Position numbers and translations under genes: made by a program. Below are positions 1-64,000 of a stretch of 64,000 bases of DNA, piece after piece. Origin of the DNA: Nymphaea colorata (taxonomy: Eukaryota; Streptophyta; Magnoliopsida; Nymphaeales; Nymphaeaceae); NCBI RefSeq assembly GCF_008831285.2, contig NC_045139.1, positions 36,119,706 to 36,183,705 of the forward strand, in the 5' to 3' direction. The notes under the pieces were generated by a model. That model saw nothing but the letters and a program-made list of their open reading frames with translations. It made no database searches and had not been told where the DNA came from. Within the stretch, counting starts at the first letter, position 1. Every line of letters starts with the position of its first letter.

Positions 1-88
1 AGACTCTTAGAATTCTGAAAATGAGATTATAAATAGAGGCCGTGCAAACCATTTTGGCTACGGCTTCTTCTCCTCAGTTTCTTCTTGT

Positions 89-120
<32 letters not shown>

Positions 121-171
121 CTGCGTGAGTGCTGTTTTCGGGTTACAGATATTGGTGCTACATTTCTATCA
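1..171 (+). repeat. 5' LTR, 3' portion (U3 end/R/U5)
   Basis: Matches 4816-4988. Contains a TATA box (TATAAATA at 28-35), a CT microsatellite at 96-120 and the terminal CA at 170-171 immediately before the primer site. Confidence 0.95.
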
Positions 172-183
172 TGGTATCAGAGC
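172..183 (+). other. Primer binding site for initiator Met tRNA
   Basis: TGGTATCAGAGC directly follows the LTR end. It is the usual plant copia primer site, complementary to the 3' end of initiator tRNA-Met. Confidence 0.93.
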
Positions 184-391
184 GCCAGGTTACGTTATCT
201 CTACCAAACGAAATGCCCAAACAGGTCTGATCTGGTTAGAACTCTTTTCTCATCTTGTCTCTATCCTGAATTTACTTTTCTCTTGCGCAATTCTTGTTCC
301 TTTTTCTTCTTGCTTACCAAGGACACATCTTGTTATATCGTGTCTTCTTTCCCTCTCATCTTCTACCTATATACCATTCCTTTCTGCTGTC

Positions 392-1282
392 ATGGAAAAC
401 CTTTCGCATTCTGGCATGTCCTCAAGTTTTCTTCCTCACCTTATTACCGAAAAACTCAACCATGAGAATTATCTGATCTGGAAAAGGCAAATCATGCCTT
501 TCATAAGAAGTCAAGGCCTCTTTGGACATCTCGATGGTTCAACAAAGGCTCCACCAATATCCGTCTTACAGGAAATAAAAAATGAGGCAGGAGAAGTTAT
601 TGCTGTTCATGAAGACAACAATCCTGAACATGCTATGTGGATGAGACGTGATCAAAGTCTGGTTGCGTATATTTTGTCCACTTTATCTCAACAAGTGTTA
701 CTTTCAGTTTCTGATGATTGTACTGCAGAAGAATTATGGGAAACCCTTGCTAATACCTTTTCCCAAATATCAGAAGCTCGAATTATGTACTTAAAGAAAG
801 AATTTCAGAATTTGAGCAAAGGTTCAACGTCTATCATGGATTATTTGGGGCGTATTAAGGCCGTCGCAGACCAACTTGCTGCCTCAGGGAATAACATTTC
901 TGATAAGGAAAATGTGCAGCAAACCTTGAATGGACTTGGGCATGATTATCATGCTTTTATTACAGCTCTTGAGGTCCTTCCTGTTCTGCCTTCCTTCAAC
1001 GAACTACAAGGTAAACTTCTCCAACATGAAATGAATATGAAAAGAGTCATTGAAAGGACTGATCAAGGGAACTCCCAAAATGTGTTGGCTATGAATGTAA
1101 AGTTTGGTAAGAGCCATGGGAACTCCAACCATGGTGGTCGTGGCATTCTACCAACACCACATAACCAAGGTATGTCTCCTTTGGATACTTCAAGAAAAAT
1201 ACCAATTTGTTTTCAGTGCAACAAGAAAGGACACATGAAGGCACAATGTTGGTTTAATCCTCAAAATAAAAACAAAGGGTAA
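392..1282 (+). CDS. copia gag polyprotein segment
   Basis: A 296-residue reading frame from the ATG at 392, chosen because family gag proteins start near here; the frame is open upstream to 125 but that part looks like leader. The N-terminal region carries the LNHENYLIWKRQI type motif of copia gag (DUF4219/UBN2 class), followed by the UBN2 helical region. A CX2CX4HX4C zinc knuckle (CFQCNKKGHMKAQC) lies near the C-terminus. Gag packages the element RNA into virus-like particles. It ends with TAA at 1280-1282, while the sequence that normally follows the knuckle continues in the -1 frame and leads straight into pol. Gag and pol are therefore separate frames here, by programmed shift or by a recent indel. 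Confidence 0.93.
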   Translation: MENLSHSGMSSSFLPHLITEKLNHENYLIWKRQIMPFIRSQGLFGHLDGSTKAPPISVLQEIKNEAGEVIAVHEDNNPEHAMWMRRDQSLVAYILSTLSQQVLLSVSDDCTAEELWETLANTFSQISEARIMYLKKEFQNLSKGSTSIMDYLGRIKAVADQLAASGNNISDKENVQQTLNGLGHDYHAFITALEVLPVLPSFNELQGKLLQHEMNMKRVIERTDQGNSQNVLAMNVKFGKSHGNSNHGGRGILPTPHNQGMSPLDTSRKIPICFQCNKKGHMKAQCWFNPQNKNKG

Positions 1283-1332
1283 GACATGATTATAAACAAG
1301 GAGGACAAAGTTCTAAATCCACCGCTGAAGAT

Positions 1333-4300
1333 ATGCAACAGCTATTGATGGCCGCATTCTCAAAGGTGACTATAAAGCAAAATGAGCAGGGAGAATGGTT
1401 CTTGGATTCAGGTGCAGCTACCCATGTGACAGGAAATGCAGGTAAATTGACTAACTTATCCCCTCATTACGGTAGAAGTTGCATTATAACAGGTGATGGA
1501 AAATCTCATCCTATTACACATATTGGAAATGCACATATTCCATTGTCATCCTCGTCTCTATCACTGTCTAATGTTGTTCTTGCTCCCAATATCAAAAAGA
1601 ACATCATATCCATTTCTAAACTCATTGATGATACAAGCTCTTCTGTTGAATTCACACCTTCTTCTGTCTATGTCAAGGACCTCCAAACGAAGAAAATGTT
1701 CGCTAGAGGGGAGCGTCAAGGGAATATGTACGTCCTCAAGGAATGTCTACCCAAGGATTCATCCACTTTTGATATAGGATTGAAGACATTTTCTCTTTCT
1801 CATAATGCGTCATCAGTGCCAAGTTCTTGCCATTTTCAATCAAAAGTAAGGGGCCCTAACCAATTTTTGGAGTCTGATTTGTGGCATAGTCGGCTAGGAC
1901 ACTGTGGTCGACATTTCATTGAAAAACTTGTCACAGATAGTCTCATTCCAAGATCAAGTTTACCTCTTACTTCAAGTGTCAAAAAATGTTCAAGTTGTGG
2001 ACTTTGTAAGAGTCATGTTTTACCTTTCCATAATATAAATCAAAGGGCTTCCAAACCTTTTGAAACTATTTTTTCTGATGTATGGGGGCCAGCCCCTATT
2101 GATTCCATGTCTGGGTCAAGATATTATGTCTTATTCATTGACTCTTACTCACGTTTCACCTGGATTTACTTCATGAAACACAAATCAGAAGTACCTCACA
2201 TATTTCGAAACTTCTATGCCATGATTCAAACTAAATTTTCATCCAATGTGGTGCATTTTCAATGTGATGGAGGGGGAGAATATTCCTCGCTTGATTTTAT
2301 TGAATTTCTACGTGAAAAAGGGATAACTAGACAAATTTCCTGCCCTTACACACCACAACAAAATGGTGTAGTTGAGCGGAAACATCGACATATAGTTGAA
2401 AGCGCCATGAGCATGATGCATGATACTAATGTGCCCATTTCCTTGTGGACTGAAGCCTTCCATACTGCTGTATACATAATAAATTGTTTGCCTATGACAC
2501 TCTTGATGTCTAAATCGCCATATTTTACACTCTTAGGCAAACAACCTGATTACAAGAACTTGAAGGTTTTTGGTTGTGTATGCTATGTTCACGTTGATGC
2601 TGCCTTGAGGAACAAGTTTCAAGACAAAGCTATTCAATGTAGATTCGTTGGATATGCTGATGAATATAAAGGTTTTCGATGCTATGATCCAACAACTAAA
2701 CGTATCAAAACTTCAAGAAATGTCATTATGGCTCAAAGTGAAAATCAAGAAGATCCAACACAGTCATCAAGTCATCACGAAAACAATAATGAACAGAGCA
2801 ACGATGCACATCGGTATTCGGGTCTTATCTACAGTCGACGACTAAGGGACAGAGATGCTCACAGTGAAGAAGACAACATGCCCCACCTTAGAAGATCCCA
2901 ACGCATTCGTCATCCCATTCACAGGTGGGTTAGCTATGATTCTTTATCACTTGATTTTCAGTTATTCATGGCAAAAATTGGCAAGGAGGAAGAACCTACT
3001 TCATTTGATCAAGCATCAAAATCACATCATTGGAGAAAGGCTATGAAAGAAGAAATGGATGCCTTGCATGAATGTGGAACATGGGAGATCGTTCCGAGGC
3101 CACACGAAAAGAACGTAGTGGGCTCCAAATGGGTATACAAAATTAAATACAAACCTGACGGCAGCATAGAAAGACACAAAGCAAGGTTAGTAGCAAAAGG
3201 GTTTACACAACAATATGGAGAAGATTATGATGAGACATTCAGCCCTGTGATCAAAATGGGAACAATTCGCGTGATTATATCATTGGCAGTTGAATATGGA
3301 TGGAGACTACATCAAATGGACGTGAAGAATGCTTTTCTTCATGGTGATTTAAGGGAGGAAGTATATATGGAACAACCTCCAGGATACACGAAAGGAGACT
3401 CTCATGCATGGGTTTGCAAACTAAGAAAATCTATTTATGGACTTAAACAGGCCTCACGTTCGTGGTTTGACAGTTTCTCTTGCAAGATTCAAGAATGTGG
3501 TTTTCGGAGATGTCCTCTAGATCACTCTCTTTTCATTTATCGAAAGGAAAACATATTTACTTTACTTCTTATATATGTTGATGATATTGTTATCACAGGC
3601 AATTCAGAAAAACACATAGAAGAAGCTAAAGTTTTGATGATGCAAAACTTCAAAATGAAAGAGCTTGGTGATTTACGATTCTTTCTTGGAGTGGAGATTG
3701 ATAGGCACAATAATCGCCTCACATTGACACAACAGAAATACACGTTGGATTTGTTGAAAAAGTCAGGTATGTCTGATTGTAAGCCTGTTGGAACTCCTAG
3801 TGTTCTAAATCAAAGACTAAGTGCTCAAGATGGGGAGTTATATGAAGATCCTACGCAATATCGAAGTATTGTTGGGGCACTTCAATATCTTACATTTACT
3901 AGACCAGATATTATATATCCTGTGAATCAAGTATCCCAATTTATGCATGCACCTAGAGATACTCACATGGATGCTGTCAAAAGAATATTAAGATATCTTA
4001 AAGGGACAGCAGGAGATGGCTTAGTTTATGGTAAGAGTGAAAATATAACTACTGGACATCAACTTATGACATTCACAGATGCAGATTGGGCTGGAGATCC
4101 CGATCAAAGAAAGTCCATTTTTGGTTTTTGTATTTTCATTGGACGTAATCTTGTGTCTTGGAGTTGTCGAAAGCAAAAGGCAGTAGCAAGATCCAGCACT
4201 GAAGCTGAATACAGATGCATGGCTGCAGGTACTGCTGAAGTTACATGGGTTAGACATTTGCTAGAAGACATTGGAGAAAAGATTAAAACATCAATGTTAA

Positions 4301-4551
4301 TGTGCGATAATCAAAGCGCTATTAACATTGCCTTTAATCCCGTACAACATGGTCGAACAAAGCACATTGAAATTGATCAACACTTTGTTAGACAAAAGGT
4401 GGAAGACAAGGAAATTCAGCTTATTTATGTTCGTACAGATGAACAAGTTGCAGACTTATTTACAAAAGGATTAACAAAGGAACGATTCTGGTTTCTAAAA
4501 GGCAAGTTGTACATGGTGCAAAACCATGCACAACTTGAGGGAGGGTGTTAA
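1333..4551 (+). CDS. copia pol polyprotein (protease, integrase, RT, RNase H)
   Basis: A 1,072-residue frame from the first ATG at 1333; the same frame is open back to about 1279, and the residues there look like the continuation of gag. Domains in order: aspartic protease (FLDSGAATHV, about residues 23-32), GAG-pre-integrase (LWHSRLGH), integrase core with D (FSDVWGP), D (QCDGGGEYSS) and E (PQQNGVVERKH), RT with KWVYKIKYKPDG, RHKARLVAKGF, QMDVKNAFLHGDL and the catalytic YVDD, then RNase H with TDADWAGDPDQRKS and STEAEYR. No internal stop is present, so the enzymes look intact. The stop codon overlaps the first bases of the 3' LTR. The protein reverse-transcribes and integrates the element. 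Confidence 0.95.
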   Translation: MQQLLMAAFSKVTIKQNEQGEWFLDSGAATHVTGNAGKLTNLSPHYGRSCIITGDGKSHPITHIGNAHIPLSSSSLSLSNVVLAPNIKKNIISISKLIDDTSSSVEFTPSSVYVKDLQTKKMFARGERQGNMYVLKECLPKDSSTFDIGLKTFSLSHNASSVPSSCHFQSKVRGPNQFLESDLWHSRLGHCGRHFIEKLVTDSLIPRSSLPLTSSVKKCSSCGLCKSHVLPFHNINQRASKPFETIFSDVWGPAPIDSMSGSRYYVLFIDSYSRFTWIYFMKHKSEVPHIFRNFYAMIQTKFSSNVVHFQCDGGGEYSSLDFIEFLREKGITRQISCPYTPQQNGVVERKHRHIVESAMSMMHDTNVPISLWTEAFHTAVYIINCLPMTLLMSKSPYFTLLGKQPDYKNLKVFGCVCYVHVDAALRNKFQDKAIQCRFVGYADEYKGFRCYDPTTKRIKTSRNVIMAQSENQEDPTQSSSHHENNNEQSNDAHRYSGLIYSRRLRDRDAHSEEDNMPHLRRSQRIRHPIHRWVSYDSLSLDFQLFMAKIGKEEEPTSFDQASKSHHWRKAMKEEMDALHECGTWEIVPRPHEKNVVGSKWVYKIKYKPDGSIERHKARLVAKGFTQQYGEDYDETFSPVIKMGTIRVIISLAVEYGWRLHQMDVKNAFLHGDLREEVYMEQPPGYTKGDSHAWVCKLRKSIYGLKQASRSWFDSFSCKIQECGFRRCPLDHSLFIYRKENIFTLLLIYVDDIVITGNSEKHIEEAKVLMMQNFKMKELGDLRFFLGVEIDRHNNRLTLTQQKYTLDLLKKSGMSDCKPVGTPSVLNQRLSAQDGELYEDPTQYRSIVGALQYLTFTRPDIIYPVNQVSQFMHAPRDTHMDAVKRILRYLKGTAGDGLVYGKSENITTGHQLMTFTDADWAGDPDQRKSIFGFCIFIGRNLVSWSCRKQKAVARSSTEAEYRCMAAGTAEVTWVRHLLEDIGEKIKTSMLMCDNQSAINIAFNPVQHGRTKHIEIDQHFVRQKVEDKEIQLIYVRTDEQVADLFTKGLTKERFWFLKGKLYMVQNHAQLEGGC
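4533..4545 (+). other. Polypurine tract
   Basis: A purine-rich stretch (GAGGGAGGG core) immediately before the TGTTA start of the 3' LTR; the standard plus-strand primer position. Confidence 0.8.
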
Positions 4552-4903
4552 AATATAAATCCTTCACCAGCACGTTGAAGAGGAGTCTCTTAGGATTCCA
4601 CCTCCTTGTAGAATGTGTTAAAATATTTAATGTCCTTGTAACATGTGAAGAGTCTCCTAGGATTCTATGTTATAGTTAATATCCTTGTTATATGGGAAGT
4701 CTCCTAGGATTCTATGTTGTAGTTAATATCCTTGTAATATGTGAAGTCTCTTAGGTTTCTATGATGTAATTAATGTCCTCGGAGCTTGTGAAATCTCCTA
4801 GGATTCTACGATTGGAGACTCTTAGAATTCTGAAAATGAGATTATAAATAGAGGCCGTGCAAACCATTTTGGCTACGGCTTCTTCTCCTCAGTTTCTTCT
4901 TGT

Positions 4904-4937
<34 letters not shown>

Positions 4938-4988
4938 CTGCGTGAGTGCTGTTTTCGGGTTACAGATATTGGTGCTACATTTCTATCA
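4546..4988 (+). repeat. 3' LTR, complete (443 bp)
   Basis: Starts TGTTA and ends CTATCA, with the TG...CA termini of LTRs. TATA box at 4843-4850, CT run at 4911-4937. The U3 half carries a 47-bp direct repeat. Confidence 0.94.
4651..4808 (+). repeat. 47-bp tandem repeat in LTR U3
   Basis: Units start at 4651, 4698, 4745 and 4792 (partial), each opening with AGTCTCCTAGGATTCTATG or a close variant. A more divergent unit precedes them from about 4583. Repeats just upstream of a TATA box in an LTR often act as enhancer modules; that role is inferred. Confidence 0.85.
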
Positions 4989-5869
4989 TTAATCCCTGTG
5001 TTGGGCTGTCAGATGGATGTCTATTTGTTGAAGGACTAGGTTATGCTTATGGATGATATCATGATAGTGCTAAATGTTGAACTGTTTCCATGAAAACATG
5101 CTTTACATTGTTGGACAGGGAAATCAAAGTTTGATATCTCTTGTTTGGTGTCGATCATCTGCTGGTTGTCTGCTCATTCTTTCAAAAATTTCAGACTGTC
5201 TTATTATCCAGAGACATCTCTGGATATTAATAATTTAATAGTTGTGGAGTTATTCCAACTTGTAATGCATGATGTCTTCATAATGGCAATATTCAGTTTC
5301 ATTATGTAAGTTATAAATGTTCTAGCTTATGTTGGGAAAATCAAATGGACTCTAATAGATTTTCCTATATTTTCAATTGGAAGAATATGAGCCTTCTATG
5401 CTTTGGGAGATTAAAATCAGTATTGGTTTGCCAAAGGATCATGGAATCATGTTCAAGTTTGTAAGTTTGGAGTTCTTAACCTCTGCTGTTGGAGCTTCAT
5501 TGGGATATTTTAGCTTTTTGAGTTTCCCTCAGTTATGTTTTTAGTGTTTTGCTTAACATTGACTGTTCTGTAAGAGTACCTATGTTTCAACTAATAACAA
5601 GTAAACGGTGGATCCATCCAGCAGATGTCAATATCTTTATGGCTGTTTTACAATGGTGGCTTGCTAAACTGCAGGGACTGGGAAAATAATGCCAAATTGT
5701 ATCAATTGATAAATGTGGTCAAACCTTGTTATGATTCAAAGAGGCAGAGTTGGACCTGCTTCTTCTTCTTTGAGCATATGTTCTTCATTAACCAATATAT
5801 TTAACTACTCCATTGTTGTGACAGATGCCTCATAACCAAGTGTCTGACTGTTTTTTTCTATCTTTCCAG
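4989..5869 (+). other. Intron sequence between copia LTR and first visible ZPR1 exon
   Basis: No coding resemblance found in any frame. The ZPR1 segment that should precede the first visible exon is not here, so it must lie beyond the window start, upstream of the retrotransposon. Confidence 0.6.
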
Positions 5870-8800
5870 GTGGAAGGGATTCTTTTACGGGCCATCAATG
5901 AATTAGAGGCTCTTCAGGATGAGCGAAAAGTATATACAATATCTGGAGATTATGTTCTTTTCTATTTCCTCCGACATTCTCATAATTTGTCCTCTCTATA
6001 TCCAGAAAGTTGATCCAGAAACAGCTGAAGCCTTAGATATGTTCTTGACAAAATTGAAGTCCTTGGCTGCAGGGGAAGGATCTTTCACATTCATACTTGA
6101 TGATCCAGCTGGCAATAGCTTCATTGAGAACCCGTATGTTGGATTGTTCTCATCTCCATGTTCATGTGTGTGCCTGCATAGTTCATAGATTTCGCCTTTT
6201 CATGCCCGTAAAATGTTGATTTGAATGCATGTGTTATTCATGTATATCAATGCCATTTTATATGTGTTCATATGTGAGTGTACAAGCCTAAAGCATTGCC
6301 AACACTTCCATGTCTTCGAGCCTGTTGAGTGTTGACCATTCTGCACCATCTTAGCTTTTTTTTTTAAAAAAAAAAATATTTGGGTAGTTGTACTGACAAT
6401 CCTTGCTTGAGATGTTTGTAGGCACGACTAAACTTGATTTACATAATCCACATTTTATTACTGATGGATGATCTCTTAGTGTCTTTTTCTGCATATGCAT
6501 GTTTAAATGGGATTTGGGTGAGATATTTCTTGAAGTGGTAAACACTTTGCAGCCTAGATTAAGACTCTAATTTGGAAATTGAAACTCGTTTGATTAGTTT
6601 CCAGTAATATGTTCTCATTTGTTCACCATCATTTACATTCTGCAAAATGTCTTATATTTTCTATCGTCTCTCCCGCTCACACAATAACATTTGAAATAAA
6701 GCTTGTATCATATCTAAAGACGGCATCTAGTTGGTTCTTTGAAAAAATATTTGTTAGATGGTTTTCATGGTAGGCTGAAACTTCTCATTCATCTGAAGTC
6801 AAGTCATCAAACTTTTTTCTGATAATTTCTGCTATATATATTTTATATCTTTTGCCTTCTTGTTGGCATTTGTCTCTATTAAGTCAGGTGTTGGCTTCAT
6901 ATTGTACAGTTTATCTTCCTCCACTTAGTAGGTGTTCTTTTCCCCGTGACAGCTGTGCACCTTCAGCAGATCCATTGTTAACCATTACATTTTACGATCG
7001 TACACCTGAACAGCAGGCATCACTGGGTTTTCTTGTCGATTCATCCTCCTCTGGCAATACTGAATCATCTGGGAGTGAAGTTTTACCTGAGAAAAGCAGA
7101 TATGTCCCTGCTGGAACAAAGAGAGAACCACATGGTTCAATTGGAGCTACTGCAGGCCATCGAGCTATTGCACAGGGTACCAGTGAGGAAGTTGCTGCAG
7201 CCTTGTTTAAGTATTCTGCTCCGGAGGAGGTATGTTCACATTGTTGGAGACCATTTGCATGCTAAGTGCCTTATCCTATGAACGTTTAGCATCAATTAGT
7301 TATCATGCTTTGCATTTGGCTGCTTTACTGTTTCAGGTGATGGCATTTCCTTCGACATGTGGAGCTTGTGCAAGTAGATGTGAAACACGCATGTATGTAA
7401 CAAGTATCCTTGTTTTTCTTCCTCTCTGCTATCAAGCTGATATGTTATGCAAGTATGTGTTGACTGAGTTGTTTCTGTAGCAATTCACTAAATCCAAGAA
7501 CAAATTATTTCACTCTCTGAGTGTGTGCTTTTTCATGCTCTTGGTACTTTGGCAGGCTGACTTGTTCTAGGATACATCATCAAAAGAAAAACACTCATCT
7601 TCGAACATGTTCAAAATTAATTATCTTTTGTCTTTATCTGGAAGGAACCATATATCCCTTGGTACCAGAAATTCGTATTGGACTTGGTGGGGTTGCTCCT
7701 GTTTGATTTTCTGATTCTCTCTTTTCAAGTTTGTGTCAATAGTATTGGATATTTGTTCAACTTAACGTTCTTTAGAAATCCCATACTTCCAAGAAGTCAT
7801 TGTGATGGCATCTACTTGCGACACTTGTGGCTACCGCAATTCTGAGGTTTGTAGTGAACTAGAACTATGAGTCTGAAAGACCAGGTTTCCTTTTTCATCT
7901 CTGGTAGCTTGGTAGTGGGGTTTCTATTCAAGTTCTGGTCAAGAAATTCAGCTTGTTTTTTTTTTTTTGGTTTGCCTTGAGTAGTTAAAGCCAGGTGGTG
8001 CAATTCCAGATAGAGGGAAGAGAATCACTGTACGCATACAGAATGCAGCTGATGTCTGCAGAGATGTTATAAAGGTCAGTGCCTTTCCCATTGTAGTCAC
8101 CAAAGATTTATACAATCTTTTTAACTGCATGGTTTCTTTGACCCCTGCATTTAGATCTGTACACCGGGCTGAGTTATCAGCTATGTTGTGAAGGTGCCCA
8201 GGCGCTGCCTGTGTGATAGGCAGTGCCTAGCGCCTAGGCAAAAAAGGCAACCAATTTTTTTTTTTAATTTTTTTTAGTTATCTTAATATGTCAAGTTATT
8301 TTGATTACTCATTACTAATATTTGAAATGTGGAGAGTAGTAATATAACAAGCATAATCAACTTAGACAATCACAAATTAATTGTTGACTATGACTTCATT
8401 GAATATGCAAAATCAATAGAAGAAGTTTAACATTCCTCATTAAATGTAAACTAATACAAGAAACAAAGAAAACTAAATCTAATCTCTAGAAGAATGAATG
8501 TAAATCCGCAAGAAGGCTTTAATTCATCTGTACTTAAAGAAAGACATAATATAATAAAAAAGACTAACGGTACATAATAGTAGACATATAAGTACACAAC
8601 AGTAATACATATAAGTACATAACCATACTAACATATACATATAACAGGTATCACCATAGTACATATTATATAACAGGCTAACAATGTATACATATAATAG
8701 GTTGATGCAATACTATATAACAGGTATAACGGACTGTAGTATATACATATCACATGTATTACAATACATATAACAGGAATAACAAATTGTATTACAATAC

Positions 8801-11800
8801 AATTTAACATAATAGTATATACAAAGTTTGTAACAGGTATAACAAATTACCCATACATATAACTACATGATATAAGTATGTAACATAACCATATTAATGT
8901 ATACTTATAACATGTCTGAGGTATCCCAAATAACAGACTAAGTGACTAACAGTATATACATATAATAGTATGCATATAACAGGATAATCAACACAAAAAT
9001 ACATAAAAATATGTAATCAATACAAAATAAAGTACATGACAATATATACTCAATTAAGAAACTTTAGTTGAAAGGGAATGTGACTTTTTCACTTTCCCAT
9101 GGAGTAGGTGTGTTGGCGGCTAGGCCAGCCTAGGCGCCAACACATATCCCATTGCCTAAACGGTGGACTTAGGCAATGGGTGTGGACTCACGCGTAGTCC
9201 ATGGCTAGGCGAGGCCTTAACAACACAGGTTATCAGGATATCAACAAGATAGATATGAGAAGTGGATACAAGGAAGCAAGTTTAATCTTTAGAGTACAAA
9301 GTCAACAACCTATTCTTTCAAAATTGAAAAGGACACTAAGCTATGTCACACAAGTGCGGGTGTGAGTGTTGGGGCGGCAAAGAAATACGTATTGGTACAG
9401 AAAATGTATATGTGCATGTATTTATATAGTTGTCCACAAAAAAAAAATTAACAATCAATATGCTATGGTTCTATCAATGACTTTATGAGAAAAAAGCGAA
9501 TTGTACATTGCTGCACCTGCACCCCATTTGCATTGAGTTGGGGAAGAGACTGTGTTACTTAGACACCAAAAGTACCGAAAAGATTTGTCTCTTATGAGTC
9601 TGACTCATTTACCCATTAGACAAAGATTTTGCGTACTGGCGATACAGTTTTATATTGAATGAACTTGTTGTGATAAAGGCTAAGGGTCATCATGAATGGG
9701 AAGAAGTGTAGAACACTGAGTTAGATGCTCTTAAAGACACACACATGAGAAACCTGATACTTATCTATAGGAAAAAAGCCGTTACTTTTAAGTGGATTGG
9801 TAAGGTAAAGACCAAGAGTAATCAGTCAATGCAAAATGTAAACTTAGATTTGTAGCCAAAGGATAGATTGAAGAGCATCAAATAGATTATGAGGGAACTT
9901 TTGCTTTCATGGCTAGAGTAACCACTGTTAGAAGTTAGAACCTTTATAGATATTGGTTAATTACAAATTGAAATATTTCCCAAATGAAGGTCGTCAGTGA
10001 CACAAATGACAAAGAAGAAAGTAGTGAAGTTAAAACAATTTTTAAAAAATGTAAGATTTCCAACATACTTTGAGGAATTGAAGATATTTATTCTTTATTA
10101 AGATACTTATTGACACAAATAAAGTTTGCATTGGATCTTATTCCTTAATTTTGAAACCTTGGGTGATAGAGTAGCTGAGACTTGCCAAACTGCGTCACTT
10201 TGGAACCAAGATGAAGCTTGATGATGAAATTTTAGTGGGAATTCCAACTTCTTGTGGATGATAGTTTGATTCCTTATATATAATTTAACTTTTGAAGTTT
10301 TGAGTACCACCATACTTGACATAACGTATGTTGTCCATGTGGAAGTCAGTTTCAGCATGTTTAATCTTCATTCTACAAGAGTGCTGTTTTGTAAATTATC
10401 ATGTCACTGGTATCAATGGAATTGTAAATAAACAGGTCAGAAAACTCTAAATAAAGGAGTACTTTTGTCTTCTTCATTAGAATTTGTTTCTTATATTGGT
10501 GTTGTTTGGGGATTAGTTCCAAGTAACAGGCTCTCCATAACAAACTTTTGTGTTTTCTTTGGTGAATCTAATATTGGGTAGTTTAAATTTTAAAAGGCCA
10601 CAAAATGCCTTTTTTCTTTTTTGCATAAGCAATGCGTAGAGAATGGCTTATACAAAATAGAGGTTGTATCGCTCAAGCAACTCTTGATGGGCATGAGAAA
10701 CAGACTGGAAAAGCTTACCAAATTATGTTGTCATAACTAGAATTTGATTTGCATAGCCCAAAATCAGACATTTCATAAACAAACCAAGTGCATCAAGGTA
10801 GATTGTCATTTTGAGCAAGAAAAGAACTTGGAGAAAACAATTCAACTTTTCTATATGGCCTTGGAATATGAACTTATGGATTTCTTCAGGAGGGCATTGT
10901 ACTTTTCATGATTAATTTTACTTCTTAACAAACTTTTAGTGATGATGCTTTTTGTTTGAGAAAGAGAAAAAAGGAGAAGGGGGTGTGTGTGGAGTGTTAG
11001 TGTTTATATAAATGCATGTGTATTTTTATATGTATATGTATGATAATCACATACATGTTTAAACTTTAAATTCCCATATATATAATTATACACCTTTTTT
11101 GGAGATATTCAAAAATTCTAGATCTAACACTGCTCCAATGCAAAGAGGAACATGAAGAAAAGAAAAGGTTGCAGTCACAAGGCACGACTTGGCCTGTTTG
11201 GTTTTCATTATATAAAGGACGAGAATGCCTCTTTTAACTATATAAAGGATAATAGAAAGTTATCCTACATAAAACCCCCATGCCTATTTAGAGGCATAAA
11301 TCAATTCTAGATATGGATCAGATCCAAGCTGTCTTCTGAATTATTACTTCATGTCAGTCTCATACAGATGATTTTTCTATTAATGTGCATTATCTGGCAC
11401 TCAAACTTTATCAGTCAGATACGGCAAGTGTTAGAGTTCCGGAGGTTGACTTGGAGCTTGCAAGTGGGACGTTGGGTGGGCTTGTGACAACAGTTGAAGG
11501 CCTATTGACCAAAATCCAAGGAAGTAAGTTGATTTTCTGCTTGAAAATACTCAACATCATTAGACTAAAAGGTTGTATTTCATGTAGTTATGCATTCTCA
11601 GCTTAGAAGGTATAAGTAATCTGCGATTCTGCATTGACATTTGACAGTGCTGCATGAATAGTTTGATCCATCGTCACAAATATCGTCAATGTACTCAAAA
11701 TATCATGATAATAGCTGAAAAACTGAAGAAAACAAAAAAGAGGAAGATCGTGATAGTTTTGAATTTATCACTGAAGTTTTTTTATTGCAATATTTTTCAT

Positions 11801-11945
11801 TTGCTTAGAGGGGACGTTATTTAAATGTAAATCATCACATGCCTATTTCTCTTTCTCTCTCTCTCTCTTCCTCTCTCTCTCTTTTGAAAAAAAGTTAGTA
11901 ATAACTCACAGTTTGATAGTCTTTTTCTGTTGCTTTCATTCTCCA

Positions 11946-11981
<36 letters not shown>

Positions 11982-13226
11982 AACTTTGATTGCAAGTTGC
12001 CCTTTAGTTGCGGACCCTAAACAACTCAATGTTGCGTGGTTGTTCCAGAATGGTTATGCATATGGACTTGGCAATTTGTCCCAGAAATGGGAAGAAGGCC
12101 ATGGTATTTTCTTTTAATAAACTTTGAGATGATGTTTATCAGCCCATTTTTCCAGATCTGGAGAGGGTGCATGGGTTCACATTGGGAGATAGCATTGACG
12201 AGGGAAAAAAAAACAAATGGCAAGAATTCAATGCTAGACTAAATAAGGTGATTTCTTTCATTAACTTATCCTGGGAATAAAATGGAGTCCTGCATTTCTT
12301 TTTTGTTAGATTCTTACGTGATGCAATATAGCATGTCTACAACTGTGTTTTATTTGTTGATTGACTTCCCTAAGACATTGAATGATCGATAGCTTTCTTC
12401 ATTCATCTTTTGCAAAGTCCTAAGGTTTTCCATGTGTTTTTGAGTTGTCTTGTAGCTAAAGAAGATAATAGCCCGTGATGTGGATAGTTTAATGTTTGTG
12501 TCTGATTGATTTGTCCTGGTCATGAACTCTTTTGATGGAAACACTTGTCAATTTGTCATTTACTTTGCTGTTCTCGTTAAAGATTTGATGTTTCATTTAT
12601 GGAATTTGCAGCTTTTGAAAGTTGAGGAACCATGGACGCTGATAATTGATGATGCATTGGCAAATTCCTTTGTTGCACCAGCTACTGAACTGATTGAGGA
12701 TGATCATCAGTTGACATGTAAGCATGTAATTGGAAAAAATGTATACAAGAAAACAGAATTATGTATTTGTAAATCATGCTACTACATGAGTACTGAGTAG
12801 TTTCTGCTATGTTTTGCACATTCTTCTAGATAGGTTGAGCTCATTAACAAGGACTTTGAAACTTGATTAGTTTTGTTTCGCTAAACAAGTATGCCTTTTG
12901 ATGCTTGTATATTTGGAATTATATACTTTTGATTTTGAAATATTTAAGAAACACCCCTTGCATTGTTGTAGTAATGCATTCTAAGTGTTGGATTCTTACA
13001 AACCGTGTAGAGTGAGTCTATTTTATATTTATGCAGTTTAACTTTTCTGATTCCAAATAAAGTATTGCTTGTTTCTTTTTCCTCAAGAAAAATTAAACAT
13101 CCTAGTTTGAATGGTTCTTCTTGATTTTTTTCAGTTGAAGAATATGAAAGGTCATGGGAGCAAAATGAGGAGTTGGGTCTTAATGACATGGATACAGCGT
13201 CTGCAGATGCTGCCTATGATGCCTAG
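5870..13226 (+). CDS. ZPR1: ZPR1 zinc-finger protein, C-terminal ten exons
   Basis: Exons: 5870-5929, 6006-6133, 6953-7229, 7337-7403, 7776-7846, 7985-8074, 11415-11523, 12156-12247, 12612-12717, 13135-13226. Phases agree at every junction and give 363 residues plus stop. ZPR1 binds eEF1A and aids its folding, acting in cytoplasm and nucleus. Visible are the end of the first ZPR1 module (ILDDPAGNSFIENP), the second C4 zinc finger (CGAC in the fourth visible exon, CDTCGYRNSE in the fifth), its beta-domain (GTLGGLVTTVEGLL) and the second anchor (TLIIDDALANSF), ending with the acidic DHQLTFEEYERSWEQNEELG tail. The first zinc finger and start codon are upstream of the window, on the far side of the copia insertion. 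The 8075-11414 intron is enlarged by transposons. Confidence 0.95.
8181..9228. mobile_element. Non-autonomous hAT-type transposon in ZPR1 intron
   Basis: Flanked by perfect 8-bp direct repeats GTTATCAG (8173-8180 and 9229-9236), the size made by hAT transposases. Its ends are inverted: CTATGTTGTGAAGG at the left, and CTGTGTTGTTAAGG read inward on the opposite strand from the right (12 of 14 match). Subterminal GC-rich motifs (AGGCGC, CCTAGGC) occur at both ends. The 1,048-bp interior is AT-rich with no transposase-like frame, so it needs a partner element to move. Confidence 0.88.
8570..9010 (+). repeat. Degenerate ACATATAACAGGTA-type repeats inside the hAT element
   Basis: A stretch rich in recurring words such as ACATATAACAGG, AGTACATA and TATAACAGGTATAAC at irregular 20-50 bp spacing. 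It looks like an expanded, decayed minisatellite. Confidence 0.6.
9685..9945 (+). pseudogene. Decayed copia reverse-transcriptase relic
   Basis: Conceptual reading gives fragments typical of the start of copia RT: NTELDALKDTHM, FKWIGKVKTKSNQS and DYEGTFAFMARVTTVR. At least three stops and one frame change interrupt them. It is on the sense strand of ZPR1, far more diverged than the copia element at the window start, so it is an older, separate insertion. Confidence 0.8.
9946..11414 (+). other. Remainder of long ZPR1 intron
   Basis: AT-rich intron with no recognised exon. More copia-derived sequence may extend to about 10080 but is too decayed to trace. Confidence 0.5.
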
Positions 13227-14265
13227 ATCACGGTTGGCTGTCATTTGTAATGGTTGTGTTTGTTAATGAAATTGATCGCCTTGATGCCCTCTATTTAAGC
13301 TCGAGCTGGGAAGAAAGTTCTTGAGTGGATCCATGCAGATGTCAACGCCACCCAAGCACTTGAGAAACTTGACTTCCTTGTGATCATTTGTTGCTGTCGT
13401 TCCTTGCATGTTGTGGATCCCATTTTCAAGGTTGACAGATTCAGCTGGAGGGTACAGAACTGCCATGTTCCAAAGTGGATCTATTCTAGCCGTCCTAATT
13501 TTGTTGACTGGGCTGCTGCTGGATAGAAAATTTGGGTGGTTCCCAGTATAGTCATGGCCACGTTTCAGGTTTACCATTTAGTAGTTGTGGCTTTGTGGTT
13601 TTTTTCCCTGTGGAAAACTGTAGCGATAGTACAATGCTTCTATTGAAAGTTGAACTTTGTGTGGTTTTCAATTTAATTCTTATTACAGGTATTCCGGATA
13701 AATGGCATCATGAGGATGACTGTTTAAAGTTCGACGTTAATGAATAATAATCTGGAATATGAATAGGACTTTTTGTTTTCTGGATTGGTGGTGCTGATTT
13801 CTTTGTTTGTCTTTGAATTACCTTTAACCCAAGATATACATTGCCTCTGTACAAACTAAATTTGGGTGGGTGCAATGATATCCTGAAGAGGCTGAAGCCA
13901 CTTTTACTTTCTCCTTACTTCAATTAAAGTGTCGTGTATCCATTGTCTGTAGTCCACTGCTTTTTCAGTGCCTGTCAGTTGGGCTAACTATGCTAAGGGT
14001 TACAACAAACTAAATGGGAATTTTGCATGAAACCTGTTGGGTGATGGCATTCGATCATTTTATTAACTAAAAAAAATACAGTACAACCATCAAAAAAATA
14101 GAAACAGGAGCTGTACCAAACATAAAAAAAAATGAGGCAAAAAAAAAAAAAGCGTTACGGTGAGCGGAAAAGCGTGGTGGCCACAACCTGTAAATTGTGA
14201 TCCGCTTAGCGAGAAGGATAATATTTTGGAATCTTGAGTGGAGTCTTCTTCTGCCTTCCAACCGG
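13227..14265 (+). other. ZPR1 3' UTR and downstream flank
   Basis: No coding resemblance. The 3' UTR probably ends within the first 500-700 bases (AT-rich with AATAAT near 13743), but no unambiguous poly(A) signal could be fixed. Confidence 0.4.
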
Positions 14266-14273
14266 CCCGTGAG

Positions 14274-14447
14274 TAGGGGCGGAGGGAGGGGGGCTCACCT
14301 AGGCCACAAAAAAAAAAAGTTAACATTGAAAAAATATAATTTTTTAATAGTGTCATGTATTTTTTGGATTTTAATTCAATTTGGTCCTACTCAGATCTAG
14401 AGGTTGGACTGTCGGCCGCTTCTAAAAAAATTCTGGTTCCGTCCCTG
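14274..14447. mobile_element. 174-bp hAT-type MITE
   Basis: Perfect 8-bp flanking repeat CCCGTGAG at 14266-14273 and 14448-14455. Inverted ends: TAGGGGCGGA at the left and CAGGGACGGA read inward from the right. The interior is A/T-rich. The same GGGGCGGA/TCCGCCCC-type ends recur in diverged copies at 16785-16979, 19461-19632 and near 20549. Confidence 0.85.
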
Positions 14448-14455
14448 CCCGTGAG

Positions 14456-16250
14456 CCCACCAGTCCTTATTTGTTAGTCACTATCTAGGCTTTTTGTCCT
14501 TCAACAGCAAGAATACTATACACAGGTTCTGTTTCGGGGTGAATTTCGTCACTCCAAACGGCCACTGCAATCTAGCATCTGCTATTTTTGAAGCCAATGG
14601 CCCAAGCAATGCATATCTGATTTCTTTTAATAAGCAGTCAATAGCCAGGCATGCTACCTGTGTCCAACCATGACCACATTTTCTCCTTCGCCGCCGACTT
14701 CGGTTTTGCGACAGAGAGACAGGTCCACACAGTCCCATATCATATTAGCCTCTACCCTTGCAGGCCTAACATCGTCATCAAAACTGTCTCTTGTTTTACA
14801 GCACCATGATCTCCAGACTCCATGTGAAAACAGACTCTCCAACACTTCATGAGCCATCCCCGTTTGGAATTAGTTTCAATCTTGAATTCAGCAAGAGAAG
14901 AGGTATGGAAAAAACGCCTCTGCTTGAGTATTGCAACAACAAGCTTCCAAATGTCTGTCTTCACATTGCAAGCAAAAAAATAAAAGCTTAGTGTTTTCCT
15001 AATTCTTTCCACAACTATAGCAACCATCGACAAGCGAAACACCAGCACTTAGCATTTTCCAAATTCTTTCTACAACTTTATTAACCATTTGCAAGAGAAA
15101 CACCGGCCTTTTCCGGGTGAGTGGGGGAGGCCTACTGCCCGGTAGAGAGTCGAAGCTTCCACCCAACCCATTGTCTCTGTAAGGTACTGGGTCTACTTTC
15201 AGTACTACAGTTGATGGTCCGAAGCAGTCCTGAACCCCAGGGACAAGGGGAGGCCTTCGGCTTTTCTTGGTTTAACTTCCTCCCTCCAAGACCAGTCTAC
15301 ATAGCTGCTTGGCAATCGAGTGTCTCCTCTCCTTCAGTTGGCTTCTCCTAAAAAAAAATTGGCCTTGGCAGAGGAAACTAAATGGGACTTGTGTAACTAA
15401 CTTTTAGTTTATGTTAATATTCTATGAATCTACCTGAAAGAGTGAGGTAGAATCACATAATACTAGTGTTATATATTATCTGCATCAATCTTTCAAGCAG
15501 ATTCATAGAACACTTGTCATACTACCAAATGACCCCTTATGGCCTTATCAGATCAAAGGTTGGACTTTATTTGATATTTGCTGGTGTAGATGGCTCTGGA
15601 TTGATTCGGGTTGCTTCTGATATAAAATATCCATCTGAATTCTTCATGGGCAGGAAATTGTTTGTCCTTCCAAGATCTGCTGCTAATCTTGTAGATGTGC
15701 AGACATCCTCATGACTATTCTGGCATTGCAAAGGGACCAGGGGAAGACATTGCTGCAGGTTAAACATTTTCACCTTCGAAGAATTCAACTTAATAAAATT
15801 GGATTCAAACTCAGACTCTGACCCCATTTTCCACAACCAAACATATGCGATTGATTTGGATTTTTCTTAGGTCTTAATCAAATGTAAAATTCAAATTGGA
15901 TTCGACCATGTAACTGCACACTGAACCTGTACTCGATTAGTAGCTGGATCTGGATTCTTTACTAGATCCAATTAAATGGATTCAAAATCAGATATACCTG
16001 ATCCATATCCCAAGGGCCATGTTCTGAATTTCTTGAGTTTCTCTTTGTGGAGACATCACCCCGAGACACCGAAAGTACAACAAGTACCCAGAAATATGGT
16101 AGGAAGGGTGGGGATTTGTCTTTCTCAAACGAGAGATATGATGAAATATTCTTCCTGTTCACCCGGAGTGTATAAATTTGATTTATGGGCATGTAACAAT
16201 TCGATTTTCAGTTTTCTTGACTTGCAAAATCCATGATACATGGTCTTTAT
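14456..16250. other. Intergenic, no gene recognised
   Basis: Only short frames without family resemblance. Section 15110-15350 is relatively GC-rich and looks like an old mobile fragment, unassigned. Section 15840-15990 is rich in GGATTC/GGATCT words. Confidence 0.45.
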
Positions 16251-16260
16251 AATGGTCTCC

Positions 16261-16345
16261 AGTGTTATCAAAATCGGCTTGAATCGACTCATTCGAATGG
16301 TATCAGTGGCAAACCGATTCGATTTGTTGGCCAGCTTAGTAGCTG
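16261..16345 (+). mobile_element. Truncated terminus of CAGTGTTATC-type element
   Basis: Begins CAGTGTTATCAAAATCGG and is rich in CGATTCG/GAATCG words. The start resembles the inverted terminus of the element at 46738-47459 (CAGTGTTATC). No matching right end is visible. Confidence 0.4.
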
Positions 16346-16366
16346 TTGTCTCTCTCTCTTATATAT

Positions 16367-16396
16367 AAATAATAATAATAATAATAATAATAATAA
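16367..16396 (+). repeat. (AAT)n microsatellite
   Basis: About ten perfect AAT units. Confidence 0.97.
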
Positions 16397-16784
16397 CTTT
16401 GATCAATGTGTACCTACATAAAACGGGTAGATGTGCATTTAATAATTACATCACAATCGTTAGATCCAACAGGGAGTAGGTGCACCAAAGAAACTTGCAG
16501 AGACTTTTTTTTAGATAATTTCTATCATAAATTTTTTTTCTAGAGTACGTGATTTGATGGATACTTGCTTTAGAAAAGGGGCGGAGAGGGACATGCTGTC
16601 CAAATAATAAACAAGGGCGATTCTCTTTCACTCTCATCCCACTGAAACAGCGTTTCCCCCGGGTTGGGAGGGGGCGTTTGCATATTGTTCGTCTTCCGGT
16701 GCATGTTTTGCGAATCAAACACCCCATTTTTTATCTTTACTTAAAGAGTAATTGTCTACAACTACAATATAAAACCTCCAAGGC

Positions 16785-16979
16785 TGGAGTGAAGACATAA
16801 TTTTTTTATGAGGAGGGCCAAATTAAAGTTTCTGAATTTTGATTATGACCGAAATATTATTTTTCAAAATTTTTATATAGAACAAGTGAACTTTTTTTTA
16901 AAATTTTCATATAATTTTTTTTTTTTAAAATTTAAGGTGGGACCAAGGTCCAAGCGAGCTTACCTTGGCTCCGCTCCTG
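16785..16979. mobile_element. Diverged hAT-type MITE of the GGGGCGGA family
   Basis: Ends with CTTGGCTCCGCTCCTG, whose complement CAGGAGCGGAGCCAAG resembles the terminus of the 14274 element. The left end is TGGAGTGAAG. Near-matching flanks TCCAAGGC (16777-16784) and TCCAAAGC (16980-16987) suggest an aged 8-bp target duplication. Confidence 0.6.
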
Positions 16980-17005
16980 TCCAAAGCCATAGCCTTTGTT
17001 TCGGA

Positions 17006-17165
17006 GCTTGAGTAAACATATGATACATCTTTCAACTCATGTGTTGCAGTTGCCATTGTTTGCAGTATAGAAAAAGGAAAATAATACACTGAAGCGTGAC
17101 AGAAACCATGAGATTAAAACTTAGTATCTCTTGAACGTGTTCCACTTTGCCGCCCAATTAAACTT
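17006..17165 (-). repeat. Dispersed repeat copy 1 (SINE-like)
   Basis: Similar over about 160 bp to 29007-29170, sharing CTTGAGT, a TCTTTYAACT word, CATTGTTTG/TATTGTTTG, and AATAATACACTGAAGCG against AGTAATACGTTGAAGCG. Strand is inferred from a tRNA-like region in copy 2. Confidence 0.45.
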
Positions 17166-17644
17166 ACTCCTTAAAGCCAAACACCCTCTTGTCAGAAAAT
17201 CATAAGAGTTTCTTGTTGACAGATTCAGACCATTCACTGCAGGATGTAAAGGCATTTCCTTCATTGTCAACATGAATCATGAGCTTGCGAGTAAAACTGA
17301 TTGAAGAGTGCCACTCCACTTATCATTTTTCTGACTATTTAAAATATTTTAAGAGTTTATTACTTTTATTTTTTCATATTTTTCATTTACATATTAAATT
17401 TAAATATTTTGTCCAATTTACAACTAATTCATCCGGATCCCTAAATTTCCTGAGATTCACTAAATCAGTGTCTTCGATTCGATTCAAAAACCTCTTTTTA
17501 CAACACTTTGGCTACCAAAGAGTATCGGTTCAGATCGAGCACGTTCCCACATTTACAGCCTATGGATGAGGAGATCAACAAGTTCTAGACAACATGTGGA
17601 AACTAAGGCGAGAAAGAACAAATGTTGGGCACTCATAAAATAAA

Positions 17645-17850
17645 AAAAAAGTGGCGTATCGTCCTGTATCGGTTGTCACTTCTCGCCCCTATCAGCCATT
17701 ATTAAATAATTTTTGATTAATAATATTATCTTAAAAGTTAATTCATAAAAAATCACAATATAACCCCGTAATCCCAATAAAGGCTTATATGGCCTGTACG
17801 GGGCCGTATCGACCCATACATGAAACGGTTCGTATCGAGCTTTGTTGCTT
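17645..17850. mobile_element. MITE-like fragment rich in CGTATCG
   Basis: CGTATCG/TATCGG words cluster at both edges (GGCGTATCGTCCTGTATCGG at the left, GGGGCCGTATCGACCC and GGTTCGTATCGAGC at the right) around an AT-rich core. A target duplication could not be fixed. Confidence 0.4.
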
Positions 17851-17874
17851 TATAAGAGCTGAGCGAAATAATTA

Positions 17875-18006
17875 GGTTGCGTTTGATTTTCCATGGATCT
17901 CAGATCCAAGAGGATTTAGAATTCATGATTAGCTGAACTCTACCGTGGACCTCAAATACATGATGAAATCCACGGTGATCTCAAATCTAAGTTATCAAAC
18001 ATGACC
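17875..18006. mobile_element. 132-bp PIF/Harbinger-like MITE
   Basis: Inverted ends GGTTGCGTTTGAT and, from the right on the other strand, GGTCATGTTTGAT. The interior contains near-palindromic GGATCTCAGATCC and GATCTCAAATC words. The left flank is TTA as expected for this superfamily; the right flank is TTT, so the 3-bp duplication is imperfect. Confidence 0.6.
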
Positions 18007-19394
18007 TTTTATTGAAAAAAAGAAGAAGAAAAAACTCCTATGAAATTTAAAAGGGGATAAAAAAAAAAGAAACCCTACTTTTTGTTCGCTATATGAGAAA
18101 GCAATAGTTTTTGAATTTGCTGATGAGTATTCAACTTTTGTTAAAGAAGGTTCAAAAGGGAAAAGGCCTTAGACCAAAGCCTGTCATTTTGAAACATGTG
18201 ATTTTCTTAAACTTTTTGCATATTCCTTCAAACTTAAAAAAAACAAAAGTGTTAGTTTCTTGTGAAAAGAAAAAGAAAAAGAAAAAGGAAAAGGGAAAAG
18301 GAAAAGATATTTATTTTGTTTTCACTCATTCCATACAAGCTTTTGGTATGAACTAAAAAGGTGGTAAGCTTATGCCCCTAAGTGGTAGGACGCTACTTGG
18401 GTGTTACGTCATTTTACTTGTGATAATAAATGCTCCAATCGACATCATATGACATAACTTGTCATGTGACGTCAGATGTTTTATCGTCGTAGGTAAAATG
18501 CCTTAATAAATAACATATTTTGGTAGTTGTTAGCAGTTAGTATAAAAGAAAACTCACCCTTGTTTTGAAATTATACATAAGAAAAAGCCTGTAAATAGAA
18601 ATTTCTTAATTTTATTGACAATAATTATAAAAAGTATATAACCTGTTCTAGCAGGAAGACTGCTAGCAGGAAGATTAGCAGTCTGAAAATATTTTAAAAT
18701 TTAGACTGATATTTGTATATTTACATATTTAATTTTTTACTAGATTGGTGATTTGAGCATTAAAAGAAAAAAGAATTGATAGTGATGATCTTGCAGCCAA
18801 GGGTTCAAGACCTGGTCAAACTCATTAAAAATAATGACAACAATTTTTTTTTTTTGACTTAGCTGCAAGTTGAGGGGCGGCTACTTATCAGACTTCAAGG
18901 AATTGTAAGAGCATCCGATACTTCAGTCATTAGAAAAAAGAAAAAAATTCCAAAGGCTTGGTGCACCTAATGTTAATAAGATTCAGACTTAGAATCGATA
19001 ATTTTTCTTTTCAAATTAACCTTGGAAATTGTACATCAAATATAATGTTATAAAAGAGTAACACCCATAAAAATCAAACTAATGACTTGTATTATATTGC
19101 TACGCCACGCTTATCCGGGTAATATTGACGAACAAGTAAAAGTTATTAACAAAACAATGTTAAAAAGAGGCAGGACACTTAATTTTCATGAGCCTTTAAG
19201 TCACTTAATCCTCAATCCAGTTTTTGTCATTAAGAAAATTTGTGTTAATTAACAAATTAAAGACACACATCTCCAATGCAAAGATTCATGTGATCTCTTG
19301 CCATGTACTCAATATCTCAAAATTGTAGATAGTGTGCACTTTAAAAGCACTTCAAACCCCCACATGGCTACATTATTGCTTGCATCTTGTGTTT

Positions 19395-19396
<2 letters not shown>
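18007..19396. other. Intergenic, no gene recognised
   Basis: AT-rich DNA with short simple-sequence runs (an A/G-rich run at 18265-18306). A GGGTTCAAGACCTGG word at 18800 resembles a Pol III B box, but no A box was found at the right distance. Confidence 0.4.

Positions 19397-19460
<64 letters not shown>
19397..19460 (+). repeat. (TA)n microsatellite
   Basis: About 32 uninterrupted TA units. Confidence 0.97.
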
Positions 19461-19464
<4 letters not shown>

Positions 19465-19632
19465 CAGAGCAAGGTAGGGCTGCATGGGCCCTAGCCTACT
19501 TTAATTTTTTTAAATTTATAGGTAAATTTTAGAAAATTTGACTTGTTTTATATAAAAAATTTGAAAAATGATATTTGGTCCTAGTCAAAATTTAGAAACT
19601 TTAATTCTGAAAAATGTCTTACTTCACCCTTC
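19461..19632. mobile_element. Diverged MITE of the GGGGCGGA family
   Basis: A GGCAGAGCAAGG start, a T/A-rich core with AAATTTATAGG and TTTGGTCCTAG words also seen in relatives, and TATATA on both sides that could be target duplication or merely the adjoining microsatellite. Confidence 0.4.
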
Positions 19633-20176
19633 TATATATATATTATATATATATACAATCAGCTCAACAATTTTTTTTTTTCTGCCCTCCTTTTTACACT
19701 TATCTCTTGCTGCTTTCCCCTCTATATTTAGTTGTCCTTTCTACTTAAAATTGACCTATTTTAGAAAAAAGTGAAGACATGAAAAACTAGTTCCAAATTA
19801 GGTGCTTTAAAATAAAAGTTATTTTCCAAATGTATATAACATATTTAAAAGCCGCTAAAAAAAGTTACTTAAGTATTTGCCTATTGCGGCCATAGTGCAC
19901 CGGCTGGCACCACCTAAGGAAAATGATGTGCCTTCTTTAAGAAATCTCAAGCCTTCAATTGGTAAGCAGATCAATCACATTCTTTAATTGATCTAAAAGA
20001 TCGACTGCCCACTTTGGTAATTGACAGCCACCACTGTGACCAATAACTAAATTTGACATTGTTTATCTTTTGGAAGCAACAATATTGTATCTTTTCACTG
20101 AGTTGTCCCATCTAATAATTTCCTAATATAAATGGTGCCACCTGTTAAAAGCACCTTATTAATGCTCCAAATTATT

Positions 20177-20295
20177 TGTAAATCTCCATAGACAGAAGAG
20201 AGAGAAACAAGAGAGAGAGTGGTTTTTGTAAATCTCCATACACACAGACAGAAGAGAGAGAAATAAGAGAGAGGAAGAAGAGAGAGAGTGGTTTA
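20177..20295 (+). repeat. Duplicated GA-rich segment
   Basis: TTTGTAAATCTCCATA plus CAGAAGAGAGAGAAA and a GAGAGAGAGTGGTTT ending occur twice in tandem with a unit of about 50-65 bases. Confidence 0.75.
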
Positions 20296-20548
20296 GCCAG
20301 TTCTAATAACAAGGAAAAGAAAACTGACCTTTTAAGATCATTTTTGACAACGGGCAAAAACTAAGAGCCCAAATGGAGAAACCACAGCTGATGGATTGAC
20401 AAAATGAGATGGAAGAATTTTTCAAGAGGTTTGGCATAGCTGAGAGTGTAAGACTGGTGGTTATTTCCATTCTCATGAGTGTCATTTTCCTGAATAGGCT
20501 TCGACATGCATAGACGCAGGGATGGATAGGCTTCTACATGCATAGACG

Positions 20549-20720
20549 CGGGGAAAGGCAGAGGGGCTGGCAGGAGCCATGACCCTCCTTGTCAAATTTT
20601 TAAAAATTCAAAATTTTATACCTAAAATGTAAATTTTTTAGTTTAACTGAGATAAAAAATTTAAATATTATATTTTGGTTCTTGTAACTAGAAACTGTCT
20701 CTTACAACAAAATAAAATTT
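20549..20720. mobile_element. Fragment of the GGGGCGGA MITE family
   Basis: GGCAGAGGGGCTGGCAGGAG followed by an AAATTTTTAAAAATTCAAAA core resembles the 14274 family. The right end is lost. It is preceded by a 31-33 bp tandem duplication (AGGCTTCGACATGCATAGAC and AGGCTTCTACATGCATAGAC, 20497-20560). Confidence 0.4.
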
Positions 20721-21830
20721 TGAGTGTAAACATAAAAAATGAGTAGAAATCAATATAACTAAATGATTAGAAAGTGATTTTGAATTGCGTGAAATATGAA
20801 ATATGATGCCAAATTTTTATAATAAATGTAAGGAATAATGTCCAAAAAACCAGGGTTATTAAATATCCAACTTGGTGTTTGCACTTTTTTTTTAAAATAT
20901 AATTCAAAAGTGTATAAAAATGATAAAATATGTGTCAGCTGGTAATATCAATTATTAGCAATATTAAATATTGTGTTGGTAAAGAAGTCAACGTGCCCCA
21001 AAGAGCCAGGAGGTAAGGATAAGTCTCCAATTAAAAAAGTGTAATTTATTACTTATGAACAACTAACCGTCGCTAATTAAGGGAGTTCCGGCAACACAGA
21101 CAAAGACAACAATATACCTTGTATTTCCAACCATACCTAATTAAAATGACCAAATTGTCCCTACCAATTAAATGCAATAATTGCTTTTTATAAAGGCAAA
21201 AATAAACTAAAAAAAAATTACCTCTATAAAATTACCAAAATGCTCGTCTGGTAAAAAGTGTGAATATGTCGTCGTGTGATTTAGCTACAGAACATGAAAG
21301 CGCCTTCCTACCTACGACCCTCTCTCTATTCATGATATACAATTACTAGTAAGGGATTTTTTTTTTCGAAAGTAATTTTTGAATCTTAGAAGCGCGACAT
21401 CAATTCAATTCAGTAGTAACCGATTCAAGAGTGTCACATTTATTCTTAATTATTTTAAAGTAGTTTTTTAATATAATTTTAGTTAAAAAAAAATATTTTT
21501 TAGTTTTTTGGTCAATTAAGGACTCTAAAACTGATTTAGAAGGCAAAAGTTGGAAACATTTTTGGTTTTCGGGCTGTTTGTTATTTCACTTAAAATGGAA
21601 AACTCGTTTAGTTGTCAACTTTAGCTATGTAATAAGGCAAAAAGTGAGGCAGGTATATGTAATTATCTACGAAGTTGGAACGTATACGAATGGACGTGAT
21701 CCGTTAGTCCTTTTTAGAATTTTTATCAATTTCGGGTGGGAATTTTGAAATTTCTGCTATTTTTGAGAACCCCCTAAAAAGTCCCAAAACCTCCGACGAG
21801 TCCATCGTTTCGTTCGGTATCTCCAAAGAA
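20721..21830. other. Intergenic, upstream of RING-CH gene
   Basis: AT-rich, no coding resemblance. The final hundred bases before 21912 are purine-rich and probably hold the promoter and 5' UTR; no clear TATA box was seen. Confidence 0.4.
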
Positions 21831-21911
21831 ACCATCCAAAGGATAGAAAAAGGGAGCAGAAAAGCGGGGGAGGTCAAAGCGAGGGAAAGAGAGGAGCAGA
21901 AGGAGAAGAAG

Positions 21912-24900
21912 ATGGTGGATGATTTCATGGTGTACGTCGACCGGCTGATATCCTCGGCTTGCTTCGAGAGCGCGAACGAGGGGCTCCTCCATGGCCATGG
22001 CAGCGCACAGATGCCTCATGGGAGAGAAGGATTCCTGCTGAGCAACAATGGTTGCAATGGTGGTGGTGGCGGCGGTTGTAATAGTGGTGAGGCTCAATGC
22101 CACGTTGGGGAGGGTTGTTCCAAGAAGGAGGCGCTTATAGAATGTAGGATATGTCAGGAGGAAGACGAAGAGAAGGAGTTGGAGGCTCCTTGCGCTTGTA
22201 ACGGCACTCTGAAGGTACGTGTGTCTCGCATTTTCGGAAGAAATTCGGGGTTTTTTGGCTCTTTGTTGATGGTCTTCTTTTGTGGTTTTGGTTTTCATGT
22301 GTTCTCTTTTGTCCCCTGAAAAATCATGCTTTCCCATTCGCTGGTGACCGTCTGGTGTGGATTTGAGCGATATTATGCTTCATGTCGTGCGAAAATCGTG
22401 ATTTTTTCTGTGCTGGTGGTGATCTTTCGGCGTTTATTTTGCTTTTTCTGAACTTGAGCAATGTGCATTTCTTGGAGAGTCGTGTAGTTCTTTATGCGGT
22501 TTCTGTGGCTTCGCTGCGAACATTTCTTCCTTTTGGAGTTTGCTTTCTTGAGTTGTCTTTTGTGGTGGACAGAGATGGTCGTTGTTGTTCTGAAAGGTTT
22601 TTTTTTTTTTTTTAGTCTTTTGCAAATGGACGTTGACTGGTCATGCTATTCCATCCTCTGTATCCTTCTTCGAGTTTGTGCTTGCGGTCTGTTCTGCGTA
22701 GTTGTTTGTCCCTTCGTGACTTGTGGCATCGTTTGCTTTTTGAGTTTTATGCTCATTTCCTGTATCTGATTCCCGTTCCGCTCTCTTGTTTTGCCTGTAT
22801 TGCATTTTTCATTGGTCTGTGGGGTTTCTGCGTTTTTTTGTTTCCATTTTTAGGCAAACCAACCAACTTGAGTCCTGTCGTTTGTTGGGAGTTTATGGCT
22901 TTTCTGTCGGAAAGATTGTTTGTCGATTTCCTGTTCATTGACCATTAGCATTGTGGCCTCTGTTATTCTACCTCGTACAGACGGGCATATGTTTCCAAGT
23001 GAAACTCCTTGCTTTACTCTTAACATATTTCCTTACATAGGGTTTGTTCTTTAATGGCTTCAACTTTGAACATAGAATGTTCATGTTTAGATTCAATTAA
23101 GCTTCTGGATTTTTCTACTGCAGAGCTTTGTTTGGGTTATTGACGAATCATTCTTTTGGTGCTGGAAGAGACTTGATGGCACCAGTAGTTTCCAAAGATG
23201 ACACTTAACATGCTATCTGTTTCTGAATGCATTTCTTGATCACTTCTTTTGTTATTTTCATCCAAAATTTTGTTATGCATTTCTTGATCTCTTCTTTTGT
23301 TATTTTCATCCAAAATTTTGTTATGCTTATCATTTTTTTGGAACTCTTATCCATCCTATTGTACGTTTCTTGTGTCAAGGTTTACTTGTGTTAGTTGCAT
23401 TATTGCAAGGTACTGTTGTTCCAGTCATGTTTGTGCTTTTCTTGTGGTTCCCCTGCTGTTGTGGACCAGCCTAATATTTAGTTTTTCAGTTTTCAGATCT
23501 TTCTAACTTATAGTTTTTACAATGTATGTCCCTATTAAATGGAAGATTTGGCTTTGGCTTGCTGCAGTTTGCTCACAGAAAATGTATTCAGAGATGGTGC
23601 AACAAGAAGGGTGATATTACTTGTGAGATTTGCAATCAGGTACGGTATTAGATGCAAAAAGGAAAAAAAGAAAAAGGTTGTCTATGTAACAATGCATAAT
23701 AGTTGGTTTTTTCCCAATGTTGGAAACATTGGATTCTGAATCATATTGGAATCCTTAAATCCTACACATATTAGCGTACTGATTGGCCTGTGTGATACTA
23801 CAACAGGCTATTTTATGTTTTCCTCTTTAACAACTAATTATCAAATATTTTAAAATGTTTAATACAACAAAAAATGCTTATTATCCCTCTCATGTCAGAC
23901 AGTTGTCAAGGAAGTTAAAAAATTGGATAACTGAAATGCCAGTGAAAAGGCCAGTAAAATATAATTTTTGCTGATTGGAGATTCATCCTTAAATCAAGTG
24001 AAGAAAAGATGATTTACCAACTTACAATTTTGTGTTGTTTCAATGTTTCAAACTCTAGAAGGCACTCTCAAGTTCGAGATTTAAAATGATTTCTGGTTTT
24101 TTTAAGTGTCAAGAGTCCAACAGTCCATATTGTCTTGTTGGGCTAAGATAGTCTTTCACTTGGAATTTTTTGTGCACAAATATTGGTTGAATTTAGTTCT
24201 GAATGTATAGAATATCCAAATTCCTTCAGATTCTTACAGGCTTAGCTGTAAGGTCCTGATGGCTAGTTTCTAGGATAAGGGGAAAACACCGGACTTCTTC
24301 CATACCCAAAGGGCACTTTCTTCCTCGTTTATTTTTTGTACCTAAGGTACAATTTTTGTGTTCATGTATGCATGTCTTTATTGTTCTTTATGCATGTGCG
24401 TGCACAATGTAAGTCAAATAAGAACCTGAATGCATGTGTACACATGTGCCTAAATGTTAGTGTGCGCTGTCAGCCTGCTTGCAAAAAATTCCCTGCTATA
24501 AAATCCGTTAATTATTTTTTTAGCCTCCTTTAAATCAACTTCCAAGTTTAGTTGTATATGATGCTTGTATTCAGATTTGACTTGTTTTTTTCATTCTCAC
24601 CAATATCTACAATCACTATCTTGTATTTAGAAAATGACTGCCAAATTTCATTCCCATGTATGTGCTCATTACACTTTGTTCATGCATTCAGTTAAACAAT
24701 TTCCCCAAAAATGCTTTGTGCGAGATTAATATGTACATGGAGCATGGTACGAAAGTGTTGTAGGGTGGTGCCTGTTAGTTCTTGTGGTTGGTTGAAATGG
24801 ACTCTGTAAATCATGATAAACCGTGGAATCCTAGCAAATGCTGTGGGTCTTGTTTCACATGTGAAATGTTGCAATGATTTGGTAGAAGTATTCTTTGTTC

Positions 24901-27443
24901 TGAGCTTTTACAGAACTGAGAAATTTGTCGTTACTTTCCTTAGTTCAATTGTTGGAATTTTTTCTCATATCTTGCCAGGTCTATGCTCCAAATTACTCTA
25001 TTCCACAAACCAGGGCTAGTTCTGATGGTCTGGCAATCGACATAAGGTACTTCTTTACATGCTGATCTTTACTTCTTTTCGCCTGCACGTGTTACCACTG
25101 GACTTATTGTTCACGGTAAGGAGCTTGTAAGAGCAGAAAACAACTTGCCTTTGTATTTTGTCTAGTTGATGAAAGCTGGGCACCTGAATAAGAACATTAC
25201 ATCATGAACAGTGTTACCTTTAGTAGATAAATATAGCCTTCTAACTTCTGCTTTTAATGTTCTTATTGAGCCTTGTATGATTAATGTTGCCTAATTTTAT
25301 GAATTTTATGAGCTTGTCAGTTCAAGAAGCTTAGCTTGAAATGAATGCTTTACCTCAGTAAGATAATCACAGTGAGACGAGCTATTTATCATCAAAGTGT
25401 CAACTGGAAATGCAGTGATGTATGCAGCCATGGCATCCAAACAGGCTGAGAGATCGGAACCTTGTTCCTACATGACCTAATCAATTTGATCAGGCATTTG
25501 ACATCTATTTTTATTGTCAATCGAACCTAACACTTCAAAAGTTAGTTTTTATTTTATTTTTTTAAAGACAGAGAGCATCCAATTGCCATTGATCCGAGTG
25601 GGGTGCACTTCAACAAACAGATATGTTTGGTCTGGTGACTGCACTAGATGAATGTTGGCAGTTCCAGACTTCAGTGCCACACCCGTGTCATGTAGATCTG
25701 GCTGCTGCTGTCCTTTAGTGTGTCCCTATGACCTAGGTTTCTGTAATACACTTTGCACAACAATACTTGTTCAGTTTGGTGGTAGAGTGTCAAAACCTAT
25801 GTTACAGAGATTCATATAGAAGGCACCCACCTGTGCTGACACATCTAGACATGGTGCAAGCATAGCAAAATGATACCTGGTATTTTTCTATTTTTTTGTT
25901 TATTAATTTATATTTTATGAAATATAAAATATTGCACAACCATGTCCTGCACATGTTTTTAAAAGTATTGTGCATGTCGGTCAAAACCCGCTTTCTCCTG
26001 GTCATTTCTGTACATGTGTATGCACAAGCATGTGAAGTAAACATTAAGAGTTGATTCTTTCTCATAGTATATATTTGAAATTGAATGGTTTTCTCGTTCC
26101 CGCTTATTCTCTAAGAAGGCATTTAATTTGTGGAGATTGACGAAAACTTGGGATGCATGGAGCTGCATCGCTTGCATCCTAAGTAACACCAAAAAGTAGG
26201 AACAACACGGAGCATCCCTTCAATAAGAACTCAAATGCAGCACCTATGGGTGCTCCATTTTTTCTTCCAAATTCCTGGTATTTCCAGGAGCAGGAATCAG
26301 ATGGCCTCTAAGAGGACATTGGCGTTCTCCAGCACATGGAACTCCACCTGTGTGTGTTCCTGGTGGTGCCTGCAGTGAGTTGCAAACAAGGGAAGATGCA
26401 CATTGCAGTCCGTTTTGCACTGGAGAATGCCTAGAAGGCACTCTCTACGGTTCCTTCAATTTGGTGGAATTGTTGGAACAGTGGACAGAATGCCATGTCC
26501 TGTGAGACTGTGTTTGACCTGCACTAATGAACGTCCTTTAAAAGACCAAACTGTCTGTGGATTCTGTGGGTTGTCAGTGGGTATATCTTATTTTCCAACC
26601 AGTTGCTTGGATTCCCAAAATACTGAAGCTTGGGCAATACGTTATTATGTCTTGGTATAAATTCTGATAAAAATCAATGTTTTGTTTGTTGGTGATTTCT
26701 TGTGATTGTGGTTCATTTTGATCCTTGTGGTGATCATAGGGACATGGCCAACTAGTCATTGCAGTCGGTGTTCCATTCTTGTTTTGTTTGCTCTCTCTCT
26801 CTCTCTCTCTCATTTTTTCATTGTAAGCAGGCAAAATTGGGGCCCTCGAATTGACCTTCACGATCCTCATATTCTGGCCATAGCTGCTGCTGAGCATCGG
26901 TTGCTCCAGGCTGAATATGAAGATTATGCTGTTGCAAACACTACTGGAATTGGTGCCTGCCGCTCTGTTGCTCTAGCTGTATGTTCATTTCCATTCTGTG
27001 TCGTTCATTTCTATTGCTTGTTTTGTATGTTTGTCATGTATTTTGGCTTGAGTGATAATGCTGATTAGGATAAGTACTTCCAATATAATCAATTCTCCAC
27101 CTATGTATTCTATTTGTTTTTTGAGTTAATTTTGTTAGGAATTATATATTTCTTCTCTCATGACAGTTGATGTTACTTCTGCTTGTGCGCCATGCACTTA
27201 CCCTCAGCAGGGATTCTGGGTTCCTGCAGGAGTCTTTGGCGGTGTTCAATGTATGTACCGTCATTCAGCTGAAGAAATTTGTAAATATTATTTTTTCTGT
27301 TTTCTCCAATGCATTGTGATCCAAACATCTAATATTTTTCCTGCATTATCTAGATTTCACTACTTCAGTTTGCTGGATTGCTTCTACCATGTTATGTGAT
27401 CTTGAGAGTGCTTTACATTTTACAGAGTCGAAGGCGAAGACAG
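21912..27443 (+). CDS. RING-CH (MARCH-type) membrane E3 ubiquitin ligase
   Basis: Exons: 21912-22214, 23568-23639, 24979-25046, 26831-26978, 27167-27250, 27354-27443. Phases match and give 255 residues. The start VDDFMVYVDRL is typical of plant members. The RINGv zinc ligands C78, C81, C94, C96, H104, C107, C120 and C123 form the C4HC3 pattern (ECRICQEEDEE...CACNGTLK|FAHRKCIQRWC...CEIC). A Gly/Asn-rich low-complexity linker precedes it. Two hydrophobic segments near residues 190-208 and 226-248 place it in an endomembrane, with an Arg-rich cytosolic end (SRRRRQ). Such proteins transfer ubiquitin to membrane substrates. The 3' end is uncertain: after the donor at 27444 a likely acceptor near 28161 leads at once to TAG, whereas reading through the intron adds nine residues and stops at 27473. 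Confidence 0.88.
23226..23325 (+). repeat. 48-bp tandem duplication in RING-CH intron 1
   Basis: TGCATTTCTTGATCACTTCT and its neighbour TGCATTTCTTGATCTCTTCT each continue into the same TTTGTTATTTTCATCCAAAA. Period 48 bp, nearly identical units. Confidence 0.9.
25047..26830 (+). other. RING-CH intron 3
   Basis: No exon recognised. A (CT)n run at 26791-26811 sits about 20 bp before the acceptor and may serve as its pyrimidine tract. Section 26250-26560 is less AT-rich than its surroundings but has no family resemblance. Confidence 0.5.
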
Positions 27444-27473
27444 GTAGGCCTTTACCATTCTTCTTTTCTTTAA

Positions 27474-28559
27474 TTAATGCTTACAATCATTCTTTGGGAA
27501 ATAACCAGATGGAACTAAGCCTCCTTTCTACTGCTGCCAGAATCTGAAAGTGGAAACATAAACTTGTCATTGGTTCTCATTTGTCTCAGTAAAGTATGAA
27601 TTCGGGTTCAAACACATGCCCTTCTGCTCAATACCATCAACAGGGGTCAGACTGTCTTGACATCATCCAAGTCAGCTCATGCACACATGGTTTAGATACA
27701 ATCTAACTGGAAAGTAGTAACAGTAAAGGAATATGGTGGTCCATTTAATCCTTTACATATTCAGCAGAAGGGCAGGTACGAGGAAGAATAACGGAGACCA
27801 CAATGCTAATGGTGAATTAACAGGAAATCTACAAACAATTCATTCTGAGATAGTCTTATATACCTGAAGAAATGCGAGTTTGAGATCCCTTCCAAATATC
27901 TCTGTTAGGGAGTCCATAGGGCCATTAATGTCCACACTGATTAAAAATGCTAACAATCAATCATTGGCTACCTAGTTTGCTTCCACTAAAACCTTCCACT
28001 TAGATGTTCTTTGGAGATTCAATTTGATGGTCGTCTAGAGCTTGTCCTATCTGTGTTCGACGAGCTCTAGATATGCCATCTGCTTGAAACCTGGTCTAGC
28101 TAAACTCTTCCAAATAACCATTTTTTTCCTGTTGGGCTGACTTTCCTTTGTCTTAATGCAGTAGCAGATGTAGCTGGTCTCGGAGGAAACAGTTAGAAGA
28201 TCAAGCTGCTCTACGTAGGACAAGCTCTTGGTGTTGTTTCTTTTACCATCTTTATCTAGAGTTGCTGGAAAACCGGTATCTCTCTTTTTCGTTTCTTTTT
28301 GTATATCTTAATATGTGTGCCTTTCAGTTCAAGATAGATCTCTGCAGTGGCTCGTTACTGCTTACTAAAGTGGAATTTGTAAATATTACCATCATCTTCT
28401 CCTAGCAGTAACCAAATGTAACAAGCTTTGTTTGAGTATCTGCCCAAGTAAATGTATAAACATGCAGTTGCCCAAACGTGCACTTACCGGAATTCTCAGC
28501 CTGTGATTTGTTTGGACTGACGTTTCTGTATATTTGGGTGTGGGAAAGATGGTGCTGAG
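27474..28559 (+). other. RING-CH 3' region
   Basis: Probably the terminal intron and 3' UTR of the RING-CH gene. An acceptor-like TTAATGCAG ends near 28161. A frame of about 40 residues continues past it but is out of phase. Confidence 0.4.
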
Positions 28560-28649
28560 TGCGAAAATTCTTGTAGAACATTTGAACGACACCCTAAAAC
28601 CAATTTTTGGAAGTAAAAAATAGTCTCCTTTCCAAAACATCATTTCAGG

Positions 28650-28877
28650 TGTGTTTGGACGACACCAAAAATGAGTTTTGCCAAAATTCAGTTTGGGCTA
28701 CAACTGGTTTCCAAAAGGAAGTGAATAAACTGACACTCCCATGTTATTCTAAAAAAAGGGTATTTTGGTCCTACCACCCATGCAACCCACTTTTTCAAAA
28801 CTGATCAAAGCAAACAATTTTCTGAAAAACTGGTTTCACAAAACCAATTTTTTGAGTGTGCCATCCAATCATTACCT
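28650..28877. mobile_element. MITE-like element with GTTTGGAC/ATTGGATGGCAC ends
   Basis: Left end GTGTTTGGACGACACCAAAA. The right end, read on the other strand, is GATTGGATGGCACACTCAAA, and both run into ACCAGTTTTT/AACTGGTTT-type inner repeats. A partial second left end lies at 28578-28615 (TTTGAACGACACCCTAAAAC). The superfamily is not settled. Confidence 0.55.
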
Positions 28878-29006
28878 TAACCTTTTTAGGTGGGTCCCAT
28901 ATCAATCCTGAAGGAAAAGGCAAGAACATTATTTATGTTTACTATTTATTAGAAACTGCATTTGACGTAAACTCTAAGGCATACCGTTATGCTTGCTTGC
29001 TTTGTG

Positions 29007-29170
29007 GCTTGAGTTGATCTATAAAATATCTTTTAACTTGAGTGTCGTGGTTGTTATTGTTTGTTACTTAGAATAGTAATACGTTGAAGCGAAATAGGAT
29101 TCGACCTTGAACCCTTTGAGTAGGTGGTGCTTTACCGCTCGGTTGCATTACAACCGGGCTGTTGCAGAGC
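29007..29170 (-). repeat. Dispersed repeat copy 2 (SINE-like)
   Basis: Partner of 17006-17165. On the minus strand it opens with GCAACCGAGCGGTAAAGC and then GGTCGAATCC about 40 bases on, resembling Pol III A and B boxes of a tRNA-derived SINE head, followed by the shared body. Confidence 0.45.
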
Positions 29171-30589
29171 AACAGGTGTTCAAGTTTCATATTATACACC
29201 AAACCTCTTTAGCTTCGTTTAAGCATTAATGTGAAATCACATGACAATACTCATGACTTTTGTGTGTGTGTGTAAGAGAGAGAGAGAGAGGTACATCAGA
29301 GATAAACAAGCAGACACCCACCTTCTTCATAGCTTCACTCAATTATTAGAGGAACAAGAGTCAAGAGTATCAAGTAGAGCAGGATACTTAGGATGAAAAC
29401 TTTCCATAATGGTGTCTATAGTCCATGAATAATCGTTTACATCTTCATCAACGACATGGAAGGTGCAGGAGGCATTTTCTGTGAATAAGAAAGAACACAC
29501 AAATGTGACATGAAATATGTTTGAAGATGCTTGAGAAAAAGTCTAAGTTCGGATAGATGTGACGAAAATTGCGGTCAGCAACCATACATCAAGTTCAATA
29601 GCTTCACAAAGCATGGTAGAGAATTGACTAAGGTACCTTGAAGGAGGCTTTCTTTAATGAGTTCCAATTTCTAAAAATGACTTTTTGATTGGTTTCTCTC
29701 TACTTCAACCATGCACGCTGTTTGCCAGTCAAAATGTAAAGACATATTCGGGTGGAATTCTCAGCACAGATGGATTTGGTTTCCAAACTCCCTCTTAATT
29801 TGGAGGTTTTGGACATTGTGGGACATGATGAATGGGAATGACAAGTCTGGTGCAGAGAGGGGCCGTGTTTGCTTCTCCCAAACACATAAACCATCCAAAC
29901 ACAACCTTAAACCCAATTATACAAAATCATCAAGCATGAGACAATCGATTAGGAGGGCCACCATTAGATCAATGTGAATCGTGTTCTCATAGACATGCAA
30001 CCTGAGTGAGGGGGAAGGAAATCCGGTCACTTTCCAAGGAAGAGCCCAAGCCTGCCCCATCATTTCCCCTCCCTTCTAAGGCTGCATTGGTACCTGGGAT
30101 GAAGTCTGTGCTACACGCCAACTTGCCCACTTTCCCAGTTCAAAGTTGCCTTTCCTTTGGAAGCCAAAAAAAAAAGGAGCAACAAAGAGTTATTGCATCT
30201 CTATTCCGCCTTTCAATTTGGGTAGGGAGAAGATTCATTTGTAATCTCTTATTCATGAAACAATTCAGCCACACATGAACAAAGTCATCAATCCCTAGAA
30301 CGTAGAAAGACCTTTCCTACCTAACCCTTTGTTTCCATAGGGCATAAGCTTTGCTTTCGAACCTTTGGTGCCTCGAGGTGACAACACCACCGCATTTCAA
30401 CTTGTGCATTAGTGACCTTTCCTTTTGCAGCCTATAAGACGCTCTTGACACTTGACATAGAGACAATATGGAGATTGGATAATTTTTTTTATCAGTTAAA
30501 TTTTTCCACCAACAAATGAAGCTTTCAAAAATTTTAGTTGCACAGATAATCTTTTCCACCAATGAGTATATGCAGAAAAATCACAATAA
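29171..30589. other. Intergenic, no gene recognised
   Basis: A (GT)/(GA) run at 29261-29290; otherwise ordinary DNA with short frames of no family likeness. Confidence 0.4.
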
Positions 30590-30835
30590 AGGAGATGCAT
30601 ACAACCAATGGCTGAGCCGGAAATTTCGAGCAATGGACGAGGGGGCACTAATACATGGAAATATGAAAATGGTCTATGACATACTAACCCGTGTGATTAA
30701 GCAAATCTTGCAAGGTTGTGTGGGCGAATGCCCACACAAGCCCACAAATGCCTCCGTAATATGCCATCACCATTGAGATTTGAACTAGTGACTAGCTGCC
30801 TAATAACGACTGCCCAACCAGTTGTGCTAACGGAA
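30590..30835 (-). mobile_element. tRNA-derived SINE-like element
   Basis: On the minus strand the head reads GTTAGCACAACTGGTTGGGC (A box TAGCACAACTGG) and, about 33 bases on, AGTTCAAATC (B box). The body continues toward lower coordinates. The tail boundary near 30590 is a guess. Confidence 0.5.
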
Positions 30836-32529
30836 AGTGGAAAAAGAAATACCCAAGATGTTCGTCTTTTCAAAATAGCAAAATGCCCTCAAATTCCGGC
30901 CCTTCGGTGCGTGTTCGTCTAGTGGACTGGTGCATGCAACGCAGTTTGCATGGGCAACCAAGCAAAAATATGGGCTAATTAACCAAGGAAACTATATGTA
31001 AGAGAGCACGATATAAAAAAAGAACATATATAACTTAAAGGTGTTTATGCACAGCGAACGAGTTAGCGTACATAATATAATCAATGTATGTGGCACTTCA
31101 GGTATTTTAGATCAATGCCCGTACATGGCCAAGATTAGTGACATTACTTCTCACTGAGGCAAGCTCGGAACCTTCAGAATCCAACATGAGATGGTGGCAT
31201 AGATTAAACAATTAATAACTAGAAGGAAACAACTAATTTATAATAATTAAAACTTCAAAAAAAAATTTGAAAAAACGCACCTGAAGAATAATAAGAAGCA
31301 CACCTAATCTTGGCATATTGTTAAAGACAGGCCAAATTACGTTTTCAATAGCTAATAGAAAAAATATTAACCATCAGCTACTTTTGAAATTTTGATCATT
31401 TAAATCAATGGAAATTTATCATTTTTGCCTTTCGGAAAATAGCACGAAGAGATGACCTATATTTTCTTTGAAGAATTTTCTAACTTTAACTAAAAATAGC
31501 AGATAATTATACTGATCAAGAAAGATAACGCAGACTGATGAGATTACAGTGTGTTTTTTTATTGATATCGATTCTCTGTGTTATAAAAACTTCCCCAAAA
31601 TATGCTTTGGACATGGCAGCTCGGTCCTGATCAAGAAAACCAAGATATTGCACTCATTTTTTTCCAAAAGATAGAAACTTATAGTTACTGAAACATCAGA
31701 ATGAGAAGGGCAGCTTCATTAGGATACCAGCATTGGCATGGATGGCGCAGGAAATTGATATCCTAAAAACTTAGTATAATATCATGACCCAACTCCTATC
31801 TCGCATTTAAAAGATAATCTAATTCCCCCACAAGCAAGCTTGAATACCTAAAACTGGACACTTTTCCAAGAGGTGAATGCAAAAGCTTGGAGAAACTTGT
31901 TTCTTTAAAATGAAAACATGACATCACATAAGATTATGTTCACACTTCAACTTAATTTTAGTCTTCACTCACTTTCAAGTTCTTCAGTTATTCAAATTTT
32001 TTGTGCTACTACCTTTCACTCTTTTTTCTTATGTAATTATTCTATACATACATACTGCCCCCCACTTAGCAAAATTTTTGCGGCTCATTTCCCCACCTCC
32101 TCTTGTACCACATCTGTCTATTCTGTATCCTGGCAACTATAGTACAATAGGATACTTCCTATTGAACGCCCAATATCCATATCATGCTCCCATCCAAGTA
32201 AAGACAAAACTTGTACAGCCTTAAGATCAATGTAGCAGGGGAACACGATGATCTGGAAATTTTATGCAAGGTGGAAGATCCAAAAAACTTGGGTTAGAAA
32301 TGAACACCAATAATATGCCTTACTCAGAAGGTGGATGAATGAAGTGCACAAAATTTCTGCGTCTTACACTTGTAAAATTGATTTCAACAGGGCATATGAG
32401 GTGTTGAAAGGAGAACTGGACAAGGATGTACAACCCTTGATTGATTGTGACAATTGCGAGTAACATGACTAAATTCTTGCACAGCTTTGATGAGGAAATA
32501 CTAACTCTGCGCCAGATGCACCACACCTG
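30836..32529. other. Intergenic plus PSMG3 3' UTR
   Basis: No gene recognised. The part next to 32530 must include the PSMG3 3' UTR (minus strand). Confidence 0.4.
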
Positions 32530-35174
32530 CTACCAGAGCCTGTTGTCAGTCACAACAGATACGATATTTTTCATGGTCTCCTGCAAAAAGTCCAGCAAAA
32601 TGAGCCTACAAGAATTTTGCTTGAGAGTGAATGAAAAGCCAAAAAGCTTGAAACTAACCGATGAATGGTCCTTGAGTCCAAGAGATAACAACAAGGGCCT
32701 TGATGAACCAGACTTACTGCAAAGAAGGTAACAAAAGAAAAATGAGCATGAGAAACAGTCCTTTTATTTTTGTGGATCTGGAGATGGTAAACTAGAAGTT
32801 CCCTCATTTACTTAATCTAACAAAAACCTTAAACCAGCAACCAGAGTTGCAGAGGATTTCTCAACTGTTTCCACAGCTCCTGGTACAATAATAAGTGCTA
32901 ACGACTAAACAATTATATTACCCCACAGGTTCGTATGGACTCAAGTGTCGTATGCATGGAACTGTACCAAGATGCAGATATTGGTTTTTCAACAACTCAA
33001 TAAACCAAAAAGAGATCTACGTTCATTTAAGTGGTGCCTTGAAAGATGAAATATGAATAAGCCATTCCCATTGCATTGACATGCAATAGCAGCAATACTG
33101 ACCTTATATTCTCAATAAGCTGACGTGCACATGCCACCATCATTGGCTGCAGCAATATAAATTGTAAACAGTGAGAATATGCCTTGCAAAAAGTAAAGCA
33201 CCACAAATCATATGACAGATTATGGTCATCTAGAACAAAAAAGACAGTGATTCTTTTACCAATATGCATGAGATGGCCAAACAGAACAAATAACTACCTC
33301 ATCTCTCTTCCCAAATATTACAGACACGTTAAATGTTGGATTGATGGTAACACCTTCTTCTTTCCTAAGAGGAAATAAGTTATCAAATTGCTTGTATACA
33401 GCGTACAGGAAGCTAACAAACTCTAAAGTCCCAGCATGTAGTCATACAATGCTAGGTACTCCTTTTCAACAAAAACATACAAGAAGAGAAGGGTATCGAA
33501 AAGGAAAATAAAATATGTGAATACAAAGTCATCAAAAAGGATAATGGAAAAGAGCAGGCAATGAAGAGCAGACTAGTATTCCATGGCAGTAGAGAGCAAA
33601 AGGAAATAAATGGCAGGTTGTAAGCACACCTTGCATGCAGTATTGTTCCCATGCTTCCAATCTGTGTCACTATCACCTATATGTGTTTTAGCAAATGAGA
33701 CACCTAAATGAATTAAATTATAAATTACCACTGCCAAGAAAGGGACATAAATGATACCATATAATGATCCTCATATCTGCAGATAATTATGTCAGTTCTG
33801 ATTCCCTGCATATCAGATGAAAAGAAAAATGAGAACAAATATATCATGTTAATACCCAAAACCAAAATTTGTGGGTGACAAATGAAAATATAATTGATCT
33901 GAAGGGCAGTAATAAGTGATTAAGACATCAGAAAGAATCTATGTATATGCCGTCTATGGAGATGGGCACTCGGATGCAGAAGATAAACACAGATTGCTAA
34001 ACAAAAAGCAGGCTTTTGATGGGTAATTCCATCATGTGTCCAGAAACACTTTGAAAATTTCAGCAGGATTTTGCATTCACAAGAGAAACACCAGCTCTAG
34101 GTCAACCATTTGGCCTGACATATGTGTTAATGGAACCGGTTGAAATATAAGAATCAACAGCCGCAGCTCTAAAAGAAAGAGTCAAGAAAAATGAGGTTCA
34201 AATAAAGTTCGTGTAACTTAGAACAAACACAAAATGTTGAACAACCTTGCAAGAACCAATACACAAAAAAGTGTGGAGAGTAGGAAGAGAATTCGGGAAT
34301 GACAAAAAACAAATTCAAACTAAGTTACTACAACCTCAAACAAACATAGATGCTTGTAAGGTAATGAACGATACACAAAAAAGGTGTGGAATGTGAGGAA
34401 GAGAATTCAGGAATAACAATAATCAGGTGGCTAAAATCATATTTTGTGCCCACCACCCTTTTTATGCTTTGGTAAATGGTTACTTTTATAGTGGTAAGCC
34501 AGAGAGTGCCACTTTTAGAACCATCACTGAATTAGGCAGTCTCTGTAAATTTCTCTTCCTAAAATGGAATCACTAACATCAAATTTTAATGATTTAGTTT
34601 GTGCAACAGATTTACAAAACTGGCTTAGAAAACTCCAAAAGGCATCTTGTAACCCTTAATGCATGAAATGACCTGCAAACAGTTCCATACCTGATAAGTT
34701 TGTAAAGAACGAAACGTTTGATAGTTTGAGCATAACTACTAACCTATGTGCTCATACCCCTTTTCTGGGTGCTCAATTGGAGTCAACTGTAAGGGATTAA
34801 GATCCATCCTGCAAGTGTTAGGTGAGCTTTTGGCTAAGTTGTTGCGCGTACATAAAGTGATCTTAGGCTTTAATGCAATTTCTAGAAGCTTCTAAAGACT
34901 ATGCACATTAATATGTATGAATGGCATTTCATCCAATGAACGTAATCCGACTAACAATCATCTAAAGATCTTACTCACACAAAATTGTTTATGTGCAGAA
35001 AACCTACATAAATTTTGAGCTTAGAAAAAGGGCTTAAGAAATTTAAGCAAGCGTACAGATACAAAACAAATCAGAAAGAGCAATCTGAAAAAATCGAACA
35101 TATGAAAAGATTACCTTAATATCAACTGTAACCTCCCTATGAGGAACTGGAAAATGAACACCTTGAAGATCCAT
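32530..35174 (-). CDS. PSMG3: Proteasome assembly chaperone 3 (PSMG3/PAC3-like)
   Basis: Exons in coding order: 35174-35115, 33805-33758, 33676-33630, 33364-33298, 33146-33103, 32716-32659, 32580-32530. All phases agree and give 124 residues, the normal size for this family. PAC3 pairs with PAC4 to help form the alpha ring of the 20S proteasome. Recognised by TQIGSMGTILHARKEEG, the core PTFNVSVIFGKRDEP, MVACARQLIENI, SRPLLLSLGLKDHSS and the C-terminal TDNRLW, all characteristic of plant copies. The ATG at 35174 follows an acceptor in an exon that begins non-coding. One tempting frame at 34746-34790 is not in phase and is skipped. No lesion is seen. Confidence 0.92.
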
Positions 35175-35777
35175 CGACTTCCACCAAAATCTGGATGATA
35201 GGACACAAAGAAATCTTAAAATTCAGTTCAAAATTGTTGTATTAGGAAAAGAAAAGTCCTTCTGGAGAACTTAAAGAGAAAGCTTATTTGTTTGAAAAAC
35301 AACACACGGTCTAGCCAGCAAAATCAAAATTACAGGGACATCAATTATTTTTCAAGACCCCTAACAGTGCACTTCATTCCACTGCTTTGCGACTCTAACA
35401 GATGACATTAAGTCCAACAGCCCATTGTAGCAAAAGGTCCAAACAATTGCAGAAAAAGGACAACTATCATTTCAAGCTTATGCGTGCCAAGTTCATTGGT
35501 TTCACAATCAACAAGTCCATTAACACTTGATCATCCTATAGTTGAAAAAGAAATCAAGGTAAATGCGAACAACCAGCAAATAAAGATAGCTAATCAAATT
35601 CATTCTGTCGAGCTTAAAAACCATTCACGAGCATCGTTATAAGCTAAAGGAAAAACTATAAATTGTGGACCACAATATCTGACTCTATTATGAGCATGAA
35701 AAGAAGACGAGTGAGAAGGAAGTGAAGACGAAGAAGTGCGAGTAAAGAAAAAAAGAAGGGGGAGGAAAGGGAGATAC

Positions 35778-35850
35778 CTGGTTTCGACCGACCAATCAGT
35801 AAAGTAGAGAGAGAAAGAGAGAGAGTGAGTTCGGGTATTTTAGGTTGTGA
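35778..35850 (-). other. Probable PSMG3 non-coding 5' exon
   Basis: On the minus strand, a CT-rich leader (35810-35827) ends CGAAACCAG before GTATCTCC, a good donor, and there is no ATG. It would splice to the acceptor just upstream of the start codon exon. Confidence 0.55.
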
Positions 35851-35876
35851 GATTAAAGTTGGGGCTTAAAGCCCAA

Positions 35877-36085
35877 CGGTATGGAACCTGTATTGGCCGA
35901 TTCAGTCCCGCATTAACCATTGTGAATCAAACGATATGTTATTTTTTATTAAAAAAAGAAAACCCGTTTCAAGATTATCATTCATGCCGAAATTTCTTTA
36001 AATTTTCAAGAAACTGTTCATTCTCGGGCACTGTAACCTGCTTCATTATATCGCATCGGCCGATACGTTCCAAAACCGATCCGAC
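35877..36085. mobile_element. MITE-like inverted-repeat element (GTATTGGCCGAT)
   Basis: The left end GGAACCTGTATTGGCCGAT faces an inverted GGAACGTATCGGCCGAT at the right (36056-36075 as GGCCGATACGTTCC). The core is AT-rich. Related in word content to the CGTATCG fragment at 17645. Confidence 0.5.
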
Positions 36086-36279
36086 AGCATCGTTTTAAGG
36101 TGCATAACTATGTCAGATGGTAGCAAACGATTATTCAGTCATTTGTTAATTAACGGCTGAGAGAAGGTTCTGGTTGAGCTTAGCGAACAAGAAATCACAT
36201 CTTTGAATTTCATGGGTCTGTGAGAAGTAGAAGTAGATCCTAAGTTGACGGTGCACCAAGCGATTGGATATATTTATAA

Positions 36280-36690
36280 TCATATTCGTTTTTTTGGATA
36301 TTCACATGTTTACATTCGAATTCAGATTCAATTTAAATAAAAAAAGTCATAGCTGAATCCAAATCTGAAATCTGATTTTACAATCTGAATCTATTCGAAT
36401 CTAATTTTTATATTTATATCTGAATCTGAATTTTGAACCAGATTTTACCAATTTTCAAAATTTAGTAGCATTAGATACAAAATATTTATCTAAAAATGAA
36501 TCCGATTTGAATCCATAGCTGAATCCGATTGGATATTTTTGTATATACGAATCCAAATTAAATCGGATGCCATTTATTAAATCTGAATTTGATCTGATTT
36601 CTTAATCAGAAATGTAATTTTCTTCTGTATCCAATTTTTTCGGTTTGGTTCGGTCGAATATCCGATATATTGGCATCCCTATGTGCGGGG
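36280..36690 (+). repeat. Degenerate GAATCTGAAT/GAATCCGAAT repeat
   Basis: Recurrent words such as AATCTGAATC, CGAATCCAAAT and GATTTGAATCC over 400 bp. A diverged relative occurs at 41920-42120 in the subtilase gene. Confidence 0.65.
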
Positions 36691-36934
36691 CATCAATGAA
36701 TAGAGTTTTTACATCATTCTTCTTCTCTGTGATTTACCGTTCTTTATTACAATAGGCTCTCCTAACAAGAGCTATTCTAGGGAATTTGATTTATGATCCT
36801 TCAGCGTATTTATAGCCTCAGCTTGACCATCAAAATTTCAAAAAGGCGTTCGGTGTCTTTGCATTGTTTCCAGAGTAATCCTTGAGAAAGACTTCGTCGC
36901 CCGCAAGCAAGTACTGCCCATTGATGTTTTATGT

Positions 36935-37080
36935 CTCTTGAATGAGAGATTGACCGCCTATTAGCCAACAACAAGCTCATATCTCTTGAATCGGAGATTG
37001 ACCACCTACTAGCCACAGTTCCAACAACAAACTCATATCTCTTGAGTCCAAGATTGGCTGCCTACTATCCACAGGTCCAA
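36935..37080 (+). repeat. Three tandem units of 47-57 bp
   Basis: CTCTTGAATGAGAGATTGAC, CTCTTGAATCGGAGATTGAC and CTCTTGAGTCCAAGATTGGC each start a unit followed by CGCCTATTAGCC-type words. In one frame a unit reads SLESEIDHLLATVPT, resembling a coiled-coil gag or transposase spacer, but stops interrupt it. Confidence 0.65.
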
Positions 37081-37919
37081 GTTGGTGCTCAAGACCCCTC
37101 AATGCTAATATTTAGTCTTTTAGTACACTTGTCCCGTCGCTAAAAACCACAACCAATCTTATGTTTCGACCTTAGTATTACCAGTGGCACAGCTAAGTGT
37201 GGCCATGTGAAATGGGCACGTCCCAAAATGTCTTGTTTCAACTACATTATCAAGGTTTCAGTACAATTTAACTTTAAATGTAGATTTAAGATTCACGCAC
37301 ACATATGGGACTAGTACCCACCCTTTATTTATATGCGTCTCCACCACCACTAGGCTGCCAGATGAGAGACATCATTGCCACAAATATGGAAGAGACAGGG
37401 ACAATTGTCATGGTGAGCAAGAGGCTACTATTCATTTTGTAGAATTCTTGTAGTTGGATTTTCAGCATGACCTGTATGCATCTTTTCAGTTGGATTTGTA
37501 CAAACAATTTAGAAGATGTAAGGGGTGCTGCATAAAAGTGAATGGGAGGATTCATTATTCTTAGAGGTAAATATAGGAATATGATTAACGTTCAAGATGG
37601 CAAGGTTGAGGACTGATCTGTTTTAACACCCTTCACAATTCCCCCACAAACTTATTTCTGCTAATGTGCATGTGCAGTTGGTTTAGGATATGCTGCTTCA
37701 AATTGAAATTGCAGTGGATCAGCAGGTCCCTGCTTCCCTTTAGATTCATCTTGTATTGCATGTGGGCTAACTGTATAGGTCACTAATCTCATCTAGAAGG
37801 TTCATACATTGGGATTCTGATTTTGAGGGCATCAACACAATTGTGATTCTCAACATTCCAGAAAGAAGATGGTAATGGAGATGACCAGTCCATCAAGTGG
37901 AACAAGCTGTTATGTTGTT
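37081..37919. other. Intergenic and subtilase 3' UTR
   Basis: No other gene recognised; the part adjoining 37920 will be the subtilase 3' UTR on the minus strand. Confidence 0.4.
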
Positions 37920-40900
37920 TCAGATTGGACCGATTCCAACCGAAATCGGGCTTCTAACATGGTGCACACCATCCGACCAATTCAACCACCCAAACACAAA
38001 ACCATGAGGAGAACCTTTCTTAGTTTTGACAGTCACTGTGAATTTCTTCTCTTCACCGATCCTCTCAAATTTCAAACTTTGTGGTCTCACTGAAACCAAA
38101 ATTTCTGGTGGCGAGTCGATGCTGGCTGTGTATGTTCTGGGCTTCCCAACATTCTTCACGATTCTGGAAATTGTCTTTGTTCCCTCGAGATTGGAGATGG
38201 TGATTGAAGGATAATTCAAGTCTGTAACCTCTGGAACACGTACAGAACATGAGTAAGATCTTCCGGCAACTAAGAAGATCTTCTTCTTGTTATAACCAAT
38301 AGCACACAGGAAGTTGAGGTAATCTGTCGCGTTAATGTCATAAACCAGGCCAGGATCCAAAGCCCCGTTGGGATGAAGATGCCCAGATCCATAGTCCAAT
38401 GGCGTTGCCACTGATTTAGGTCCATTTGTAATTGGCTTCTTTAGGTTGTCCTGCTGGATTGCTTCAGAATTCAAAGAAAAGACAAAATAGAGCATATTCA
38501 TTATGTCGTATTAAGGAAACCGAATGCCAAATGCATAGCAATAGTAACTGATTTTTCATAACAGGAAATTGGCAGCAGGTCACTAACTTAAAGCTTCTTT
38601 CTAGCACAAATTACTGTGCTTGAACAATTCACATTCTATGAGAATAAGAAAGTTGTGATCCATACCTGTAGTCATGATTGCTGACCTGATTGCAGCTGGG
38701 CTCCAGTCAGGGTGAGCATTCTTGAGGAGGCCAACAATGCCGGAAACATGTGGGCATGACATGGATGTACCTGACAGTAGAGTAAAATTAGACCGGCGCT
38801 TGTCAAAGTTATATTCTGATGGCGACAACAACGGATTGTAGGACGCAAGGATTTCCACTCCTGGCGCTGTAATATCAGGCTTCATTAAGAGGAAGAAAAA
38901 CACTCTAGTTAGTACTCAACACAATATAGATTCTAGATGCATTCACAATTTTATGACATAACATGGATGCAAACCTTGAGGATATCTGGCGTGATAGAGT
39001 TGAACCCTCGTGATGAGAAAAAGGCCATTACTGGAGCAGGTGTTGTCCGCAGCTTTGTAATTGAAGGGCCTACATATGCGACTGCCATCCTGCAAATGTG
39101 TTCACCCTCTCTAATTCAGAGTATAGCCTTATCAAGAAAGGTTAAAATTCATTCTTCCTCAAGAGAGACGGACAGTTAAGGTTAAACAGGAAGAGTCATG
39201 CAAGCCCTCTCTAATTCAGAGTGTTCACCCATATGTAAACTTTTAAATTCATTATCTGTGAACTCTGCATCTTAAGCTAACACAGCTTAGTAATTAATGG
39301 AGCAATGCTTTGGAAGTTTAACAAGCAGAGGTTGTTGATCTATGCAAACCAGCTCAATGCACAGAAAAGCTGACCTAAATTCTGTTTCATGCAATTTCTA
39401 ACAAAATTTTGGCAGCTCTATCCATCAAGCATAGTTTCCATGAGCCATTTCTGGCATGGATGGTTCGGGATTATAAGATTCGTGAGGTTTAGTTCTGGTG
39501 GCATGACCCTTCTAAACTTCAACCATGATATTTCAAATGTCATCAACTACGCTATACAATATTCAAAATAAAATCATGCAACATACTTTCTAGAATTAAT
39601 GTAGGCGAAGAGCTCCTTGGAATCATTGAGCCTAAGCTGAGTAGCTGGAAGAACGTAAGGTTCAGGATTGACAACATTGCCTGTATACTCGTCGTTACAC
39701 ACAATCATCCCGACACCTCCAGCATCTTTAACTTCAATGCCCTTCAGTATATTTTCATAAGCAGAATCACTGAGGCAAGTTATGATCTTGCCCTTGACCT
39801 TTTTGGGATCAAGAGTACCTGTTCGACAGTAGTTTCTGCACAAATTAAGTAGAAAAAGAAAAGCCAAATTATAATGAATAGAAGCTTCTGTATGATGTTA
39901 AATGCATGAACCAATAAATTAACCATTGCCATGCATCAAAGGCCTTTGATTCAATAGATTCATCAGGCTTTTTCTGTTGTTATCTGCGATCATTTATGTT
40001 GTTCTTAGTTTTTCCACAGTAATAAGGATCGTCTGTTAAGTAATGCACAGCAAACTTACGCAGAGAAGGGCTTGGCATTTGCAGCTCTGACATCCGCTCC
40101 TTTCGCCAATGGATATAATTTTTTCGCCAATGAACTTGAAGAAGAAAGGCTTGCTCCCTAAGATGTTAAAAAACTAGATAAATTCTGCAGCTCTACAAAA
40201 AAACGATGTTAAAGACAGTACTAAGTCTTCTTAGCAAGGACAAACCCAAAAAGAAAAAGCGGTATAGCTCGAGTAAGGATGTTTCTATCTCTACTATTAG
40301 AAACTAATATATCATGAACTCAATTTTGCTGCCTGTACTTGGTTCTGATGCTGATACTAGTTGACCAAATCCTTTCGTGGTTCATGAAATGCTAATCACG
40401 TTCATACTACCAGGTGCTGCAAAAGATTGATAGTATTTGAAATTTAGAAGATGAAATTCTCAGCAGAAGTGGAAATGCCAAGTCATATGCTATGGGTTGT
40501 TCTCTCAATTTCTACACAGTTATTACTTCTTTAACATTTTCAAAACTATCGGGTTACATCCAACTTCTTTTTCGTCAAATTAGGATTCCCAATTCAGATA
40601 GCAGTAAGAAAAAAGAGAAACACTAAAAGGGAAATGTGCAAGACCAACCCGAAGAGTCTTATTGTTGCCAAGAGAAAGATAAGAAACGAACTCCCTGTCC
40701 AAGGTGCTAGCAGCAACGGTAATCAACCACGGAGCCACATTAGACACTGACTGCAGCATCGGGCCATCGTTGCCGGCGGAGGCGACCACCGTGATCCTTC
40801 GGCTGACGGCGTGGAACGAGCCGATTGCGATGGCGTCGTTGAAGTAGTCATGAGGTGAGCCGCCGAGCGAAAGGGTGATGACGTCGACGCCGTCCCTGAT

Positions 40901-42398
40901 CGCAGAGTCGAAAGCAGCCAATATGTCAGCATCAAAACACTGGCGATCCCAGCAGACCTTGTAGGTCGCGAGACGAGCCCTTGGAGAGCCGCCCTTCGCC
41001 GTTCCGTTAGCCGCGCCGAATATGCTCGCGTTCGGCACGAAGCTGCCTGCAGCTGTAGACGCGGTGTGAGTGCCATGACCTTCCGAATCTCGAGCAGACC
41101 TGCCGTCCTTTGGGTGCTCACCGGCGCCGTTGACGTAGCCCTTGTCAAAGTAGCGTGCGCCGATCAGCTTTCTGTAGTCCAGCCGCCATTGGAGACGTTC
41201 AATTACGGCCCGAGTACCTTAGCTTGTTGCAAAATATTGGAAGAAAAGGAGAGGGAAATCCGAAGTTGGGCGGCAAACCTGTTGCATTTAACACCATTCA
41301 CATCGGTCGCATTCTGGCATACTCCTTTCCACCTTGCAGGCACAGGTCCGAGACCTTCATCACTAAAGCTCTCTGACTCTGGCCAAACTCCTGCTACCAC
41401 CAAGATCAGATGTCAAAAATTACAGGGCTTTTTAGTATTTCCTCAGGTACATAGGCCTACTCCTGATGCCACCGAGATCAGATTTCAACAATTGCAGGAA
41501 ATTTTCATTATTCCCTTACATGTGCAGGCCCAACTCCTCCCACCACCAAGATGGGATGTCAAAGGTGGCAGGAAATTTTCATTATTTAATAGCCTCAGGA
41601 CATCGAATCATAAGCTTTTTGACGAAGTATGAAACCTGTGGAGGAGAAATTAAACGATGCAAAAATCCTCTTCTCTATAAACTTCATGAAATTTAAGAGA
41701 ACGTCTTGTCCATATATAAAAATATGATGAAGACGAAGCATGATCCTTTGGTCCATCCTTTTAAAGTCTTGCATGCAACTCAACATTAAGATGGTTGTAG
41801 TGACGACGATCCATCTAATACAAAAAAGTCAGTCAAAGGAAAGCATACAAGAACAGTACTAGTACCAGCAGCACCGGCATTAGTGTCGAGGATGCCAATT
41901 GATGGATTGTGATTGTAGGTCTACATCCGAATTTGATTAGTTGGGTTCGGAAAAGATTGGATCCAGTTACCATTTTGAATTTGGTATATTATTTTAGCAT
42001 CCGAGTCCAAATCCTATCTAAATGATAGATTTTGAGATAGGCGAATACAGTTCCATCCTCAGAAAATCCGAACTAATACAAATCCGAATAGTTTTGATCA
42101 GATCCAATTCCATATTCCCAACTAAATCAGCCATGAAAAAGAAAAATCTGAGCAAGAGTTGCAGACGAGGTACGCTAACTATATATAATCAAAATCACAC
42201 TGTTTGAAATTAAAGGGTAGAAGTAATCCCACCTGTGTCGAAGTGTCCAATAATTACATCTTCACCGTAGTGGCCTTTCTCCCACAATGAATTCGGCGTA
42301 GTCTTTCCTTCACTCTCCAGGCCCAGAAACTCCCATGAACGAGTTGTATGGAGTTGATGCTCCTTGTTGGGGAACACAGACACAACACCAGGATGCTC

Positions 42399-42446
<48 letters not shown>

Positions 42447-43467
42447 AATGTGTTTGTTATGGCAAATCAAATTAATGGAGAAGAAACGGGAGACGCTTTC
42501 TTACTGGACAATTCTGTGGCTTCGTCTTCATCTAGAATTGCAGCAAATCCGTTGATGTTGTTCGTGTAGGAATAAAATATTGATTCCTCCGCTTTTTCTA
42601 CTCTGAAAAAAGGCGAGGAAAACAAGATGAAGTGAGAGGCGAACTGGCGATGCCCGGATTTAATTTCATCTTCCATAAGTGGACAACCTTGCGATTAAAT
42701 GTAAACAACGTTCTAGTAAAGTCCCCAAAATATATATGATAGCATATGAAATCCTAAAAGTTCAAATAAGTTGGCCGACCATATAAGAAATGGACTAATT
42801 TTAACAATAAAAAAAATGTTCTAAAAGTGTGTGTCTATATATATATATATATATAATTGATCCTCGTAACTCATTGTTGATAACATCTGCCCCTTAGCAT
42901 AACTAGTCAGTCTGAGAGGCATGCAAAATGCATGCAGCCAGTTTGATTCACGTGGATGTTGTTCTTTTTAACTGGAAATGGTAGCATGAACAACATTTGA
43001 GTTGAAAGATGTCTCATGAAGCCGTGGCAACGCAAGTTCCGAAGCCTCTATAGACCCTGGGGCAGGGAGAACGGAGGGTGGCTCGCATACCACCATTGTT
43101 GACAACATCTTATCGTGTCAAGATCTATGTGTATAATAATATATGTATGCAATTTTCTCCTTATTATATGTTAAGAGAAAACATTGACTGGGAAAAGATA
43201 TGAAGATGTGATGGTATAATATATATTTCGTACCCTCCTAAAACAGATCCAAGAAGTTGGTGGTGAGAATTGATCACGTTTTGTTGAACATCTGCTGCTG
43301 CTGATATGTGAGAATGTGCTCCCAAGTACACTACGTATGACTGTCACCATGTAAAACGGAAAAGCCAAGTTACAATGTTACTTTCCCTGTATCATCAGCT
43401 TATCCCATGTTCCCCGAAATCCCAAAAAAATAAAAAGAAAATTTGTGATTTAATAGCAACTGCTTCG

Positions 43468-43504
<37 letters not shown>

Positions 43505-43588
43505 TTTCTTCACTGCCAAAGTGGTGGGGATGACAGCCAAAGAGAGGAAGAAGAGAACCAGAACGAGCGACTGCATCCTGTAACTCAT
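37920..43588 (-). CDS. SBT5.3: Secreted subtilisin-like protease, SBT5.3/AIR3-like
   Basis: Exons in coding order: 43588-43505, 43340-43234, 42602-42505, 42397-42233, 41390-41279, 41171-40649, 40157-40060, 39835-39587, 39089-38975, 38879-38666, 38461-37920. Lengths sum to 2,307 nt, 768 residues plus stop, with every phase consistent. Signal peptide at about residues 1-25 (ATG at 43588; a second in-frame ATG at 43576 would also serve). Inhibitor I9 propeptide about 29-115 ([23 protein letters not shown]). Catalytic residues D150 (FDTGVWPES), H221 (GHGTHTAS), the oxyanion Asn (SAGNDGP) and S556 (SGTSMSCPH) are all present. A PA domain lies inside the catalytic domain, and an Fn3-like C-terminus ends the protein. 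Such enzymes act in the cell wall on peptides and wall proteins. The multi-intron layout fits SBT5 rather than intron-poor SBT1. SSRGF replaces the usual SSRGP. Confidence 0.94.
41381..41593 (-). repeat. 73-bp triplication spanning the exon 5 acceptor of the subtilase
   Basis: GGCC-led units start at 41381, 41454 and 41527, exactly 73 bp apart, sharing AACTCCTGCTACCACCAAGA-like and TTCATTATT-like words. The first includes ten bases of exon 5 and the working acceptor. The second carries a matching GGCATCAG/GAGT acceptor-like site on the minus strand; the third has a weaker one. Confidence 0.88.
42401..42442 (-). repeat. (CT)21 tract forming the pyrimidine tract of subtilase intron 3
   Basis: On the coding strand the CT run is followed directly by the AG acceptor and exon 4 (42397). 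Confidence 0.93.
43471..43500 (-). repeat. (CT)15 tract beside the subtilase exon 1 donor
   Basis: On the coding strand the run begins four bases after the exon 1/intron 1 junction at 43505/43504. Confidence 0.93.
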
Positions 43589-43641
43589 CCCAATCTGTGT
43601 CGTCTGGATACGTGATATGAAATGCTTGCCATCCTTGCATC

Positions 43642-43648
43642 TTATATT
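43642..43648 (-). promoter_or_regulatory. Possible TATA box of the subtilase gene
   Basis: CCAATATAAG on the minus strand, about 55 bp upstream of the ATG at 43588, leaving a short 5' UTR. Confidence 0.4.
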
Positions 43649-45011
43649 GGAATTAGAATGTCTACAAGGTAAGTAGTAATTGAGAAAGATTTGAATCAGT
43701 AAAATGGATTCATTGTCGTTTTGACAGCATGATCTTAACTGTATTTTGTCATTGCAGAAAAGGAATCTATGTATATGGCCTGATCAACGCAGAGAGAGAG
43801 AGAGAGATTCATGTCCATCTCCTGGAAAGGAAATCGAGCTCAAGTTTCCATTTTCTTCGATCGGTTGCAGCTTTTGATCATGCTGAAACAGTTGGATATC
43901 ATATCTCCACCTGTGCATGAATATATTATGAAAATGATCTGAAGTATGCTCACCATTCAATATCTTGATCAAGCCAATGGAAAGATGCGGTTAAAACAAC
44001 ATTATTTCCCACTTGAGAAAGTTTCGTTCTACCATTAAAAAATGTACCTTTTGCGGTCCTTGAAGAAATGAACATTTTTTTTTAGGGCAAGAGTATAATT
44101 GCTTTTTGTGGGATGAAAAATATAAAGGACATATTATTTGGGCAAGGTGATTAATCTTTCGCTACTTGTGTTCCTCTCTTTCTTTATGTGAATGATCCCC
44201 AGATTTGCTCACACCAATCACATATTTGTGGCCTTAACTGCGTATCATATTTCAATTTAATTTAAGATCTTGAAGGACCTAGACCGGTCAATAGGATGAA
44301 TGCTTAAAGATGCTATTGAAATAAGGACATTTATGGGATTTCGGTTTCTACAAGCAGATATGAAGCATTTGATAAGAAGAGTACCATACAAATATATGGC
44401 CTCTAGCGTTTGATTGTTAAATCTAGCGAGAAAAAAATATCCATAATCACTCTATATTTCGTAATGTATTTTAAGGACACAATGTTCTTCCTATCGAGTG
44501 CCCTCTTAAAATATTTGATTTTTCTATCCAAAATTACTACCCGCTTCTTGGTTTTGCATGATGTGGGCAGCCACAACCCCGTGCGTCGATAAAGGACAGA
44601 GCTCATATCACCATGTAGCTGCAACAAAGATGATAACAGTTTTACCAATGACTAAGACAACGAGAAGGAAAAGCGCATTCCCTTCCTCCTCCATCACACA
44701 CAAACAAAAAGGAGGATCTTGCCAAGAAAGAGAATTTGCCGGAGGGACGTGCAACAGAATTAGATGAGGTGCTAGTTTCCTGTCCAATACAACAAGCACA
44801 ACAATTTTGAATCGCGAAGCCTCCTTTCTTTCAGTAGGAAAGGTTGCACGGCCGAACTTTTTCTACTTTTCGCATCTCAAATAGAGACTAGTAACAACTA
44901 TGGAAGTACAGAAGGAACAGAAGAATTTCCAAAAATTAATTATGAGTCAAATTCTGCTAGGAATTGGTGGATGCACATGTTCTGTAAAAACAGGAGGATT
45001 GGCACCCAGTT
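43649..45011. other. Intergenic between subtilase and SELENOF genes
   Basis: Holds the subtilase promoter and SELENOF 3' UTR. A short GA run at 43790-43807. No other gene recognised. Confidence 0.4.
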
Positions 45012-48000
45012 TTAGCTCGACTCTCTGCTTGGTTTCACCTTCTCTCTCAAAAACTGCTGCACATGCTCGCGCTTCCAGTTGTCAATTCTGCAAGGATAAG
45101 AGGAAACTTACAATGTCAGTTATAGAGATTCAAAGTAATAGAGGGATCTAAGATCCTCGCTTTTACCTGGGTAAGAGTAAATGTATGGCAAACCATAGCC
45201 TAAATTTAGAGCAGTCTCGTTCCAGAGTGTGTCAGTGCCACAGATGATTTAATAGACTAACAATCGAAAACATAATTTGGAAAAAATGGCGGTAAAAAAA
45301 AAATAGACTGTAACCGTCAAAAATTAGCCCATATTCTGAAAATATAGAAAAAATGAGGCCAATGCTACGACAGATGCTTATTCATGTGCCCAACCTAAAT
45401 AGATGATTGGACCTGTTTTTCCAGGATGTTTGGAGAATTTATTAATTATTTATGTATCTGAAAAGAAAAGAATTCAGACTAATTCTCTTGAGAAGAAACA
45501 GAAATTAGAATTAGAGAATTCAAATTTCAAAATTGATGGAACATTTGAATAACCAGTATACCTATTCTTCATATAGTGCATTTCAACACGCAAAACTATT
45601 CTTACATATTTCTGGAACTGACTTCAAAATGCTCCTTTGGAAGTTTACAACTAGATGCAGTTTATGCATTTGGGAAGCAAGTCGGTCTTCCCTTTGTAAG
45701 TACACTAAAATGTAGATTTAGTAGACACCAGCTCTTACAGGTGGTGGCTACCACATGCAGGGTGCAACGGGGCAACTCCTTTCTAAATGTCTGTAAGTCC
45801 CTCCAATTGCCAGCTCATAAAAAGAACCTATGTGATTTTATATTCCAGAATAACAAACTGGTATACCATTATAAATTCCATTATTATATTCCTATCAGGA
45901 ACTGTTTCCATCTCAAATACCAAGATGACTCGCACTGCCAGTTAAAACTCTGATTCTTCTATAGATAAAGTTAACTGCAGGAAGATGCTCCAGTGATTAT
46001 GTATACAACAACAAAAAAAAAAAAAAACAGAGATGTTTTTGTCCAGACACTTTTTTTTAGACTTTAAAATGTATTTAAAACATACCCAAGGAGGTTAACA
46101 AGCAGCTTACTTAACAAGAGATACACGCATAATCCATTTAGCAGATGCTCCTAGGCAGTGCCTCAGTTGGATATACAAGCAAACAAACAAATGAAACATT
46201 CATGACAAAAGAGCCACATGCATCTGAATTCAGCAAGTATTTGGGTACTAAACCAACCTTATTGTTTCTTTGGTTTCACCATCCTCATTGACCATGATCA
46301 GTTTCGGGGGTGAAGCATAAGCATATTGAACTTTCACATATGGAAACTGATCTTTGTCTTCTTCGATGAAGGACACAATTTCAGGATAAAATACAAGTTT
46401 CCTCATGCAGACCTCCAATATTGCACCAGAGTATGTAACCTAAGTTGCAATTGAACAGTTGTTAGATTCAAGTCATTCAACAATAGGACATATAAGAAGT
46501 CTAACAAGATAAAATGCAACGTAGTAATGTATCATAAAAAATTATAATTTTTTAAGGTTCAAAAATTCAAAAAGCATAAAAAAAGTCAGAAAAGATTAAA
46601 AAATGTTTTTTATAGAAAAACATGTCACACATAAATAAAGTCTTATTATAGCAATGAACATTCATCAATTTAACATAACATAATCATGATGTCATAAATC
46701 ATAGCACATCAAGAAATAAGTTCAAAGTTTTAAACATCAATATTGTAAAAGCCACATCGTAATGCATATCGGTCAGGCCGACCAACGTAACATATTGCAA
46801 ACATATCGTCAATTATATTTTAATTCATAAAAGATAGAAAAAATAGGAAAATGGAGAATAATTTGGAAACAATCTTGAAAAATCAACAAAAATGTGTTCT
46901 ATATAAAAAATTCATTACACACATAATGAACCTTCATGATTTATTGTTCATAAGTAATGAAACGTTAATAAAATAAAGTGTAAAGTTGTAAATTTTAAAG
47001 TATTTTACAACACATCAAAACGAATAATCTGTAGTCGTTAATTGTCAAATGAGAATTGAAATATGTTTATGATTAAATAACATCATGATTATTCTCAATC
47101 GATACAATATTCATTATCTTCTTCATTTTCATCCTCATCCCTTCAAGCTGGTGATTTCTCCCTCAAATAATGATGTCTTGGCAATTTCTTTTTAAAATGG
47201 TGAAAACCCACCTCTCACAACTCTTAGAGGTGTTGAAAATGAAAGGGAAGAGGAACTGTTTTAAAAAAAATCACAACAAAAAAGGGGCATCAAACCCATT
47301 TTGAAAAAAAAAGTCATATGGTAAGATATGGCCTGTATCAGCTGTAAGATACGGCTGTCACAAGCACAATACACATGCATTTTGTTATCATGCCAGTAAT
47401 ATATAGGTTTTTCCAATCTATACAATACGTATCTAGTATCTACGATACGGATAACACTGTTATACATCACAAGATGAACTTGCTTAACGCAAATAATAAA
47501 TGATCGGCAATCGCCAATGTCAACTACAAGAAATCAGAAAAATTCCTATCTTTCTTCAACAAGAAGTTAATCTTTTAGGTGTGAAACTGCAAATATAGCT
47601 TCAAATTGACATTTTCTGAGTTCTCCCTTAAGTAGCAACTAGCAAGATCTCCCTCATCTTCAAAAGCAGCATACTTTCATCCACCACAGACTTTGATTGG
47701 CTGTAGTAGTTACTAGTTACTAACTACCCAAAATCAAGCCAAAGACAATGGCACAAGGAGCACTCCATTATAATACGACTATTGACTTGCACTGACCTAA
47801 TCATGATTAGCAGTTGGCTCCAATTGCCCCATTTTAAGCCTAACTAAGCTCATCAACTGAGCTCGATGAGATGCGTTAGGAGCAGCATGCACTGTAAACT
47901 GAGGGCAAACAATATCCTGTGAAATTTCTTCAAAAATGTGAATAGAAATATGAACATGCTTCCACATGGACACCAACAAAAGGTGAAAGAAAAATATAGA

Positions 48001-49071
48001 AAGTTAAAAACCAACAGCACCAGAAAAATTGGAATGTAGAACCACCTTAATGAAAGCAAACAAAGAAAATGATCATAGGTGATTAACACATTAAAACGTA
48101 GCAAAAAATCTTAAAATCATAAACCATGGATCAAGCAAAGAATACAAATCATTGACATAAGAGTAAGCAAACACAGCTACTAAGCGAACTACTAAACATA
48201 CCTTACTCATGGAATCATCAGAATCCTCGGTACAACACTTCCGACACTCGGATACCAGTGCTGAAACCGACAGAAACGTGGAAATGTCAAAATTCATCAT
48301 CAGTCTAATAAATTAATCATCCTCCAGAACGACACAACCATCTACCTTACAAGAAAAATGCAACAATACCTAGTTTACAAAGTGGGGTGCTTATAAGTAG
48401 ATGCATACATAGAGCGCCAACAAAAACGGGAGTCTATGTCTTAAAAACAACTAGGTAGTATATTATCTTGACGCAGTTTTAAGGAACCATTTCCAATTGG
48501 CTTCCCAAACTTCTGGAATTTATTGCGCTGTCCTCCCCTCCTCTATAAAACCACACACCACCAAACAACGGACAACCCAACAGAGCCAGAACTAAAGAAA
48601 TCTTCTCTTAGCCACCCGCCAAAGAAATGTTCAATTCTAAACACCCAAAAACTAAAAAAACTAGACGTCATCATTGTTACAAAACCAATTTTAAAAATCG
48701 CAAAAGATCAGAAAACCTTGGAGTTCAACATAACAACATCAGGTCACGAAGGGAAATATATGAAGAAAGAACAGCATAATTTCTCCAATAACCCGCCGAA
48801 AGGGGCTGGAGCCTGGATCTATCTCAATCCGTCAACGAATAATTTATAGGCAATCAGATCTTCAACCAAAAAGAAATAAGGGGATGAGAGCCAAAGGATC
48901 ACCATCGTCCTTGACGTATTCCGCCAAGGTGTTGCAGTCGGAACAGAGGGCGAGGCCCGTGAACCCTAATTCCTCGCATGTCTTGGGGCTCAATTTGCCA
49001 TCCTTCTCGGAGTGAACCAGGAGGAAACTGAAGGCAACCTGGAGGAGAACTACTAGCAGAACCAACTTCAT
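45012..49071 (-). CDS. SELENOF: SELENOF/Sep15-like ER thioredoxin-fold protein, non-seleno form
   Basis: Exons in coding order: 49071-48903, 48260-48202, 46439-46258, 45087-45012. Phases agree; 161 residues. In animals this ER-resident protein binds UDP-glucose:glycoprotein glucosyltransferase and helps glycoprotein folding quality control. A signal peptide (KLVLLVVLLQVAFSFLLVHS) is followed by the Cys-rich UGGT-binding region (CEELGFTGLALCSDCNTLAE, then SECRKCCTEDSDDS), then the thioredoxin-like domain (YSGAILEVCMRKLVFYPEIV, SPPKLIMV, IDNWKREHVQQFL). Animal copies have Cys-Gly-Sec where this has Cys-Met-Arg, as I recall for plant homologues, so the redox pair is absent and no SECIS element is expected. 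The ATG at 49071 was chosen because it opens the signal peptide; the upstream in-frame sequence is leader. Intron 2 is enlarged by a transposon. Confidence 0.92.
46530..46737. mobile_element. Partial copy related to the adjacent hAT-like element
   Basis: TTTTTTATAGAAAAACATGTCACACATAA-like wording, with repeated motif ATGAACATTCAT, resembles 46890-46990 inside the neighbouring element (ATATAAAAAATTCATTACAC, AATGAACCTTCAT). It looks like a truncated copy side by side or nested. Confidence 0.4.
46738..47459. mobile_element. hAT-like element in SELENOF intron 2
   Basis: Flanks TTAAACAT (46730-46737) and TTATACAT (47460-47467) match at 7 of 8 positions. The right terminus on the minus strand reads CAGTGTTATCCGTATCGTAG; the left is CAATATTGTAAAAGCCACATCG, weakly similar. 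TATCGG/GATACG words cluster at both ends around an AT-rich core. No coding capacity. Confidence 0.6.
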
Positions 49072-49496
49072 GCTCTCCCTCCCTCCTCTCTCGTTTCTTC
49101 CAGGAGCCCTTTTTACTATGGACAATCCATTTATTTGGTTTTCCTTTTCAAACAAATTGCGGACAAAATACAGAGGATACAACTTGAAAAAAGAAGACGA
49201 GAATAAGATGTTTATTTCTTACACTAATATGTGACGGAAAATCATATGAAAAGTGCAAGAAGTGTACTATTTTTTCATTGTTTGAGAAGTGTTGGAAGGA
49301 AAAAAAAAATCAGAAACTCAGAGGACAGGATGCTGATGCATTTGGATAAGTATTATTTAACCTCGGGCCATTTGGGTGATGCTATGAATCCATATTAAAT
49401 TTATATCTGTTAAATCAGTTAGGATTCAAATTAATTGATATTTGTTGTTTTTTGTTCTTCAATAACAATTGATGGTAATGAGTATAGAATTAATTG

Positions 49497-49529
<33 letters not shown>

Positions 49530-50449
49530 TAGTACGATAAAAACCAAAACATTTACTTTTTTAGCTAAAAAATATTATAGACAAAATAAAAGCATCCTAA
49601 TATGTTCATAAAAACTAATTTGATGCAAAACATGTTTAAACATGCTTTAGTTTAAGTTGTTCTTATAAAAAGATGGTGATTTCTCTATCATCAAATTTTT
49701 GATGTTATACAAGCCGTTTAATTTATTGTAAAAATATAAATAAATAAATAAATAAAGATCAATTTCATATGTGTTTCCCATTAACTTACTTTTAAGAAGA
49801 CTAGATTGCAAAGAAATATACCATAATTATTGCATTTAACCAATTGAATTTTGTCCTGACTTAGTGGTTAGGGATTTATCATATATAGTAAATGATGAGT
49901 TTGCTTAACAAATACTAACTAGATGATGAAAGTACTTATCATTTTTTTTTCCTGTTTTTCTTTCAACCATATATCGAATCATATTGTTAATTAAATCAAA
50001 GCATGTTTTGTATCAAAATAACTATTATAAACATATTAGAATGTTTATATTTTTTAAAATAATTTTCTAGCAAAAAATTAGATATATATATATATATATA
50101 TAGTTTAATAGTACCTTTATAATAAAAAAATGAACGGCTCCTATAGCGTCAACATTTTGATATTTGAAAATTCAACTTTTTTCATAAAAACAATAAGAAT
50201 CAAAGCATGTTTTATATGAAAAAGGTGATCATAAATATATTATGATGTTTATATTTTTAAAAAAAGAGAGAGAGAAACGGAAGAAGAAAAACTGGTACGT
50301 GGTAAAGGCAGGATATGAGTAGGAACAACACCACATGTCTATTTTCAGATTCAAACCGACATTGCACACCCTGACGATAATAACATTGTAAATTTCAATA
50401 ACTAATTTGCATGGGAACTAATTTTTGGATCGTAGCTTAATCAACAGCC
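49072..50449. other. AT-rich intergenic region upstream of SELENOF
   Basis: The first hundred bases are SELENOF 5' UTR/promoter on the minus strand. (AT)n runs at 49498-49525 and 50083-50101, AAAT repeat at 49737-49756. CATGTTT/TTAAACATG-like words recur at 49625-49650, 50000 and 50200. No gene recognised. Confidence 0.45.
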
Positions 50450-51096
50450 GCAGTAATGCATATTTGTACAACAGTCAAATTTCCTCTTCTCCTCATCCTC
50501 ACACCTCTGAATATTCTAGGCATCGGAAACAACCGTCAGCCTGTAGTAGCAGCCTTATCAAGGGTCTAACACATTCTTTCATTCTTGTCACTCGGTGGCG
50601 GGTTTCCGCCCTCGACGTTGCTTGATGGGGACCCAAATCCTCTGCTCGCCAGGAAGCTCCATCGACTGCCATAGAAGCTCCATCCCCAAGGTATCCACCC
50701 CTGTCTGATGCATAGCTCGCTGGAGGAGAGGCGGACGAGGACTCTTGCCCCCTCCCCTCCCCATTCGCAACCCTGACCTGACTCTCTCTCGCATTCACAA
50801 GCTCTCTCTCTCACCATCCAGGACATAGTCACCACCACCTTGACTCATTGCTAGAGATTGAGCAGGAGCGTTCCTATTCAGGTCCCGGTCGACGAGACGA
50901 GGGTGAAGAGGAGGCAGGTGAGAGAGAGAACCTGCGAGGCTCAAATGAGAACCTTTAAGGGCCACAACTTTTATCCGCAGATGAACGTCGGACCTATTTA
51001 GGTCCGACGCTTTTCCGCAGACAAAAGTCTGTGAAAACACACTTTTCATCGAGGTGTTTTCTTCCGTGCGTGATGGAGCACGGACGAAACAGCAGA
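50450..51096. other. GC-rich anomalous block beside the copy A breakpoint
   Basis: Markedly richer in G+C than its flanks, with frames on both strands but no family resemblance. Contains short inverted repeats and TTTTATCCGCAGA/CTTTTCCGCAGA direct repeats, as in subterminal regions of CACTA-type transposons. It ends exactly where duplicated sequence starts (51097). Confidence 0.4.
50986..51009. repeat. Perfect 9-bp stem inverted repeat
   Basis: CGTCGGACC, a TATTTA spacer, then GGTCCGACG. A CAGACAAAAGTCTG palindrome follows at 51017-51030. Confidence 0.9.
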
Positions 51097-54000
51097 GATT
51101 TATAGTATATATCTCAAATTCTCTATGGATCAGAAATGGTAGTAGGAGTGAAGACAATCAAACAACCATTGATGTCGTGCACAGGTGGGCACAAGCACAA
51201 AATTTAAAAGGAAATTTTTTTAGGAAATGAAAAAATGATGATAAGAAAATGACATGGCATTTCCTTCCAATAGTCCTTAAGAGTTAAGAGCTCTTGAAGG
51301 TGAGTGCATACCATTAGGATTCAGGAGTATTCAGGCATTACACCATAGCTGCAGACTTTCAAAAAGATATCCAAGTGATGGGATAGTTACTTTGTTTTAT
51401 TAAATTTGCAGATATACTACCACTAATTACAGGTCTTAGGCAGGCAGTAATGGTGGATTATGGTGGTCATGGGTCTGAACTGCAAGCACACCTGTGCGTT
51501 TTACTAGATTTGATTAAAAAGTTATGAACTTCATTACTTCATATATATAGAACTGTACTCTCGGTGCGGTTGTTCACTTCCCATGCAATCTGATAAAATC
51601 TTGCTTTGTCAGCTATTCTACATTTTAATGCTGCCAGTATGTACTCGGTGAATGATAAAATTCTATGTCAGAAATTTTGAAAATGAAACCTGCAACGCCT
51701 ATGTGGGAGGATTTTCTAACCTAATTACATGCCATTGGTTTGAACGAAGAACGAAGTATAGGATGTGTAATAATGATAGTTGATCTGTAACTGCAGCAAA
51801 GAATATTTTGGGTTTAGAGCCCAAATGAGCTTCTCACTCTGCACCAATGTATAATTTGCAACCAAAGTTTGATATATATCAGCCTAACGCCGAATGATGT
51901 TTTGTTAGTTTTCTTGTATGAGGAGAGAGTGTTCCAAATCATGACACTGGAGCATTCTTCTCATTCCTTGGAAGTGTCTTTCTCAGTCAGAAATCCACTG
52001 TTTCTAGGAATCCCATAATTGTGCTAAATTCCTTTTCAGATTCTCCTCCTTCATATGCTTCCCACTCCCATTTCGTCCTCTACTCCTCTGTGCTCCCCAG
52101 GAGCTAGTTCTTGTCCTCTCCTTGTTTTGCAACTCATATACCAACTTCTGTTGCACATAATGTAGTTAATTTTATGTTCTGGTTTTTTCAGGAGTGGGAA
52201 TTAATTTAAGTTAGTAACTCTATTTTTTTGTGAATAAGAATGTTAGTGGCCATGTGGAAGCTCATTATATGTTTGCAGACAGTTGAATCATTTGAGGGTT
52301 AGCGAGTAGCTAGAGGTTGAGCATTCCTGCTTCTTGGAGAAGATATAGTACGTACAACTATAGAAACATTCTGGTGTCGGTAAAGAAGCAATTTTTTTGT
52401 GTGGGATTTGTTTTGCCAATACTTCAAATTACAATTTGGATGGTTGAATATTCACCTTTCAGTAACATGTCAACTGATGCAACCTGTAAATTTGTATAAG
52501 AGCCACAGAAATTTATGGTAATCCACCTTTTGTTCCTTTTTGGACAGCAATCATCATTGTTTGAACCTTTAAGGGTCATGATAATTGAGGACATGATCTA
52601 CTTAATACCTATCAGAGGACTTGGCAAGCCTATGCTTGAAAAGAGAGCTACTATTTGTAGACATTGATAAAGACCCTCCAAAGGTTGACTTGATTGGTTC
52701 CTTCACAGGCTTTTTTCCCATCAACCTGTCTGGTTCTTTATTTTTTCTGAATAATGACAAATTTAATTGTGCCTGTGGCAGACGCTTCTATAGAAAGATG
52801 GACAGGTAGTATCATCGCAGCTTGAATCAATTCAGAAAATGCTCTTCTCACTACTTTGTGTTCATGAACTGAACAAAGACCTACTGGCAGATATCCCACC
52901 CTTTCTGGGGATTTGACCCCTAGAAAAAGTGTTGGTTGAGCAATCTGGTTGTCAGAAAGATCCTGCTAATGAATTGTCTGGGCTTATCGACCTTAGCAGC
53001 TTGATGCAGGAAAGCCATGTTACTCTGCCCACTCTGAATGGGTAAACCATCTTTTTATTGGCAGGCACAGGTGCTAGTTGTTCACTTTATCTATTCATGC
53101 ATCCCTGAGACAACTCAACTCTAGCTGCTTTTACAATTGTCAGCATCCTGACTTTTAGTGTCCATTCTGCAGATACATGACCAAACATATATTTGCTGCT
53201 TTGTTCAGATGTATGCATTACTTGAGTGTTGCACCGGCAGGTTCTGAAGTATGCCAGTTTAAGGTGCTCTAATTCAATCATACATGCAGGGAAAACAAAA
53301 AGATAGAAGAATCATATGTTTATACCTAAACAGTTTCACATTTTTAGCTTATGTGGCAGCTGATAAATATAATATTCAAAATCTTAAATCTGTTGGAACT
53401 GCAAAAGCTAATGGTTAATATGATAACACAAATTCAGATAGTTATATTAAGAAAACAGAAGCCACCATATTTTTGAGTTGGCTATTCTCAGAAATTAACC
53501 AGATTTGCATTTTTTAGACTTGAATTATGTGAGAGCTTTTAAATATAAACCAAAAATAACGAATTTATTTTTATATGCAAAGGCTGTGGTACTGACTGTT
53601 GAAACAAATCCAGATACTTATCTAACAATCGCCACTATATATTAGAATGGACTCTGCTTGGAAGTTGACTCCGTTTGGTAGCCAGTGTACAACTGTAGTT
53701 GTGACGGAAATTTAAACCTAGAATATCTACATATATGTCTAGCTGATGCAAGCACATGTACTGGTTTAGTTCATCATTTGAATGCTTTGTGGCCGAGTGT
53801 CTGCCATCTGGAAAATAGTCACTGATCTACATATTTATGGCTAGGTGTGTACGGAATAAGATGTAATCATGTAATTATATTCCACATGTTCACATCTTAA
53901 GTTTGTGTATGCATGTGTGGAGCCTCATATGGCAAGGCACGTGCCGTGGTTTTACTGCAGAGAAACAACTCATAACTCCTCAGAGATTAAGTTATAATGA

Positions 54001-54649
54001 TGCAGTGGAAGAACTTATTAAGTATTCTGAGGTTAAGTTCCTTCCTAGTTTATTCCAGGTGGTTCAATAGGAAACCTCTGCCCTCATCGACATTGACAGC
54101 CAGACCATTTGACTGCTTACATAATGTACAATCTTCTGATAAAACTTGGTTAGGGCAACTGAGACATGGATCAATCTTCTGTATGCAAGTGGGTAGTCTT
54201 CAACCAATCAGTTACTAATTTTTCCAAAAGTTTGCACAGTAATCATCTTGAGCACTGTGTGTAGGCAATCTCTACATTGTTTATTCATTTTGCTTACCCT
54301 ACAAGTATGAAATCTTTAGTACTGATGCTGTACACTGCTGAATGACTGTGATTCTGAAATGCAACCAAAAATCAAATTATGATTGTTTTGTTTAATTGAA
54401 TTTTATTCATCTTATTTGCAGATGCTTCTTGATTATCCAGTTGCTTATTTGTTCACTAAAGATCATGTTGCTGATGCAATATCAAACCTGTCTTCCGAGC
54501 CTCTTCACCTTTACATGATTTTGGTTTGCAGGTATGACAGTGACCTATTCCTGCAGTTTAATCTCACTTACAACCTTTTATCCTAATGCGTTAGGATTTT
54601 TTTTCTTTGCAGAAATGTGGTATCCAAGAAGGACAATTTTCCTAATGAG
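51097..54649 (+). pseudogene. DUF4504/C1orf74-like gene, truncated and broken copy A
   Basis: Matches the copy beginning at 61705. Exon remnants: 51412-51520, 52548-52696, 52782-53041, 54422-54531, 54613-54649. Exon 1 is missing, since homology starts inside intron 1. Lesions compared with copy B: damaged donor after the second exon (AAGTTATG for AAGGTCTG), a 14-bp deletion at 52620, loss of two G near 52696, in-frame TAG at 52791-52793 (CAG in copy B) and in-frame TGA at 52914-52916 (GGA in copy B). At the 54422 exon one base seems lost, since the expected NG-W-LL join is out of phase. Later exons read LLDYPVAYLFTKDHVADAI, recalling the family's conserved YPVVYLFSKEHIADA. No C-terminal exon is seen. 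The function of the family is unknown to me. Confidence 0.8.
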
Positions 54650-55532
54650 GTATAATTGCTTGTCTATGCTCCATTTCAAGTTAGTTCTCTGCTTTTCAAG
54701 TCTCGTTGTCTTGGCAGTCTTTTGACTGTCTGTATAGCTAAATTGTCTTCAAAACGCTGTGTAACTGTATGTAGGCAAACTGAAAATTTATGGGTTGTTG
54801 ATTTCCTGCTATAAGCAACGTGACATGGTTACGGGACCTGTTTATCTAAACCATCAAAACCCTGAAGCACGTTAGCAGGTTTGACATGGTCATTTAAAGT
54901 GGAAAAAATTGAATGCAATGAGAGCCACTGAGAATTGCATGGGCAACAATGACAAGTTATAGCAGTTCTGTTTTAGAAATATTATTCAATTTTGGAAATT
55001 CTCTCTCCTTTTCACAAATTAGACCATGATTTTTCGTTATATCTTCCTAGCTTTTCTACATCTCTGCTTTTATGCGTATTTCTCTGAAAGCCCTAGCAAA
55101 CATTTGATATTGTTTAGATTATATTCCAAATCTCATGATTTTCTTGGGATTTGTGTAACTTAAAAAAATCATAAAGAAGTGCTAATGCCTCCATAAACCA
55201 TTGTCAGGTGCTCATTAATATCAATTTAGTGACTTTTTTTTAGCTACATATATTCTTTAAAATTTAAACATCTAGTGACATCATGCACAGGAAGCATTGA
55301 ACTCCCCGATATATCGACACGTACATGTGTATATATATGCATATAATATATATAGAAAAAAGAGAAAGCAAGATACCCTTTCATAAACTCATGAACGTAC
55401 AAGTAGATTGAGAGTGTGAAAGTAACGGCTCGTACTTCTCTAGGTAGTAAGCATTTTGAGAGCGATTTCATCTCTATGGTCAACAACAATGGGAACAGTT
55501 TGCCATTTCATCTTTCTGTTCTAAAACCATGG
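54650..55532. other. Intergenic, 3' of copy A and 3' of the TIR locus
   Basis: AT-rich, with no convincing match to the missing C-terminal exon of the DUF4504-like gene. The last part is the 3' UTR of the minus-strand TIR locus. Confidence 0.45.
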
Positions 55533-55817
55533 CTACATGGGGCGTTTGGTGTTGGGGCTGGCCTTCATCATCCCATCAAGCTGCAACGAATAGCGCTCCT
55601 GCTGTTCTCTGATCAGCTGGTCAAATTGCTGCAAGTATTCTTCCTCCAGTCGATTCAATTGCTTTCCTGTTGTCTGCCATGTTTCTTCTTGACTCGTGTT
55701 TGTTTGTGTTCTAATATCAGGGTTGGGCCTCATCTGTCGACCAATTTGCGCCATGAGCTGCTCCTGTTGTTGCTTTATAAGCTGGTCAAATTGCTTCCTG
55801 TAGATCTGCTGCTGTTG

Positions 55818-56159
55818 CTTCCATTGATCATCTGCGGCCTCCATTGCCGGTCTCCGGTGAGGTTCATCCCCAACGAAGCAGCTACCCTTCATCTCCTCAG
55901 CAAATTGCAAGAGGAACTGCTCGCTCTGTTGCTCTACCACCTTTTGAAGGGCTTCAATTCCGGGAGTTTTCCAAGTTTGGACTCCAAACAAAGGCTTGGA
56001 GTTCAGCTCCTCAGCAAGTTGCATCAAATACTGCTCGTGCTGCTGCTCTGCCACCTTCTCCAATGCTTGCATTCCCGGAGAATATTGTTGAGTTGGTGTC
56101 CCTAACACAGGCATCTGCCTCATGTCGTCGGCAAATTTCATCAGCCACTGCTCTTGCTG
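55818..56159 (-). repeat. Three exact-period 38-residue (114-bp) coding repeats
   Basis: Units begin QQEQWLMKFADDM, QQHEQYLMQLAEEL and QQSEQFLLQFAEEM, 38 residues apart. The first two share PG(M/I)xALxKVxE at their ends; the third ends PAMEAADDQWK. QQQQIYRKQFDQL follows at the next 38-residue step. Beyond it a second repeat class of 55 residues occurs (YRKQFDQLIKQQQEQ and YLQQFDQLIREQQER). The pattern suggests amphipathic helices that oligomerise. Confidence 0.88.
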
Positions 56160-56639
56160 CCGCTTCATCTGGTTTTGGATGGCCATGTACCCTGCACTGC
56201 TGCCACTCATACCAGCCAAGTTGTAGGGTCCATAGATGAGTTCTTGCCAAACTTGATCAACAATCAAGCGGATCAGTGCCGCCTCATTGCTGCCCTTGTA
56301 AAGGAACACAAGCAAAATACTGAATCAGAATTAGATTGATTCGTTTCTTACTGAAATCAACAACAGAAGCATGGAGTGGGCCTGAGATCTCAGCAGATTA
56401 ATGGGCAGTTGGGCATAACGCTTGCGGATCGAACACCCAACTGCGCCTTTAAGACTCACCCATTAGCAACGTTTCTGAGATCGTAACCAGAGATACCAGC
56501 AGCTTCCCGCAAAGCCTTCCTCCACTCCATCACCGTGCTCCTGTCGAAGCGTAGTTGGTAGCTCTGGAAGGCTGCCTCGAAAGTACCTCTCTGATGCTGG
56601 ACGTCGGAAGGATCGACGTGGTAGAAGATGGGGATGATC

Positions 56640-57181
56640 TTCTTCCTGAACTCTATCATCTTGGCCAGCTCCATACCATTAGGCACCACCTGGAGTCCGC
56701 ATAGGACGGAGACAGTATGGGTATGCAGACGGCCGACCTCTCGATCGCACTGACTATCCGCTCTTTGATATTATTTCCCCTCTCCAAGCTCTCCTCGTCG
56801 ATGAAAGACTTGATGCCTCTCTGATACAGAGCTTCATGGAGGTGTCCTGCGAAGCCTTTCCGAGTGTCTTCCCCTCTGAAACTGAGAAACACTTCAAACT
56901 CTATGGAAGATTCTTCCTGAACTCTATCATCTTGGCCAGCTCCATACCATTAGGCACCACCTGGAGTCCGCATAGGACGGAGACAGTATGGGTATGCAGA
57001 CGGCCGACCTCTCGATCGCACTGACTATCCGCTCTTTGATATTATTTCCCCTCTCCAAGCTCTCCTCGTCGATGAAAGACTTGATGCCTCTCTGATACAG
57101 AGCTTCATGGAGGTGTCCTGCGAAGCCTTTCCGAGTGTCTTCCCCTCTGAAACTGAGAAACACTTCAAACTCTATGGAAGA
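56640..57181 (-). repeat. 271-bp tandem duplication inside the TIR exon
   Basis: 56640-56910 and 56911-57181 appear identical by eye. The period is not a multiple of three, so the second copy is in a different frame. Near-identity means a very recent event or an assembly artefact. Confidence 0.95.
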
Positions 57182-57303
57182 CGAAGAAGATGAACCTGAT
57201 GATGATAATGATGACATGGGTGACAGATTTATGATAAAGCTATGTGAGAAGAAGAAGAAGAAGAAGGAGAAGAGTGGCAGTGGAAGAGAAGCAGTCTGAT
57301 TGG

Positions 57304-57311
57304 AATTTTAT
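57304..57311 (-). promoter_or_regulatory. TATA box of the TIR locus
   Basis: CTATAAAATT on the minus strand about 90 bp upstream of the ATG at 57217, followed by a CTT/TCT-rich leader (57247-57270). Confidence 0.55.
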
Positions 57312-60300
57312 AGCGCCTTATTGACTTCATGCGCATGGTCTGTCCAAGCTTGACTTCATTCTGCTTTTTAAGAAATGAAATGGTCAACAGTCTCTATTTT
57401 ATTATTATCTTTAAAAGATTGCGCGAAAACATGTGGTTGTTCTTCAGTCAAATCCATAAAAGTCGGCCCCAATCCAAGCTGAGTTTGAAATTAACGTGAT
57501 TCAGAGAAGCAAATAAAAGATTAAAAAGGTTCTGCAAAAAGGTTTACAACTTGAATGCTATGCCTTCAAGAAATGAAAAGACAATACAAAGTCAAAATCG
57601 GAATTTTGATTTTGAGATCAAATTTTGAAACTGGGTTTCCCTAACTAAACTTTTTAAAAATAGATTGGAAAATAAAATATAAGAACTAATCTTAATTTCA
57701 AAGTGGGCACCTGTCAGCACGAAGAGATAAAGGCTGGCTGAGTTATTGGATGGTCAACGAATGATATGGAATTATGGATCCAGTGTGACTATGAGCAGGG
57801 CATATTCCTTGGACATTCAAGGTAGAGTTGATGACCCACTCAATACAGAGAAACATGCGCGACACACAACGAAACATTTTAGTTGATTGTCGAGGGTCTC
57901 ATGGGCAGTGTAGAACTCCATTGCAAAAGCTTGACAGGTCGATCAGACTGCCTGCATGTTCAAAATTTGAATCTGGGTAGGAAGAGCGAAATCAACCCTT
58001 CAAACTGCATTCCCCTTCGGGTTGTACAATTGGATTAAGTTAACTTGTAAGATAATGTAATGAGGATGCCGTAGACCCTTGCGAGGCATCCGAGAACTAC
58101 AATTCTACAGATGTTATTGAGTGAACAAAAGAAGGACTCTGACCTTAAAAATATCTCTGATGCCTTGCCTTCGCTGTAGAACAATGTCACAACTGTTTCT
58201 ATATTAATCCTATCTTTGGAGTCCAATTGCTTTGAAGTTCAAATGTTAGTTCAGATATCTTTGGGGAAATAAGTGTGGCCGCTACCATTTGAGTTCAGAT
58301 TCGTATATAAAATTTTTTAAACATTCAACTCGGAGCCAATAACTCAGTAATTGATGTGTGGAGAATTTTAGTATATCTGATGCTGGATGTTGCTGATTGA
58401 TTAAGAAAAGTTGAATTTACCTTTTAAAATTTTAAAATTTATTATTACTTTTGCTAAAAATACCACAAATGGCTGTGGCATCATGAACCGCTCTTCCTCA
58501 ATCTCTCCATTTTAGAGGGATTGGAATCACATTAAAATTCTTTCATTTTCCTTTTCTCTTTTGGCACCCAAACACAGTTCTTAGCTCCTTTTATTCCCCT
58601 CTCTACTAATTAATCGTCCAAACACAAAAAAGGTTTTTCCTTTCATTCCTTTCTCTCCCTCTCCATCCATTCAGGCAAGGTGTTAAGATACTGGTTTTTT
58701 AGCACTGATTTAATTGCTAAACGTGTCTAGATTGGGACCCGGATGTTTTAAGAGAGAAAAATCGCATTTAGACGCATATCTGATGGATCAAAATTCGCTT
58801 TTATCTGTTCCCGCTGTTTTGTGCTATATCTATGAAAAGCGAGTCATTATCTTGGATTTTCGCCGGATTCACGAGGTTTTTATGAGCTTCAACTACTTAC
58901 AAGGTTTGTTAGGATTCCCAGCATTCGATCGAACAAAAATTCGGTAGAAATGATATATTTTTCACCGGTAAAAGCACTATGATATGAGGATGAGATGACT
59001 GCCGCAGGAACGCAAATGGCGAACACCACCAACTTGATATTAAACAGGTGCTTTTGCAAGAACTATCCAGACAAATGTTGTTCATCCTATACATGGGATA
59101 TTTGAAGTAACTGATAGAAAAATTTTAGAAAATTGAAGAGCTAAAGTCAATATTCGTAAGGCAGACCTTACTGAAGGAGAGCCGTCGTCCATGTTTTGCT
59201 GTGAGGGCACTCGGAATTGGTCCATGTAGATGATTGTCTAATATGTCTCTAAATCACCAACCCACACAGTCAGTTTTCCTCAAAGCAAGTAAAGGAAAAC
59301 TCTACAAGCACCACAGTAGTCATACTCACAATGTCTGCATTTTCATCGTCCCACAAAATTCTGGTATTTGGCATTTCAAGCAATCACCTAACAAGTTCGT
59401 GTTCGCAGAGACCAGAAAGACATGTATAGCCAGCAAGTCTATCGATCACAGGATGGATTTATTATGATGCATGGGCACACTTACAGTGACAGAATGGATG
59501 TCAACTTTCAAACTCTGCAGATATTGAGCCAATTCACTGTTGGGAAGGTCCCCGCGTAGAAATTCTGAGCAGTTAGACCCAGGGATGAGTTGTTGGTTAA
59601 TAGAGATTTAACTCGAGGTACAAGCCAGTCACTGTTGGTGACTTCAGATTCCCACAGCTGCAGTCGAGACCTTCTCATGGGAACAGCTCGGGAAGACAAG
59701 GATCAGAGATACCGTTTTTCTTAATTTGGTATTAATCTCTGATTCCCATGATTCCATCAACTGCAATCCTGTCACTTTCTATCCAGGGGAGATGGTAGGA
59801 TTGGCAAGGTAAAAAATTTTCAACTTCTTTTTTCTTAAATACGAATTTCAAGTGATCTGATTCACAATGATTCTGATTGGAATCCGATTTATTTCAGCTG
59901 ATTTGATTTTCTGATTTTTATTTCAGACACATTTTTTTCTTATTCATTTCCTATTCGACTTAAGTAAGAAAAAAGGTTGTTCTTGTTCTGATAAAAGCTT
60001 CTTGAGTCTTAAAAGCTCTTCTGTCACCACATTCTTGACGGAGGGTAAATGGGCAATGTCCTTTTTTTTTTTTTTGAATTTTGAATTTTTACTTGAGGGA
60101 AATAGCCTTAGCATAAAACTTTAAGGTCGTACCCTGGTGCCAAGATTCTCTGACTTTGTTAGACTTACTACAAAGAATGAAAAGAAGACGAGGATTTGCA
60201 TGGGCTTTTTATGCTTTTGCTAATCTAGTAAAAAATGACATTCACTCTGATAATGGTTAGTTTTAACATTGAAAGCCAAAGCCAAGGGTGTGTGCTTAAG

Positions 60301-60628
60301 GAAAATGTCATGAAAAAGGAAAGCCAAAGCGAAAGAAGTGTGGTTATCTACTTATCTTCAATTTAGTTTTGATGAGTTCATTTGATAAGACAAGAAGAGA
60401 ATCATAGAAAACTTCGACAGGTTGAAGGCAACCAGGTTTCATTTAGCGCTTGCTTTCAATGATGAAAACTTCAAAAAAAAAAAAAAATCACTTAAACAAT
60501 ACTCTTTACACTGTTTTGTTTCGTTCTGAATGCGGCCATTTGGCAAGGCTTAAAAATCAGGTGGGCGTCTAGATTGGTGTAAAAAGCACACTTATAAGAA
60601 TGTGAAAACTTTTAACTGAGTGTCACAC
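57312..60628. other. Intergenic, no gene recognised
   Basis: Between the TIR locus and copy B. Section 58540-58680 has CACCCAAACACAG and CGTCCAAACACAA words typical of MITE ends, unassigned. Short frames (for example 59508-59699 minus) show no family likeness; NB-ARC or LRR remnants were looked for and not found. Confidence 0.45.
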
Positions 60629-60871
60629 TTGTGATGTTTGATAAAAAAAAATGATGCAGACACTAGATATATAAACAACAGACCCCCTGAGTTTAAATGT
60701 CACGCTTGTCATTGTTGATTAGAAAAAAATCATGCACCCGACCAAGACACGAGGTATAAACAACAGACCCGTCAAGTTTGAATTGCCTATCGATTGTGCT
60801 ACGGCCCTTTACTTGCACGACTCAGTTTTGGTTATGCCCCTTTACTTGCACGACTCAGTTTTGGTCTCGTT
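60629..60871 (+). repeat. Two adjacent tandem duplications upstream of copy B
   Basis: An imperfect unit of about 78 bp occurs twice at 60629-60790 (both contain TATAAACAACAGACCC). A 33-bp unit, CCCTTTACTTGCACGACTCA and onward, occurs twice at 60805-60871. Confidence 0.8.
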
Positions 60872-60961
60872 AGAATCCGAGAAGATTAGGCGCATTCGAA
60901 CTCGCTCCCACCACGCACCTCATTGGCAGGAATATTCCCCCGGAGAGTCCAAAAAAAGAGC

Positions 60962-60968
60962 TATAAAT
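60962..60968 (+). promoter_or_regulatory. Possible TATA box of copy B
   Basis: CTATAAATTG 45 bp before the ATG at 61007; the spacing allows only a short leader. Confidence 0.4.
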
Positions 60969-61006
60969 TGAAAAGGGTGCACGCTAATTCCAGCTTTCGT
61001 ATATTG

Positions 61007-63686
61007 ATGGATAATTCGCAAGTGGAAGATGCATTTAGGGTGATTGATGCCTCCATAGCCGAAATCAAATGGAAGCTCAGGCCTTCATCCAAGAATCGAT
61101 TAGTTTTCGGTACCCTTTTTCCCCTTGTGCTTGAATCAAGGACGGAATTGTTTGACTTACTGTTGCATTTTTTTTTTTTTGTAAACATGATTTTGTGCTT
61201 GATTTTATTGGTTTCTTTTGATTTTTGAATATAAAAAGAATCTCATGGATTTTGTTGCATGGACGAATTCAAATTTGAGATGTTGAGTGTTGTTTCTGCT
61301 CGTGTTTAATGCCTATTTTCTCATTTCTTGGTTACACCATACAGCAGATTAAGTGCTGGAATGAACACAATATAATGGGATTTTGTTATTATTCAATTTG
61401 TATGGCGTTTGTTTGTTTTTTTCGCCCTCTCGTTTAGGTATCTAAGTACAATTTTGTTCGAGTAAGGACCTTGGCTTCCGGAAGAATGGTTCTTGATAAA
61501 GTTCATGAGCAAGTTCAACGGGCTGTTGACTCGTTCTGGCGGGTCAACTGGGTAACTGGATTAGCTATAACCAAATGTTTCCTTCTACATAACCTTCTAA
61601 AGACAAGGGAAAGAACAGGGTCATTCTTCGTATTGATCTTTCCACATTTCTATCTGTGAGCAAATGAAAATGTCTGGACTGATACATATGTTATTAATTG
61701 ACTTGATTTATAGTATATATCTCAAATTCTCTATGGATCAGAAATGAAAGTAGGAGTGAAGACAATCAAACAACGCTTGATGTAGTTGCACATGGTGGGC
61801 ACAAGCACAAAATGTAAAAGGAAAATTTTTTAGGAAATGAAAAAATGATGAGAAGAAAATGACATAGCATTTCCTTCCAATAGTCCTTAAGAGTTAAGAG
61901 CTCTTGAAGGTGTGTGCATATCATTAGGATCCAGGAGTATTCAGGCATTACATCATAGCTGCAGACTTTCAAAAGGATATCCGAGTGATGGGATAGTTAC
62001 TTCGTTTTTATTAAATTTGCAGATATACTGGCACTAATTACAGGTCTTAGGCCGGCAGTAATGGTGGATTATGGTGGTCATGGATCTGAACTGCAAGCAC
62101 ACCTTTGCATTTTACTAGATTTGATTAAAAAGGTCTGAACTTCATTACTTCATATATATAGAACTGTGCTCTCGGTGCTGTTGTTCACTTTCCATGCAAT
62201 CTGATAAAATCTTGCTTGGTCAGCTATTCTACATTTTAATGTTGCCAGTGTGTATTCGGTGAATGAGAAAATTCATGTCAAGGTTTTGACAATGAAAACT
62301 GAAACCGTGAAACGCCTATGTGGGAGGATTTTCTAATTTAATTACATGCCATTTGTTTGAATGAAGAATGAAGTATAGGATGTGTAATACTAATACATGA
62401 TAGTTGATCGTGTTGTTTGATCTGTAACTGCAGCAAAGAACATTTTGGGTTTAGAGCCCAAATGAGCTTCTCACTCTGCAACCATGAGTAATTACAACCA
62501 AACTTTGATATATCAGCCTATTGCCGAATGATATTTTGTTAGTTTTGTCGTATGAGGAGAGAGTGTTCCAAATCATGACACTGGAGCATTCTTCTCATTC
62601 CTTGGGTGCATCGTTCTCAGTCAGAAATCTGCTGTTTCTAGGTATCCCATAATTGTGCTAAATTCCTTTTCAGATTCTCCCTCCTTAGTATGCTTCTCAA
62701 TCCCGTTTCGTCCTCTGTGCTCTCCAGGAGCTAGTTCTTGTCCTCTCCTTGTTTTGAAACTCATATACCAACTTCTGTTGCTCATAATGTAGTTAATTTT
62801 ATGTTCTGGTTTTGTCAGGAGTGGGAATAAATTTAAATTAATAACTTTATTCTTTATGAATAATAATGTTAGTGGCCATGTGGAAGCTCATTATATGTTT
62901 GCAGACAGTTGAATCATTTGAGGGTTAGCGAGTAGCTAGAGGTTGAGCATTCCTGCTTCTTGGAGAAGATATAGTACATACAGCTATAGAAACATTCTGG
63001 TGTTGGTAAAGAAGCAATTTTTTTGTGAGGGATTTGTTTCTCCATTACTTCAAATTAGAATTTGCATAGTTGAATATTCACCTTTCAGTAACATGTCAAC
63101 TGATGCAACCTGTAAAGTTGTATAAGAGCCACAGAAAGTTATGGTAATCCATTTTTTGTTCCTTTTTGGACAGCAATCATCATTGTTTGAGCTTTTAAGA
63201 GTCATGATAATTGAGGATATGATCTACCTAATACATATCAGAGGACTGGCGGAACATGCTTTGGCAAGCCTCTGCTTGAAAAGGGAGATACTATTTGTAG
63301 ACATTGATAAAGACCCTCCAAAGGTTGACTTGATTGGGGTTCCTTCACAGGCTTTTTTTTTCCATAAACCTGTCTTGTTACTTTATTTTTTCTGAATAAT
63401 GACAAATTTAATTGTGCCTGTGGCAGATGCTTTTACAGAAAGATGGACAGGTAGTATCAGCGCAGCTTGAATCAATTCAGAAAATGCTCTTCTCACTACT
63501 TTGTGTTCATAAACTGAACAAAGACCTACTGGCAGATATCCCACCCTTTCTAGGGATTGGACCCCCAGAAAAGGTGTTGGTTGAGCAATCTGGTTATCAG
63601 AAAGATCCTGCTAATGAATTCTCTGGGCCTATTGACCTTAGCAGCTTGATGCAGGATAGTCAGGTCACTCTGCCCACTCTGAATGG
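61007..63686 (+). CDS. DUF4504/C1orf74-like protein, copy B, 3' end beyond window
   Basis: Exons: 61007-61109, 62023-62132, 63174-63338, 63427-63686, with consistent phases; the last ends in phase 2 and must join an exon beyond 64000. Start chosen at 61007 because MDNSQVEDAFRVIDASI matches the usual beginning of plant members. Further landmarks: DILALITGLRPAVMVDYGG, RVMIIEDMIYLIHIRGLAEH, LFVDIDKDPPKV, then IDLSSLMQDSQVTLPTLNG. These fit an uncharacterised plant family related to human C1orf74 (UPF0739/DUF4504) as I remember it; no biochemical role is known to me. No stop or indel is seen, so this is the likely functional copy while copy A has decayed. Confidence 0.72.
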
Positions 63687-64000
63687 GTAAACCATCTTTT
63701 TATTGGCAAGCGTAGGTGCTAGTTGTGCACTTTTTCTATTCATGCATCCCTGGGACAACTCATCTCTAGCTGCCGTCACAATTTTAGCATCCTGATTTTT
63801 AGTGTCCATTCTGCAGATACATGACCAAACTTATATTTGCTGCTTGGAGCAATGCATTACTTGAGTGTTGCATCAGCAGGTTCTGAAGTATGCCAGTTTA
63901 AGGTGCACTAATTCAATCATACATGCAGAAAAAAAAAAGATAAAGGAATGATGTGTTTGTACGTAAGCAGTTTCACATTTTTAGCTTATGTGGCAGCAGA
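61705..64000 (+). repeat. Segmental duplication, second copy (matches 51097 onward)
   Basis: Aligns along its full visible length with 51097 to about 53360, exons and introns alike, offset 10.6 kb, with scattered substitutions and small indels. Homology starts abruptly at GATTTATAGTATATATCTCA in both. Confidence 0.95.

Follow-up and report, generated by a model that had tools for sequence, protein, structure and literature searches.

A candidate TIR-X gene with a Gln/Glu-rich helical tail in Nymphaea colorata, likely a pseudogene in the copy analysed

A locus consisting of a TIR exon and a Gln/Glu-rich repeat exon was analysed on the minus strand of the window, by which is meant the whole stretch of 64,000 nucleotides of Nymphaea colorata DNA (G000:C2:36119706-36183705 in a genome of 408 Mb). 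The reading favoured here, with moderate confidence, is that of a two-exon TIR-X gene with a helical X region, of which the window copy is likely a pseudogene and in whose relatives the tail would multimerise TIR domains. The data support the view of a TIR gene that left the NB-ARC path for a Gln/Glu-rich helical tail, and by sequence comparison the locus is probably one of a small TIR-X group in this plant genome. What is new is the X region built of regular amphipathic Gln/Glu-rich units; the TIR-X class itself was already known. The other readings weighed below are not mutually exclusive.

Organization of the repeat exon

Exon 2 was mapped to 55533..56289 on the minus strand (251 residues and the stop codon). 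It lies in an open frame of 263 codons at 55536-56324, closed by a stop at 55533-55535. Intron 1 occupies 56290..56459 on the same strand (170 bp, phase 2, donor GTGAGT, acceptor CAG). The reading frame is kept by the CAG acceptor at 56292-56290, which places the first base of exon 2 at 56289. A splice at 56460/56319, as given in the first-pass annotation, was replaced by 56290/56289; 56319 breaks the frame, and the AG immediately upstream of the CAG at 56292-56290 does not preserve it either. With the CAG acceptor, the predicted join reads ...RNVANG-NEAALIRLIVDQVWQEL..., which is the usual passage from TIR to NB-ARC (compare L006, an ordinary TNL).

The TIR-to-NB-ARC linker helix and a short spacer take up 56199..56288 (minus strand; NEAALIRLIVDQVWQEL), with the NEAxL start that is also seen in exon 2 of the TNL L006 and in exon 2 of the C9 genes described below. 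There follow, all on the minus strand, repeat unit 1 (56082..56198, 39 residues), unit 2 (55968..56081, 38 residues) and unit 3 (55854..55967, 38 residues), as delimited by self-comparison, then unit 4 (55662..55826, 55 residues, with QFDQLIK) and unit 5 (55536..55661, with QFDQLIR), which runs to the C terminus. The order described earlier for this exon, a linker to NB-ARC, then Gln/Glu-rich repeats, then the clean stop at 55533-55535, was thus recovered.

An ungapped comparison of exon 2 with itself peaked at an offset of 38 residues (score 122), followed by offsets of 55 (76) and 39 (69), while the highest score in 300 shuffled versions was 53 and the 95% point of their maxima was 42. The proposed Gln/Glu-rich repeat domain was confirmed as 3 + 2 units with scores exceeding those of the shuffled controls. 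Successive spacings are 39, 38, 53 and 55, units 1-3 being spaced by 39 and 38 and units 4-5 by 55, and a QQxEQ-type core is common to all five. Units 1-3 had been described as three exact 38-residue units (QQxEQ-aromatic-L...PGxxALxKV); they are inexact, with a spacing of 39/38 and identities to unit 2 of 45% (unit 3) and 32% (unit 1). The two 55-residue QFDQLI units of the same description hold as far as the spacing of 55 is concerned, with its score of 76, but their tie to units 1-3 lies near the edge of chance (scores 47, 45, 42 and 41, which lie close to, or just over, the 95% point and remain below the shuffle maximum). As judged from sequence, the five units are likely all related to one another, the kinship of units 4-5 with units 1-3 being less firm because the linking scores lie only around the 95% shuffle point.

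Between the repeat units, dN was 0.42-0.65 and dS 0.81-1.24, with dN < dS in 5 of 5 comparisons. Differences among repeat pairs were not significantly uneven over the codon positions (46, 37 and 50 of 112 each, p = 0.37). AlphaFold2, applied to the single sequence, modelled the linker and every unit as a helix each. This agrees with the earlier suggestion that the repeats form helices, but at low confidence: the arrangement of the helices is not to be trusted because the mean pLDDT of 46.8 is too low. The hydrophobic moment peaked at 92, 114, 93, 93 and 118 degrees in units 1-5, as values of a scan over 80-180 degrees without shuffled control.

Following Pfam analysis of exon 2, the best E values were 0.016 and 0.13, both matches falling under their cut-offs, and neither NB-ARC nor LRR was found. 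NCBIfam gave 0 matches, and phmmer with the repeats recovered 0 of 177635 PDB sequences at E<=1. Among IMG/VR contigs, a protein query gave 4 pattern matches and a three-unit alignment query 320 matches, and GTDB genome contigs gave 22 matches; none of these was confirmed. In the plant's own genome, exon 2 was found at 1 place as protein (E<=0.001) and at 1 place as DNA, the best candidates being scored in both searches; two looser matches to the repeats (E 1.3 and 2.4) were judged to be chance. An antisense ORF at 55407-56105 (232 aa) was rejected as a gene by reasoning only, no splice or domain context being seen; it is open because the CAG/CAA-rich sense codons keep the opposite strand open.

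TIR exons in the genome and the C9 paralogues

Searched with the TIR tail, the genome gave at least 149 places, one of them the window itself, with 150 out of 188 candidates being scored; the best 29 other TIR exons were surveyed for NB-ARC using a P-loop pattern and inspection by eye. NB-ARC follows the TIR exon in 26/29 of these best-matching exons, the exceptions being L007 (C9a), L008 (C9b) and L010. Fifteen of the 26 were obtained from one survey, fourteen by the P-loop pattern and L030 by a variant motif. Longer loci revealed NB-ARC for L011, L012, L014 and L016 (that of L012 about 6 kb downstream, where it is uncertain that the same gene is concerned), and it was also found after L017, L019, L021, L022, L023 (with a frame disruption), L026 and L034. 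Around the window gene itself, the 3.2 kb of sequence in L005 contained no P-loop pattern.

The third exception, L010/L038 (G000:C11:16803000-16812999), has a TIR without NB-ARC and an acidic repeat tail, EVAEDGRENGGG, resembling the C-terminal tail of the TNL L039. It was rejected as a relative of the window gene on account of this L039-like tail and, by sequence, is probably a deletion derivative. At two further TIR places of about 4 kb each (L054, L055), no Q-rich exon was seen by eye; more members of the TIR-helical-tail group may exist. A very large cluster of TIR exons was noted at G000:C2:1.7-5.7 Mb, on the window's contig and about 30 Mb off.

C9a and C9b are adjoining tandem copies, with DNA identities of 88, 93 and 90% in three blocks, and their TIR tails are 60% and 57% identical to that of the window. 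In C9b, the TIR exon is complete (Pfam TIR, E=9.3e-40), and exon 2 is Q/E-rich, 107 residues long (NEAKLVSMVVERVSREL...KKQLDAFLKQIHQMKMQHLLNHMAP) and terminated by a stop; Pfam detected neither NB-ARC nor LRR in it. A paralogue with an unbroken TIR exon had been proposed as a check in the first-pass annotation, and C9b, with an intact TIR and an open Q/E-rich exon 2, is such a gene. With the exon boundaries marked by a slash, the splice sites are AATGG/GTGAGC ... CAG/CAATGA in C9a and C9b and AATGG/GTGAGT ... CAG/CAATGA in the window, in the same phase; the introns of C9a and C9b measure 1318 and 1422 bp, that of the window being much shorter at 170 bp.

Exon 2 of C9a (L036, G000:C9:17650758-17651095) is similar to that of C9b and carries a 5-nt frame disruption; the 5-nt disruptions of the window copy lie elsewhere in the gene. 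Such changes therefore seem to occur in the window/C9 group. Between C9a and C9b, dN/dS came to 0.50 in the TIR, on 7.5 synonymous and 13.5 remaining changes; over 103 codons of exon 2 it was 0.34, on 6 synonymous and 9 remaining changes. All of these counts are small. The introns were 88% identical over the aligned part.

The C9b tail (L050, G000:C9:17656372-17656692) passed the Pfam cut-off for IFT46_B_C (PF12317; E=1.1e-5, 25.8 versus 22.2 bits). The match was absent from the reversed tail and from 8/8 shuffled versions, from the 66-residue fragment of C9a and, at E<=1, from window exon 2. IFT46 is a ciliary family that, to our knowledge, is not expected in a flowering plant. The match may reflect coiled-coil-like similarity, with more than that possible. 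A PDB search with the C9b tail gave weak matches to 4 sequences (E 0.13 to 0.75), and NCBIfam gave two matches to C9b exon 2 far under cut-off (E 0.08 and 0.93).

Relationship between the window and C9 tails

Similarity between the C9b tail and the window exon was compared with that of shuffled C9b tails. The observed similarity was reached by 4/1000 shuffles with the linker and 16/1000 without it; by part, by 0/1000 for the N part and 15/1000 for the C part. When the five window units were combined into a profile, the observed score was reached by 23 of the 1884 shuffles scored (2000 made). The best-aligned pairs are LQAIEEKLRQQKDPYLMEL / MQALEKVAEQQHEQYLMQL and KKQLDAFLKQ / RKQFDQLIKQ. These figures suggest, and no more than suggest, a kinship between the C9b tail and the repeats of the window. 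About two units were counted in C9b, as judged from the tail alignments, and five in the window copy.

In the TIR tree, the window, C9a and C9b were placed together with L006 and L014 in one weak group (92/60), and only 8% of the bootstrap trees united the three alone. Following a reciprocal TIR search from C9b, L006 (183 bits) and the window (100 and 77 bits, in two pieces) were about equally close. On these sequence comparisons, the window and C9 genes may or may not share one origin.

The strongest competing reading is one of independent origins: TNLs would have been truncated separately in the window gene and in C9a/C9b, and their Q-rich tails would then have converged on a helical, Q/E-rich form; we give it an appreciable probability, short of even. 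The tail similarity is weak, and a search with C9b exon 2, which recovered only the C9a and C9b places in the genome (best candidates scored), missed the window exon even at E<=10. The TIR tree likewise does not separate the three from the TNL L006. The weak tie between units 4-5 and units 1-3 and the differing intron lengths speak slightly against a single well-defined family. Against independent origins, the alignment pairs the parts of the tails in the same order, the splice phase is shared, and NB-ARC is missing after just 3/29 of the best-matching other TIR exons.

Less probable, and in our view unlikely, is a pure decay product: a TNL would have lost its NB-ARC-LRR, the splice would run into unrelated Q-rich sequence, and the repeats would have no joint role with the TIR. 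The TIR exon is indeed broken, the genome offers no clear relative of window exon 2, and comparison of L010/L038 with L039 indicates that deletion derivatives do arise here. Exon 2 is, however, open over 251 codons with repeats at the protein level, and C9b is an intact gene of similar layout and the same splice phase.

Damage to the window TIR exon

The TIR exon spans 56460..57217 (minus strand), from the ATG at 57217 to the donor, and is disrupted. Pfam TIR (PF01582) was matched by the head ORF (E=1.1e-22) and by the tail ORF (E=4.2e-13), the two lying in different frames. Inside the exon, a perfect tandem duplication of 271 bp was found, with copy 1 at 56911..57181 and copy 2 at 56640..56910 (both minus strand). 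Tandem Repeats Finder reported a 271-bp unit in two copies at 100%, and direct comparison confirmed identical copies. By comparison with the C9b TIR, a 5-nt frame disruption was located ahead of the WCLxEL motif at approximately 56672..56682 (minus strand), and the same disruption recurs in the other copy, 271 bp upstream, at about 56943-56953 (minus strand). The ORF from ATG 57217 is a 96-residue peptide ending in CLMVWSWPR; it stops there because the 5-nt disruption is present in each 271-bp copy.

The Glu of WCLxEL, which we take to be the catalytic Glu of plant TIRs, is out of frame in the window copy, the frame being lost directly before the motif, and is in frame in C9a and C9b. A conserved catalytic glutamate is required (PMC9806590). 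A splice omitting one 271-bp copy was considered as a means to restore the TIR and rejected: among GT/AG sites chosen by eye, the in-frame option loses the Glu motif and lacks a pyrimidine tract. Through duplication and frame disruption, continuous coding through TIR and X is absent in the window copy; it is present in C9b at the sequence level. Between the TIRs of the window and C9b, dN was 0.26-0.30 and dS 0.66-0.90, and the TIR was therefore constrained during much of its history.

By its sequence as assembled, the TIR exon is unable to make a TIR, and the window copy is very probably non-functional. Given the damaged TIR exon, a pseudogene is the most likely status of this copy, to which an assembly error may have been added. 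Annotation of the locus as a TIR-linked protein therefore stands for the exon join, which is in frame, but not for the TIR exon, which the 271-bp duplication and the 5-nt disruptions make unusable.

That the gene is intact in the plant, the duplication and possibly also the frame disruption being errors of assembly, appears distinctly unlikely. The 271-bp copies are 100% identical and the exon has no other near copy, its DNA giving 28 matches in total in its own genome, the window itself and then 71% at best (best candidates scored). A duplication alone nevertheless fails to explain a 5-nt frame disruption in both copies, and C9a exon 2 has a 5-nt frame disruption as well.

Known classes and proposed function

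TIR-X (TX) is a named class of TIR proteins without NBS and LRR, and the role of its X region is described as unclear (PMC11943168). Members such as Arabidopsis TIRP At5g44900, TX14 and TX21 likewise combine a TNL-type TIR with an undefined region that is neither NB-ARC nor LRR; in the present case X consists of Q/E-rich helical units, a repeat not described in the available part of that source (PMC11943168), and the window TIR exon is broken. By Pfam, the TIR domain is present in the head and tail pieces of the window and in C9b, and NB-ARC and LRR are absent. The architecture was accordingly less unfamiliar than first noted: TX is already a class in its own right (PMC11943168), and the regular Q/E-rich units of X are what remains unusual. 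Among the papers listed from an open-licence library, no title or opening of an abstract dealt with a plant TIR carrying a Gln-rich repeat tail, which does not prove absence.

With TNL immune receptors, represented by L006, the window gene has in common the TIR exon, an intron at the same site and in the same phase, and the linker helix that opens exon 2; it differs from them in having no P-loop after the linker and, by Pfam, no NB-ARC or LRR in exon 2. The TIR-only proteins RBA1/AtTX1 are likewise short and without an effector-sensing domain (PMC9806590; PMC10972746), whereas a long helical tail is added here.

For the favoured TIR-X reading, the following mechanism is proposed. Exon 1 is a TNL-type TIR, and exon 2, as its sequence shows, retains the TNL splice site and linker helix, after which Q/E-rich amphipathic helices stand where NB-ARC and LRR would be. 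In intact relatives, C9b for one, multimerisation of the helical tail would most likely bring TIR domains together; the clustered TIRs could then form an NADase centre without an NB-ARC resistosome, and signalling would proceed through the EDS1 route of other plant TIR proteins. Clustering of TIRs by a non-TIR module is known from bacterial TIR proteins with coiled-coil domains and from SARM1 with its SAM domains, which offer a possible parallel. Self-association would most likely be the job of the tail, because defence is activated when TIR domains are induced to come close together (PMC7414095) and condensation activates TIR proteins (PMC10972746).

Instead of multimerising TIRs, the tail could act as a decoy or offer a binding platform to some partner, be it a pathogen effector or a host coiled-coil protein. 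This would fit the integrated non-canonical domains found in NLRs (PMC10720953) and the IFT46_B_C match of the C9b tail, over cut-off where reversed and 8 shuffled versions are not, but it is rather improbable given that window exon 2 and the C9a fragment show no such match and that the four PDB matches to the C9b tail are weak.

A broader extension of the TIR-X reading, which we regard as doubtful, is that a lineage of plant TIRs swapped the NB-ARC oligomerisation motor for a helix array of variable length, the length tuning self-assembly and autonomous signalling. A regular-repeat X, together with an apparently intact C9b beside the exon-2-disrupted C9a, would open a direct way to ask if X serves as a device for oligomerisation. 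For its part, the window copy points mainly to gain and loss of such genes.

Other features of the window

At gathering thresholds, Rfam models had 0 matches in the window. A Copia-type LTR retrotransposon was seen by its gag and pol reading frames at 11-4548 (plus strand), and a subtilase-type gene in several pieces (Peptidase_S8, PA, fn3_6) at 37923-41218 (minus strand). A reading frame at 21708-22316 (plus strand) matched the RING-variant domain (RINGv) with E=9.6e-6.
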